Positions 1-64,000 of a DNA stretch of 64,000 nt are shown here, piece after piece. The notes beneath the pieces are model-generated. The model searched no databases and had not been told where the DNA came from. It was given only the letters and a program-made list of their open reading frames with translations. The stretch is from Tetraselmis striata (lineage: Eukaryota > Chlorophyta > Chlorodendrophyceae > Chlorodendrales > Chlorodendraceae), in the NCBI GenBank assembly GCA_006384855.1, contig VCJN01002417.1, positions 124,001 through 188,000 on the forward strand, written 5' to 3'. Every line of letters begins with the position of its first letter. The first letter of the stretch is position 1. Made by a program: the position numbers and the translations under genes.

Positions 1-41
1 AATTGCACCGATTTCAAAACTCCGAACGATTGTACATCGAT

Positions 42-402
42 GACAAACCGTATCGTCCCGCTGATGACAGAACGTTTCGTCCCACTAATGACAGACCGTT
101 TCGCCCCACTGATGACAGACCGTTTCGTCCCACTGATGACATACCGTTTCGTCCCACTGATGACAAACCGTTTCGTCCCACTGATGACAGACCGTTTCGT
201 CCCACTGATGACAAACCGTTTCGTCCCGCTAAGGACAGAACGTTTCGTCCCACTGATTACGGAACGTTTCGTCCCGCTGATGACAGAACGTTTCGTCCCG
301 CTGATGAGATAACGTTTCGTCCCGCTGATGACATAACGTTTCGTCCCACTGATGACAGAACGTTTCGTCCCGCTGATGACATACCGTTTCGTCCCACTGC
401 CA
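42..402. repeat. 24-bp minisatellite array (left-edge copy)
   Basis: About 15 head-to-tail copies of a 24-bp unit whose core on the plus strand is ACCGTTTCGTCCCACTGATG, with scattered substitutions. The same unit forms arrays at 35.9, 38.0, 40.8, 43.5 and 46.2 kb. Because 24 is a multiple of three and the unit lacks stops in five of six frames, long artificial ORFs appear here. The array lies just downstream (minus strand) of an exon ending in a GTGAGT donor at 508, so it probably sits in an intron, as it does at 36 kb. Confidence 0.9.
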
Positions 403-507
403 CATATTTTTAACCCGCTAACGACAGAACGACTTTTGTCACACTACTTTACGCCTATTTGCTGCCACGGTCAGCTTAATAATAATTTGGGAGAATGAGT
501 CACTCAC

Positions 508-804
508 CAGGAGTTTGTGCATCGACGTGTCTCCCACGACGGTGTGACCCGCCTCGTTGAGCTTCATAGACATGTAGCGGCAGACTTCCGGCGAGAGGCC
601 GATGTACATCTTAGCCGACGTGAGGTGGATGCCTTTGTTGGCTTTGTAGATTTCCGGGTAGTTTTCTTTCACCATGCGCTTCGCCTCCCGTCTGTGGCTG
701 CCGTCGATGTTGGCTTGAAGCGCGCCGTAGGCGCTAAAACTCGAGGAACTCGATGATGACGTCGATCTCTGGCTACGCGAAGCCCGCACCGCCTGCGCCG
801 ACAT
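508..804 (-). CDS. Exon of the methyltransferase-associated gene family (second, partial copy)
   Basis: A minus-strand reading frame contains a stretch starting YGALQANIDGSHRREAKR and continuing through MYIGLSPEVCRYMSMKLNEA to DTSMHKLL, then a consensus GTGAGT donor at 502-507. The same peptide, about 80% identical, occurs at 36262-36480 (minus) in the large divergent gene near 33-39 kb, also followed by an intron holding a 24-bp array. This is therefore an exon of a paralogous gene whose downstream exons lie outside the window to the left. The serine-rich stretch near its start may be linker. The frame has no breaks here, whereas the 36-kb copy has a weak donor (GTGAAA) and a frameshift, so this may be the better preserved family member. 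Function unknown on its own. Confidence 0.55.
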
Positions 805-1232
805 CTCGCCCCAACGCCGCGTCGCTGTCAGCAGGGTTCAGAGGTAGCATCCCGTTGCGACGAACACAATCTCTGAGGTCGGCGATAGACTCGTAGGCCC
901 GGGGCGTCTGCTCTGCGCGAGTGAGGCTCGATTTCCAGGCTTGAAACGCCAGTTGCCATGCCCTCGCGTCCGCAATCTTCCAAGGTGAGGCGGATAGTAC
1001 TTTACGCGACTGAGGGCGCGAAGAGGACACGCCGATGTGCCATTTTTAGTACTCTCGTACAGTATTGCATTGCACCTGAAATGTGACCGAAAAAATGGGT
1101 ACATATCCCAGCCTAAGCGATCACGTGGGGGGCACATTTTTGAGTCCAGGAATTGGACCGTTTTGACTCGAAAATGTGCTGCCCTGTACCATGTGCGATG
1201 TAAGGAAACATTTGTCAGTGACACACAATACA
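805..1232. other. Intergenic or upstream exon/intron sequence
   Basis: A minus-strand ORF at 773-1030 overlaps the preceding exon in another frame and could contain upstream coding sequence (peptide AYESIADLRDCVRRNG), but I see no homology. From 1036 to 1230 the DNA is AT-richer and non-coding. It contains a motif, GCACATTTTTGAGTCCAGG at 1133, that resembles GTGCAAATTTGAGTCCAGC near 57168, so a short dispersed repeat may lie here. Confidence 0.3.
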
Positions 1233-1249
1233 GTTGCAGCCAGCAGCAA

Positions 1250-2118
1250 CGGAAAAGGGTGGGCTGTACCTCGCAGATGGGCAGCACGACATGATAGACG
1301 TCCTGCAGGTCTTTGTGGTGCCTTCCGGCTCCAAGTTGTCAAGCACAGTGCACGCACATGTCCGGGTTGCTCCACGCCATCGACTTCTTCTGGTGGGTGT
1401 AGTACTCCCACTCCACCCTGGACTCGCATGTCAAGGCATCATCACACACGAAGGTGTCGCGAAAGGGGTGATCCTCTGGCAAGGGCAACATGCCACAGAT
1501 AAAGGAAGGGGGCGAAGCAATCATGCAATGCATGCAGGGCTCTCTTATGGTACTCCTTGCTGGCCGCCGACTTAGGGTCCTCCGGAGTCACGTTCTCCGC
1601 AGTGGGAGGCACCATCTTGGACAGCGGCAAGCGAGAATATGCAGCGAGGCTTGCCACCGTTCGCCTCCTGGCATACCACGACACCGCGTAACTTGGAGGG
1701 GTGAGCGATAGACATCCCCTTCCCGTGGGGCTGGACCAGCACCCTGCTGCTGAGGGGTTGCCAGACACTGCCTTGGGCTGCGCTGCTGATGCAGCCTCCG
1801 CTGTTGGTGCAGCCGGTGGGCGGCCACGGCCACGGCCAGCTGCGGGCGCGGCGCCGGCTAGCCCACGGCCACGGCCACGGCCAGTAGCACCTTGAGCGAA
1901 ATGTTCTCTATGTTGCTGGCGTCCTCCATCGTGGGCATCAGAGTTGCCCCGTCCGGGGAAGCTGCGACTGCAGCCTTCAGCGACTGAATGCAGTCGTTGT
2001 TCTCCACCCATTCTTGGCTCTTGAGGAGCAGCTTGTAGGTGTCGCCAAGGACTTTATCGTTCCACCTAACGGAAACGCGGAGCCTGTGTATAGGAACATG
2101 TCGTGACGACGACGCCAT
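1250..2118 (-). pseudogene. Cys-rich PLPE(D/E)HPF family protein, degraded copy 1
   Basis: Read on the minus strand from ATG at 2118: a first segment (RLRVSVRWNDKV, then QEWVENNDCIQSLK), a GC-rich low-complexity Ala/Gly/Arg linker at about 1750-1900, then KMVPPTAENVTPED and a segment ending in ICG..PLPEDHPFRDTF, LTCE, WSNPDMCVHC. The last part is in a different frame from the middle (shift near 1512) and runs into an in-frame TGA after CVHCA, beyond which LPIC still matches. It is clearly paralogous to the plus-strand gene at 13744-14784, which shares LHDxIA, CG.xPLPExHPF.D.F and WSNPxxCxxC in the same order. The conserved Cys and His suggest a zinc-binding module. I do not recognise the family; it may be transposon-encoded. 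Confidence 0.5.
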
Positions 2119-2559
2119 GGTGCGCAGGCGCTAGTATGTGGGAGTTGGCGGCCAGCATAGGTTGCTGGCGGGCGCTGGAAGTGTGATGAGGAGCGGTCGT
2201 CCGTCGGTAGGAGGTAGCTTGAAGGACGCTAGGTTTGCATGCGGGCGACCACGGTGGCAGCAGCGGCGGCGGCGGCGCAGGATAATAAGGACAAACGGGA
2301 GGTGCACAAGGGGCGCTGGAAGGCAGTAAACTGCTTAAAGTACTAATTAAAAAACTTTCGCGATTTACAAAACACCCCCCCCCCCCCCCGATTCCACGGA
2401 TGATACTGACCTAAACCAGGCCATTTTGTCGGAATGGCCTGATATAACGAAGATTACAATATGTAGCAGTACTACTCGCGTATAACATATTACCGTAGTA
2501 TACTCGCCTTGTTCGGTGGCGGCGGTTTGACCGACTCGGCGTCCTTTCTTTTTTCTGGG
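2119..2559. other. Non-coding sequence with a C15 tract
   Basis: No supported gene. It holds a poly-C tract (2375-2389) and AT-rich sequence around 2440-2510 between the Cys-rich pseudogene and the GC-rich dispersed repeat. Confidence 0.4.
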
Positions 2560-3010
2560 GGTTACCGCAGCTATCCTATCGCTCGCCACACGGCCCGACG
2601 TTCCGGCGTTTGGCGGCCGGCGGCGGCCCGGGGCCGGCGCCCGGCGGGCGGCCGGGCCTGGTCCGCGTGGGGCGGTCGGCGGGCGGCGGGCGGCCGGCCG
2701 GCGTCCGGGTCCGGTCCGCGGGCGACCGGCGTCCGGGTCCGCGCGTCCGCGTCTGCGTGGGGCGGTTGGCGCTTCGCGCCGCGCGCGCGCGCCGCGGCAG
2801 GGCGAGGGGGGGGGGGGGGGGGGGGCGGGCGGCTAAAGAAATGGCGTGCCAGCGAAATATGCACGGATTTCAGACGATTTCCTAGACCGCAATCGAGTGC
2901 CGGAGGTATTTCGCGTTTCATCCGTCATGGCCAGTGTGACAGACAGACGGACGGACGGAAGACAGACGGACAGACAGACAGACGGCACTATATTTTTAAT
3001 TTCTTAAGAT
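2560..3010 (+). repeat. Dispersed GC-rich repeat with G20 tract and (GACA)n tail, copy 1
   Basis: The order is a very GC-rich GGCGGCCGG-type block, a G tract at 2806-2825, a unique-looking stretch including GGCGTGCCAGCGAAATATGC, then (CAGA/GACG)n and CACTATATTTTTAAT. The same modules occur in reverse-complement at 15125-15600. The block and its SINE-like microsatellite tail are therefore a mobile or duplicated repeat present as an inverted pair about 12 kb apart. The long Arg/Gly/Pro ORFs through it are composition artefacts. Confidence 0.7.
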
Positions 3011-3336
3011 ACCCTACGAGTAGTCGTCGGCGGTCCAAGCACTGCAGTCCTCAATGGTATTTGTAATTAATATGTCGCTTTTCAAACCCGGCGAAATCAC
3101 AGCACTGATTAAGTTCTATATACAGAGCGGCGGCGCCTGCGGCGCCGCCAGATTTTCAGGGCTTAAAAACAATGATGGATTCGGAAAACTCCTCGGATTT
3201 GAGCTCCGCTCCGCAAGAGCTGCAATTTGATGTGTAACTCGCCTTTTCTTTCCGAGAATCACAAATCATGGACAAAACGGGGCTCAGCCAGGTTTGTCCT
3301 CACGAGCCCGATGGGCTTGACCGGAGCGGCTACATG
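3011..3336. other. Non-coding, with GC palindrome
   Basis: No gene supported. A near-perfect palindrome of GCGGCGCC units sits at about 3127-3152, next to GATTTTCAGGGCTTAAAAAC. It could form a hairpin. Confidence 0.4.
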
Positions 3337-3980
3337 GTATAAACCAGGGTTGCCCGGAAGGGGCTTCAGTTCATGCCACTTCATGCTGAAGTCCCGACTT
3401 CAGCTGTATTCAGTTCAGGCTGAATACCTAGCGAAAATGGCATGAATACCCCCTACCTGAAGTCCCTCTAGACGTACGAGTTTTGAGTGTAGCGGCTAGG
3501 GGGAGAATCCGTTCGCTCTGATATGTCCGAATTCGCAGATCCGCAGAAAATGTACCATAATCGCCCCACGTGTCACATGTGGCTGCATCCGTACCAGGTC
3601 CCATGTGCGGCATATAGTACATGGTGGTGCGCCAATGGTATATTGCGCAGTATCAAACAGTGATTTCGGTATCCGATGCGTCATCCTGCTGTATTCCTTG
3701 GTGGGGCGGCAACGCAAGCTTGCGCCCGCCGCCAAGGAATACATAATACAGCATCACCAAACGGCACACGATGACAGCACACTCCACTCTCAACTCTCAA
3801 GTCTCAACCCTACGCCCAACCACTCACTCCCCCCACCCCCCAAGCTGACTATGGAAGCCGCGCAGCTTGCCTCGGAGGCCGCCGAACCTGACGCCGGCGC
3901 CGCGGAGGCCGAAGTCGACATGCAGGCCGCCGGCAACGAAGAGAGCAAGCCGCAGCCGAAAACATGAGGTACTAGCAACC

Positions 3981-4799
3981 CTGATGGACCCCCGCTTCTG
4001 TCTTGGGGACATTTTTGTGCTGGCTGCCCGTGACGAGGAAGAGAGAGCGCGGCGCCGCAGCAGCAAGGCACTCATGAGGCGATACAAGACGGAGGCGCTA
4101 TTGCCAACACTGATGGAGCTAACTAAAGCTGCACATGGAGCGAGGGAACAAGAATGCATACACCCAGATGCGTGCCAAGGCCGCCCCCACCAAGCGCCGC
4201 GTTGCCTTGAGTGACCTCGATAGTGATGATGAGGCTAGTGGTGACGGTGCCCCTGATGATGACGCTGACACATCTGTGGAGACTAGGCAGCTGTTTGCTT
4301 CCCAGATAGACTTGAGCTGATAGCCTTCTGCAAGGATACCACCGCGCCCAATCCGGATGAGCTGTGTGACGTGCTAGGTTGGTGGCATGAGAACGCCACT
4401 AAGTACTCGGTTGTTTCGGAATTGGCACGTATGTTGCTTGCGATCCCTGCTAGTCAGATAGAGTGCGAGCGTGTGTGCTTTCTCGCTGGCCTAGTCACGC
4501 AGAGCCTGCAGAATAAGATGGGTGTGGAGAATACACACGTGTTCATACACAATAATGTAGACCTGGGTGCACAGGTGGACGCTGCTCTCTCGTACACCTT
4601 AGGCAAGGAGTGTTACAGGCTCTCTGTCAAGCCAGATATCAAGATTCGGAGCGAGGTCCAGGAGGCTGCCGTGCTACTGAACTCCGCCTCTGCTGAGGTC
4701 ACTGCGGGCAGTGAGGCGAACAGCACTGTGGAAGGCCGCAACAGCTGTGGGGAGTATGTGCCGTCAGTGCTGGACGACAGCGCAGCCTCGGAATCATAA
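3981..4799 (+). pseudogene. hAT transposase, C-terminal fragment
   Basis: Three segments in shifting frames make up the C-terminal half of a hAT transposase: VLATLMDPRFCLGDIF (the conserved LDPRFK-like strand) from about 3981, an acidic stretch (SDLDSDDEASGD) around 4210-4300, and from 4321 the dimerisation domain with VLGWWHENATKYSVVSEL, ARMLLAIPASQIECERVC and the LQNKMGVENTHVFIHNN helix, ending at TAA 4799. Frame changes occur near 4135 and 4315. The N-terminal BED finger and the first catalytic Asp region are missing. About 70 residues after the dimerisation domain (to PSVLDDSAASES) have no family counterpart. It cannot encode active transposase. Confidence 0.85.
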
Positions 4800-4967
4800 G
4801 TAAGAAAAGACACTGGTAACTTGCAAAGGTTGGAGGGTCGGGGGTTTTCATCAAAGTATGTAACAACCAGCACTGAGTAATTCATTTGCCGCCCCCTTTT
4901 GGGAGGGGGCGCAAAGGCGCGCCGGCCCGCCCACCACCTCTTGCTCAGCGGAACGGCATGAGCACAC

Positions 4968-5015
4968 TCATATACATATACATATGTATATGTATACATA
5001 TACATATACTCCATA
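4968..5015. repeat. Palindromic CATATA microsatellite
   Basis: An alternating CATATA/TATGTA run that is almost perfectly self-complementary and could extrude a cruciform. It lies in the 3' part of the hAT element. Confidence 0.7.
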
Positions 5016-5698
5016 TGCATGTCTTCGGAGGTGTATGTGTTGTCATGCTTGCCGCGAGGTAGTAGTGACTGAACAGGCGCTGATATGCCCACACCAGATA
5101 TACACAAGCCTTTCCCGGGGGGGGTGGGGGGGTTCAGGCACGGTATTCAGCCCGCATACCTGAACTGAAGAGTCTTCAGGCTGAATTCAGGCCTGAATTC
5201 AGTCTGAAGACTCTTCAGCTGAATTCAGCCGGAAGTGCCTGAATTCAATGCAGGCTCAACTGAATACCTCTTGGGGGGGGGGGGGGGGGGGTTCCAGGGC
5301 AACCCTGGTATGAACGCACGAGAACGCCATGATTGGGGGGCCTCGTATCTAGAGCTTAAGCCCATTCTGACCGTACATACCCTCGTACAATTTCCCGTCA
5401 CCAGTGGTACGTCGGCCCCGGCACACGGGAAATTGAAGAAAATATTCTGCGCAGCTCGTTGCACCCAGGGAACAGCCTGTAAGTAGCAACAACAATGGAG
5501 AAGCCCCACCCGCTCCTACGCCAGCAACCTGTGATGGAAAACGCAATGCTTGGGAGGCCGATAAGTTCATGGCAGCACAGACATACTTGCATTGCTATTT
5601 CTTTCATTGTGTTACTTCCATTCAGTACGGAATTCATCACGGTTTGTGTTATACATTCCACCAGGCTGGCGACATCGTCGCTGAGATGATCTCTTCCA

Positions 5699-6454
5699 TT
5701 ACTTCCATTCAGTACGGAATTCATCACTTATTTTCTCGAAGCATTTTAAGACCAGGCACTCCCATTTACAAGCGGTTTCTAATTCAGGTGTTATACAATC
5801 CACCAGGCTGGCGACATCGTCGATGAGATCAGGAAGTGAAGGTGGATGAGTCTCAGCGTTGCGCCGGGAGATCATGTCATCGAGAGCTTGCCGTGCATCT
5901 CCCGGGATATGGCCCGTGACAAACCCCAAAGCAGCCATCAACCGCTCAAACCGCGGTGTATCCATCTCCTGGAAGCGCCTGCCCGTTGTCACCCGGAGCT
6001 GACTGTCTGAGGGATACGCAATGAGCAAAACAACCTGAGTGGCCATGTTTCTGAGCTGGGGTTTCAGTACAGTGTTAATTTTTTTTTCCTTCTTCTGGGC
6101 ATCCTCCTCCAGCGTTGAAAGGCGAGCAAACAAGCTCTCAAAGGTGGTACGCCCCTCGGCTTGCTCCATTTCCACCACATGGTCTTTAGTTCCAATGCGG
6201 GTCCCTTTGTTGAAACTCACACCTCTGGGACATTCCTCGTTGCTGACACGGACCATTTTCAACCTGGAGCCGAGCAGGTGCTGGCACGCCTCTAACCCGC
6301 TGGCAACCGCTTCTCCCAGGTTACTTTCAGGACGCACGCGCTTTTTAAGTAGGCTGAATTTTGAGTGGAACTCACAACTCATAGAAGGCTCCCGTTCCAT
6401 CGTAAGGAACAAAGTCTTGCTGGCTAGCGAGCGGGCGCTGCTTCCAGCCTGCAA
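5699..6454 (-). CDS. Hypothetical 251-aa protein with central coiled coil
   Basis: An uninterrupted 251-codon minus-strand frame. Residues about 105-140 (FARLSTLEEDAQKKEKKINT) are heptad-like and Lys/Glu-rich, and likely form a coiled coil. The C-terminal part has RRNAETHPPSLPDLIDDVAS and LVDCIT. The spacing RN-x-HP followed by an acidic helix recalls small C-terminal domains of many algal and fungal hypothetical proteins, but I assign no function. Downstream (5560-5730, minus strand) the last roughly 60 bp are repeated in degenerate form: the DDVASLV(D/E)CIT segment and DEFRTEWK both occur twice, a local tandem duplication of the 3' end. No splice sites are needed. It could belong to an unrecognised mobile element. 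Confidence 0.5.
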   Translation of the reverse strand: MQAGSSARSLASKTLFLTMEREPSMSCEFHSKFSLLKKRVRPESNLGEAVASGLEACQHLLGSRLKMVRVSNEECPRGVSFNKGTRIGTKDHVVEMEQAEGRTTFESLFARLSTLEEDAQKKEKKINTVLKPQLRNMATQVVLLIAYPSDSQLRVTTGRRFQEMDTPRFERLMAALGFVTGHIPGDARQALDDMISRRNAETHPPSLPDLIDDVASLVDCITPELETACKWECLVLKCFEKISDEFRTEWK

Positions 6455-6489
6455 GGCATGGCAGACCCTAAAACCTGTCAGCTAACGCG

Positions 6490-7236
6490 CTAGTCAGAAC
6501 CTTGTGCACACCGGCAGTAACATTTCTTTCATACCTGGGGGCGAGGCGAGAAGCAGTCTGCCAGTCCGGCTGCAGCAGTACCACCACCTGGCAAAATGAA
6601 TAAAACCAACGAAACAAACCAAGATAGTCTGTGAAAAGAAGGAAGAAAGAGATACCCCTTGTGAGGCTGTTTCCGGCCGTCTAGAGAAGGTGCGGTCTCC
6701 AGACGGGACTGTGTGCTGCGACGGCCTACAGTGAACAACCAAAAAAACACGAATACCTGTGTTTTCATGGAGCTTCCGGGGCTGCTGCTGCTGCTGTGGC
6801 CGGGTTCGTTTGCATTCCCGGATCTGAGTATTTCCGGAGTGGCCCCGGCCCCCCGGCTGTCTAGGGAAGGTGCAGTCTCTGGACCGGACTGTCTAAGCAG
6901 CGGAGTGGACAACAAAGCACACAGGAGGCAAAGGACACGGAGAGGACCGGATACGCATACCGTGTTTTTGTTGGGGCTGCTGCTGCTGCATTCCGCCGGG
7001 CGGGGCGAACCGTTGTCAGCTCGTCCCAGGGGCTTGCTACCGCTATTCGTCGCGGCGTATCCCCCGTGTATTCGGCGGCGTGATATTCGCCGGTATACCT
7101 GTAGGCTGTAGTATACCCGCCGAGGACCTTTCTGATTGCCTTTTATTTTGGTGATTTCCGATATCGCCTTCTGCTGCTGCTAGCTCATGTAATTTAGTAC
7201 ACCCGCCGTCCGATCCCCCCGCGCGCCTGTCCCTCG
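6490..7236. repeat. Non-coding, partial tandem duplication
   Basis: A stretch at 6676-6760 (GTCTAGAGAAGGTGCGGTCTC and onward) recurs at 6858-6940 with about 80% identity, so a unit of roughly 180 bp is duplicated. Both copies are followed by Leu-rich CTGCTGCTG runs. The remainder (7040-7236) contains CGGTATACC/TATTCCGTAT motifs and no gene that I can support. Confidence 0.45.
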
Positions 7237-7248
7237 TATTCCGTATGT

Positions 7249-7545
7249 ATACTTTTTGGTTTCAGGGAGAGCGTCAAGAGAATGCACGCAAAGTACTGGG
7301 GAAGGAAAAAGCCTACATGTAAGCAGAACCCATCGCGGCCCGGCGATGTGGCAGGTAGCGACTAATTGTCGGCCGGGCGGCCTAAAAGATCTTCCGCCGA
7401 AGCCGAAGGGACGGCTTCCGGTGTGCCGACAGAGATATTAATACTTTTTGGTTACAGGGAGAGCGTCAAGAAAATGCATAGAGATATTCGGCGAGAAATA
7501 TGTGCAGTGCCACAGAAAGCTTCGCGGCCCCTGCGTATCCAGTGG
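7249..7545 (-). repeat. Tandem repeat in the LINE 3' region
   Basis: A block beginning ATACTTTTTGGTTTCAGGGA at 7249 recurs at 7440 (with ACAGGGA), followed in both by GAGCGTCAAG and a diverged continuation that ends in CGCGGCCC. Spacing is about 190 bp. It overlaps the LINE stop codon and looks like a duplicated 3' end, a feature of some LINE tails. Confidence 0.5.
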
Positions 7546-10500
7546 GCAACCAGGGCGGCTGGCCGGAGCTCACGCCACGAGGGGGGTTGCATCAGGTGGC
7601 CGCTTGCGATGCCGCGCTCCGCAAGCTCCTTGAGTAGAGCGAGCAGGTGCTCGCCTAGACGCCCGCCCTCCTCTACGACGCACGGGACGAAGCGGTGTCG
7701 CCTTGCCACGGGCTGGGACGAGCAGGCGTCAACCCTAAACTTGGTTTGCTCGCGCAAGCGCGCCGCGTAGCCGGGTTGGACCGCGACTTGCGCCGTGATG
7801 GAGTTGCGGAAAACGCCTGTGACAGCAGCGTCTAGCACAAGGTGCACCCCCGGCCCCATGTAGTCAAGTTACACCACGTCTCCCGGGCGCGTAGCGTCCG
7901 CGGAACGGAGGCCGCGCACCTCCGTTAGGACACAGTCGCGCGGGGCCCCGGCCTCCTGCGGGATGGATACCATGGTAGTGGCGATGCGCGCGTGAACCTT
8001 GTGCCACGCGCCGGCGCGTGGGCAGCGCACAATGTGCCGCTCAAGTGCTTCGTCAGTGGCGCCGGGGGATAGGTCGCAGTGTGGGCACGAGTCCTCGAGC
8101 CCGAGCGGGCTGTCGCCGAGGGCGGCGATGCCGCAGCACTTGCGCAGCGCGACGCGGTACGGTTCAGGTTCCACAGCGTAAGCCGCGGGAGTGTCGGAGG
8201 TTAGGTATGTGACGCTCCCGTGGCCAGACTGGGACAGTAGGCGTATGCGCTCGGGCAGTGTGGCGGTTCTGTACAGGTCGAAGAAGACGCGCCACTGGCG
8301 CGTGTGCGACAGAACAGCGGCGACCTTCCGGAGGCCTTTTTCTTCGTCGATTGCGGAGTTCAAAGAGGGCAGCTCGCCGAGGGTGAGCCTGGGGGGCAAA
8401 TCAAGCGTACCGGTAGTGGTGTCGCCGGCTCTGTCGACCGGTTGCCGACCGGCGCCACGGTAGAGGCCGTGTCTGTTTCCCACGGCTGGAAAGAGTCTTC
8501 TCTGTCTTGGCTGGCCTGCCACGCCCGACGTAGTGCGGCGGCCCATGGCAGGGAGGAAGTCTCCGGGTTCGCTAGCTGCTGAATCAGCCGGGGCGCCAGG
8601 AGTCCGGGCATCTTGCGTAGGCGCTCGGCCAGAGGCCCAGCGAGGGCGAAAAAAGCCCCGAGGTGTTGCTCGTGCGACTCGTGAACTAGTGAGTCGACAG
8701 CGATACCACCGAGCATTGTGGATAGGCCGGTGCGCATCATACTTAGGCTAGCCGCTGTCTCGTCGCCAGTGAGATCCATAATGTGCGCGAGCGTGGAGTG
8801 TACCGCGGCGTCTCTCTCGAGCATAAACTCAGCAAGCGACTCGGGCGGTAAGCCTCGCAGCAGGTGTGCGAAGCGCTTGACGCCGCACACTTGCACGAGG
8901 GGCAGTGAGGCAGTGACGCGTGAATGTGGCCCGCATCAGCTATCTCGCCCGCCATAAGTAGGATGGCGTCTTGTCGCGCGGCCGGCCGCCGGAGTGCGTC
9001 GCGTACCAAGGTGGGGTTAAGCTTGCGGTGGCGCGGCACCCCCAGGCAGCGGCGGAAGCCCGTGACGAGGTGGGGTAGGACAGCGGGGTCCCTGGCGGGC
9101 GAGAAGGCGGCGGCGTCCAGGGGTCCAGAGGGCGGGGGCATGGAGGGGGGGAAGGCGCGCCTGCGGCTCGGGGGAGGAGGCCCTCCCACTCGCGTATGGC
9201 GGCGCCGTGTTCCGCAGGCGCAAACGCCACTTCCGTCTTGTCAGGGCCCCAGGAGATCGATAGCCCGACTGCTGCTAGGGCAGGCTGAGCTGAGTGTAGA
9301 GCAAGCGCCAAGCGCCGTGCCTAGGAGGTGCAGGTCGTCGGCAAAGGCGAGGACGAGGCCGCCCATACCCAACTTCGCAGTGATAGCGTCAAAGACAGGG
9401 CCAACGGTGAGACAAAAAAAGAAGGTGGCGAGGGGGCAGCCTTGGCGAATGCCGCGCAGCTGTGTAAGCACAACCGTCGGCGCGTCGCCGTCGGACTCGC
9501 GGTCGTACAACCAGTTCTCCGAGGGGCCAGCGTATAGCATGTCGAAGAGGGGCAGCAAGGAGTGCAGGGCTGGGTGGGCGACCAGGCGCCTCCGTATGGC
9601 GCGCCGGTCGGTCATACCGTAGGCATTGCAGGCGTCGATGGATGACGCAGCGAGCCGATCGTCCATCTCCATGGCGACCTGTATTACCCATTGGATCCTG
9701 TCCATGCCGGCCGGAGTGCTCAACGCAAATTGCGATGGGCCGACAGCACGGGCTATGTGGTCGCGGATAGTCCACATGGCTGCCGAGGAGGCCACTCTAG
9801 TTAGAGCGGAGCTGAGGCCGATGGGCCGAATGTGGGCGGTAGGGGCTGTTCTGCGCCTTGGCCTGTTCCGCAGATCGCCTCGCGCCTCTTCGTCCTTCTT
9901 CCACAAGGGAATGAGGGTCGAGGAGGACAGCAGCTGCTTGGCGCGGTCGGAGACGTTACCAGAGCACACAACGGTCATAAAGCGAGCCATGGACTGCAGG
10001 GTATCAGAGTCATCAGACAGATCACGTAGGTGGTCGACTCGCCAGCCATCGCGATGGCAAGCCGAGTCGGCTGGCGCTCGCTGGAGCACGCCGTGCAAGT
10101 CATCGGGGCAGGCGGTAATAGTGGGTATGTCATCTGGCTCGGGCGGGGGGAGCAGGCCGGATGGGTCGTCGGCAGCAGGGGGAGGGAACAGCCGGCGCAG
10201 CTCGTCGATGTTCTCTGCGGACGGTTCCGCAACGCCGTGGTTCTCGGCGAGCGCTGCGGCGTCGCGGAACCGCCCGACGCGAATGAGTCGCACCGCCTTC
10301 CCGACCCGCCAGGAGATGCGGCCGCGCAGGTAGCCCCGCGGGGTCGCAGGGCCGGAGGCGGTTGGCTGGATCGTCTCGCGCGCGAGTGCGGCCTCGTGGA
10401 GCCGTGCAGGAATATCGCCCTGCCGCCAGAGGGCTAAGCGGTGGTCGATAGCAGTCCGTACCACGTGGGCGTTAGCGCCGGCAGGGTGCGACCAGAGAAC

Positions 10501-11206
10501 GGCCGCCGGGAAGAGGATGGCTAGGTGGCACGCGGCCTCGCGCATGGCGCCCCGGGCGGAATGCGATATATCCCAGATTGGTCGGACAGCGGCGCCAATG
10601 GTGTCGCGGGCGGACGTCGGGATTCTTGGTGACGTGCGCACGGCCGTGTCACGCACGTAGGGGAGGAATAAGTCGGGGTTGTCGATGGCCCATTGGAGGG
10701 GTGCCCTTACTTGGGTGTGGGCAGCTTCAGCCGCTTGGCGGCGAGCGATGCCGTCGGTGGAGGTCGGCAGAAAGGGAAGGAGGTCCGGGGCCGGCGGGTG
10801 GGGGTGAGCGGGGGGCACGGGGCCGGCTTGGGGGTCAAGAGCCGTGGCAGGGGCTGGTGGGGCGCCACCGGGTTCGACCGGGGGGGCGAGGTGGCGGAGG
10901 AGGGGGGGCTGGTAGCTGGCGGGGATTGCCGTGCGCGTCGATGCGGCACTTTAGTAGATGGGTACGCATGATCTGCGCGTTGCCGCTGGCTGCGACGTAG
11001 ACTTTGCCGCACCGGCGGGGGCAGGGCCTTAGACCCACTGTGGGGAGGTAGGCAGCTAAGCCAGCGATTCTAGGGTCGCCGCCCTCCGCTGGGCAACTGG
11101 CGATGCGTTTGTGGTCGGCGCTGCGGGCGCGGCGGAAGTGCTCGGCCAGGTGCGCGGCGGTGTCGCACACGAAGGGGCACTCGGGGAGAGGGCACCGGAG
11201 AGTCAT
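7452..11206 (-). pseudogene. LINE ORF2: zinc finger, reverse transcriptase, endonuclease-like (frameshifted)
   Basis: The frame starts at 11206 with CPLPECPFVC then H..H spacing (a C2H2 finger), followed by a second Cys cluster PCPRRCGKV. A frame change near 10820 leads into about 525 residues with RT motifs: HIRPIGLSS, the AGMDRIQW-type helix, SIDACNAYGM, GIRQGCPLA (RT motif B) and VLAFADDLHLLG, whose FADD box lies at 9334-9345 (YxDD variant). Further shifts near 9290, 9120, 8900 and 8440 lead to SCPHCDLS...H.VRC (Cys-His knuckle, about 8010-8085) and a last segment (7600-7850) with VHLVLDAAVTGV, REQTKFRVD and RFVPCVVEEGG. The D, the K and the trailing FVP.V.E pattern suggest a PD-(D/E)XK restriction-like endonuclease. 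At least four frameshifts make this copy inactive as sequenced. Confidence 0.75.
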
Positions 11207-11287
11207 TGGGGATGGGTAGGAGGGAGGGGGTGCGGCGAGGCCTGAGGGGGCGGTCCGACGAGGAGGGGTTGGGGGTGGGGGTGGGGT

Positions 11288-12875
11288 TTACGGCCGTGCA
11301 CTCCCCTCGTGCGCGCCAGGGGCGCTGCCATGGGGCTGGGGTAGGGGCGGTCCATCCACCTGGCGGTTGCCGGCGTCCGTGTCGGCTCTGGGGAGCGCAG
11401 GGGCTCCGGGGGCAGCAAGAGCCAAGGGCACCTGGGAGATGAGGGGAGCGCCAGCTTGGAGTGCGGTGACGACATTGTTGAGGTGAGAGGTCTCGCGGCG
11501 GCGCTCCACCATCTCGTCGCGCAGCAGCGCAATGACCGCTGTTTGAGCGGCCATCTGCTTTTGGATCTCCATCAGCATGCCTCCTAGGAGCTGGAAGTCC
11601 GAAGTCGGCTCTGTCTGGGCTTGGGCACGGGGAGGCAGGTGAGGTGGGAGCTGGTGTGCCGAGCCATGCGGCGATGGCGCAGCTGCGCCAGCGCCACGGG
11701 GCGGCATGCCGGCCTCTAAGACATCCTCCAGGGTAATATCCGGGTCGGCGGGGGCGAGGTCAACGTGCAAGCGTTTGGGGGTGGGAGAATGCTGGTGTCC
11801 CTGGCGTGGTGGTGCCGCGGAGGACGAGGCTCCGGCGGAGCCGCGGTGGAGCTGGCCGCTGCCAGGAATCCCTGCGCCCGGGGGAGGCGGCGTTCGCGCG
11901 GGGGAGAACGCAGCGTCTAGGCGCCTGTTGCAATCTGCGGCGCCGCCACTGCGTTGTGCTGGTCCTTGCGGGGAGGGGGTGCCGAACAGGAAGGGGGTGG
12001 GATGATGGGGAGGGGGGGGTGAAGGCGCCGCATGGGGCATAGGGCTGGGTCCATGTTTGCTGAGGGGGAGCAAGGCTGGGGGGTGCATATGTTTGGCAAT
12101 GGGCATATGCCGGCGGGGGGGGGAAGTAAGCCGGGCCGGCCTGCTGGAAGAACTCCGGGTGGGGCGCGGGAGGCGCTGGGGCTGGGGCTGGGGCGACGAG
12201 AACAGAAGGGCGGTGCTCTGGCGGCTCGTAGTAGGAGGGGTCACCAGGGGGTGCAGCGCGCCAAGGGGGCAGGGTGGGGAGCAGGGCTAGCCAATCCCTG
12301 CGCTGCTCTACCCAGTGCGCTGCGGCAGGGGCGATGAGTCCCGGCAGCTCGGTGTTGGCTGCGTGCTCGGTCATAGACGACATGCTGCCCAGGCGAGCCA
12401 CGGGGGTGAGGGCTGCAGGGACGAGGGTGAGTAGGTAGCATGCGTCGTCGGGTCCAGTGTCTTCGCGCTTGTCCGCGTGGAGGCACCATTTTGCAACGTA
12501 GGTCATTGTTCCGCCATGTGCAATCGCGTCCCCTCTTGCCCAACGAACGATAGCGTTGTCCATGTAGAATTTGCTGGCAGTGTGGTCCGGGGCGAACGAT
12601 GCGCCGTTAACCTGGAAAACTCGGATAAACTGCGGTAGGAAGTACTGCTGGTTGGCGAGAAACCACCGCACACACACGCTGGCCTCCTGTGAGGACGCAA
12701 CGCGGAAGAAGAAGGAACGGTGTCGCCCTGCCGGCCTTCGAAAATGGGGTCCTTGCATGCAAAACTTGGCATGCCCTCCGCCTCGCCCGGGCGGTTGGTG
12801 GCTGGCCGGGCTCTTGCCCTTGCGTGGGTCGCGGTGGCTCGACATGCCGGTGGCGGTGGCGGCGCGGCGCAACAC
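11288..12875 (-). pseudogene. LINE ORF1 (gag-like) with proline-rich middle and coiled coil
   Basis: From 12875 a frame of about 370 codons begins with basic sequence, then a folded-looking region (FLPQFIRVFQVNGASF, YVAKWCLHADKRED, ACYLLTLVPAALTP), then Pro/Ala/His-rich linker. Near 12240 the natural continuation shifts frame to the 318-codon ORF 11288-12244, which has SFQLLGGM-like sequence followed by MEIQKQMAAQTAVIALL and MVERRRETSHLNNVV, an amphipathic coiled coil of about 45 residues typical of LINE ORF1 multimerisation. It ends about 80 bp before the ORF2 start. A frameshift in the low-complexity part separates the halves. RNA binding and RNP assembly are inferred from position only. 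Confidence 0.6.
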
Positions 12876-13145
12876 GAGTGTAACACAGACAGATAAGTAC
12901 TATGGGGTACTAACGAGCGTAATCCAGCGGCTCGTGTGGTGCGGGGTGGGCTCGGATCGTGGGGGCACCGCTCGCAACTCGCGCGCTGAGCGGAGCTGGG
13001 AGAGGGGCACTCGTCCAGTCGGCCCTAAGGGGCACTCGTCAGCCGAGAGGGGCACTAGAGAGCGGGGGGGGGGGGGGGGGGGGGGGCGAGTCGTATCCGG
13101 CGGTATGTAGGCTGTATTCCGTATAGATATTTTCGTATTCCGTAT

Positions 13146-13740
13146 CCACGGCCTCCTGCCTACGCGCGCCGCGCAATTCAGGCTACGAGAATCATTGCCA
13201 GTTTTAAAAATGGATTATCTCTAACCAGACGGCCTGTCTAACAACGCTGCGCACAGCTGTACGGATTATCCCCCTTGAATAAAACACTAAGCGGCGCTTC
13301 GCGCCGGGGATTTGTGGAGGTGCCCTTACCTCTTCGGTTGAGCCTCGTGCGGGGTACGGGCCGCTTTCAGCCGGCTTGTAGTTATTCTTTCCGCCCCCGG
13401 GGCTTGTAGTGTTGATGTTTTAGGCCAGCTTTTCGGCGTGATGTAAGGATCCTTACTATTTGTTATGGTTTAGGAAGCAATTTTGCCTAGGATGTGGCCC
13501 CGGGGGGGGGGGGGGGGGGGGGACGTTCAGACCATCACTGTCATTACGGTTCATAACCTGAAGTACTGTCTTATGTACTTGTCTCGTCCCCGCGACGACT
13601 CGGATATTGCCGCGCTGTACCAGTAGTTGCTACCGGTGTACAGCGCGCCAACTGCGCATAAGCGACGGGGCGCCCGCTCATCCGCCATCACAGCTCCAGC
13701 CCGCACACACAGTGCTTGTGCAGCGCACTGCGCAGCTCTC
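13146..13740. other. Intergenic, with G21-23 tracts and a dispersed GC repeat
   Basis: No gene supported. G tracts lie at 13064-13086 and 13502-13522. The reverse complement of 13350-13440 (ACAAGCCGGCTGAAAGCGGC and nearby CGCACGAGGC) matches 21200-21250 (ACAAGCCGCCTAAAAGCGGC, CGCACGAGGC), another dispersed repeat. Confidence 0.45.
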
Positions 13741-13743
13741 ACG

Positions 13744-14784
13744 CATGGAGGACCCCACTGTCGCCGCTTCGGTGACTGTGCTTGTGGCTAATACCGGTAT
13801 GGGCCGGAACTACGACGTGATCTTGGGTAGCACGTTCGGCATGCGCACGTACGGAGAAATGGCTTGCCGAAAACACCTGCGTAGATTGGTTGCGAGAGGT
13901 TCTGCTCGACACGAAGAAGCCCGAGCTGGAGCTGCACGCTGCGCAACTAGACGATTGTACGATCGGCCTGGAAGTCTTGAGGCGCCCCCTATCCGTACCC
14001 TCCGCGAACGGGATATTGTTGACTCGGGAGGGCGGTGATGTGGCGGCTAGTGACGCGGCAGTATTTGTCACGAAGAAGTGGTCGGCGATTTCCTGCGGCA
14101 GGTCGGCACCGACAGCACCACCACCCTGCGATACACGCCCACGCCGCCCGAGCCCTGCATGATAACTGCCTGGAGATTTCTACACCCGGAGGCGCACCCT
14201 TCCATTTGCAACTGGCCAGGGGCACTGTGCAGTGCAAGGAGTTTGCCGAACCTTGCGTCATTTTCTCGTTGAGGGCACCCAGCACGATGCAGCCGTCACA
14301 TATCAGTGAGGAACAGCCACCCAACAGAGCAGACATCGCAGCTTGCAGGCGCATTGCAAAGGATGTTTTGCATGATGCTATTGCCAACCAAGACTGTGTG
14401 TGTGGTGGCCAACCACTCCCTGAGGAGCACCCCTTCCACGACATCTTCTACACTGCCCAGGATCGGGAGTGCCATATGCATGCGGAGCCACAGTTTTACT
14501 CCAAACGTGGCCGGACTCCCCAGGTTGCATCTTGGTCAAACCCCTCCTTGTGCTCTCAATGTTTTGGTGATTTAGAGGCCACTGTTGAAGAAGGCATTCC
14601 CTTCAGCACTATCCTGCCGTTGTGTGACAAGTGCATGGGTAAGGGTGTGAAGTATCATGTCAGAAGTAGGATCAGGATGTCACATGCTAGGGCCGCCATT
14701 TCAACGCATGTGGCGCAGGCAGCCGCACACAAGGCCAACATGGCCACCGGAGTGTCTAGGAAGCGTCCCAGGGCGGAGACTTAG
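13744..14784 (+). CDS. Cys-rich PLPEEHPF family protein, copy 2
   Basis: The 5' part begins at ATG 13744 (MEDPTVAASVTVLVANTGMG), shifts frame near 13850 to EKWLAENTCVDWLREVLLDT and HAAQLDDCTIGLEVL, then again near 14035 to the long 249-codon frame that ends at TAG 14784. The C-terminal 150 residues hold the family signature: LHDAIANQDCVCGG, PLPEEHPFHDIF, DREC..H, ASWSNPSLCSQC, LPLCDKCMGKG, and a basic tail SRKRPRAET that could be a nuclear localisation signal. Eight or more Cys plus His in paired CxC/CxxC spacing imply zinc binding. The paralogue on the minus strand at 1.2-2.1 kb shares all of these blocks. Function unknown. The upstream frameshifts may be missed introns or decay. Confidence 0.5.
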
Positions 14785-15060
14785 GTGGCATAGACATTCC
14801 CTCCACGTCCATGTAAGTAAAAGGGCCAAAAGACCCTCCCCCCACCCAATATCTTATCCCCCTGAAGGGCTTTTGCACATGGCCCAACGCCACATGTGCC
14901 ATTTGGGCACATTGCATTGCCCTACTACCATTATTATTGCACCATAACATCCCTCTCAATAAAATAAGCATACATGGTTGGAGCTGCATCATTCTTGCAT
15001 GCGCAAGTGCCCTAAACAAGGAATCGGGTGATGGTCTAACTGACTTGAGGGGGGGCAAAT
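14785..15060. other. 3' flank of the Cys-rich gene
   Basis: Contains CAATAAAATAAG at about 14956, a plausible polyadenylation signal region for the upstream gene, and no further ORF of interest. Confidence 0.35.
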
Positions 15061-15062
15061 CT

Positions 15063-15625
15063 GGGGGGGGGGGGGGGGGGGGATTGTCTCCTAAACCACA
15101 ATACATGTAAGTGGACGCCTTAGCGGTAGATCTTAATAAATTAAGAATATAGTGCCGTCTGTATGTCTGTCTGTCTGTCTGTCTCTCCGTCTCTCCGTCC
15201 GTTTGTCTATCTGTCTGTCTGACACACTGACAATGACGGTTGAAACGCGAAATACCTCCGGCACTCGAGTGCGGTCGGGGAAATCGTCTGAAATCCGTGC
15301 ATATTTCGCTGGCACGCCATTTAGCCGCCCGCCCGCCCCCTCCCCCCCCACCGCCACGCGCGCGCGGCGCAAAGCGCAAACCGCCCCACGCGGACATGGA
15401 CGCGCGGACCCGGACGCCGGCCGCCTGCGGACCGGACCTGGACGCCGGCTGGCCGGCCGCCGACCGCCCCATGCGGACCAGACCCGGCCGCCCGCCGGTC
15501 ACCGGCCCTGGGCCCGTGGGCCGCCGCCGGCCGCTGGACGCCGAAACGTCGGGCCGCCGCCGGCGGCCGGACACCCGTGAGTGACTCCGGGTGGCGAGCG
15601 ATGGGATGGCTGCGGTAACCCCCAG
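15063..15625 (-). repeat. Dispersed GC-rich repeat with G20 tract and (CTGT)n tail, copy 2
   Basis: Reverse complement of the modules at 2560-3010: TATAGTGCCGTCTGT, (CTGT)n/(CCGT)n, GTTGAAACGCGAAATACCTC, GCATATTTCGCTGGCACGCC and a GGACCCGGACG-type GC block. Parallel order and inverse orientation show a shared origin. A G20 tract lies at 15063-15082. Confidence 0.7.
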
Positions 15626-15680
15626 AAAAAAAAGCATTGCTACATATTGTATTGTAAATTAATCTTCGTTATATTATACG

Positions 15681-16004
15681 TGTTGGACCCAGGGTACCCC
15701 GGTACCCTGAATCCGCATTTTCTCTCTGTGAGATCCGCATTGTGAAGTGCTACTGCCGTACATGTGCCTAAGATGTACGACACCCAGATGCTGCCAGAGT
15801 ACGGCACTTAGACTTCTTTGCCAGATTGCCTTCTCTGATGGAGCGGTGTCTACCCTAGTCGACACCTAGCCGGCTGGTATAAATTGTCAGCCTCAGCTTC
15901 TGTAAATTCAGTCGACTGCTCTTATTCCCAGAAATGTTTCGACTCACCCCTTCTCTCTCGTGACAGTGCCACTCAGCCATCACTTCAATAATCTCCCTCC
16001 GACA
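15681..16004 (+). repeat. 5' LTR of copia element (324 bp)
   Basis: Begins TGTTGGACCCAGGGTACC and ends CTCCCTCCGACA. Contains the promoter (see TATA box) and is followed immediately by GGTTACTGTGCC, the expected primer-binding-site position; I could not match it to a specific tRNA. Confidence 0.92.
15878..15883 (+). promoter_or_regulatory. TATA box in copia 5' LTR
   Basis: TATAAA within GCTGGTATAAATTGTC, about 200 bp inside the LTR and conserved in the 3' LTR near 20664. Its position suits a U3 promoter with transcription starting 25-35 bp downstream. Confidence 0.6.
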
Positions 16005-16224
16005 GGTTACTGTGCCTCTTCTTTGGTTCGACGTCTTGTCCCGTGCTCGACGCCTGCCAGAGGCTTTAACATGCGTGTATCTCGACCCTCGACAACTTTC
16101 GACGGTCGACGGCGACGTGCGACGAAACTTTCTTCCCACCCGCCCACCGCTACAATTATACATCTTCCAGCACAAGTGCGCCATCTTTCCACAACGTCTA
16201 CCATCATCGCCACCGGCATGATGA

Positions 16225-17157
16225 ACAACCCCCTAGCCAATCTGGCTTGGCAGAGTGCGGTCAAGACGGACCCTGACAGCGCTCCACCACCACTGACTTC
16301 CGTGCTGATACCAGCTCTGACGACGCCTTCAGCCTAGACGGTGCATGAGACAATGATTCAGGTGACATCCAACATATCAAGCCGGATGCAGTGAAGCCGG
16401 CGGACGACCTCAAGAACGTCCGCATCAGGGACAACACCATCTTGCACAGGACAACGCTCAAGCCATCAGGATCTCTCTCGACAGCGCCGGCTACTTGGAA
16501 ATCACCAAGGGCAAAGGTACCCGTCAGGATTTAAATGATCCTCCCGCCGCCCTGCGCCACGCAACAGCAAATTATCCCATGGCACTGGCCAGCGTCAACA
16601 ACATCAGCATGGACTTTAGGAAGTGTGGATATACAGTCTGGAAGGCCCTTCTCACTGAGCTCCAGGGCTCGGCCATGGAGGAGCGCAAGCGCTTGGAGTA
16701 GGAGATCACAACAGGCCCGCTCCCGAATGAGCCAGTTCAGGTGTATGTTCGGCGCTACCAAAACCTCTGGAATCTGTTGAACAAGGCACATGGCCAGTGG
16801 ACCTTCGAGTACGTAGCCACCAACTACCTCATCCCAGGATTTCGCCCGAACTACGATCATATCGTCGACACCACCATCTTGGCGGCCACTGTCAACGAGA
16901 AGCTGGCAACCTCATCAGCGCAGGACATAACATGGATGCGCGCAAGCGTTAGCGTCAGCAGCGCGTCTGCGCGTACCCGCCAGACCTCAATTACTATAAC
17001 CCAAGGGACCCGCAGCACGCCACCAAGCCCGACGTCGTCTGCAGAAGGTGTTACCGTCCAGGCCATACCCAGCAGCAGTGTGCGGCCATGCGCCATGCCA
17101 ACGGCCTGCGTATCCTGGATGACACCACGCCGATCAGCACCATGAACGACCCTCGCT
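16225..17157 (+). pseudogene. copia gag with CCHC zinc knuckle
   Basis: From about 16495 the frame gives a gag-like helical region (KKxGYTVWKALLTELQGSAM; VQVYVRRYQNLWNLLNKAHG; EYVATNYLIPGF), interrupted by TAG at 16699-16701. In an adjacent frame near 17038-17080 there is a textbook CCHC knuckle, CRRCYRPGHTQQQC (C-x2-C-x4-H-x4-C), which binds genomic RNA during packaging. The start is uncertain; an upstream ATG at 16225 lies in another frame. Decayed by at least one stop and one frameshift. Confidence 0.75.
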
Positions 17158-20100
17158 ATGACCCCATCAGCGCGAACCTGCGGAGCGTCGCGTCGACGCC
17201 AACTATATGGCCACAACCCGCGCGACAACTACGACCATCAGGCGTCACCAGGTCAGCATTTCTACAGCAACAACCGCACCAATCAAGACAGGCTCCAGCG
17301 GCAGCAGCGTTGGACCAACCAGGGCGGCAAAGACGGCATGCACCGCCATCAGCAGCCGGTCGGCTTAGTCTCCCCGGCCGAACATCAGAACCAGGGGCAT
17401 CAGCAGGCCAACAACAACTCCAACCAGCGGCCAACAAGACACCATGAGGCCTTCCCGTTCGTGGGTGTGTCCCCGTCGGCACAGCACCGCAGCAGCCTGC
17501 CCATCATGCTCACCTACCCCACCGCAGCCCCAGGAGGGGCGGCCACCGGAGCACAGGAGGGCGCGGGCGAGGACAACGCGGAGGATGACTTACATGACCC
17601 CTGGCACGTCCCCTACTCCGACTCTGATGACGACTTCGAGTCCCCGTTGTTACACCCATGGCGTGTCCATCACTTCCGCCCTCACCTCGACACCTTCGCG
17701 ATCTTCAGTACTACCGACATCCCCACCCCGCTTGAGCATTTATTCCCATCCCTACCCCCTCGACCCGCCCCCCCCCCCATCCACCTTTACGACATCAATT
17801 GGCAACGTCCTCAACCTGTCCCCACCCCGGCCCAACCCCTATGCCTCACCTCGCCCACATTCCCGGCCTCAGCGGCGTTGGCGTCCCACGTCCTTCGTGA
17901 GGAGCAGGGCGCCTTGCGCGGCGACCCGCCACCAACGCTACCGCTCCTCACCGCTGCGCCGATCCTCCACATGCCAACCGCTATGGGCGTCGACCATCTG
18001 TTATTTTCGCCGTGCCACCAGCAACAGTCGGTCAACCGGCAGCCCTCCCCACGCGCGACAGCGCCATACGTGCTCGAGGTCATCGATGATTGGCAGGGAC
18101 CTTGCCCGTCGGTCACTGGAGCGCAGCATAACTTCGGCGCAGTGGATTCCCACACTAGCGTGAAGGTCGCAATCACTATGCGCACCAAGGACGAGGCCGT
18201 CCGAGCCGTCCATCAACTTCATGCGGCGGTGCTCGGCATGGGTCACGCCATCCAACACATACGTGCCGATCGCAGCGCGGTTTATACCGGCTCTCCGTTT
18301 CGTCAAACATGCGCCGACCTAAACATCGCGCTGTAATTTACCGCGTCTCACTCTCATCATCAGGCGGGCCTGGCGGAGCGCTCTTTTTGCACCATCGGTG
18401 AGTGTGCCCAAGCCATGCTCCTCCACGCCAGCCTCGACGGCTCCTTTTGGGATTGGGCGTATCTTCACGCCGTCTATCTCTGCAACCGCTAGTGGAGCTC
18501 GCCCGTCATTGCCATACCCTACACGCTGATGACCGGCCGCAAGCCCGACCTCGCCGACCTGCATGTCTTCGGCTGCGTGGCATGGGTCAACATCACCGTG
18601 CCTATGAGGGCAGCCAAGGGCACAACGACACCTAAATCCTGGCCGGGCATCTACGTTGGCCACCATGAGGACACGGCTGGCTACCGCATCTACAACCCAG
18701 CTACCAGGCGCGAAACAGTCAGACACGATGTCATCTTTGACGAGGTAACACAACCCTTCTCCAACACACCGGCTTCTCTATGCCAGTCTTCCAGTTCTCC
18801 AACAATGACCACCTGGTGGACGAGCCGCAACCCTCGGACCAGCGGGAGGGGCCCCAAGCACCGCCACCCATGCCACCATCAGCGGCGCTTGCCTCGGCGC
18901 AGGAGGGGCCCCCACCTCCGCATCAAGACGAGCAATATCTTCCGCGTCATCAGGAGGGGGACGCCACAGCACTACCAGCTCCTCACTCCAGTAGATCGGC
19001 GCAACTGACTTCCCCTTATTTCGACCTCAGCGACTACCTACCCACGCTAGTAGCATCCGCCATCGTGGAGGTTGTGCGCACCTACTCAGCACAGATGGCC
19101 GCCCTCGCCCTACCGGCACCCACTGTCCGCGTGTCCAAGGCGCCGCGCAACTACAAGGAGGCCATCTCCAGCAATCACCCCGATGACTGGAAACAATCCA
19201 TGGACCGTGGGCTCACCTCTAGCACCAAGATGGAGACTTTTGTTTGGATCAGCGTCCCTGAGCTTCGGCGCAACAACCCGTCGGCGATCATCATGCAGAC
19301 GGCGTGGACCTTCGCGGACACACACGACAAGGATGTCAACCTCGTCAAGCGCAAGGCCAGAGTGGTCGTCCGCGGCGATCAACTCTATGCCGGCGAAAAC
19401 TATGATGACACCAAGGCCTATGCCCCAGTCGCCAGCTTCATCGCCTTGCGCACCACTATTGCTCTCGCAGTTCCACTCGACTGGGAGCTATATACCAGTT
19501 CGAGTCACAAGTGCCTTCCTCACCGCTCACCTCGCTGAAGATGTATGCGTCGACCCCCCCCCCCCCCCCCCCGGCAACAACCGCAAGGACCATGCTTGGA
19601 AACTCGTTAAGGCACTCTACGGCCTGCCGCCGGCGCCCAAGGCATGGTTTCTGCGCTTTTCTTCCTTTCTCCGTGACTTCGTCAACCTCCGAGTGCGATC
19701 CCGGCGTATGGACACTGCTCGCCGCCGATGGATCCCTGTAGGCCATTCTATGCGTCTACGTTGATGACATCATGCTGGCTACCTCCCCATCGTCAAACAT
19801 CCATGAGCGTTTTCAGACTCCTCTCTTCACTACGTTTGATGCAACCACTGACGGCCTATGCACCGGGCTTCTTGGCATGGCCATTGACCGCAAGCCGTGC
19901 GGCGTGATACCCGTCCATCAGGAGCAACACATCAACGACATCCTGACTACCTTCAACATGACGGAGTGCACGCCGCGCCGCCTGCCATGCACGCCGGATA
20001 CTGATTTTCATGAGCCTACAGTCGCCTGCTGCGCGCAGGTTCAGAAGAGCGTGGCCCTATCTACTGCCGAGGCAGAGTTCGTGGCGCTTTGCATGGCCTG

Positions 20101-20459
20101 CAAATGCATGGCATTTATTCGCGTTCTTCTGCCCCAGCTCAGCCACCCCACCTCTGACCTTGTGCGGGTGTGCGAGGACAACCCGGCGTGCATCGTTCAG
20201 GTGAAGCATGGTATGATAACATGCGCGCAACGCCACATTGACCTCAAGTTTCAGTATGCGGCCCAACTCTGCCAAGACGGCATCATCAACATGCACTACA
20301 CGCCTACCGCAGACCGGCTGGCCGATTTCTTCACTAAAGCGCTGCAACGGACTACCTTTCTTCATTTCCGCGCTTTCCTGATGGGGTCCTCCGAGGAGCC
20401 ATCCGTTGCGCCTCTGCCGCCATCAGCCCTGCGCCCGCGGGATTCCACAGATAGGATGA
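17158..20459 (+). pseudogene. copia pol: integrase, reverse transcriptase, RNase H
   Basis: Integrase signals: RADRSAVYTGSPFRQTC and, after an in-frame TAA (18334-18336), HHQAGLAERSFCTIGEC, then a second stop after YLCNR and the C-terminal PDLADLHVFGCVAW and GIYVGHHEDTAGYRIYNP. RT starts near 19138 with APRNYKEAISSNHPDDWKQS, RKARVVVRGDQ and YDDTKAYAPVASF, then in other frames VKALYGLPPAPKAWF and the catalytic YVDD box (about 19759-19770). RNase H has SVALSTAEAEFVALCMAC, CEDNPACI and RHIDLKFQYAAQ..ADFFTKAL. Between CTPDTDF (about 20010) and SVALSTAEAEF roughly 130 residues usual in copia are missing, a clean internal deletion. A C19 tract (19554-19572) interrupts RT. Not functional as sequenced. 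Confidence 0.88.
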
Positions 20460-20466
20460 GCATGGG

Positions 20467-20949
20467 TGTTGGATCCAGGGTACCCCGGTACCCTGAATCC
20501 GCATTTTCTCTCTGTGAAACCCGCATTGTGAAGTGCTACTGCTGTACATGTGCCTATGATGTACAACACCCAGATGCTGCCAGAGTACGGCACTTAGACT
20601 TCTTTGCCAGGTTGCCTTCTTTGATGGAGCGGTGTCTACCCTAGTCGACACCTAGCCGGCTGGTATAAATTGTCAGCCTCGGCTCCTGTAAATTCAGTCG
20701 ACTGCTCTTATTCCCAGAAATGTTTCGACTCACCCCTTCTCTCTCATGACAGTGCCACTCAGCCATCACCACGGCGACAGCGACTACCTTTCGTCCATCG
20801 CCCACGGCTCGCAGCAGCCCTTTGCCTTTCCAGCTTGCACCTTGCTTGATGGCACTCGACGTGACTCTACGCATGCGTGCCGACTTTCGCCGACCCTTCC
20901 CCTAGTGACAGTGCCACTCAGCCATCACTTCAATAATCTCCCTCCGACA
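20467..20949 (+). repeat. 3' LTR of copia element (483 bp, with 159-bp insertion)
   Basis: Matches the 5' LTR except for an extra 159 bp between two copies of TGACAGTGCCACTCAGCCAT. The insertion is therefore flanked by a direct repeat of about 23 bp, absent as a duplicate from the 5' LTR. Confidence 0.92.
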
Positions 20950-20954
20950 ATACG

Positions 20955-21587
20955 TGTTTTACAGTACACAGCTGGAGGCCCACATGGGCTTCTCGGCAGT
21001 AGTATGGATACATCCCAATGCAATCCCCACGTTATGCGTTCGCGCAGCGAACGGGCTCTTCTTGTTTGTTATTTTTTTAAGAGCAATACTAATTTTCAAA
21101 CAGATGAAATGTACAAGCCGCGTAAAAGCGGGCCGCCGACTATTGGTGTGCATTACAAAAAGGCCAGTAACAAACCCACCGCGACAAGCAGTATTAAAAG
21201 ATCAACACTACAAGCCGCCTAAAAGCGGCCCGCATCCCGCACGAGGCCGCGCCGGTCGGGCCGGTCGTTAGGCCTATGGGGCGGGCACGGCGCGAAACGC
21301 CAAGCCTGCCGCGTGTACCGGACCCGGACGCCGGACGCCGTCGTTCGACCGTCGCCCGTCCGTCGACGGACGCCGGGCCCCGGGTCGTCGGACTGCACCC
21401 GCACCGCGGCGACCCCGTTTTACATCATTTATACTTCGACCACTGTATTATATAAAAACAGGGCACGTGTCGCTGAATGAGCAGTAAAAACGCACTGCGG
21501 TACCGCGTTATTTTGGCGTATCAGACGGATATATAGCGAGCCTGGGCTAGAATACACGCGCGTCCATTCAGAAACAAGCCGTACACG
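20955..21587. other. Intergenic, dispersed GC repeats
   Basis: No gene. Contains the ACAAGCCGC(C/G)TAAAAGCGG motif twice (21114 and 21206), related to the repeat near 13400, and a GC-rich GGACCCGGACGCCGGACGCC block (21318) like that of the dispersed repeats at 2.6 and 15.5 kb. Confidence 0.4.
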
Positions 21588-22018
21588 TACCACTCCCAGC
21601 TTGTTCCGTAATTACATTGTAATGGCCCGTAATCGTGATTTTTCCAGGGAATGGGCTTGTAATCGCCGTATATACCGTGTAATCGCCATTTTGTTTGCTA
21701 GGCTCGGTAGTCGCACTGGCGTGGCCGGTTGCCCGCGGTCCGTAATTCAAGCATACTAGTAGCATGTGCCATCCCCACAGTACATTGGGCCCACATCGCG
21801 GCTCGCGAGGCAGCCCGTGACGTGTGGCACTTTCGCCACATTGTACTTTAACGCCTCATCACATGCTCTGTGACGACGCCACAACGGCCAACGGCCTCAA
21901 ACCGCCGGCTGAATTGCTGCAAGTCCCGACACTTTACCGCCATGCATCGCAGTAGCGTGAGCGCCAGCGACTATCTCCTACCCACCACCCCGCCCCTGCG
22001 AGCCGCCGGCGCCGAGTA

Positions 22019-22914
22019 GTGGTGTGTTACGGGGCGTCCCAACTCCAAGCGCCGTATTCTTGCGGGCAAGGAGGGCTGGACGCCTGCCACGGGGACTTGA
22101 GAAGCGGCGATCAAGAGAGTGCGCTGCGACGCGTGTGGCGCCTCTGTCGCGAAGACTTGGTTCTACGACAAGCACAGATGGACGGAGGCGTGCGCCGAGC
22201 CTCCGGACACCGCCGCGCCTGTCGCAGCCGGTGGTGATGGCGTCCATGCTACACCGTACGTTCGTCACGCCCTTGCTCCGTGCGGACCCGGTCAGACTGA
22301 AACGCGGGGCAAGCCGGGTGATGCATCGATGCTGTCGCCGCCGCCAACCCCCCCGCTCGCCTCACTCTCCGCAGCTCCCGTCTCCCCGAAACAAATCAGC
22401 GAGCCCCGCACTACCCAGCGGCGTGGAGGGGCGTTCGGTGTCGTCTGATGGTGGCCTGGCAGCAAGCATGGCAGCGCAGGAGATGAATGCCGAGCTTCAC
22501 GTGGGCACGGTCATAGCCAAGACGTTCGGGACGCGGGGGAGTTTTCTCGGCCAAGTAGCCCCCCCCCCCCCCCCCCCCCCCCACCCACCCATGTTGCCTT
22601 CCCTGACGTCCCGTTGCTACACCTGCCATCGGCCCGCCGCCGCCATGTGATAGCCACCCGTGTGTATGTATCACCCAACATCATGGTCGTCAGTTGGAGA
22701 TGGGATAACGAGGACGCAGCCCCGGCGGATAGGGAGATGTTGATGAAGGTGCGATACGACGACGGCGACGCGGAAGAGCTAACGGAGTCGGAGATACAAC
22801 CGCTATTCGTGACGACAGAGCAGCTGAGCGCTTTCACTCGCAGGTTGCCTCAAGGCGCCATTGACGACTTACCGGCGGTGCGCCCCTTGCGCACCATCCG
22901 ACGGTGCCTTCGGG
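22019..22914 (+). pseudogene. Transposon protein N-terminus: Cys/His finger and Tudor-like domain (copy 1)
   Basis: Corresponds to 50708-51582 in copy 2. Here the start codon is ACG (22028-22030) instead of ATG. A finger RCDACGASVAKTWFYDKHRW then TEAC gives C-x2-C...H...C. Further on, GTVIAKTFGTRGSFLGQV, a C24 tract (22559-22582) and MKVRYDDGDAEELTESEIQP together resemble Tudor/agenet-like chromatin-reader modules (a G-x-V-A-K-x-F strand followed by YDDGDxExL). The C tract plus neighbouring ACCC is 8 bases longer than in copy 2, which breaks the frame between the two halves. Interrupted at 22914 by the nested element. Confidence 0.55.
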
Positions 22915-23168
22915 CACAACGATTCCTCGTATTCTCCGCGCCTCTTCGCGCGACTTTAATTTCATCAGAGGCTAGAGCACTAGTACTTAACAATACATCG
23001 TGTGTACCAGTAAATACTCGGAGTAAATAATATATCTACCGGTACTGCCCCCTCATTCCCCGGGCGTTTCGTTACCATACCGATTATCTGCGCTGGTCCA
23101 TCACTGCGACGCTCCAGTACGCGTTACAGTGATGTACGCCAGCTCAGCGCCCGCCGGTAATATCGACT

Positions 23169-23390
23169 ATGATTTTGACCGGGGACGCGTTTCGTGTACG
23201 CGTACACATGACCGAACCTGGCCGTGGTTTTGATGCAGCCACAACACTCGCGGATAACAAAGACTACGAGGTTTTTCCGGGGCTGCGTGTCTCCCTCCGA
23301 GACTACTGGTCCATTGTTGACCGATATTTTCATACATGTGCAGCTCGTGGTCCGGAGCGGGGAGTCACAGGTCGAAAAAATACCGGATAA
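23169..23390 (+). CDS. Small ORF, unrecognised
   Basis: A 73-codon frame beginning MILTGDAFRVRVHMTEPG and running to DYWSIVDRYFH. The beta-rich start followed by an acidic/aromatic helix resembles in pattern (not clearly in sequence) the N-termini of the Cys-rich proteins at 2118 and 13744. An adjacent frame continues open to 23412 (VVRSGESQVEKIPDKTTT), so a frameshift may truncate it. Possibly the first exon of an element gene. Confidence 0.3.
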   Translation: MILTGDAFRVRVHMTEPGRGFDAATTLADNKDYEVFPGLRVSLRDYWSIVDRYFHTCAARGPERGVTGRKNTG

Positions 23391-23560
23391 GACGACGACT
23401 ACGGCAGTTTAGTAGCAGCGCAGCAGCTACTGGCCGCCACAACATCTGCGACGCCCTGTCGTAACCAGTGTCGGCTGTCGTAACTCACTGCAACACCACC
23501 TCCCGCGCGTGAACCCCCGAGCGACCACCTACTAGCCCCGTACCCTGAGCCGACCACGCG

Positions 23561-24379
23561 ATGGTCGGCATCCTCAAGCATCGTCGGCAGGTAGCGAAAG
23601 CTGATGCAGCGACAAAGCAAGCGTTTTATGTCGTTTTCGCTACTTTGGTTGTCGGCGCCATCCTGCCGCAGTTCCGCCCCCGCCACGTCACTCTCGCGAC
23701 AGCCCAGCCTAGCCGCCCTGCACCGGGGTCGTCTACCGTCGAGCCTGCTGACGAGGCCGCTGCCCGGAACGTTACAGGTCTAGAGCTCCCGGTCGCTGCC
23801 CCGCCGGCCAACGGCAACGCAGACGGGGCGGGACTCGGCCGGGATACCAAGCATCGACAGCATCGTCGCCTAAGACGCCCCCCACTCGACAGCGCTAACA
23901 TCAGGACCCAGGCGCAGTACGTACACGGGTTTGAACGAGCAGGCTACGTGCCTCTCACTCAGTCACCTCCGGAAACACCATCTCCGACGCCAATCGCGGA
24001 CCTGTCGGCTGATCAGCTTCGTGCCCGCGCGGCGGCTCTGGACGGGCAGCTGGAGAAGCAGCGCGAGGCGACGAGCCAGCTGCTCGATTATTGCGATAGT
24101 TTCCAGTTCGTGCTCGATGCCCGCGAGAGACAGCTCGGAGGCCAGCGGCGTGCGCTTTCAAGGCTTCACAGCAGTGGGGACGCGGAGCTCGCTGCTGCTG
24201 AGCGTCGAGCTGACGAGGCGGAGGTGGCTGCGACTTTTTTACAGCAGCAGGTGGACGACCTATCCGGCAAGCTGGCGGACAGCGAGGCAGCAGCCACCGC
24301 TCGCGTGGCCGACCTCGCCAATGAGCTCAAGCAGGCGCGCGAGCTAAAGGCAGCGTCCGAGCGCCTGGGGTCATCATGA
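23561..24379 (+). CDS. Hypothetical single-pass membrane protein with C-terminal coiled coil (272 aa)
   Basis: An intact 272-codon ORF, ATG 23561 to TGA 24379. A basic N-terminus (KHRRQVAKADAATK) precedes one hydrophobic segment, QAFYVVFATLVVGAILPQF (about residues 20-38), suggesting a type II or signal-anchored protein. A disordered Pro/Ala region follows, then from about residue 150 a long coiled coil (DQLRARAAALDGQLEKQREA; AAERRADEAEVAATFLQQQV; DLANELKQARELKAASERL). It is among the few uninterrupted frames in the window and lies inside the nested TIR element. I do not recognise a family. It could be element-encoded (envelope-like or scaffold) or a captured host exon. Confidence 0.6.
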   Translation: MVGILKHRRQVAKADAATKQAFYVVFATLVVGAILPQFRPRHVTLATAQPSRPAPGSSTVEPADEAAARNVTGLELPVAAPPANGNADGAGLGRDTKHRQHRRLRRPPLDSANIRTQAQYVHGFERAGYVPLTQSPPETPSPTPIADLSADQLRARAAALDGQLEKQREATSQLLDYCDSFQFVLDARERQLGGQRRALSRLHSSGDAELAAAERRADEAEVAATFLQQQVDDLSGKLADSEAAATARVADLANELKQARELKAASERLGSS

Positions 24380-24503
24380 GGTCACCGATGCAGGCGACGC
24401 TACCATGTCTGAGCACCAGGTGGGTGCCCTCCCCCGTGCGCGCGTTGTTGGATTTCTGCCGTTGTCGGCAGAAATCCATCAAACATTCAAATATAATATT
24501 CAC

Positions 24504-24930
24504 TGGAATCATATAGCAGCCCCCCTTCCATACGTCTGCAATACCTCAGACCTCACCCAGGGCCTATTTACAGCCCATACTAGTGGGCTATGAGGTTTGC
24601 TGCAATTTATAGTCCACCCGTCAAACAGGCGCTCATCTGGCTGACACCCAGCTGCTGCAGCAAATATTATCAGTCACAGCAAATCCTAGTTATATACCCC
24701 TGCTGGAACCATATAGCAGCCCCCCTTCCACACATCTGCAATAGTTCAGACCTCACCCAGGGCCTAGTTACATCCCATACTAGTGGGTTATGAGGTTTGC
24801 TGCGATTTATGGGTCAGCCGGCAAACAGGCGCGCGGCTGGCTGACACCCAGCTGCTGCAGCAAATATTTATTATCACTCACTGCAAATCATAGTTACATA
24901 CCCCTGCTGGAACAGGGCCTAGTTACAGCC
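24504..24930 (+). repeat. ~198-bp tandem repeat, 2.1 copies
   Basis: Blocks starting CTGGAA(T/C)CATATAGCAGCC at 24504 and 24702, and a truncated one at 24907. Each includes CAGACCTCACCCAGGGCC and CACCCAGCTGCTGCAGCAAA. It is internal to the nested element, between its plus-strand and minus-strand genes. Confidence 0.75.
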
Positions 24931-24948
24931 CATACTATAATTGTTGTT

Positions 24949-25143
24949 ATGCATAATCCTGATGTGGTATTGAGTAACACTAAGGGCAAAGTTCATGGTG
25001 GTGTGCTGGAGAGCAAGCAGATTAATCGAGGACATTTGGCCAGCAACCAGCTGGAAAAGAAGCGCAAGTTTCAGCAGGACGGCTTGGGCTGGATGGATGA
25101 GATCATGCACAAGCATGATGAGAACTGTCCGCCAGCTCTTTAG
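24949..25143 (+). CDS. Possible last exon, unrecognised
   Basis: An open frame ending at TAG 25143 with VHGGVLESKQINRGHLASNQ, LEKKRKFQQDGLGWMDEIMH and KHDENCPPAL. Amino-acid composition looks genuinely coding, unlike the repeat before it. Probably the 3' exon of a plus-strand gene in the nested element; the upstream partner is unclear. Confidence 0.3.
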   Translation: MHNPDVVLSNTKGKVHGGVLESKQINRGHLASNQLEKKRKFQQDGLGWMDEIMHKHDENCPPAL

Positions 25144-25736
25144 GTTTCTGAAATGTGTAATGATTCTTATTATTATTATGTCTTGTCCCATGCACCGTCT
25201 AACACTCTCATATGCAGTTGTGCATCCTAGATTTTAATTGAGGGTTTCTGTGTGCAAGCGGGCGGGGCGCACTCAGACGAAATAACGTTAAGAAGTGTCA
25301 GAATGTTCTTTTACATATTGCATTATAGCATATGCAACATCATTACTATATGATTACGCATATAATTGGAGGAGGCTGTCTGTTTGCTGACACATTGATC
25401 GCTGTGTTAACTTCTATATATTCAGCGCATGGCAACTTGTCAGAAGATAATGGCAGTTGCTATAGTGTCAACTCACCACAGTCACATCAGATCGTGCGGT
25501 TGTGCCATGCGTCTCCACAGCCGGAAGCAACAATCTTATTAAACAAATGATGCAGTGTCTGGTAACATATTCATACATTAACACAATAATATGTAAATAT
25601 CTCTCAAGCCGGGGCGCTGAATGCAAACATACAATATGGCATGCACATGAAATGCACCGACATGGATGAGCGCATGAGAACAGAAAAGATTTCAGGTCAT
25701 ATTATTACACAAAACATTACACAAAAATTCCTATGC

Positions 25737-26996
25737 TGCCTCCTCCCCTTGCTGCTGCTGCTGTAGGTAGAGCTCATGCTCTGCCAGCAGCTTCATGTGA
25801 AGCTCCCCTGTGGCATCTACAACCCGAGCTAGGGGCAGCACCTCGCGCCGCGGCCGCTTCCCACTGCGCGCGCTAGAATCTCCCAGGGCTTCATGCGACC
25901 TGTAATCTGGCCGCTAAGGTGTGGATGCATAGACCCAACCCAACTAGCCCTCTCTGACAGGAAACCGGGATGGGGGTGGGGGTGGGGAGGGGCAGTGAGG
26001 AAGGAGTACACACGCTGACCTAGCACCTGCTGGTAGCGTGCAGGATTCGCCAGCGCCGCCCGCTGGGCCTCTGTCAGCTCCATGCCCTGTACACTGAGGA
26101 GGTGGGTCAGATAGGCAAGATGGTAAAGTCACATACAGTCATGAGGTCAGGGCCAGGCAGGCGGTGGGCTCACCTCGTGGTTAGCAAAGGCGGGCAGGAC
26201 CGGGACGCGGTTGTAGTCCAGCTTGGACAGGTCGCCGTCGGGGGGGTTGTGGTCCAGCCAGACAGGCGTGAGGCCTATCTGCAGCTGGTCGCCCTCTGGC
26301 CGATAGATACCGGTGCGGAACTTCCACCGCACCTTCCCCAGGTCTCCGACTTGCTGGATCCAGGTGCCTACTAGGGGGCCGAGGATCTGTATCACGTCGC
26401 CGGTCCGGGGCACGCGACGGAACTGGTCCTGCCCGAATTCCGGATCGATTGACTGGAACGACGCCACCCTCGCTATCTGTCTGCACAGCCACACACATAG
26501 ACCGTGACACGATAAGACAGAGGGTGGGCTATCCTGCGTCTAGTCAGGCCCGGGGCGCTATTGGCGGGGGGTATTCTTATCTAGGGAGGAAAAAGGTGGC
26601 GGAGAAGGTCTTGTGGTTGATGACTTGGCCCTCGCTGTCCCTCTTGACGTGATGCTTCCACACGGGCCGCCCCTTGAAGTACGCCCCCCGCCACAGCTCA
26701 GCGACCAGCTCCGCCCTACTGGCCTCCGCCCACGCCGAGTACATCCGGCACAGCTCAAAGAACGCGTCGAACTGCATACCCGGTACGGTTGCTTCGGCTG
26801 ATAGGTTCGGAATTACGCGGGTCGCCCGAGGGTCGAGAGTCGCCCTCCACAGGGTAAGGGAGGTCAGTCGCGCGAAATGCTCCGGTCCCACGGTGACCCA
26901 CGGCTGACCCCCCCGAAACGTGCGCCACTGCTGCCCTTGCTCCACAGGACCGAGCGATAGCGCATGTGGCTGGGACGGGGGCTGAGTCATCTTCAC
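25737..26996 (-). CDS. Unrecognised multi-exon gene in the nested element
   Basis: Exon 1 (26580-26996, start MKMTQPPSQPHAL) encodes HFARLTSLTLWRATLDPRAT, PGMQFDAFFELCRMYSAWAE and GRPVWKHHVKRDSEG. Exon 2 (about 26173-26483) follows a good acceptor, GTGGCTGTGCAG, contains TGDVIQILGPLVGTWIQQVG and YNRVPVLPAFANHE, and ends at GTGAGC. Exon 3 (about 26040-26085) carries MELTEAQRAALANPARYQQV. The last exon (25737-25880) gives KRPRREVLPLARVVDATGEL and a poly-Gln end before TAG. The exon 1/2 junction lacks an obvious donor. The KRPRR motif could be a nuclear signal. No family recognised; the gene lies opposite to the coiled-coil gene within the same TIR element. Confidence 0.45.
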
Positions 26997-27596
26997 CTAT
27001 AGCTGTCAGATGCGCTGTGCGCGGTGGTGGACTGGTGGGGTGTGACTGTGTGTCAGTGACTGCGACCGCCTGTGATGGCGGCTCGCAAGTACCATTAGCG
27101 ACTAGTAGTCGCTAGTTCCATCACGACGTCAAAATTATGTTGGCATAACGCTTTCGATATTGCGCCCCTCTGCCGGTTGACCCGCGGCATATCGGTGGCA
27201 TGAATTTAGTTCACTTTAAATGGCTTTGGCGCGTTAACGATCGGAGGTGCGAAACCCACGGTTGGCTCTCGACTCTTTATTAGTATTAATTCTGCATAAA
27301 TAGCATATGCGCATACGGCTAGGTACAGGGTGTCAGTAACACCACTGGCACATAGTACACAGCGGCACGTATACACGAGGCGTACGCGGTGACGTGTAGG
27401 GCATGTACCATTAGCGGGGACGCGTGGTATCCGAATACTTCCTTAGGTGCGAGGCCGCGCCGGCGGGTGACTAACCTGAGCATCGGTACTCGTAAGGATT
27501 ATTTAAGGGCGACGAGCCCCGTACACCTTAGCATTGTCTTCCCTTTTTGCAGCAGTATATATTTTGTACGGGTTTGTAATACGAGGAATCGCTGTG
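26997..27596. other. Right non-coding arm of the nested element
   Basis: No supported gene. AT-richer DNA between the minus-strand gene start and the right TIR, which probably contains that gene's promoter. Confidence 0.35.
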
Positions 27597-27683
27597 GGGG
27601 GTGCTTGCCCGCGTTGTTGCCCCATAGTTTATATCTTGGTAATAATATCGCACGGGCAAGGTGCAAACGATGATTTGCTAAAG

Positions 27684-30600
27684 ATGTCGGTCACGCGCAC
27701 GTTGATTTACATGTGTGCGCGCATGTACACCTGACAGGAGCTACACGAACCTCTGCACGTCGACAGCGACGCCGAACGAAGGCATTGTCGCGGGGGCTGT
27801 GGATGGCAACCCATCTGACGACAGCCGCGGCGACAACGACGGTGAAGGAGACGCTAGTGCGAGGTATGACTTCAGTACCGGGACCAGCAACGCTCGAGGG
27901 AAGTACGACGACGGGAAGAGGTGAGCCTATATCGTGTCGACCCCCCCCCCCCCCCCTTAGTGTGGCGCCTACTAGTCCGTTGCTAACACATGTTCCTTCA
28001 CCCCCTTTATTCGCAACAAACGCCGTCAGTTGTACACCGGTGCCGACGCCACCCTGATGGAGGCCGCGCTCAATCTCTGCGAGTGGAAGCTGAAGCACAA
28101 CATAAAGACGGCGGCGTTCGAGAGGCTGTCGAAGCTGCTGAAGAAGCACGTGCTACCGAAGGACGGGTCAGAGCTTACCGAGACGTGGTACCAAATGGAG
28201 CAGTGCGTGAACGTCCCTGACATAAAGAAGTATATCGTTCACTGCTGCCCTTGCGACGAGCATCGGTACGGCCACTCCCTGGATGGTGACTGGAGCTATG
28301 ACGACCGCTGCCCTCGATGTAATCTGACGCGCTGGACACCCGAGTCACTGCGCCACCCGCGCCCCGGCACGACTCAACCGCGCAATTTTTACTACGAGTT
28401 TAGCGTCTGTGAGGTGATGCGCCCCCGCCCCCTTCCGTTTGCCCCCACTCATTGGCAACATTGTCAGCGCAAAGCTTCATTGAGGTATTGTTGCTGTTGC
28501 ACGAAACACGATGCAGGTGGTAAAAAGCAATTCTGTTGGGATGAGGAATGGGCCCTGCGCCGAGGCACATGCAGAGACCAATCTATCAATGGGTTTTGGA
28601 ACTCTGAAGCGCGCAAGGCGGCCATGGATGCTGCCACCAACGGGCAGTTTTCTCACAAAGACAACGGGGTGTATGATTTATGTGGAGATGGGGTGGAGTT
28701 GCACTACAGCAACGCATATTCTTGCTGGATATCCGGCATTAGGATCGTACCCTAGTGCTTTTGCATGCTGCGAGGTATCTGAGTAAAACTCTAATTGAGT
28801 GGTCTTGACCTGTTGTAGTGCAATGTGGCATGTTACTACATGTGTCAAGATATGCCGTCATCAAATCGGGGGGAGAAGCGCAACAGGAAGGTGTTGATCA
28901 TCATCCCATGGCCCTTTGCACCAAAGCACATTGACATATATGTGGAGGAGACACTCAAAGCAGTTGCCAAAACGCAGAGCGCGGAGGGCGCTCTGACAAT
29001 TTAGGATGTGTATGAGGTGACTGGCATGGATGGCACCATGTCCATAGCGCGCCGTGACTTGCAGCATCAGGTGTGCACCCACTGTCAAGCTGAATTGGGT
29101 ATGCTGGCATGCGGTTGGCTGCTGCCGGCATATAACACTGACCTGCACAATGTGGGATGATGGATCACATATATACATAGGCGCCTTCTTTGCTGACATG
29201 ACTGGACGATTCAAGGCTATGAAGCGTGGTGTAGTTACATCGTGGCACGGCTGCTCCTACTGTCTGCTATAGAGTACAGAGGGCAGGGACAAGAAAAAAA
29301 GTGTGTCCGTGCATGCGTTAAGTGTCTGCATGTAGATATCGTGTTATTGCAGTGGATGATGCTGATCATACATGGGCAGGGCCGGCTTCGGGTGCAGTCA
29401 AGTACTACTTTGGAGTCTGCCGTCCAGACGCCCCTTACAACAATGGCTATACAGACGGCGTGCACATGGTGGTGATGGATGCAGCGCAGGGAAAGACTGC
29501 CGACGGTGACTACGAACTCAGCATTGCCTACTGCGGGGATGCCCACCTGCAGCTGTCCAGCGCAGATATGTGGTATCTGGCAGTGGAGGCCGGCGCAGGG
29601 CGCATCGTGCATACGATAGCCGGCACTCCGGGCATGTTCCCATTTGTGCGCTGGCTGTGGTATATAAGCTATGTTGACTTCTGGCCCCTACTGATAGCAC
29701 ATGCACTATTGCTGGGGGTAGTCAAGGACTTTTGGGAGTATGTCGGCACCCTGAAGGTTGGTGAGCTTTTACATTGCTGTTGCTGCCCGCAAGTGGTTCC
29801 TGCCGCAAGGGGTGTTGCCGATATGTGTGTGCCCTCGCAGGATATGCGGCCCAAGATGGAGAAGATGGACATGCGGATGGCGCTGATCACCCTGACCAGT
29901 GACTTTGGCAGGCCAGTGCGGCCGATGCTGCCTTCAGCGGGCACAAGCGATGTGGTGTGTGCCAACTGGACATGCGAGGGCTACATGCACTTTGCGGAGA
30001 TTGTGGCAGTGCTGGTCCTTGGGTGAGGGCCCCTTGCTGCTGTTGCTAGGAGTAACACAGCCTAGCTCCGTTGTAGTGGGGTGCTGTGAACTGAGTACGT
30101 GACATGTGCGGCAATTGTTGCGAGGATATGTTTGACAGCGAAGCGCATCAACACCTGGCAGTTATGTGGCATATGCTGCAAGGAGCGATCATCCACTACC
30201 TGAGGGACTGCGAGGAGTGTGACGCTCCTATTGATAGTGAGGAGTGCCGGCGTGTCAACGAGTGCATCAAGAAGCAGCGGGAGGAAAGCTTCAACTGCTT
30301 GCTGACCTATGCGCAGATGTGCAACATGCATTTGCCTGATGAGATGATGAAACTGAACCTGCACAATCTGGTCTGCCGAGTTAGAGCCCAGGAGGCGGCC
30401 AGGGGCAGCACTGCTCGCGACTCAAAGCTCTGGATGGACGGAGCGCACCGTGCGGCCCCGCACCCCCTTTGCCCTCATACGCAATGTGTCTAGGCTGCTC
30501 TCATATGAATACATGCCCTATGTCATATGCATATGCGGGACGTGAAGTGCGTGGCCAGAGGCAGTGGCACCACTGACACGGAGCGGGCATACGGGCGGCA

Positions 30601-31950
30601 GTTCGTACTAGAGGCACGCATAAGTTCCTGCGTGCATGCATGGACCCATACTTCCCTAGCCTGCCTCTGTGGCGCCCGGGCTTTGTGGGACAGTGGGAGG
30701 CCGCTGGCGCGGACGATGCGGTGGATATGTTTGAGGGCACAGGACCGGGCTGCAAGGGCGCCGCCGTGCAGGCAGGCACCTCAGGCTCCCCCGCCACCTG
30801 GACGGACTGCGAGGTGGCGCTGGCTAAGTACTCTGAAGGAACTGGCACACTGGAGCCTGAGCCGGCCTGGAAGGAGGAATATGATGCAAGGGGGCTCGAT
30901 CCCCCTAAAATCAGGTGAACCCCCTCCCCCCCGCCCCTCCCGGCCCCTTGCCGCCCTCTACCTTCCAATATTGCTGGAATCGTAACGCACGTCACTACAG
31001 GTCATAATCTGTAACGTAGCATGTTCCGGCAATATACTCAACTTCCTACTACCATGTGAGCCGCCTATTTACTACATACCCTGATGCGCGCTGGCGCCTT
31101 GCTGCCCCGGCCGCGGCGCGCTGGCACCCCGCTGCCCCGGCTTCGTTAGCAAAGGAAATACGGTTTGTGAAATCGACGGACATGAGTCGATTTCACTCTT
31201 ATCTGCGGTCAAGAATGATTAAATCAGATTGTTGATTCTGATTTATGAGGTTGTTGCACAACCCCGCAGGTACAACGTGTATCACTAGTGCAAGATAGGG
31301 GAGGGGACATCATTCCTGGCTGGCTACCTATGTATCGTACACCAGGACACAAGGACGGAAGCGCAACTACTGGATAAAGCCCCCCCCCCCCCCCCCCCCC
31401 CCCACCCCACCCCTTCCCCCCTCGCCGACTCCAAACTGCCGACATAGGGTTGCCCTGATGAGTTCTGGTATACACACACATGCAGGTCGTGCATGAGAAG
31501 CCCGAGACACGGAGGCGTGTGGTGTTCAAGCACAAGACATGGGACGAGCAGCGGGTGCCCACTGATGAGTACGGCAAGCATGTCATGCTGCGAGACAGGC
31601 GTGCCGAGGTGGAGCAGCATGACAACGACGTGTATGTTGGGGAAGTGCTGTACTTCATGGAGGTGACCCAAACCAGCCATTCGGTGCCGGACCTCACCCT
31701 CGCCGTGTGCCGATTGCACGCAGCTGAGCGAATGGTCATAGGGTCCCCCCTCGGCAGGGGTGTGTGGCAGAGCAAGACGCCCCTTCGGCCAAACATTCGG
31801 AAGGGGCATGACGCATTCCCTGTCGCGCTGAAGCACATCGAGGAGAAACTATGCTGCTTCTATGCTGATCCGGATATAGTGACAGAACAACACTTATCCA
31901 AATTTGGCATGTCCTCACAGGATGTGGGACAGTATGTGTGGTGCACATAA
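27684..31950 (+). CDS. CACTA/Tnp2-type transposase, copy 1 (multi-exon)
   Basis: An acidic exon (to GTGAGC at 27921, partly frameshifted) precedes an intron with a C16 tract. From about 28029: WKLKHNIKTAAFERLSKLLK, CCPCDEHRYG and DDRCPRCNLTRWTPE (the Cys-rich Tnp2 N-terminus), then CGDGVELHYSNAYSCWISGI (28670-28740), NRKVLIIIPWPFAPKHIDIY (28880), ADMTGRFKAMKRGVVTSWHG with CSYC (29196-29270), DFWPLLIAHALLLGVVKDFW (29680, the vD-x-MH-x2-LLGVVK region) and LITLTSDFGRPVRPM (29885). DUF4218-like sequence follows (30104-30480; NLHNLVCRVRAQEAARGS), then a C-terminal region to WCT at 31950. Exon junctions are only partly clear. TAG at 29001 replaces a Gln codon present in copy 2. Acts in cut-and-paste transposition; family inferred from the ordered motifs. 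Confidence 0.7.
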
Positions 31951-31985
31951 AACACAATGACCATGCACTACTAGCTAAATTCCCG

Positions 31986-32116
31986 TAAAGCCTGCCGGTT
32001 TCGCCACGGGCTTTGGTTTCACCTCCGGGGCTGCATCCATCGCGCGCAGTTGGGCAGTACGACTTGTGTTGGTATGACATACCCCACCGTTGGCAGTAGC
32101 CGTGACGTATAATCAC
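31986..32116 (-). pseudogene. Truncated remnant of the F-box-like gene (copy 1)
   Basis: Reverse-strand equivalent of the 5' end of 56209-56724: TNTSRTAQLRAMDAAPEVKP and KPVAKPAG are readable, but the start is ACG instead of ATG and the gene is cut at about 31986, where some 670 bp present in copy 2 are missing. Confidence 0.6.
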
Positions 32117-32457
32117 GGCTATTGTCGGCTTGTATGACTGTCTAGGCTTGTGCAGACGCGTACAATCGATTTAAAAGCGGAATACGCCAGATTCCGCGAC
32201 CATTCCCCGTTAAGGGGTAGCTACGGCCGAAGCACGGTTCTGTCGCAAGTGTGTGTCAAATGTGTCCTCATGTAAACGCTACATACGGGATGGATACGGG
32301 ACATTATGCGATGGTTACGCAGCAAGCCAAGGTGCGCTTACATCGGAGCGCGATGAGAAGTCGTCTAGGCGCGCGGCGCCGGACTTAGTTTTTTTGAATA
32401 AAGCAACAGATGCGCCCCCCTGACGCACACTCACACCCGCTATAGACATTACCGTCC
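32117..32457. other. Non-coding right arm of CACTA copy 1
   Basis: Parallel to 56730-57060 (for example ACGCGTACAATCGATTTAAA and ATTCCCCGTTAAGGGGTAGC). No gene. AGTTTTTTTGAATAAAGC at 32387 may serve as a polyadenylation region. Confidence 0.45.
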
Positions 32458-32487
32458 ATGCTCACCCCCCAACATGCACCCTCCATC

Positions 32488-32772
32488 ATGGCCACCTACG
32501 CCAAGCTAATTCCATGCACCCCCTACGGCAAAGTTGTGAGGCCTGAGGGCATGACCATCCCACTCGGTGCTCTGTGCAGCACGGGCGGCATCGTTGACGA
32601 CGTGCGGCATGCACTTTTCCGCGGCCAGGCGACCAACGGCCATATCCGCGTTCAGCCAGAGCAACCCCATGGCGAGGACGCGTTCGGCTATGCTTTCGCG
32701 GACCTACTGAAAACTGTAATGCAACCTATTTGCACCGAGGCACGCGGTGCAATGTGGTTAGGTCTGAATTAG
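32488..32772 (+). CDS. Small unrecognised ORF (about 95 aa)
   Basis: From ATG 32488: MATYAKLIPCTPYGKVVRPE, then MTIPLGALCSTGGIVDDVRH, ending TAG-terminated at 32772. The composition looks coding. It starts right where homology to CACTA copy 2 ends, so it belongs to flanking DNA or to the next element. Possibly a first exon; no family recognised. Confidence 0.35.
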   Translation: MATYAKLIPCTPYGKVVRPEGMTIPLGALCSTGGIVDDVRHALFRGQATNGHIRVQPEQPHGEDAFGYAFADLLKTVMQPICTEARGAMWLGLN

Positions 32773-32819
32773 GGTTTGGGTGCAGCAGTGGGATGGATAG
32801 ATAATATGTACCAAGTCGG

Positions 32820-33060
32820 GAAACCAATTCCGTCCAAACAGGGACAAATCAAAAGAGTGAAGGAAACGGGATGGTTACAAGAAGTTTGCGCCGTCGCGGG
32901 CTGGAACTCTGTCCAAACTGGGACAAAAAGCCGGGGGGTTCAGGGTTTAGGGTTTTATGGTTTGTGCCGTCGGGGGCTCAAACTCCGTCAAGGCCGGGAC
33001 AAAAATATGAGCGGCTAATTTTGCGGAATTAATAAACTAATCATAATCTAATCATAATCT
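32820..33060. repeat. Short direct repeats with GGGACAAA boxes and telomere-like motif
   Basis: GTCCAAAC(A/T)GGGACAAA occurs at 32838 and 32912 and a variant, GGCCGGGACAAAAA, at 32990, with TTTG(C/T)GCCGTCG repeated between, a unit of about 75 bp. GGGTTCAGGGTTTAGGGTTT at 32937 resembles plant-type telomere repeats. TAATCATAATC is repeated three times at 33038-33070. This lies just beyond the 3' end of the methyltransferase-like gene and may be the end of that element. Confidence 0.5.
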
Positions 33061-33098
33061 AATCATAATCTTCGATTACGTAATCCTCTCGCTCGACG

Positions 33099-35828
33099 CT
33101 ATGCCGCCTCGAGTCTCCTCCTCTCCGCCGCTTGGCGCTCCGCCCGCTCCTCTTCCTCGGTCATTAGAAGGGGTAGACCCGGCCACTTCTCGAAGTCATA
33201 TGTACGCAGTCTTTGAGTCTCGTCCCATGGCTTCTCCTTGAACCATGAGATCATCATGGACTTCATCCCAACGATTTGCGTCCTCTGGTTGTCAATGAGG
33301 ATGGTCTTCAAGTTCTTGTGTGGGAACGAGTACTTCAACATATCCATATTGTGCCACCACACGGAAAAGGCCGCAGCGACCTAAAAGGCGTGGCAAACCG
33401 CACCGGCGTTAAGTTTTTATGTTGATCCCATTATGTCACTCACCCGGGTTGCACCCCTCACTCACTGCGGTTGTCCCGGTTCCGGCTATGACGTCGACAA
33501 TTGTTGTCCCGTCTGTTGCCGCCATTTTCAGGTGCTTGGCGAAGAGAGCGATAGGCTTTTGGTACTTGTTCACCGTTTGCCTATTCTCGTCCTTCAATTT
33601 CGCAGTGTCTTTGAAGTGACCCAGCATGATAGATGTAGAGAACCTGGAAGGTCACAACCGGCTCAGCGATTGATGATAATGCAAGCCGGCTACTTTCCAT
33701 CGGTCAAATCTCACCTTCGGGGATCACAGGAATAGATGTTGTCAGCTATGATGCTTGGCGGGGCCTTCCTGACGTAGAGATAGTACTCCGCGTCGTTACG
33801 CAGAGAACTGCCCATCTTCATACCGCAATCCTTGGCCCAAGTCAGGACGTGATAGATGAGGCCCTCAGGTTGTTTTTTACGGTTGTGATTGCGGATGATC
33901 CAAGCTGCTGGTCCGAGACGTGAATGAAGAAATGGCACCCATCAAGAGCAGTGTAGACGTAAGAAGATCCAGCCAGGATATTCAGCTGCCTGCGCGGGGG
34001 AAATCGGAAATCATGTAAATGAAAGCACGGCCATCTACGCACCCGGGTTGTGGGGGGTATCTTGCCTGGCGAAAGCAAACACGTCGTTGAAGTCGTCCGT
34101 GCCCCACGCAGCATCCTTTGAGTCCCAGGTGTGCAAACCAGCTCCGAAAAGCGCGTCGGCAATGAAGACTGTGGCCTTGGTTGCACGAACTGCCGACACG
34201 GCTTCCGCTACGACTTGTTTGTCGCGGGAGCCTTGAAGTCCCCCTCCACAATGCAAGTCTTACAAAGCTCCTGATTCAAATGGATCACATAATCCGTGTC
34301 GACCTCTTCGCCCTTGGCCATCACCGGAAGTACCGCGGCCTGTGTGTATTAGAAAACAGATTCAGGTAAGTAGCTCACAATGAAAATTCAGAAGAGCATT
34401 TGTGGTTGCACAAGATCGTACCTTCATCGATATCCATTGCTCATCAGAAACATTCGGAGCGGAACCCGCGATGAGCTCCGGCGCACATGCCAGAAGAGCA
34501 AACTCTGTGGAGAATGAGATGACCAAGTGCGGCATCTGATTCTTGATGTGATACGCATCACTCCCGATGTTGGCGTTGGTAGCGGCGATATGCTCTCGAA
34601 CCGGTAGTGGTGTTAGACAATCGGCGGATTTCAATCGTGTTCCGCCATTTGGCAGGAGGGGTCAGCAAGACCATCAAAGGACCGGAGCGATGAGCACCTT
34701 TGAGCAAATCTTGGAACTTTCTGGGGAAGCCTTTTGGGTCGAGGTCATCAACTTGGATCGGAACTTGGTGATGGCATCACGGCGAGCGGCCGCTTGGTGG
34801 TCCGACACTTTGTCTTTCGCATCCGAATCGATGATGTGGTCCGAGAGATATTTCCCCCATTTCCTGGCCGGTTCGTTAGGCGTCAGCACTTGGATTGCCT
34901 CCCTGCCCTTTGCCGTGTCAATGGCATTCATGACCTTGATGCTTGCTCGGCGTAAGAGGTCGCGAAACCTCCAGGTCTCAATCATCGCGAGCCACTCCGC
35001 GTTGGTGTGCGTAACAACCATTGGGCATGTGTCGCCGGTATGCTTTATGTCATCCACCAACTCGTAGAGGCTCGGCGTCACGTTGTGCTCGCCTTGGATA
35101 AGCAGTCCAACCACCAAGTACATCTGGCCCACCGGGAGATCCGCGCTGTCGCTATGCTTGGCAAGAGACGGCTCGTCAAGCCATGGCTTACCGGGGCCGA
35201 AGCCAGCATCCTTGTTCGAAAAACAAAACATCAGTACGGAGAAAGGATTGAGATTTCCGTCTGATTAATAGACAGAGGAGAAGCTCACAACTTATCTCCA
35301 TGAGGGCGACTCGGAAGTGAGCTCTTTCTTTGCCAAAGCCATACTTCTTGTTGTCGAGGATTAAATTGATAGGGTTCCGAACTGTTTCGTACACCCTCCT
35401 CACTTCCTTCTGGGAAAGTTCCCTGCCGTAGAGACGGCCGAGACTAGCGAGTTCATCCGTGTAGTGGATGCAGAGCGCGGATATATTTTCGCGAGCTTCC
35501 CTCCATCCTCGAACTCCGAGCTTAACATGCCGGTAGGCTTCAGAAATCTGCTCAAGTGGCTCAAAAACACTGCGCAAAACGATTGAGTCAGAGCCCGGGG
35601 GCATTACCAAGATAAAATTTCATCATGTAGGCTGCTTACCGTTGTGGGCGCGAGCAAAGGTCAATCAAATTTGCGAACTCTCTGCTCTTCTCATCTTTGA
35701 TGCCGATCCTCTTGAGTTCAACTTGAAGAACTTCAGACTTCTTGAACTCCTTCACGACTCTAATTTGCGGAAGTGTCCTAAAGCCCGGACGGGTTGCAGC
35801 ATGTTGGGCGTACCAGCTTTCGAAACAT
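33099..35828 (-). CDS. C-terminal exons with N6/N4 DNA-methyltransferase-like domain
   Basis: Exons read right to left: 35640-35828, 35289-35569, about 34680-35260, 34422-34634, 34043-34339, 33715-33989, 33466-33643, 33099-33380. Five of the junctions have GT-AG signals and agree in phase. The 33.4-34.3 kb part follows the order of the N6_N4_Mtase fold (motif IV first, motif I last): TKATVFIADALFGAGLHTWD (motif IV position), VYTALDGCHFFIHVSDQQL, GLIYHVLTWAKDCGMKMGSS, LRNDAEYYLYVRK, YQKPIALFAKHLKMAA and DGTTIVDVIAGTGTTA spliced to VAAAFSVWW, giving the diagnostic D-x-x-AGTGTTAVAA of the SAM-binding motif. The catalytic DPPY is replaced by DALF. Single-base frameshifts occur near 34225 and 33910. 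The last exon ends in an acidic/basic helix. Nuclear, probably DNA-binding; catalytic activity doubtful. Confidence 0.65.
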
Positions 35829-35892
35829 CTGCGAAGGTTCCGCACATACACTTTTATTTCAACAATTCCGTACGATTGTGTACTGTGATGAC

Positions 35893-36188
35893 ATAAAGGA
35901 TTTTGTCCCGCTGACGACAAACCGTTCGTCCCACTGATGACAAACCGTTTCGTCTCACTGATGACAAACCGTTTCGTCCCACTGATGACAGACCGTTTCG
36001 TCCCACCGATGACAAACCGTTTCGTCCCACTGATGACAAACCGTTTCGCCCCAATGATGACAAACCGTTTCGTCCCACTGTTGACAAACCGTTCCGTCCC
36101 ACTGATGACAAACCGTTTTGTCCCAATGCTGACAGACCGTTTTGCCCCACTGATGACAAACCGTTTCGTCCCACTGATGACATAACGA
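35893..36188. repeat. 24-bp minisatellite array in an intron of the methyltransferase-like gene
   Basis: About 12 copies of the 24-bp unit between an exon ending at 36262 (SMHKLL, donor GTGAAA) and an exon starting at 35828 (acceptor CTTCGCAG). Same position relative to the exon as the array at 42-402. Confidence 0.85.
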
Positions 36189-36261
36189 TTTTTTGTCAAA
36201 CTTAACGCCTATTTGTCAATTTTGTCATCTCAATAATAACTAGGGAGGTTTGGGCTTTCAC

Positions 36262-39200
36262 CAGTAGTTTGTGCATGGACGTGTCTCCCACGACGGTGTG
36301 ACCCGCCTCGTTGAGCTTCATTGACATATAGCGGCATACTTCCGGGGATAGGCCGATGTACATCTTGTCCGACGTCAAGCGGATGCCTTTGTTGTTGTTG
36401 TAGATTTCCGGAGAGTTTGCCTTCACCATATGCGCTTTGCCTCCCGTCTGTGGCTGCCGTCGATGTTGGCTTGAAGCGCGCCATGGGCGCGCAACAACTC
36501 TTGTATGACGTCGATCTGTGGCTTCTAGTAACTGTGTTCCGCCAACTTCGGCTTATCCCGCCTTCGTGTGCTGCGACTAGGTCCTTGAAGTTGGCCATGG
36601 TCAGAGCGAGGGGCTCATACTCTTTGGAGGACTCTCTACCCGTGTGAACCAGTGGAAAGGACACTTAGAAATTCTCGGCGGATGGGGAAGGATTCCTCTG
36701 AATAACAAATGCAAAAGGCATGTGAGTAAGTTGTATTGTGTATTGATTTGGATTTGTCTACGCATTTGATCCGGGTAGGTACAACAGGTCCCGATAGGCT
36801 TTTACCTTGTAGCTTTGCGCCACCATATTGCAGTCTTGCAGCTTTGGAGATCGGAAGTCAAATGCCGGCGGCGGAGCTACGAACTCATCGGATGGGAAGC
36901 TGAAGATGTAAGGTAACCCCGTATCCTTGTCGGTGATGAGGGTGACTCTATAGACGTACAACATGTTGATGTCGCCACCGTGAGCTGTCTTCACCTCTGG
37001 ATCAGCAATCTCGACTCTGAGGTGGCCATAAGAGATATAGTCGACGGCACCGGTGTTGGAGAGGCCATTCAAGGCCGGCGGGACGGCAAACGTATCGACG
37101 TATGGAAGCGCGTTCTCAAAATCCTTGTCAATGTTGGCCAAGTCATCGATGGTAATCTCACCTTCTGCAAAACCTTTCAGCGCATGCGCCAGCACATTGC
37201 GCTTGACCAAAGTCCATGCGTATTAAGATTGGAACCGCGGTTGGGAGGAGAGAGGCGGCTGGATCACGTGAAGTAGCAACCTCTCAAAGTTGACATTGAT
37301 CATGAACTCGTTGTACATCGTCAAGCGATAAGGTTCCAAAACGATCTGCGGTAACAAGCATAAGAGTATTAATACTTAATGATACACGAAATTGACACAC
37401 GAATTCAGAAACCTCGTGTATGCTTTGCTCACCTCGTAGAGTCCGCTCTCGTTCAGCTCCACGTCCTTGATCTTTCCGATACACGCGAGAAGTGGCCCCT
37501 TCGGATCATCGAAAAAGTCTTTGCTAGTCAGCGGGCTTGCCTTGTGCAATTCGATGTACAGATAGACCTGTACCTCAGCACTTGTATTTTTGAACCAGTG
37601 CATAGTCCAGCTCCTTGAGGTAAAGTCGCTGCATTCGTGACCTTCTTGAGCTCCGTCCCTCTTGTCAAAGAAGTCGTCGTAAGAGGCGACTGCCATCAGA
37701 TTTGTCTTCCTCTCGGGTCCAGGAGCTGGTGATGTCGAGAGCTTGCTTGCTTCTCTGCCGCCCATTGCCGCCGTTCTTCCTCCGGGCCAAAGACCTCTTC
37801 ATCTATGCACGTACTGAGGGATGCCGGAACCCTTCTCGGAGCCTCGAGAGAGAAGATCCAGAGCCAGATGCTCCAGAACCGGACGTTGGCCCGGTAGTCG
37901 GCGCTAGAGCCGGCTCAGTGGGCTCTATTTCAGGCTCCGGCTCTGGCTCGGGCATCCGCTCAGCGGGCTCTCTTTCAAGCTCGGGCTCGGGCTTCGGCTC
38001 CGGCTCTGGCTCTAGCTCTGGCAAATGACAAACCGTTTCGTCCCACTGATGACCAACCGTTTCGTCCCACTGATGACATACCGTTTCGTCCCACTGATGA
38101 CAAACCGTTGAGTCCCAATGCTGACAAACCGTTTTGTCCAGCTGATGACATACCGTTTCGTTCCACTGATGACCAACCGTTTCGTCCTACTAATGACCAA
38201 CCGTTTCGTCCCGCTGACGACAAACCGTTTCGTCCCACTGATGACATACCGTTTCGTCCCACTGATGACATACCGTTTTGTCCAGCTGATGACATACCGT
38301 TTCGTTCCACTGATGACCAACCATTTCGTCCTACTGATGACCAACCGTTTCGTCCCGCTGGCGACAAACCGTTTCGTCCCACTGATGACATACCGTTTCG
38401 TCCCACTGATGACAAACCGTTTTGTCCAGCTGATGACCAACCGTTTCGTCCTACTGATGACCAACCGTTTCGTCCCGCTGACGACAAACCGTTTCGTCCC
38501 ACTGATGACATACCGGTTCGTCCCACTGATGACAAACCGTTTTGTCCAGCTGATGACATGCCGTTTCGTCCCACTGATGACCAACCGTTTCGTCCTACTG
38601 ATGACCAACCGTTTCGTCCCACTGACGACAAAGCGTTTCGTCCCACTGATGACATACCGTTTCGTCCCACTGATGACAAACCGTTCTGTCCCACTGATGA
38701 CACACCGTTTCATCCCAGTGATGACAAACCGTTTCGTCCCACTGATGACATTTCGTTTCGTCCCACTGGCGACAAACCGTTTCGTCCCACTAAGGACATA
38801 CCGTTGAAGGAGGGCATCACAGGATGACGGAATTATTTCCAATACATTAAGTATTTCCCTTCAATTAAGTTATGTCTTAAACTACTGCGCTTCACACCAA
38901 TGTTAAATTACTCCTGACGGCGGAGTACATCCACAAGGTCCACCTAGCCGCCCTCCAGCCCCACCCCCTTTCCACCACCACCACCACCACCATACAACTC
39001 ATGTCTCAGCAGCTTCGACGGCACGTAATACTACCGTTCATGACCCTGATGCCGCTCGTCTCGTTTGGGTTTCTATTCCCACTCGTCTGCCTACACCTCG
39101 AACGGTCCTAGGTTACACCGCTTCTACAGGGAACCCTAACCGAACTCGCTCGATCTGGCCGCATCACGCGTCGAGCAGGCACGCATCTACTTAACGCGCG

Positions 39201-39274
39201 TGAAACTCACTTGGGGTGGCATCGTCGTCCTTGTCTCCCTTGTCCTTGGCAGGCTGGTTCTTTTTCGGCGCCAT
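36262..39274 (-). CDS. 5' and middle exons of the methyltransferase-like gene
   Basis: Proposed exons: 39211-39274 (MAPKKNQPAKDKGDKDDDAT, donor GTGAGT), 37815-38017 (acceptor TTTGCCAG; an acidic Pro/Glu repeat, EPEPEPKPEPELEREPAER), 37433-37765 (DFTSRSWTMHWFKNTSAEVQ; LNESGLYE then GTGAGC), 36806-37345 (IVLEPYRLTMYNEF; ALPYVDTFAVPPALNGLSN; ending at GTAAAA) and 36262-36697 (GLSPEVCRYMSMKLNEAGHT). Exons 1 and 2 join in frame, and the third and fourth join in phase 0. Intron 1 contains the 38.0-38.8 kb 24-bp array. Breaks: TAA in exon 4 near 37226 and a frameshift near 36480. Exon 1 is repeated at 41908-41970 and 44612-44674 in the tandem duplication. Continuity with the 33.1-35.8 kb exons is inferred from strand, spacing and the matching layout at the left window edge. 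Confidence 0.5.
38031..38808. repeat. 24-bp minisatellite, array 1 of the triplication
   Basis: About 32 units. The order of variant units (AAGCGTTTCG, CCGTTTCATC, CATTTCGTTTCG) near the right end is identical in arrays 2 and 3, so whole arrays were copied together with the spacer. Confidence 0.92.
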
Positions 39275-39915
39275 TCTTGCGGTAGGTTTGGTGACGCGGT
39301 AGATGAGCCGGTTTCTGGGTGGGCAGGGGTGAGGGAGAGGTGGAAATGACATGGTCTCCGTCTGCCACCGCTCTGACCCCTCCAACGGCGCGCGCGCGCA
39401 CTATAGTGCACCTCGTCGTCGTCATCAGGTTCATGTATTTTGCACCGCGACGAATATACAAGGAAAACTACTGCGACTATATATTACTATTTCTGGAAGA
39501 TATTATATTCCCTACTCGAGAGTCATAACGGTACGAGAGTACAGTCGCGTGGCAATAATATTCCTTTATGCGATGATATATTCCTCACATTGGATTTGGG
39601 TCATTGGGTGTACATACTAGTACATAACTATTAACGATATACGAAATAAGTACGAAGTAACACGAAATACTACTACGGAAATATTATCCTAATAATATTT
39701 TCTGTAGCACGATTTACAAAACCTCATCCTTACGGCATCCTGTATGTATGAGTACCGATCCGGTGTTTTAGTCATCAGGTGCAGTTCTTTTCACCCGTAG
39801 TTGGATATTATGCCCCCCGGTCAACGGCCCGTCCGAGAGCGATCATTGGCAGTCACTCTTCCTCACCACATATCACAGTCCTCCACAACCCCCGCTCGCG
39901 CCACGCTGCAACATC
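39275..39915. promoter_or_regulatory. Shared divergent promoter region
   Basis: Lies between the minus-strand exon 1 ATG (39274) and the plus-strand ATG (39916). It includes GCGCGCGCGCACTATAGTGC (39391), AT-rich TATATTACTATTTC (39479) and several ATATTAT blocks. The two transcripts start in opposite directions from this roughly 640-bp segment, which is repeated at 41971-42619 and 44675-45314. No specific factor sites identified. Confidence 0.45.
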
Positions 39916-40744
39916 ATGGCAGCCGTCGAAAGCATAGCCTCTTCTCCAGGATCCGGCACGTCGGACACTACAGTTTCATTACCGCCGTGTTCGTGCCGCA
40001 GCGGGTACTCGTGCGAGTGCGACGCGCGTGCTAGTGATCGTAAGGAGCCTGAGAAAAAGGAAGTACACGTGGGGCAAGGGCTCCAACGAGGTCACCGACA
40101 ACGAGAGTGGCAAGGGCTCGTCTCTGATCAGTATGCGCACCTCTCGCGACTATATCCGCCTCATGCTCGCCAAGGAGGCTAGCGAGCAGTCGCTGTGCTG
40201 TTCGCGGAAGTGCGTGCACAAGCTATACACTCAGTGTGGAGAGGCCCTCGTTGATGCCGTGATGGACCGTGCGTTGACCGTATACTCTGGCAATCAGAAC
40301 CGCTCCTTTGACCGGCTCGCTCAGGTTCTCAGGGTGGCTACGAGTCGGCATCCGACAAGTTCGATTAAATGTTTGATCACGGTGGCTACTTGCGATCCTT
40401 CGATCATCAAGGCCCCATCTACACGTGTGGGCGTGCGTGGGAGGTCTTGCATCCAAACGTCTCGAAACGCAGACGTCTCGTGATCCGGCTATCGGTGGTG
40501 GATAACGAACCCACGCACATCAGGCAGCGCAAGCAGTACCAGAGCAGGCAAACATGACCGAGAGAGCATGTGCGTATGTTTCTCGAGCACTTCTTCTCAT
40601 ATGACCTCGGTCACGTCGAAATCATGCCTTTTCACGACGAGAATAGCAAGACCTTTAAGAAGTACCTACCTCCCAATATGACCAAGATTTTCGTCTACTA
40701 CTAATACAAGTCGTGGGCTTAGGACGAAAACGCCATTATCCGGG
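39916..40744 (+). CDS. DUF7869-type protein, 5' exons (unit 1)
   Basis: Starts MAAVESIASSPGSGTSDTTV. A Cys-rich PPCSCRSGYSCECD segment follows, then RKRKYTWGKGSNEVTDNESG, CSRKCVHKLYTQCGEALVDA, NQNRSFDRLAQVL, and after frame changes EHVRMFLEHFFSYDLGHVEI, KTFKKYLPPNMTKIF, then the GTAAGT donor at 40745. The RKC helix and the YLPPNMTK-type motif are usual in the N-terminal half of DUF7869 proteins of algae and animals. Stops follow FVYY and YKSWA in all three copies. Frames shift near 40020 and 40370, which may be introns. The donor opens directly into the next 24-bp array. Confidence 0.55.
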
Positions 40745-40766
40745 GTAAGTACGGCCCAACATATCC

Positions 40767-41505
40767 AGGTGACTAACCGTTTTGTCCCACTGATAACAAA
40801 CCGTTTCGCCCCACTGATGACATACCGTTTCGCCCCACTGATGACAAACCATTTCGTGCCACTGATGATAAACCGTTTCGTCCCGCAGATGACAAACCGT
40901 TTTGTCCCACTGATGACAAACCGTTTCGTCCCGCTGGCGACAAACCGTTTCGTCCCACTGATGACATACCGTTTCGTCCCACTGATGACAAACCGTTTTG
41001 TCCAGCTGATGACCAACCGTTTCGTCCTACTGATGACCAACCGTTTCGTCCCGCTGACGACAAACCGTTTCGTCCCACTGATGACATACCGGTTCGTCCC
41101 ACTGATGACAAACCGTTTTGTCCAGCTGATGACCAACCGTTTCGTCCTACTGATGACCAACCGTTTCGTCCCGCTGACGACAAACCGTTTCGTCCCACTG
41201 ATGACATACCGGTTCGTCCCACTGATGACAAACCGTTTTGTCCAGCTGATGACATGCCGTTTCGTCCCACTGATGACCAACCGTTTCGTCCTACTGATGA
41301 CCAACCGTTTCGTCCCACTGACGACAAAGCGTTTCGTCCCACTGATGACATACCGTTTCGTCCCACTGATGACAAACCGTTCTGTCCCACTGATGACACA
41401 CCGTTTCATCCCAGTGATGACAAACCGTTTCGTCCCACTGATGACATTTCGTTTCGTCCCACTGGCGACAAACCGTTTCGTCCCACTAAGGACATACCGT
41501 TGAAG
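40767..41505. repeat. 24-bp minisatellite, array 2
   Basis: About 31 units, beginning 22 bp after the GTAAGT donor at 40745, hence at the start of an intron of the plus-strand gene (or of its duplicated 5' part). Confidence 0.92.
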
Positions 41506-42619
41506 GAGGGCATCACAGGATGACGGAATTATTTCCAATACATTAAGTATTTCCCTTCAATTAAGTTATGTCTTAAACTACTGCGCTTCACACCAATGTT
41601 AAATTACTCCTGACGGCGGAGTACATCCACAAGGTCCACCTAGCCGCCCTCCAGCCCCACCCCCTTTCCACCACCACCACCACCACCATACAACTCATGT
41701 CTCAGCAGCTTCGACGGCACGTAATACTACCGTTCATGACCCTGATGCCGCTCGTCTCGTTTGGGTTTCTATTCCCACTCGTCTGCCTACACCTCGAACG
41801 GTCCTAGGTTACACCGCTTCTACAGGGAACCCTAACCGAACTCGCTCGATCTGGCCGCATCACGCGTCGAGCAGGCACGCATCTACTTAACGCGCGTGAA
41901 ACTCACTTGGGGTGGCATCGTCGTCCTTGTCTCCCTTGTCCTTGGCAGGCTGGTTCTTTTTCGGGGCCATTCTTGCGGTAGGTTTGGTGACGCGGTAGAT
42001 GAGCCGGTTTCTGGGTGGGCAGGGGTGAGGGAGAGGTGGAAATGACATGGTCTCCGTCTGCCACCGCTCTGACCCCTCCAACGGCGCGCGCGCGCACTAT
42101 AGTGCACCTCGTCGTCGTCATCAGGTTCATGTATTTTGCACCGCGACGAATATACAAGGAAAACTACTGCGACTATATATTACTATTTCTGGAAGATATT
42201 ATATTCCCTACTCGAGAGTCATAACGGTACGAGAGTACAGTCGCGTGGCAATAATATTCCTTTATGCGATGATATATTCCTCAGATTGGATTTGGGTCAT
42301 TGGGTGTACATACTAGTAAATAACTATTAACGATATACGAAATAAGTACGAAGTAACACGAAATACTACTACGGAAATATTATCTAATAATATTTTCTGT
42401 CTGTCTCTTAGCACGATTTACAAAACCTCATCCTTACGGCATCCTGTATGTATGAGTACCGATCCGGTGTTTTAGTCATCAGGTGCAGTTCTTTTCACCC
42501 GTAGTTGGATATTATGCCCCCCGGTCAACGGCCCGTCCGAGAGCGATCATTGGCAGTCACTCTTCCTCACCACATATCACAGTCCTCCACAACCCCCGCT
42601 CGCGCCACGCTGCAACATC

Positions 42620-43448
42620 ATGGCAGCCGTCGAAAGCATAGCCTCTTCTCCAGGATCCGGCACGTCGGACACTACAGTTTCATTACCGCCGTGTTCGTGC
42701 CGCAGCGGGTACTCGTGCGAGTGCGACGCGCGTGCGAGTGATCGTAAGGAGCCTGAGAAAAAGGAAGTACACGTGGGGCAAGGGCTCCAACGAGGTCACC
42801 GACAACGAGAGTGGCAAGGGCTCGTCTCTGATCAGTATGCGCACCTCTCGCGACTATATCCGCCTCATGCTCGCCAAGGAGGCTAGCGAGCAGTCGCTGT
42901 GCTGTTCGCGGAAGTGCGTGCACAAGCTATACACTCAGTGTGGAGAGGCCCTCGTTGATGCCGTGATGGACCGTGCGTTGACCGTATACTCTGGCAATCA
43001 GAACCGCTCCTTTGACCGGCTCGCTCAGGTTCTCAGGGTGGCTACGAGTCGGCATCCGACAAGTTCGATTAAATGTTTGATCACGGTGGCTACTTGCGAT
43101 CCTTCGATCATCAAGGCCCCATCTACACGTGTGGGCGTGCGTGGGAGGTCTTGCATCCAAACGTCTCGAAACGCAGACGTCTCGTGATCCGGCTATCGGT
43201 GGTGGATAACGAACCCACGCACATCAGGCAGCGCAAGCAGTACCAGAGCAGGCAAACATGACCGAGAGAGCATGTGCGTATGTTTCTCGAGCACTTCTTC
43301 TCATATGACCTCGGTCACGTCGAAATCATGCCTTTTCACGACGAGAATAGCAAGACCTTTAAGAAGTACCTACCTCCCAATATGACCAAGATTTTCGTCT
43401 ACTACTAATACAAGTCGTGGGCTTAGGACGAAAACGCCATTATCCGGG
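42620..43448 (+). pseudogene. DUF7869-type 5' exons, duplicate (unit 2)
   Basis: Near-identical copy of 39916-40744 with the same internal frame changes and stops. It is followed by another array rather than by 3' exons, so it can only give a complete product by long-range splicing. Confidence 0.6.
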
Positions 43449-43470
43449 GTAAGTACGGCCCAACATATCC

Positions 43471-44209
43471 AGGTGACTAACCGTTTTGTCCCACTGATGA
43501 CAAACCGTTTCGCCCCACTGATGACATACCGTTTCGCCCCACTGATGACAAACCATTTCGTGTCACTGATGATAAACCGTTTCGTCCCGCAGATGACAAA
43601 CCGTTTTGTCCCACTGATGACAAACCGTTTCGTCCCGCTGGCGACAAACCGTTTCGTCCCACTGATGACATACCGTTTCGTCCCACTGATGACAAACCGT
43701 TTTGTCCAGCTGATGACCAACCGTTTCGTCCTACTGATGACCAACCGTTTCGTCCCGCTGACGACAAACCGTTTCGTCCCACTGATGACATACCGGTTCG
43801 TCCCACTGATGACAAACCGTTTTGTCCAGCTGATGACCAACCGTTTCGTCCTACTGATGACCAACCGTTTCGTCCCGCTGACGACAAACCGTTTCGTCCC
43901 ACTGATGACATACCGGTTCGTCCCACTGATGACAAACCGTTTTGTCCAGCTGATGACATGCCGTTTCGTCCCACTGATGACCAACCGTTTCGTCCTACTG
44001 ATGACCAACCGTTTCGTCCCACTGACGACAAAGCGTTTCGTCCCACTGATGACATACCGTTTCGTCCCACTGATGACAAACCGTTCTGTCCCACTGATGA
44101 CACACCGTTTCATCCCAGTGATGACAAACCGTTTCGTCCCACTGATGACATTTCGTTTCGTCCCACTGGCGACAAACCGTTTCGTCCCACTAAGGACATA
44201 CCGTTGAAG
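43471..44209. repeat. 24-bp minisatellite, array 3
   Basis: About 31 units, almost identical to array 2 in variant order. Confidence 0.92.
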
Positions 44210-45314
44210 GAGGGCATCACAGGATGACGGAATTATTTCCAATACATTAAGTATTTCCCTTCAATTAAGTTATGTCTTAAACTACTGCGCTTCACACCAA
44301 TGTTAAATTACTCCTGACGGCGGAGTACATCCACAAGGTCCACCTAGCCGCCCTCCAGCCCCACCCCCTTTCCACCACCACCACCACCACCATACAACTC
44401 ATGTCTCAGCAGCTTCGACGGCACGTAATACTACCGTTCATCACCCTGATGCCGCTCGTCTCGTTTGGGTTTCTATTCCCACTCGTCTGCCTACACCTCG
44501 AACGGTCCTAGGTTACACCGCTTCTACAGGGAACCCTAACCGAACTCGCTCGATCTGGCCGCATCACGCGTCGAGCAGGCACGCATCTACTTAACGCGCG
44601 TGAAACTCACTTGGGGTGGCATCGTCGTCCTTGTCTCCCTTGTCCTTGGCAGGCTGGTTCTTTTTCGGCGCCATTCTTGCGGTAGGTTTGGTGACGCGGT
44701 AGATGAGCCGGTTTCTGGGTGGGCAGGGGTGAGGGAGAGGTGGAAATGACATGGTCTCCGTCTGCCACCGCTCTGACCCCTCCAACGGCGCGCGCGCGCA
44801 CTATAGTGCACCTCGTCGTCGTCATCAGGTTCATGTATTTTGCACCGCGACGAATATACAAGGAAAACTACTGCGACTATATATTACTATTTCTGGAAGA
44901 TATTATATTCCCTACTCGAGAGTCATAACGGTACGAGAGTACAGTCGCGTGGCAATAATATTCCTTTATGCGATGATATATTCCTCAGATTGGATTTGGG
45001 TCATTGGGTGTACATACTAGTACATAACTATTAACGATATACGAAATAAGTACGAAGTAACACGAAATACTACTACGGAAATATTTCCTAATAATATTTT
45101 CTGTAGCACGATTTACAAAACCTCATCCTTACGGCATCCTGTATGTATGAGTACCGATCCGGTGTTTTAGTCATCAGGTTCAGTTCTTTTCACCCGTAGT
45201 TGGATATTATGCCCCCCGGTCAACGGCCCGTCCGAGAGCGATCATTGGCAGTCACTCTTCCTCACCACATATCACAGTCCTCCACAACCCCCGCTCGCGC
45301 CACGCTGCAACATC

Positions 45315-46142
45315 ATGGCAGCCGTCGAAAGCATAGCCTCTTCTCCAGGATCCGGCACGTCGGACACTACAGTTTCATTACCGCCGTGTTCGTGCCGCAG
45401 CGGGTACTCGTGCGAGTGCGACGCGCGTGCGAGTGATCGTAAGGAGCCTGAGAAAAAGGAAGTACACGTGGGGCAAGGGCTCCAACGAGGTCACCGACAA
45501 CGAGAGTGGCAAGGGCTCGTCTCTGATCAGTATGCGCACCTCTCGCGACTATATCCGCCTCATGCTCGCCAAGGAGGCTAGCGAGCAGTCGCTGTGCTGT
45601 TCGCGGAAGTGCGTGCACAAGCTATACACTCAGTGTGGAGAGGCCCTCGTTGATGCCGTGATGGACCGTGCGTTGACCGTATACTCTGGCAATCAGAACC
45701 GCTCCTTTGACCGGCTCGCTCAGGTTCTCAGGGTGGCTACGAGTCGGCATCCGACAAGTTCGATTAAATGTTTGATCACGGTGGCTACTTGCGATCCTTC
45801 GATCATCAAGGCCCCATCTACACGTGTGGGCGTGCGTGGGAGGTCTTGCATCCAAACGTCTCGAAACGCAGACGTCTCGTGATCCGGCTATCGGTGGTGG
45901 ATAACGAACCCACGCACATCAGGCAGCGCAAGCAGTACCAGAGCAGGCAAACATGACGAGAGAGCATGTGCGTATGTTTCTCGAGCACTTCTTCTCATAT
46001 GACCTCGGTCACGTCGAAATCATGCCTTTTCACGACGAGAATAGCAAGACCTTTAAGAAGTACCTACCTCCCAATATGACCAAGATTTTCGTCTACTACT
46101 AATACAAGTCGTGGGCTTAGGACGAAAACGCCATTATCCGGG
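45315..46142 (+). CDS. DUF7869-type 5' exons (unit 3, adjacent to the 3' exons)
   Basis: Third copy. It differs by one base (CATGACGAGAG against CATGACCGAGAG in units 1 and 2, near 45953). It is the copy closest to the 3' exons beginning at 46979, separated only by the array-containing intron (46143-46978; donor GTAAGT, acceptor CCGCTTTGTAG), so it is the likely 5' end of the transcribed gene. Confidence 0.55.
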
Positions 46143-46165
46143 GTAAGTACGGCCCAACATATCCA

Positions 46166-46900
46166 GGTGACTAACCGTTTGTCCCACTGATGACAAACCG
46201 TTTCGCCCCACTGATGACATACCGTTTCGCCCCACTGATGACAAACCATTTCGTGCCACTGATGATAAACCGTTTCGTCCCGCAGATGACAAACCGTTTT
46301 GTCCCACTGATGACAAACCGTTTCGTCCCACTGATAACAAACCGTTTCGTCTCACTAATGACAAACCGTTTCGTCCAACTGATGACAGACCGTTTCATCC
46401 CACAAATAATTACATACCGATTTTGTCCCACCGATGACAAACCGTTTCGTCCAACTGATGACATACCGTTTCATCCCACAAATAATTACATACCGATTTT
46501 GTCCCACCGATGACATACCGTTTCGTCCCGCTGATGACAGACCGTTTCGTCTCGCTGGCGACCGACCGATTTTGTCCCGCTGACGACATACCGTTTTGTT
46601 ACTCCGATGACAGACCTGTTTCGTCCCGCTCATGACATACCGATTCTATCCCGCTGATAAAATACAGATTGCGTCGCTCTGAGACCTTTTTGTCTCCTAT
46701 CTCTAAAATATCGTCCCGCTGATATATATATATCCATGTTTTCTCGCTGATGATATAAATTCTCGTCTTTCTTGTTTCGTGCCGATGATGACGCGACCGC
46801 TTATGAGAAATCGCGATGAGGCTAGTTTGCCCCGCTGATGGTATATCGTTTTCGTGTATTGACATAACTATTCATCCCACTATCGATATAATTATTTCGA
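46166..46900. repeat. 24-bp minisatellite, array 4 (diverging)
   Basis: Clear 24-bp units to about 46640, including a 65-bp local duplication (CCCACAAATAATTACATACC twice), decaying into degenerate copies up to 46900. It fills the intron between 5' and 3' exons of the plus-strand gene. Confidence 0.85.
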
Positions 46901-46978
46901 CACACTTTAGACCGCACTTTTCTGTCTCACATTATGAGACCTGATTTGTATATCTATTATGCCCGTGCCGCTTTGTAG

Positions 46979-49263
46979 ATTTGGCTACCGAGAGCGAAGT
47001 GAAGCTCGCGTCGTTCGACACTTTCCGCCGGACTTGAAAGGAGGATTTCCCGGATGTCCACCTACCACGCAAAAGGTGAAGCGATTTAGCCACTGTCCCA
47101 TTTGCGCAGCGGGCAAAGCGCTCAGAGACCAAGCTCGCGAGATTTGTACAAAGGACATGACGCCAGAGGAACGTCAAGTGCACCGTCAACATCAACATGT
47201 CGTGAGGCGTTAGGTCAGAGCCGAGCAGAAGGTTCACCTCGAGAGAGTACGCCAGGAACGAAGGGACCTGAACAACGCCGTCTTTCAGTCGCGCCTTGGC
47301 CATGGAAACTTCTTCTACTTCGAAATTGATAGCATGGACACCGCGAAGACCCTGCTGCCTCATCATTGAGTTCGCATCCCCAAGACTGTGAAGCCCGAAA
47401 TGCTCCTCAAGTATCACCTCCCCTGTGTGAAGTACGACGGCTACCGCCCGGACGACATCTACTACTACACCAACACCATCCCCTGTGATTCATCCACGAC
47501 TTGCACTCTGATATGGATCACGATCATGAAGGTGAGCTCGTAGTCACACCGACTGATTCGCCCAAGTGGTCCAGTAGCCGTGGACTGATGAAATATGATC
47601 TGCAATGCATGAAACTCAACACCGTGGTAGAAAGATTCCGTACATCATAGTCCAGATGGACGACACCGTCAGGGAGTAGAACAAAAATAGGAACGTGGCG
47701 GCCCTATGCAATTGGCTTGTGTCTATTGGCATCTGCGACATCATTCATTTGGTCTTCCTGCCTGTCGGGCACACTCATGAACGGGTTGACCAGATCTTCA
47801 GCCGCATCAGCCTTGCTCTATCTCGCAGCTCCGCCTACACAGTCGAGGCCTTTCTTGACTTGGTTGCGAAGGCATTCTCGGCCACTCCGGAGATTGCTGA
47901 GGTCTCATTCTCCCTAGACTTCTCTGAGTGGTTAAGGCCCCATTTCCAAGACCACATCCATGACATCAGCAAGCGGCACAAACTCGAGTTCACCCGCGAT
48001 GACGCCCCCGCGTCCGACGGCTCGCTGCGCACCGCCTTGTGGTCCAACACGCCGCTTTCCGAGCCCGTGCAGATCTTGAAGAGCGCGCCAACTGGGACGC
48101 CCGAGATTCGTGCGGGCCGGCCCCTTTTGTACGCTCTCTGCGACAAAAGAAAGCCCGACGCGATGAAGGTCCAGAGGTACTTGGATGACTTCAAGGAGGT
48201 CAGGTCGTACATAACGGACCTGGCGGTCCAGTGGCACTTCTCCCTGGTCGAGCGCGAGAGCTGGAAGAATCTGCTCGACGACTTGGATAAGATGCAAACT
48301 GCTCCTTCGGCAGCTTTCTCCGGGTACTGGCCGCAGCGGAAAGAGGAAGTTGACGACTTCTTGCGCGAGCACGGGCAGACCGCGCCCGCCGATGCGCACG
48401 TCACATGATGGCTACCAACGCAGACCTCAACAATGCCGAAGCCGCTCGCGTTGAAGCCGAGGTTCGTGCTCAAGTGCTTCAAGATGACAGCGCCTTCCAA
48501 GGAGTTCACGCCGGCGCCAAGGAGAGGCTTCATGTAAACACATCGCCCAGCGGTGCAAAGGGCACGAACCTCGTTGTCATTGACGTCTCCGATGTGAGTC
48601 CCATTGTTTGTCAGATTTGTCCTTTACGGGACAAAAAGCAATTTGGCTTATCTACATTGCTTGCTATTTTGTCCCAGCTGGGACAAACAGCGTGGCGTCT
48701 CGCTCGGGACTAACATAGCTCATGGTCTTGGCCATCATTAGGTGCATGAGGAAGACAAGTGTCCTGAAACTCTTGGTGATTGGGAGTCGAGATTCGTCAT
48801 CGGACTTGTGAAGTCGCGCGAGACTACCAAAGACACGTTGACCGTGGCCATATACGCGCCCTTCCATGCCGATGCAAAGGGCAAACCTCTCATGCCCCTA
48901 TGGATGTACGCGCAGACAAAAGGAGGGAAGAAGCCAGTTGACACGAGCTAGCAGAGGTGCGTGACGCTTCCTTAGACGCTCGTTGAAGCCGTCTCCCTAT
49001 CGTACGCGAAGGCCATCCACGACGCGTCGGGAAGTCGCGAGGTGTTCAACGAGGACGACACCATGGATAGAAAGAAGTGGTACGGTAAAAGCGTCCAAGT
49101 CGTGAAGACATACGCGCAAACTGGGTGGCAAATCAGCCAGCCACGAAACAACTGCGTCCACGCCATGTCCACCACCCCAGCGCAACGCAAGCCCGGCGGA
49201 GTCGTCAAGTTTAACGCGGCCACGAAGAAGGACTTGCTTGAGTTGGGGATGCTCAACGAGTAA
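46979..49263 (+). CDS. DUF7869-type protein, 3' exons (degraded)
   Basis: Acceptor TTTGTAG at 46978. Segments in order: LATESEVKLASFDTFRR then a stop for Trp, KRFSHCPICAAGKALRDQAR, LNNAVFQSRLGHGNFFYFEI and DSMDTAKTLLPH (to about 47370), LKYHLPCVKYDGYRP.. to GTGAGC at 47532. Next exon from 47631: IPYIIVQMDDTVRE, a TAG, NKNRNVAALCNWLV, then LVFLPVGHTHERVDQIFSRI, the DUF7869 hallmark. A frameshift at about 48405 leads to an exon ending at GTGAGT (48594). The last exon (48742-49263) has LGDWESRFVIGLVKSRETTK and WMYAQTKGGKKPV, with two in-frame stops, ending GMLNE. The pattern D..NKN...HTH.xxDQ.F recalls a metal-dependent nuclease fold, but this family has no agreed activity; I infer a transposase-like role from genomic habit. 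Confidence 0.7.
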
Positions 49264-49366
49264 AGTAATAGCAACGTCTTGTGGCTTGGCGGTAGATTCA
49301 AACATGATCATGCATATTGATTTGCCTCATCTTGTTCCATTTTGGACAAATGCTCCAAACCCAGCA

Positions 49367-50290
49367 TGGCATATGCGTCGCGGCTGGCCTACACGCTGAT
49401 GAATGATGCACTGCACCCGAGGTCTACAAACCCAAGCTACACCACCCGTGAGTCTTAAGTACTGATAGAAGACCCGGAAACTAGGGCATAATCAAGCCCT
49501 ACGGTGCAAAATGTTTTCCACGGTGCAAAATAGGTTGAAATACTGTTTGAACAGCTCCGCTCAGCCAAAGCAGTACGACACAGCCGACAAGAAGCACATG
49601 CTTGAGGCAGGTTTTCAAGTGTCCGATTCGGGTGTCGTCATGCTGTATTTTACCTCGTGCGTACCCGACGCGATGCGTGCCCAAATCTTGAACCCAGCAC
49701 CCGAGGCGGCGCCAACCCCCGACCCCATGGGATCTGACACGGGCACCGGCGTTAAAACGCCCCCGTCGACGTCCCATCCATTGCTGTCAGTACGATCCAA
49801 GGGCGGGCGTCCACCCTGAAAGGTACACTGAGTCGGCGGGTGGCTGACATGAGTGCGTGGAGGATTTGAATTTCACAGGCGTTGACCGCCCCGTGCCGCG
49901 TTTTTGTCGTTGCTCCTGCAGCTGAGGACAAGGCGGTGCGGTCGGATGTCTTTGACGAATGCTGGCCGCGCGACACTCAGCCGGGGATCCCTTACCCTCT
50001 AAAGAAGATGCAGAGGTTTCACATGGCCGCGCCCCGTACATCGAGCGGATATGTTACGTACACTACCTTCAACTACCGTGCTGGCTACACAGCCGACAAC
50101 CACGTCTACACCAAAGAGACCGTCATGGCCGCGTTCCGAGAGTACACCCCCTCCCCCTTCATCCCAACCCCACTGCGACCATCCTTGTGGGTTGTGCTGA
50201 CGGTGCACCTTGTGATGTACATGAAGCAGGGGAACGTGAGGAACTACCTCGCTCGGCACTACTTCCCACTAGGCTCCCAGCTTGTTCCGT
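49367..50290 (+). CDS. Unrecognised multi-exon gene, 3' end cut by CACTA copy 2
   Basis: Candidate exons: 49367-49450 (MAYASRLAYTLMNDALHPRS, donor GTGAGT), about 49533-49822 (RLKYCLNSSAQPKQYDTADK; FQVSDSGVVMLYFTSCVPDA; donor GTACAC) and 49880-50290 (acceptor TTTCACAG; YVTYTTFNYRAGYTADNHVY; LRPSLWVVLTVHLVMYMKQG). The last frame crosses into the left end of CACTA copy 2 and stops there at 50290. No family recognised. It may be part of the upstream element or an independent gene disrupted by the transposon. Confidence 0.4.
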
Positions 50291-50707
50291 AATTACACTG
50301 TAATGGCCCGTAATCGTGATTTTCCCAGGGAATGGGCTTGTAGTCGCCGTAGCTACCGTGTAAACACAACTTTTTGCTAGGCTCAGTAGTCGCACTGGCG
50401 TGCCCGGTTGCCCGCGGTCCGTAATTCAAGACTACCAGTAGCATGTGCCATCCTCACAGTACATTGGGCCCACATCGCGGCTCGCGAGGCAACCCGTGAC
50501 GTGTGGCACTTTCGCCAAACTGTACTAAAACGCCTCAGCACAGGCTCCGTGACGACGCCGCAACGGCCAACGGCCTCAAACCGCCGGCAAAATTGCTGCA
50601 AGTCCCGACACTTTACCGCGATGCATCGCAGTAGCGTGAGCGCCAGCAACTATCTCCTACCCACCACCCCGCCCCCGCGAGCCGCCGGCGCCGAGTAGTG
50701 GTGTGTT

Positions 50708-51657
50708 ATGGGGCGTCCCAACTCCAAGCGCCGTATTCCTGAGGGCAAGGAGAGCTGGACGCCTGCCACATGGACTTGGGAAGCGGCCATCACGAGAGTG
50801 CGCTGCGACGCGTGTGGCGCCTCTGTCGCGAAGACTTGGTTCTACGACAAGCACAGATGGACGGAGGCGTGCACCGAGCCTCCGGACACCGCCGCGCCTG
50901 TCGCAGCCGGTGGTGATGGCGTCCCTGCTACACCGTACGTCCGTCACGCCTCTGCTCCGTGCGGACCCGGTCAGACCGAAACGCGGGGCGAGCCGGGTGA
51001 TGCATCGATGCTGTCGCCGCCGCCCTCCCCCCGCCTCTCTCTCCGCAGCTCTCGTCTCCCTGAAACGAATCAGCGAGCCCCGCACTACCCAGCGGCGTGG
51101 AGGGGCGTTCGGTGTCGTCTGATGGTGGCCTGGCAGCAAGCATGGCAGCGCATGAGATGAATGCCGAGCTTCACGTGGGCACCGTCATAGCCAAGACGTT
51201 CGGGACGCGGGGGAGTTTTCTCGGCCAAGTAGCCCCCCCCCCCCCCCCCCCCACCCATGTTGCCTTCCCTGACGTCCCGTTGCTACACCTGCCATAGGCC
51301 CGCCGCCGCCATGTGATAGCCACCCGTGTGTATGTATCACCCAACATCATGGTCGTCAGTTGGAGATGGGATAACGAGGACGCAGCCCCGGCGGATAGGG
51401 AGATGTTGATGAAGGTGCGATACGACGGCGGCGACGCGGAAGAGCTAACGGAGTCGGAGATACAACCGCTATTCGTGACGACAGAGCAGCTGGGCGTTTT
51501 CACTCGCAAGTTGCCGCCTCAAGGAAACATTGACGACTTACCGGCGGTGCGCCCCTTGCGCACCATCCGACTGTGCCTTCGGGGGGTGCTTGCCGCGTTG
51601 TTGCCCCATAGTTTATGTATTGGTAATAATATCGCACTGGCAAGGTGCAAGCAATGA
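50708..51657 (+). CDS. Transposon protein N-terminus: Cys/His finger and Tudor-like domain (copy 2)
   Basis: ATG 50708 (MGRPNSKRRIPEGKES), finger RCDACGASVAKTWFYDKHRW with a following TEAC. In another frame from 51177: GTVIAKTFGTRGSFLGQVA, a C20 tract encoding poly-Pro in frame (51233-51252), FPDVPLLHLP, one TAG (Ser in copy 1), then HVIATRVYVSPNIMVVSWRW and MKVRYDGGDAEELTESEIQP, the Tudor/agenet-like strand set. In this copy both Tudor halves are in the same frame, supporting a single domain. The junction between the finger frame and the Tudor frame is unresolved (intron or shift near 51100). A chromatin-reader module in front of a transposase could guide integration; that is inference. Confidence 0.55.
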
Positions 51658-51668
51658 TTTGCTGAAGA

Positions 51669-54600
51669 TGTCGGTCACGCGCGCGTTCATTTACATGCGT
51701 GCGCGCATGTGCACCAGACAGGAGCTACGCATACTTCTGGACGCCGACAGCGACGCCGATAGCGACGCCGAAGGCATTGTCGCGGGGGCTGTGGATGGCA
51801 ACCCATCTGACGACAGCCGCGGCGACGTCGACGGTGAAGGAGACGCTATCGCGAGGTATGACTTCACTACCGGGACCAACAACGCTCGAGGGAAGTACGG
51901 CGACGGGAAGAGGTGAGTCTGTATCGTGTCGACCCCCCCCCCCCCCCCCCCCCCCTAGTGTGGCGCCTACTAGTCCGTTGCTAACACATGTTCTCCACCC
52001 CCTTTTCGCAACATGCGCCGTCAGTTGTACACCGGTGCCGACGCCACCCTGATGGAGGCCGCGCTAAATCTCTGCGAGTGGAAGCTGAAGCAAACATAAA
52101 GACGGCGGCGTTCGAGAGGCGGTCGAAGCTGATGAAGAAGCACGTGCTACCGAAGGACGGGTCAGAGCTTACCGAGACGTGGTGCGCAAGAACCCGGACA
52201 ATCACCTGGCCAGGCAAGCACTGGAGCGCATGCGTACCATATGGAGCAGTGCGTGAACGTCCCTGACATAAAGAAGTATATCGTTAACTGATGCCCGTGC
52301 GACGAGCATCGGTACGGCCTCTCCCTGGATGGTGATTGGAGCTAGGACGACCGCTGCCCTCGATGTAATCTAGCGAGCAGGACACCCGAGTCACTGCGCC
52401 ACCCGCGCCCCGCCACGCCTCAACCGCGCAATTTTTACTACGAGTTCAACGTCTTTGAGGTGATGCGCCCCCGCCCCCTTCCGTTTGCCCCCACTCATTG
52501 GCAGCATTGTCAGCGCAAAGCTTAATTAAGCTTAATTAAGGTATTGTTGCTGTTGCACGAAACACGATGCAAGTGCTAAAGCAAGTGGTTCATTGGGAAA
52601 TTGACCATGGTGATAAATTGGGATGGGGAATGGGCCCTGCGCCGAGGCACATGCAAAGACTAATCTATCAATGGGTTTTGGAACTCTGAAGCGTGCAAGG
52701 CCGTGGATGCTGCCACCAACGGGCAGTTTTCTCACAAAGACAACGGGGTGTATGATTTATGTGGAGATGGGGTGGAGCTGCACTACAGCAACGCATATTC
52801 TTGCTGGATATCCGGCATTAGGATCGTACCCTAGTGCTTTTGCATGCTGCGAGGTATCTGAGTATAATTCTAATTGGGTGGTCTTGACTTGATGTAGTGC
52901 AATGTGGCATGTTACTACATGTGTCAAGATATGCTGTCATCAAATCGGGAGGAGAAGCGCAACAGAAAGGTGTTGATCATCATCCCAAGGCTCTTTGCAC
53001 CAAAGCACATTGACATATATGTGGAGGAGACACTCAAAGCAGTTGCCAAGAGGCAGAGCGCGGAGGGCGCACTGACAGTTCAGAATGTGTATGAGGTGAC
53101 TGGCAGCGATGGCAACATGTCCATAGCGCGCCGTGATGACTTGCAGCATCAGGTGTGCACCCACTGTCAAGCTGAAGTGGCTATGCTGGCCTGCGGTTGG
53201 CTGCTGCCGGCATATAACACTGACCTGCACAATGTGGGATGATGGATCACATATATACATAGGCGCCTTCTTTGCTGACATGACTGGACGATTCAAGGCT
53301 ATGAAGCGTGGTGTAGTTACATCGTGGCACGGCTGCTCCTACTGTCTGCTATAGAGTACATAGGGCAGGGACAAGAAAAATGTGTGTCCGCGCATGCGTT
53401 AAGTGTCTGCATGTAGATATCGTGTTATTGCAGTGGATGATGTTGATCATACATGGGCGGGGCCGGCTTCGGGTGCAGTCAAGTACTACTTTGGAGTCTG
53501 CCGTCCAAACGCCCCTTACTGCAACGGCTATACAGACGGCGTGCACATGGTGGTGATGGATGCAGCGCAGGGAAAGACTGCCGACGGTGACTACGAACAA
53601 AGCATTGCCTACTGCGGGGATGCCCACCTGCAGCTGTCCAGCGCAGATATGCGGTATCTGGCAGTGGAGGCCGGCGCAGGGCGCGTCGTGCAGACGATAG
53701 CCGGCACTCCGGGCATGTCCCCATTTGTGCGCTGGCTATGTTGACTTTTGGCCCCTACCGATAGCACATGCACTATTGCTGGGGGTAGTCAAGGACTTTT
53801 GGGAGTATGTCGGCACCCTGAAGGTTGGCGAGCTTTTACATTGCTTTTGCTACCCGCAAGTGGTTCCTGCCGCAAGGGGCGTTGCCGATATGTGTGTGCC
53901 CTCGCAAGATATGCGGCCCAAGATGGAGAAGATGGACAGGCGGATGGCGCTGTGTGTGCCAACTGGACATGCGAGGACTACCTGCACTTCGCGGAGATTG
54001 TAGCAGTGCTGGTCCTTGGGTGAGGGCCCCTCGCTGCTGTTGCTAGGAGTAACGCAGCCTAGCTCCGTTGTAGTGGGGTGCTGTGAACTGAGTATACGTG
54101 ACATGCGCGGCAATTGTTGAAAGGGATATATTTGACAGCGAAGAGCATCAACACTTGACAGTTATGTGGCATATGCTGCAAGGAGCGATCATCCACTACC
54201 TAAGGGACTACGAGGAGTGTGACGCTCCTACTAATAGTGAGGAGTGCCGGCGTGTCAGTGAGTACATCAAGAAGCAGCGGGAGGAGGGCTTCAACTGCTT
54301 GCTGACCTATGCGCAGATGTGCAGCATGCATTTGCCTGATGAGATGATGAAACTGAACCTGCACAATCTGGTCTGCCGAGGTAGAGCCCAGGAAGCGGCC
54401 AGGGACAGCACTGCCCGCGACTCAGAGCTCAGGATGGAGCGCACCGTGCGGCCCCGCCCCCCATTTGCCCTCATACGCAATGTGTCTAGGCTGCTCTCAT
54501 ATGAATACATGCCCTATGTCATATGCATATTCGGGACGTGAAGTGCGTGGCCAGAGGCAGTGGCGCCACTGACACGGAGCGGGCATACGGGCGGCAGTTC

Positions 54601-55920
54601 GTACTGAAGGCACGCATAAGTTCCTGCGTGCATGCATGGACCCATACTTCCCTAGCCTGCCTTTGTGGCGCCTTGGCTTTGTGAAACAGTGGGAGGCCGC
54701 TGGCGCGGACAATGCGGTGGATATGTTTGAGGGCACGGGACCGGGCTGCAGGGGCGCCGCCGTGCAGGCAGGCACCTGAGGCTCCCCCGCCACCTGGACG
54801 GCCTGCAAGGTGGCGCTGGCTAAGTAATGTGAAGAAATGGCACACTGGAGCCTGAGCCGGCCTGGAAGGAGGAATATGATGCAAGGGGGCTCGACCCCCC
54901 TAAAATCAGGTGAACTCCCCTCCCCCCCGCCCCTCCCGGCCCCATGCCGCCCTCTACCTTCCAATATTGCTGGAATCGTAACGCACGTCAAAGGACATAA
55001 TCTTAACGCAGCATGTTCCGGCAATGTACTCAACTTCCTACTACCATGTGAGCCGACTATTTACTACATACCCTGCTGCGCGCTGGCGCCCCGCTGCCCC
55101 GGCCTCGTTAGCAAAGGAAATGCGGTTTGTGAAATCGACGGACATGAGTCGATTATATTTAACTTTTATCTGCGGTCAAGAATGATTTAACCTGATTGTT
55201 GATTCTGATTTATGAGGTTGTTGCACAACCCCGCAGGTACAACCTGTATCACCAGTGCAAGACAGGGGAGGGGACATCATTCATGGCTACCTATGTATCG
55301 TACACCAGGACACAAGGACGGAAGCGCAACTATTGGATAAAGGCGACCCCCTCCCCCACCCCTTCCCCTCCTCGCCGACTTCAAGCTGCCTACATAGGGT
55401 CGCCCTGCTGAGTTATGGTATACACACACATGCAGGTCGTGCATGAGAAGCCCGAGACACGGAGGCCTGTGGTGTTCAAGCACAAAACATAGGACGAGCA
55501 GCGGGTGCCCACTGATGAGTACGGCAGACGGCCATGCTGCGAGGCATGCATGCCGATGTGGAGCAGCATGACAACGACGTGTATGATGGGGAAGTGCTGT
55601 ACTTCCTGGAGGTGACCCACACCAGCCCTTCGGTGCCGGAGCTCACCCTCGCCGTGTGCCGACTGCACGTAGCTGAGCGCATGGTCATAGGGTCCCCCTC
55701 GGCACGGGTGTGTGGCAGAGCAAGGCGCCCCTTCGGCCAAACATTCGCAAGGGGCATGACGCCTTCCATGTCGCGCTGAAGCACATCGAGGAGAAACTGT
55801 GATGCTTCTATGCTGATCCGGATATAGTGACAGAAGAGCACTTATCCAAATTTGGCATGTCCTCACAAGATGTGGGACAGTATCTGTGGTGCACATATAA
55901 CAAAATGACCTTGCACTACT
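51669..55920 (+). pseudogene. CACTA/Tnp2-type transposase, copy 2
   Basis: Same exon series as copy 1: acidic exon 51669-51914 (LDADSDADSDAEGIVAGAVD) with a GTGAGT donor, C23-tract intron, then Tnp2 sequence from 52018. Disabled by, among others, TGA in IVN*CPCDEHRYG (52290), TAG in GDWS*DDRCPRC (52344), an insertion near 52185-52240, TAG at 55491 and TGA at 55800. DFWPLPIAHALLLGVVKDFW (53750) and LNLHNLVCRGRAQEAARD (54355) remain. Confidence 0.7.
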
Positions 55921-56208
55921 AGCTGAATTACCGTAAAGCTTGTAAATGTAATCGATCAAATATCTGATGCCCATCAATTCCGCGCAGCGTCCCGGCGCCG
56001 CTGATGCCATGCGCACCCACCGCCCAAATAAACCTAGTCCCCTTGGCAATCTGAATTTAAGCATCCCCTGCGGGCAGTCTGCTGGGTACGAGGGATTTCA
56101 AAGGGAAGGGACACAGTTGGGGCACGCAGTCATAGGGGTCAGGCTTGCGAAACTGTTACACAATGCTAGAATTACAACACTTATGCGTGCTGCTACGTTA
56201 CTCGCCAC

Positions 56209-56724
56209 CTACTTTGTACTTCCCTCGCTATGGATAACTAGCACCTCCCACCTTGGCAAGGGGGGGAGGGGGTCGGGCAAGGCAGCAAGAGGCGTCACAA
56301 GATCGGCTCGTTTGAACTTAGGCACGTATGGTCGCCTCCTACATATGTCCTCTTGAACCCGCCAAAGCTTTTTGAAGCTTGTGTGCTCTTGGAGGGGCAG
56401 CCAAGCCTTGGACCACGCGCGGCTCACTCTCCTTCGAGGGAGCCATTCCTTTAGGGCGGCAAACACTACGCGGCAGCTGTTAGCGGCCTTTTCCCGAATG
56501 ATCGCCCACACGTCCTCAGGTAAATCGTCCCACGGGCAGTGCAGCACCTCGCCGGGTACGGGCGCGGTGGCTGACGTTTCCTCCACCGAGTCGTCGGGTT
56601 CGGGTCCGGGGGCTGCTGGTTTCGCCACGGGCTTTGGTTTCACCTCCGGGGCTGCATCCATCGCGCGCAGTTGGGCAGTACGACTTGTGTTGGTATGACC
56701 TACCCCGCCGTTGGCAGTAGCCAT
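56209..56724 (-). CDS. F-box-like protein (171 aa)
   Basis: Intact frame from ATG 56724 to TAG 56209. Residues 20-60 are acidic/Pro-rich linker (KPKPVAKPAAPGPEPDD). Residues about 67-105 read PWDDLPEDVWAIIREKAANS then RRRVSRAWSKAWLPLQ, the LP-x2-(V/I)W..I...V...W pattern of F-boxes that contact SKP1 in SCF ubiquitin ligases. No C-terminal substrate repeats follow; the tail ends WEVLVIHSEGSTK. It lies on the opposite strand to the transposase, within the region shared by both CACTA copies (a truncated, ATG-less remnant in copy 1), so it is carried cargo or an old passenger. Confidence 0.55.
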   Translation of the reverse strand: MATANGGVGHTNTSRTAQLRAMDAAPEVKPKPVAKPAAPGPEPDDSVEETSATAPVPGEVLHCPWDDLPEDVWAIIREKAANSCRVVFAALKEWLPRRRVSRAWSKAWLPLQEHTSFKKLWRVQEDICRRRPYVPKFKRADLVTPLAALPDPLPPLPRWEVLVIHSEGSTK

Positions 56725-57068
56725 GACGTATAATCAGCCGCTTGTATGACTGTCCAGGCTTGTGCGGACGCGTACAATCGATTTAAAAGCTGAATACGCC
56801 AGATTCCGCGACCATTCCCCGTTAAGGGGTAGCTACGGCCGAAGCACGGTTTTGTCGCAAATGTGTCTCAAATGTGTCCTCATGTAAACGCTAAATACGG
56901 GATAGATACGGGACACTACGCGATGGTTATGCAGCAAGCCAGAGTGCGCTTACATCGGAGCGCGATGAGAAGTCGTCTAGGCGCGCTTTTTTTTTGGACT
57001 AAAGCAGCATTTGCACCCACCTGACGCACACTCGCACCCGCTATAGACAATACCGTACTTGCTCACCC

Positions 57069-57274
57069 CCATCCACGCGGAAAAAGGGCGATTATTGAGT
57101 CAAAATGGGCACATTTCTGGACTCAAAATTGCACCCCCCTTAACTCAATATTGTACCCCTTTTGGGGGGTGCAAATTTGAGTCCAGCCTAACACTGTACG
57201 AATGTACTGTGAAACTGGCTTCCTTTTCTTGCCAACACTGTACGAGGTACTGTTCAGTGAAATGAACCTTCACT
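57069..57274. other. Intergenic with a strong hairpin
   Basis: AAATTGCACCCCCC (57125) and GGGGGGTGCAAATTT (57162) form an inverted repeat of about 13 bp around a 23-base AT-rich loop. GAGTCCAGCC follows and is similar to 1140. No gene. Confidence 0.55.
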
Positions 57275-57880
57275 ATGTACTACACGCATGTCCACCGCCC
57301 TTTGACGAGATGCGTCGCTACCCTTCCACGCCAACCGTTTTTTCTGGCCTCGAATGCTACGCCGCCACTGTGCTTCCCACTCATCTACCCCTCGCAAGCT
57401 CCCTCGCGCTTGTATTCTTTGAGGCATCTTAACGCTTCTCGGTGCACAAAAGCATGGCAGACCGTCCTCGTAGAGCAAAACGCACATCTGCCCGCTTGCA
57501 CAGTTCTGTGCGTGGCGGGGACATCTGCGGCTGCACTTGGCTTTGACCCAACGAGCAGGGCTCTCGACACACTGCTAGTGACCCCCATGGCGCAAGATTC
57601 TCCGCAGATGCACTTGCGTTCCGGCAGGAGGGCGTCTCAGGCGCCAATACCCACGACTCAGCCCATGAGGCCCATGCAGCCGGGCGGTGGGCAACATGGA
57701 AGCGGACCGCTATGGCCCGGGGCCGGAGATTCGCAGCCTTCGCCTCACGGCGAGCCTCAGCCTGACCCCCCAAGCCTCAAGGTGTGCCACCTTTGGTCCC
57801 TCTCCCAGGAGCGACTCCAACGGTACGCGGACTCGCATCTTCGCTTGCATCTCTCATCAGGGCGCCGTGGGCTGCGTTAA
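57275..57880 (+). CDS. Possible ORF (201 aa), unrecognised
   Basis: An open frame from ATG 57275 to TAA 57880 with a Pro/Gln/Gly-rich middle (MRPMQPGGGQHGSGPLWPG) and a more structured end, VCHLWSLSQERLQRYADSHL. Composition is equivocal. Could be coding or a chance ORF in GC-rich DNA. Confidence 0.25.
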   Translation: MYYTHVHRPLTRCVATLPRQPFFLASNATPPLCFPLIYPSQAPSRLYSLRHLNASRCTKAWQTVLVEQNAHLPACTVLCVAGTSAAALGFDPTSRALDTLLVTPMAQDSPQMHLRSGRRASQAPIPTTQPMRPMQPGGGQHGSGPLWPGAGDSQPSPHGEPQPDPPSLKVCHLWSLSQERLQRYADSHLRLHLSSGRRGLR

Positions 57881-57983
57881 GCGCACCTCGCCGTCGCGCA
57901 TCTCGACATGAGTGGTGACACCCGCCCCGTTTCCCACCCGCTTCGTGTTTTCGTCCTTGTCTGCCAACGACCTCTAACACATC

Positions 57984-58592
57984 ATGCACGATCCGCGATA
58001 CCCGATGACCTCAGACTGCAAGAGAGGGGCAGGGGCGAGAGGCAGCACGGTGAACATGCGGGCCTTCTTGGCCTCTGAAGACCACCGGCTTGTGTACAAC
58101 GAGTTGCGGGGGATTTGCAACGAGTATGTCCAAGAAGCTCACCGGCAGATGCGAATCTCGTCCCCTGGTAAAATGGCCCGGCAAAAGCCCTCGTCATGGC
58201 AGACCCGGACTACGGCTCGGGTCCTGCCAATGTTGATAGCGTGGCGGGGGAGGGGGGGGGGGCTGCTCCTCATCATCTTTCTCAATTGCTGCGCGCCACT
58301 CACTGCCGTCAGGAGGGGGCGAGATGTGACAGTTGTCGACGCCTTGAAGTTGGTCGTCGGACGAGATTCGGCGACTTTAAGGGCGCATCTCTCGGAGCAC
58401 CCCGGCAACCAACGTGGGTTCGTGTATGCGAGACAGCGAGAACCATGGCGGCGGCGAGAGATGCGGCACTGGAACCCGGAGGCCCACATTGGGGACGACG
58501 GGTACGTCCTCCTTGACGTCAAAGCAGCGGTGGCTGAAGCCACCGCTGGCACGACTGACGAGCAAGAGATGCGGAGGGTGGAGAGAATTTAA
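57984..58592 (+). CDS. Unrecognised ORF feeding into the 594-bp repeat
   Basis: Starts MHDPRYPMTSDCKRGAGARG, with NMRAFLASEDHRLVYNELRG, EAHRQMRISSPGK, a hydrophobic stretch GGLLLIIFLNCCAPLTAV, then KLVVGRDSATLRAHLSEHPG and EMRHWNPEAHIGDDGYVLLD. The last third is the segment that recurs in each 594-bp repeat unit downstream, so the tandem repeat is a multiplied 3' exon of this gene. No family recognised. Confidence 0.4.
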   Translation: MHDPRYPMTSDCKRGAGARGSTVNMRAFLASEDHRLVYNELRGICNEYVQEAHRQMRISSPGKMARQKPSSWQTRTTARVLPMLIAWRGRGGGLLLIIFLNCCAPLTAVRRGRDVTVVDALKLVVGRDSATLRAHLSEHPGNQRGFVYARQREPWRRREMRHWNPEAHIGDDGYVLLDVKAAVAEATAGTTDEQEMRRVERI

Positions 58593-60200
58593 AGGTAGAG
58601 GGTGGGATTACCCGCATCTCCGCAGTGGGGGCATATGAGCGCTCGCATCTCTCGCGTACAAACCCGTGAACTATCGCTCCTAGCTCTTGTAACGCTGCCC
58701 TGTGCAAGGATCCCTTTGTCGTTGTCATGTCGCCTTGGTTCACTCACCTGAATATGCTCCTACCGCTGCTGCCGGCCTACAAGGCGGAAATCTGTTGCGC
58801 GCAGATTCCGAGCACCTACTTGACGCAAGGGCCCCGCCCGCAAATGAACTACCTATCCACAGTCTGTTGAAAGCGGGTCGTGTTCTTCTCATCGCGTCCA
58901 AGCACCCAAGAAACCCCGACACCAACACACGCGCCTTGTGGTTGGTCGTCGGACGAGATTCGGCGACTTTAAGGGCGCATCTCTCGGAGCACCTCGGCAA
59001 CCAACGTGGGTTCGTGTATGCGAGACAGCGAGAACCATGACGGCGGCGAAAGAGATGCGGCACTGGAACCCGGAGGCCCACTTTGTAGACGACGGGTACG
59101 TCCTCCCGGACGTCAAAGCAGCGGTGGCTGAGGCCACCGCTGGCACGACTGACGAGCAAGAGATGCGGAGGGTGGAGAGAATTTAAAGGTAGAGGGTGGG
59201 ATTACCCGCATCTCCGCAGTGGGGGCATATGAGCGCCCGCATCTCTCGCGTGCAAACCCGTGTACTATCGCTCCTAGCTCTTGTAACGCTGCCCTAGGCA
59301 AGGAGCCCTTTGTCGTTGTCATGTCGCCTTGGTTCACTCACCTGAATATGCTCCTATAGCTGCTGCCGGCCTACAAGGCGGAAATCTGTTGCGCGCAGAT
59401 TCCGAGCACCTACTAGACGCAAGGGCCCCGCCCGCAAATGAACTACCTATCCACAGTCTGTTGAAAGCGGGTCGTGTACTTCTCATCGCGTCCAAGCACC
59501 CAAGAAACCCCGACACCAACAGACGCGCCTTGTGGTTGGTCGTCGGACGAGATTCGGCGACTTTAAGGGCGCATCTCTCGGAGCACCTCGGCAACCAACG
59601 TGGGTTCGTGTATGCGAGACGGCGAGAACCATGACGGCGGCGAAAGAGACGCGGCACTGGAACCCGGAGGCCCACATTGGGGACGACAGGTACGTCCTCC
59701 CGGACGTCAAAGAAGCGGTGGCTGAGGCCACCGCTAGCACGACTGACGAGCAAGAGATGCGGAGGGTGGAGGGATCGAATTGACCGCCGTAAAGGGTGGG
59801 ATTACCCGCATCTCCGCAGTGGGGGCAGGTGAACGCCCGCATCTCTCGTGTACAAACCCGTGTACTGTCGCCACTAGCTCTTGTAACGCTGCCCTAGGCA
59901 AGCCCTTTGTCGTTGCCATGTCGCCTTGGTTCACTCACCTGAATTTGCTCCTATAGCTGCTGGCGGCCTCCAAGGCGGTAATCTATCGCGTGCAGATTCC
60001 GAGCACCTACATGACGCAAAGGCCCCTGCCGCGAATGGACTACCTTGACAGCCTGTTGACAGCGGGTCGTGTTCTTCTCATCGCGCCAAAGCACCCAAGA
60101 AACCCCGACACTAACGGACGCGCCTTGTGGTTGGTCGTCGGAAGAGATTCGGCGACTTTAAGGGCGCATCTCTCGGAGCACCTCGGCAAGCAACGTGGGT
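58352..60200 (+). repeat. ~594-bp tandem repeat, 3.1 copies
   Basis: Unit starts (GGTCGTCGGA) at 58352, 58944, 59538 and 60133; the last is truncated at about 60205. Each unit has the coding-looking strip RDSATLRAHLSEH(L/P)GNQRG and GTTDEQEMRRVE, then CTCCGCAGTGGGGGCA, CTCTTGTAACGCTGCCCT and GTCGCCTTGGTTCACTCACC. Units are above 90% alike. Confidence 0.9.
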
Positions 60201-60284
60201 TCGTGTCTGGTCCGTGACAAGGGATTCATGCAGCTTGAAATTCGCTGCCATAGCTCCCTGGACAATACCTCATTATTCATAATC

Positions 60285-60540
60285 AACTATCACAACAAAT
60301 CATTCTCAACCGCAGATAAGAGTTTAATCGACTCCCGTCCGTCGATTTCACAAACCGCACTTCCTTTGCTAGCGCGGCCGGGGCAGCGGGGCGCCAACGC
60401 GCCGCGGCCGGGGCAGCGGGGCACCAACGCGCCGCGGCCGGGGCAGCGGGGCGCCAACGCGCCGCGGCCGGCGCAGCGGGGCGCCAACGCGCCGCGGCCG
60501 GCGCAGCGGGGCGCCAACGCGCCGCGGCCGGCGCATGTTG
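60285..60540 (-). repeat. 30-bp GC repeat (about 5.6 copies) with flank shared with the CACTA elements
   Basis: From 60373, units of GCGGCCGGGGCAGCGGGGCG plus CCAACGCGCC. The flank 60240-60372 (AACCGCAGATAAGAG, CCGTCGATTTCACAAACCGC, TTCCTTTGCTA) is the reverse complement of 31140-31210 and 55095-55190 inside both CACTA copies, which contain one to two units. A transposon-derived fragment has seeded an expanded array here. The frame encodes a RPGQRGANAP repeat, probably not a protein. Confidence 0.85.
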
Positions 60541-60544
60541 GTGA

Positions 60545-63500
60545 TTCATGCAGCCCCGCATACTAAATGGTTTGCAGCCATCTAGGCCATCAAAGCATGC
60601 TTAAAGGCAGCATCTGCGGTGCAGCGCTGCAGCAATCTGCGGCGTGCCGCCAGCAAATATAACGTATTAGCCCTACTGCCTTGCAGTCCGTATAGTATCG
60701 TCAAGCCGGTGCGTGTTCATATCCCTTCTATGCCATGCAGCCCCGCATACTAATAAATGGTTTGCAGCCATCCAGGCAATTGAAGCATGCCTTAAGGCAG
60801 CATCTGCGGTGCAGCGCTGCAGCAATCTGCGGCGTGCCGCCAGCAAATATAACGTATTAGCCCTACTGCCTTGCAGTCCGTATAGTATCGTCAAGCCGGT
60901 GCGTGTTCATATCCCTTTCATGCCATGCAGCCCCGCATACTAATAAATGGTTTGCAGCCATCTAGACAATTGAATCATGCCTTAAGGCAGCATCTGCGGT
61001 GCAGCGCTGCAGCAATCTGCGGCGTGCCGCCAGCAAATATCAGGCATTAGCCCTACTGCCTTGTAGTCCGTATAGTATCGTCAAGCCGGTGCGTGTTCAC
61101 ATCCCTTTCATGCCATGCAGCCCCGCATACTCATAAATGGTTTGCAGCCATCTAGACAATTGAAGCATGCCTTAAGGCAGCATCTGCGGTGCAGCGCTGC
61201 AGCAATCTGCGGCGTGCCGCCAGCAAATATCAGGCATTAGCCCTACTGCCTTGCAATCTGCATAGTATCGTCAAGTAGGTGCGTGCTCATATCCCTTCTA
61301 TGCCATACAGCCCCGCATACTAATAAATGATTTGCAGCCATCCAGTCAATTAAAACATGCCTTAAGGCAGCATTTGCGGTGCAGCGCTTCAGCAATCTGC
61401 GGCGTGCCGCCAGCAAATATCAGGCATTAGTTAGCCCTACTGCCTTGCAGTCCGTATAGTATCGTCAAGCCGGTGCGTGTTCATATCCCTTCTATGCCAT
61501 GCAGCCCCGCATACTAATAAATGGTTTGCAGCCATCCAGGCAATTGAAGCATGCCTTAAAGCAGCATCTGCGGTGCAGCGCTGCAGCAATCTGCGGCGTG
61601 CCGCCAGCAAATATAACGTATTAGCCCTACTGCCTTGCAGTCCGTATAGTATCGTCAAGTAGGTGCGTGTTCATATCCCTTTCATGCCATACAGCCCCGC
61701 ATACTAATAAATGGTTTGCAGCCATCCAGTCAATTAAAACATGCCTTAAGGCAGCATCTGCGGTGCAGCGCTGCAGCAATCTGCGGCGTGCCGCGAGCAA
61801 ATATCAGGCATTAGCCCTACTGCCTTGCAATCTGCATAGTATCGTCAAGCCGGTGCGTGCTCATATCCCTTTCATGCCATACAGCCCCGCATACTAATAA
61901 ATGATTTGCAGCCATCCAGTCAATTAAAACATGCCTTAAGGCAGCATCTGCGGTGCAGCGCTTCAGCAATCTGCGGCGTGCCGCCAGCAAATATCAGGCA
62001 TTAGCCCTACTGCCTTGCAGTCCGTATAGTATCGTCAAGCCGGTGCGTTTTCATATCCGTTTCATGCCATGCAGCCCCGCATACGAAATGGTTTGCAGCC
62101 ATGTAGGTAAATGGCTGCAGCAATCTGCGGCGTGCCGCCAGCAAATATAACGTATTAGCCCTACGGCCTTGCAGTCCGTATAGTATCGTCAAGCCGGTGC
62201 GTGTTCATATCCCTTTCATGCCATGCAGCCCCGCATACTAATAAATGGTTTGCAGCCATCTAGACAATTGAAGCATGCCTTAAGGCAGCATCTGCGGTGC
62301 AGCGCTGCAGCAATCTGCGGCGTGCCGCCAGCAAATAACAGGCATTAGCCCTACTGCCTTGTAGTCCGTATAGTATCGTCAAGCCGGTGCGTGTTCACAT
62401 CCCTTTCATGCCATGCAGCCCCGCATACTAATAAATGGTTTGCAGCCATCTAGACAATTGAAGCATGCCTTAAGGCAGCATCTGCGGTGCAGCGCTGCAG
62501 CAATCTGCGGCGTGCCGCGAGCAAATATCAGGCATTAGCCCTACTGCCTTGCAATCTGCATAGTATCGTCAAGTAGGTGCGTGCTCATATCCCTTCTATG
62601 CCATACAGCCCCGCATACTAATAAATGATTTGCAGCCATCCAGTCAATTAAAACATGCCTTAAGGCAGCATCTGCGGTGCAGCGCTTCAGCAATCTGCGG
62701 CGTGCCGCCAGCAAATATCAGGCATTAGCCCTACTGCCTTGCAGTCCGTATAGTATCGTCAAGCCGGTGCGTGTTCATATCCCTTTCATGCCATGCAGCC
62801 CCGCATACTAATAAATGGTTTGCAGCCATCCAGGCAATTGAAGCATGCCTTAAGGCAGCATCTGCGGTGCAGCGCTGCAGCAATCTGCGGCGTGCCGCCA
62901 GCAAATATAACGTATTAGCCCTACTGCCTTGCAGTCCGTATAGTATCGTCAAGTAGGTGCGTGTTCATATCCCTTTCATGCCATACAGCCCCGCATACTA
63001 ATAAATGGTTTGCAGCCATCCAGTTAATTAAAACATGCCTTAAGGCAGCATCTGCGGTGCAGCGCTGCAGCAATCTGCGGCGTGCCGCCAGCAAATATCA
63101 GGCATTAGCCCTACTGCCTTGCAATCTGCATAGTATCGTCAAGCCGGTGCGTGCTCATATCCCTTCTATGCCATACAGCCCCGCATACTAATAAATGATT
63201 TGCAGCCATCCAGTCAATTAAAACATGCCTTAAGGCAGCATCTGCGGTGCAGCGCTTCAGCAATCTGCGGCGTGCCGCCAGCAAATATCAGGCATTAGCC
63301 CTACTGCCTTGCAGTCCGTATAGTATCGTCAAGCCGGTGCGTGTTCATATCCGTTTTATGCCATGCAGCCCCGCATACGAAATGGTTTGCAGCCATGTAG
63401 GCAAATGGCTGCAGCAATCTGCGGCGTGCCGCCAGCAAATATGAGGTATTAGCCCTACGGCCTTGCAGTCCGTATAGTATCGTCAAGCCGGTGCGTGTTC

Positions 63501-63870
63501 ACATCCCTTCTATGCCATGCAGCCCCGCATACTAATAAATGGTTTGCAGCCATCTAGACAATTGAAGCATGCCTTAAGGCAGCATCTGCGGTGCAGCGCT
63601 GCAGCAATCTGCGGCGTGCCGCCAGCAAATATCAGGCATTAGCCCTACTGCCTTGCAATCTGCATAGTATCGTCAAGTAGGTGCGTGTTCACATCCCTTC
63701 TATGCCATGCAGCCCCGCATACGAAATGGTTTGCAGCCATCTAGGCAATAGAAGCATGCCTTAAGGCAGCATCTGCGGTGCAGCGCTGCAGCAATCTGCG
63801 GCGTGCCGCGAGCAAATATCAGGCATTAGTGGTACTGCCTTGCAATCTGTATAGTATTGTAAAGCATATG
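60545..63870. repeat. 190-bp satellite array with 1,294-bp higher-order repeat
   Basis: About 17.5 monomers of 187-194 bp, marked by CAGCCCCGCATACTAATAAA (for example 60738, 60928, 61118, 61308, 61502). Monomers near 62080 and 63370 are short (about 150 bp), with CATACGAAATGG instead of CATACTAATAAATGG. Distinct variants recur at exactly 1,294 bp (61437 and 62731; 61667 and 62961; 61953 and 63247), so seven monomers form a higher-order unit. Typical of pericentromeric or subtelomeric satellite. Confidence 0.93.
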
Positions 63871-64000
63871 GGCAATTAAATCCCCTTTTTCGTCATAAAA
63901 ATCCTCATACTGGAAGGTTGCCGAGCCGGCTCTTTACCTTCCACCGTCTTGGTCGACGACCGCTACTACCAGGTCGTAGCGGCGCCGCGTCAGGCTGGCG
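63871..64000. other. Unique sequence beyond the satellite
   Basis: The satellite decays at about 63860 and is followed by CATAAAAATCCTCATACTGG and GC-rich sequence cut by the window end. Nothing identifiable. Confidence 0.3.

Follow-up and report, generated by a model that had tools for sequence, protein, structure and literature searches.

Introduction

Cut-and-paste DNA transposons such as Mos1 and its mariner-type relatives encode an RNase H-fold DDE/D transposase and are bounded by terminal inverted repeats (TIRs) and a short target-site duplication (TSD), which in mariner/Tc1 elements is TA. Mobile elements carrying DNA methyltransferases are also on record. In the parts of the sources drawn on here, they comprise virus-integrated DNA transposons that hold, besides a mariner transposase and an endonuclease, a Methyltransf_26 or C5 methylase domain (PMC3627910), and retrotransposons of algae and others whose enzymes are of C5 or Dam type, namely DNMT-bearing elements in Symbiodinium and charophytes (PMC5890265) and DIRS elements that carry Dam (PMC6338049). 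In the portion of PMC12730594 used, fungal DNA transposons combine a transposase with TET/JBP dioxygenases, which act on 5mC; as excerpted from PMC8885841, bdelloid N4CMT is a captured bacterial amino-methyltransferase of PF01555 type with an SPPY motif, which deposits 4mC at transposons in a eukaryote.

Here we describe a locus in the green alga Tetraselmis striata. The window, which is the whole 64,000-nucleotide stretch analysed (GCA_006384855.1, contig VCJN01002417.1, positions 124,001 to 188,000), contains an element that shares TIRs, a short TSD and a similar predicted core fold with the mariner group, but has a 4-bp TSD of mixed sequence, a putative transposase of the DUF7869 family and a second, divergent gene. 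The last encodes a protein resembling beta-class amino-methyltransferases, and it is this pairing with DUF7869 that separates the element from the methyltransferase-bearing DNA transposons, as it is separated from the algal and other examples by their being retrotransposons, from the fungal ones by transposase lineage and TSD length, and from N4CMT by being element-borne and having no SPPY-like motif. Sola2 DNA transposons also have a 4-bp TSD (PMC3627910, in the section used), a likeness in TSD length alone. A preliminary description of the window had considered a eukaryotic mobile element with its own methyltransferase unusual, a view against which there are precedents (PMC3627910, PMC5890265 and PMC6338049): methyltransferase-bearing transposons are already known, and what we have not found reported is the combination of DUF7869 with an amino-methyltransferase-like protein. 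The term DUF7869 was not found in the open-licence literature, where titles and the opening lines of abstracts show nothing on this element.

Results

A DNA transposon with sharp ends and 4-bp target-site duplications

The locus at 32712–49547 is a real DNA transposon, present in the window as one decayed copy. Its features are as follows.

508–732, minus strand: methyltransferase-like exon from another copy of that gene, more of which copy lies left of the window (C1950:121614-123358)
32708–32711, plus strand: TSD TGAA, left copy
32712–49547, unstranded: complete transposon copy, 16.8 kb, with TIRs and TSD; copy-to-copy homology breaks at both points
32712–32733, plus strand: left TIR, on the side of the methyltransferase-like gene; differs from the common motif AACAGTAATNNAACCTATTTTGC by one substitution and an absent T
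33099–37845, minus strand: decayed methyltransferase-like gene, matched part only, by tblastn of a 1340-aa protein modelled from the copy on contig C1562 (10 exons there)
33099–34339, minus strand: PF01555 beta-class amino-methyltransferase-like exons, with IADALF at the expected place of motif IV and GTGTT as motif I
38025–38805, unstranded: 24-bp minisatellite between the genes
35901–36182, 40770–41501, 43474–44205 and 46168–46658: further minisatellite arrays
39916–40743, plus strand: first DUF7869-gene exon, tandem copy 1, frame-disturbed
42620–43447, plus strand: first DUF7869-gene exon, tandem copy 2
45315–46141, plus strand: first DUF7869-gene exon, tandem copy 3
46978–47531, plus strand: second DUF7869-gene exon, with the first aspartate motif EIDSMD; stops relative to C1562
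47605–48596, plus strand: third DUF7869-gene exon, with aspartate motifs 2 and 3; motif 2 adjoins a stop, GHTHERVDQIFS intact
48742–49263, plus strand: last DUF7869-gene exon; stops relative to C1562
49525–49547, minus strand: right TIR, DUF7869 side; endpoint shared by 28 other copies with differing flanks
49548–49551, plus strand: TSD TGAA, right copy

Comparison of copies confirmed the mobile element that the preliminary description had proposed, through common inverted ends and TSDs, and moved its limits outwards from 33099–49263 to the positions at which homology breaks and the TIRs and TSD lie. The inverted ends of the window copy are about 23 bp long and are flanked by TGAA on both sides. 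Among the 19 other copies in which both ends were found, 12 have an exact 4-bp TSD and seven have no matching one, and the duplicated sequences are mixed; the left end was not found in copies C2047 and C1496. Genome-wide the end motif occurs 416 times (the first 100 of which were used for pairing), compared with none for a reversed-motif control, so that hundreds of ends are present, and element size ranges from 12 to 17 kb across copies. TIRs at sharp common ends and a TSD of fixed length are what is expected of cut-and-paste transposition, and both are observed here. Membership of mariner/Tc1 was considered and rejected, the duplications being mixed and 4 bp long rather than TA.

Two divergent genes that travel together

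Both of the multi-exon genes described on opposite strands are present, and they are divergent. The single intergenic region that they were thought to share is smaller than supposed: the gap between the matched parts spans only about 37.8–39.9 kb, taking the minus-strand gene as matched, and the rest, at 39.9–46.1 kb, consists of three tandem first DUF7869 exons and 24-bp minisatellites. The second copy of a diagnostic exon also held up, with window positions 732–508 being 93% identical to the matching exon of another genomic copy.

The genome-wide protein and family searches scored 150 candidates, and the copy numbers and linkage fractions are to be read as lower bounds. With that scope, the adjacent and divergent arrangement recurs in 82 of at least 84 first-family copies that have a partner within 20 kb, the other two being tandem, and for 66 of the 150 matches no partner within that distance was seen among the matches listed. 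A second family, approximately 30–34% identical to the first, shows 17 divergent pairs versus one tandem pair where a partner was seen, counted from the best 50 matches of one search and 71 of another; many of its matches, too, showed no partner among those listed. The inverted ends of this family were not found when the 15.5–17.5 kb and 32–38 kb regions of C2248 were compared, the sole exact match of at least 12 bases between these end regions being one of 12. The profile HMM A1 returned no rows against the open reading frames of C2248, which was then compared by tblastn.

Low dN/dS between subfamilies suggests that both genes are under selection; within the methyltransferase-like gene it is 0.42 on three exons of the methyltransferase domain and 0.36 on the large exon upstream of them. 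When very similar copies are compared, values above 1 are frequent for the methyltransferase exons and occur in one case for the large exon, perhaps through alignment around paired one-base gaps.

A predicted RNase H fold in DUF7869

The DUF7869 signature reported for the plus-strand gene is confirmed in the window, where the exon stretch 47680–48408 matches PF25273 at 7.3e-27 and 94.6 bits (cut-off 26); proteins of the first and second families score 149.5 and 83.3 bits against the same cut-off. Relative to another copy, the window exons contain stops and inserted bases.

The predicted structure has a mean pLDDT of 47.8, with a core at about 60–86, which is moderate confidence. A Foldseek search with this model returned nothing at E <= 0.001, its top rows being NurA nucleases, and a PDB sequence search using the DUF7869 profile gave no match. 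VIA-align, which re-ranks Foldseek's list only and typically gives a best Z of 7–8 even where there is no clear relative, ranks the core as similar to Mos1/mariner-type RNase H-fold transposases. Because this ranking, the aspartate motifs and the strand order point the same way, DUF7869 is strongly indicated by modelling to be an RNase H-fold D-D-D transposase; the fold and its three acidic residues are features of the prediction, which agrees with the DDE-like character suggested earlier.

A methyltransferase-like partner with no classical motif IV

The spliced minus-strand protein does match the methyltransferase profile, as had been proposed: exon pieces joined by eye score 31.6 bits (2e-7) against PF01555 N6_N4_Mtase, above the cut-off of 26.7. 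A second hand-spliced protein scores 27.9 bits, the second family 39.1, and model P0007 falls just below the cut-off at 25.4; PF01555 appears at E <= 1 in only four of the 23 partner models scanned. The window gene has a stop within its second modelled exon. The C1562 model uses splice sites chosen within C1562, and one of the modelled introns is of GC-AG type. Profile searches with the partner find solved structures of bacterial-type enzymes; the capture from bacteria suggested in the preliminary description is a putative origin.

The ordered motifs attributed to this domain are present in part. SAM-binding motifs X and I lie on the C-terminal side, in a stretch with a profile-profile match of 95%, and all profile matches of the partner are restricted to this cofactor half; those to other methyltransferases of the assembly cover 42–43 columns, from motif X to motif I, without motif IV. 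Motif I reads GTGTT in 32 of the 34 loci matched, and in four of 35 gene models; many models skip those exons, as judged from splicing chosen by hand. The DPPY-type catalytic motif IV ([D/N/S]PP[Y/F/W]) is missing: none of the 35 gene models contains it, nor do the model from C1562, P0096 and the fragment of the second family. ADALF is found in 31 of the 35 models. That motif IV corresponds to DALF depends on a multiple alignment, and in weighing the readings of the partner this weakness is offset by the lack of any DPPY-type motif. Because there is no catalytic motif IV, we class the partner as a methyltransferase relative rather than a proven enzyme. Its predicted structure has a pLDDT of 32, and the long N-terminal part has no structural account and no Pfam family above cut-off covering it.

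Discussion

The element is probably a two-gene transposon comprising a DUF7869 transposase and a methyltransferase-derived accessory protein, the active site of which would be rewired or lost. It is strongly indicated that the DUF7869 protein would bind the TIRs, cut the element out and join it to its target with a 4-bp stagger. The partner probably descends from a beta-class DNA amino-methyltransferase, and would serve the element's life cycle as an accessory that binds SAM and DNA, its methyl-transfer site being changed or gone; its target would most likely be the element's own DNA, which it might mark or on whose ends it might help the transposase to assemble. For the partner, an accessory of this kind is the most likely reading, roughly evenly balanced against active classical methylation.

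Alternatively, the partner could still be active, methylating N6 of adenine or N4 of cytosine by means of a variant motif IV. The transposon would then use it to label its own copies, perhaps imitating the permissive 6mA of active genes in green algae, and so evade silencing. The motif I kept at nearly all matched loci, the retained motif X lysine (and an acidic motif II residue, which the first family retains), the constraint on the three methyltransferase exons and, if motif IV is placed rightly, the conserved Asp and aromatic residue (DALF, DSNY, DANY) all favour this, as does the finding that 6mA marks permissive regions in sampled eukaryotes, chlorophytes among them (PMC12695648). We nonetheless think it somewhat unlikely, as no model contains a DPPY-type motif while DPPY or D-V/L-P-Y is preserved in other methyltransferases of this assembly. 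The same absence would suit a dead methyltransferase domain in a protein that is kept for its other, unassigned region and contributes to the transposition complex by binding DNA or in a structural role, and so would the at least equal constraint on the large upstream exon and an N-terminal part matched by no Pfam family above cut-off; a relic would, however, have no need of motifs X and I, which persist across families approximately 30–39% identical, and this possibility too is rather doubtful.

Two further explanations dispense with a transposon altogether. An integrated Polinton-like virus would have a suitable size, and integrated examples are reported in Tetraselmis (PMC10120064, in the excerpt used), but the two genes with their introns take up about 9 kb of the 12.4-kb C1562 copy, no capsid, polymerase or packaging genes were noticed among the inspected frames of one complete copy, and scans of viral contigs (profiles A1 and A3; one and two peptide patterns) confirmed no relative, making this origin very improbable. 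The many copies and conserved gene order might also recall a host gene pair multiplied by segmental duplication without transposition; sharp common ends within differing flanks, inverted ends and 4-bp TSDs reduce its likelihood practically to nil, and we rule it out.

Returning to the two-gene transposon with a methyltransferase-derived accessory, a broader proposal, which we put at short of even likelihood, is that DUF7869 may define a separate superfamily of DNA transposons in eukaryotes, with a D-D-D transposase, a 4-bp TSD and an ancient, obligatory methyltransferase-derived transposition cofactor that has no classical catalytic motif. For DUF7869 itself, the analysis suggests a function, that of a transposase, for a family without one in Pfam. 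The element also offers an example from nature of a transposase and the fold of a DNA-modification enzyme staying together, in the same gene order, while both diverged to approximately 30–34% identity. Since 6mA is linked with permissive chromatin in eukaryotes that include chlorophytes, the element allows a direct test of whether a transposon applies an epigenetic mark to itself or has converted a methyltransferase into a transposition factor. If DUF7869 does form its own superfamily with an obligatory partner, this would be a new way to couple DNA-modification chemistry with cut-and-paste transposition.

Structure and mobility of the element

The window corresponds to 124001-188000 of contig C1950 in a 224 Mb assembly (2903 contigs). 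This assembly was searched with one exon per gene, giving 681 and 573 candidates, and 150 of each were scored. Within the window, profile searches and repeat annotation located the following features.

Profile matches and minisatellite arrays in the window
47680-48408, plus strand: exon matching DUF7869 (PF25273), 7.3e-27
last exons of the minus-strand gene, minus strand: match to N6_N4_Mtase (PF01555), 2e-7
35901-36182, 38025-38805, 40770-41501, 43474-44205, 46168-46658 and ~1-440: 24-bp minisatellite TGACAAACCGTTTCGTCCCACTGA

Both domain assignments of the preliminary description, a DUF7869 signature in the plus-strand gene and a methyltransferase-family domain ending the minus-strand gene (here the partner), are borne out by these matches. 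All 35 protein relatives of the partner are labelled JGI Tetstr1, which we take to mean Tetraselmis striata, with TSEL gene names. The window copy is decayed, with stops and inserted bases in its DUF7869 exons and a stop within an early partner exon. Its first DUF7869 exon is present three times in tandem, interspersed with 24-bp minisatellites, and these together account for most of its extra length. The minisatellite lies in introns and in the intergenic part of the element, likewise in C1562 (the contig carrying a complete 12.4-kb copy), and could serve as a platform for binding or silencing. The second copy of a diagnostic exon is also real: a partner exon is present at 732-508, in a neighbouring copy with further matches beyond the window edge.

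The locus is a transposon. When 30 DUF7869 loci were compared, 28 besides the window copy shared a common end with differing sequence beyond it, and one ran off its contig before the end. The opposite (left) end was located by copy-to-copy comparison, and the ends are inverted repeats of ~23 bp (AACAGTAATNNAACCTATTTTGC). The left repeat is absent in one of 20 copies inspected at both ends, and an additional copy, C1496, has no left end. Flanking 4-bp sequences are identical in 12 of the 19 copies with both repeats and non-identical in seven (a match is expected by chance in ~1 in 256), with TGAA on each side of the window copy. Genome-wide there are 222 + 194 occurrences of the end motif, against 0 for the reversed control. 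Of the first 100 ends listed, 20 pair up facing inward, spaced 7.3-28 kb apart with a median of 12.4 kb. These comparisons reveal a multi-copy mobile element, as had been proposed, with common ends and target-site duplications. Judging from its predicted fold and the duplication, the DUF7869 transposase would bind the inverted ends, then excise and reinsert the element with a 4-bp stagger.

Linkage of the two genes

The expectation that the genes stay adjacent and divergent genome-wide was upheld in nearly all copies with a located partner: among the 150 scored DUF7869 matches, at least 82 (a lower bound) have a divergent partner within 20 kb and two a tandem one, while for 66 the partner is absent from the listed matches or farther away. 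In public annotation, 14/35 partner gene models lie within four identifiers of a DUF7869 model, versus 0.35 expected by chance. A second family, 31-34% identical to the first in the main stretches of the DUF7869 gene and 30% in the partner, matches PF01555 with a higher score; its 50 best matches comprise 17 divergent pairs, one tandem pair and 32 without a listed DUF7869 match on the contig. Since the divergent arrangement occurs in both families, the pairing probably predates their split. No second-family ends were found in contig C2248 at 15.5-17.5 kb and 32-38 kb.

Four gene models (P0043, P0044, P0045 and P0085) fuse DUF7869 with PF00069, PF00443, PF02348 and PF02899, which we take to be a kinase, a ubiquitin hydrolase, a cytidylyltransferase and an integrase; these may be annotation fusions or co-option.

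Motif IV of the partner protein

In C1562 the partner was modelled with 10 exons and at least 1340 residues, splice sites being picked to preserve frame (eight GT-AG introns and one GC-AG). The GC-AG intron lies at C1562:49085-49166 (window 34073-34000), and in five public models examined most residues modelled after it are missing. Recognisable similarity is confined to the C-terminal quarter, which matches PF01555 and whose profile relatives are the beta-class enzymes CcrM (1.5e-4), MboIIA, RsrI and DpnA. Motifs X and I, which form the cofactor half, lie within the stretch spanned by these profile matches and by a profile-profile comparison (95%); motif IV lies outside it. Motif I reads GTGTT in 32 of 34 matches in genomic loci. 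The public models mostly skip that exon, and GTGTT is present in 4/35 of them.

The [D/N/S]PP[Y/F/W] catalytic motif, whose classical forms are DPPY, SPPY and NPPY (PMC8885841), is absent from the 35 gene models, the C1562 model, a second-family fragment and P0096, a public relative. When the partners are aligned with other methyltransferases from this assembly that read D-V/L-P-Y, the motif IV place is occupied by DALF in the first family and DSNY in the second. P0096 reads DANY, so that the change, as aligned, is common to two families and P0096. ADALF is found in 31/35 gene models and 28/28 matches in loci. A third family in the assembly reads FADCPRAPP there, where its alignment is uncertain; this distant methyltransferase-like family includes L094 (C1117:94480-95120), which lies in a 561-residue open frame.

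Other amino-methyltransferases were also encountered. L001 (C1010:98304-102224) and L002 (C2009:25099-28524) carry PF01555 domains reading IDPPY and SDVPY amid long open frames that appear bacterial or phage-like by eye, and their contigs are possibly contamination. L003 and L005 (C1597) and L004 (C803) encode CDLPYG in open frames; their neighbouring ORFs resemble, by eye, a C5-methyltransferase-like protein, a tyrosine recombinase and an ATPase, and the loci are perhaps Polinton-like virus insertions.

Possible roles and relation to known elements

A mobile element with its own amino-methyltransferase had been thought unusual in eukaryotes; precedents for element-borne methyltransferases include algal retrotransposons with DNMT or Dam domains (PMC5890265, PMC6338049). 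Methyltransferase genes are also reported in DNA transposons of viral genomes (PMC3627910), and TET/JBP genes in fungal DNA transposons (PMC12730594). Given these reports, and since the name DUF7869 was not found in the open-licence literature searched, the general kind is already known and the present variant appears new, as judged against that literature.

Comparing the window copy with C1562 (dS ~0.15-0.18) gives a dN/dS of 0.22 in the main DUF7869 exon; in the partner gene the ratio reaches 0.36 for the large exon and 0.42 over three methyltransferase exons. Ratios this far under 1 between subfamilies point to both proteins having been maintained. Among near-identical copies the methyltransferase exons often exceed 1, mostly where the alignment contains a one-base insertion paired with a one-base deletion. 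From its motifs, the partner would bind SAM and probably DNA too. An active self-methylase marking the element as active DNA is attractive and testable because 6mA has been linked with permissive chromatin in a eukaryote sample including chlorophytes (PMC12695648), though we regard it as less likely than our preferred reading. That the domain is a relic on a structural subunit seems about as probable as self-methylation. We favour a reading in which the partner would be a rewired modifying enzyme or a SAM-dependent accessory of the transposon.
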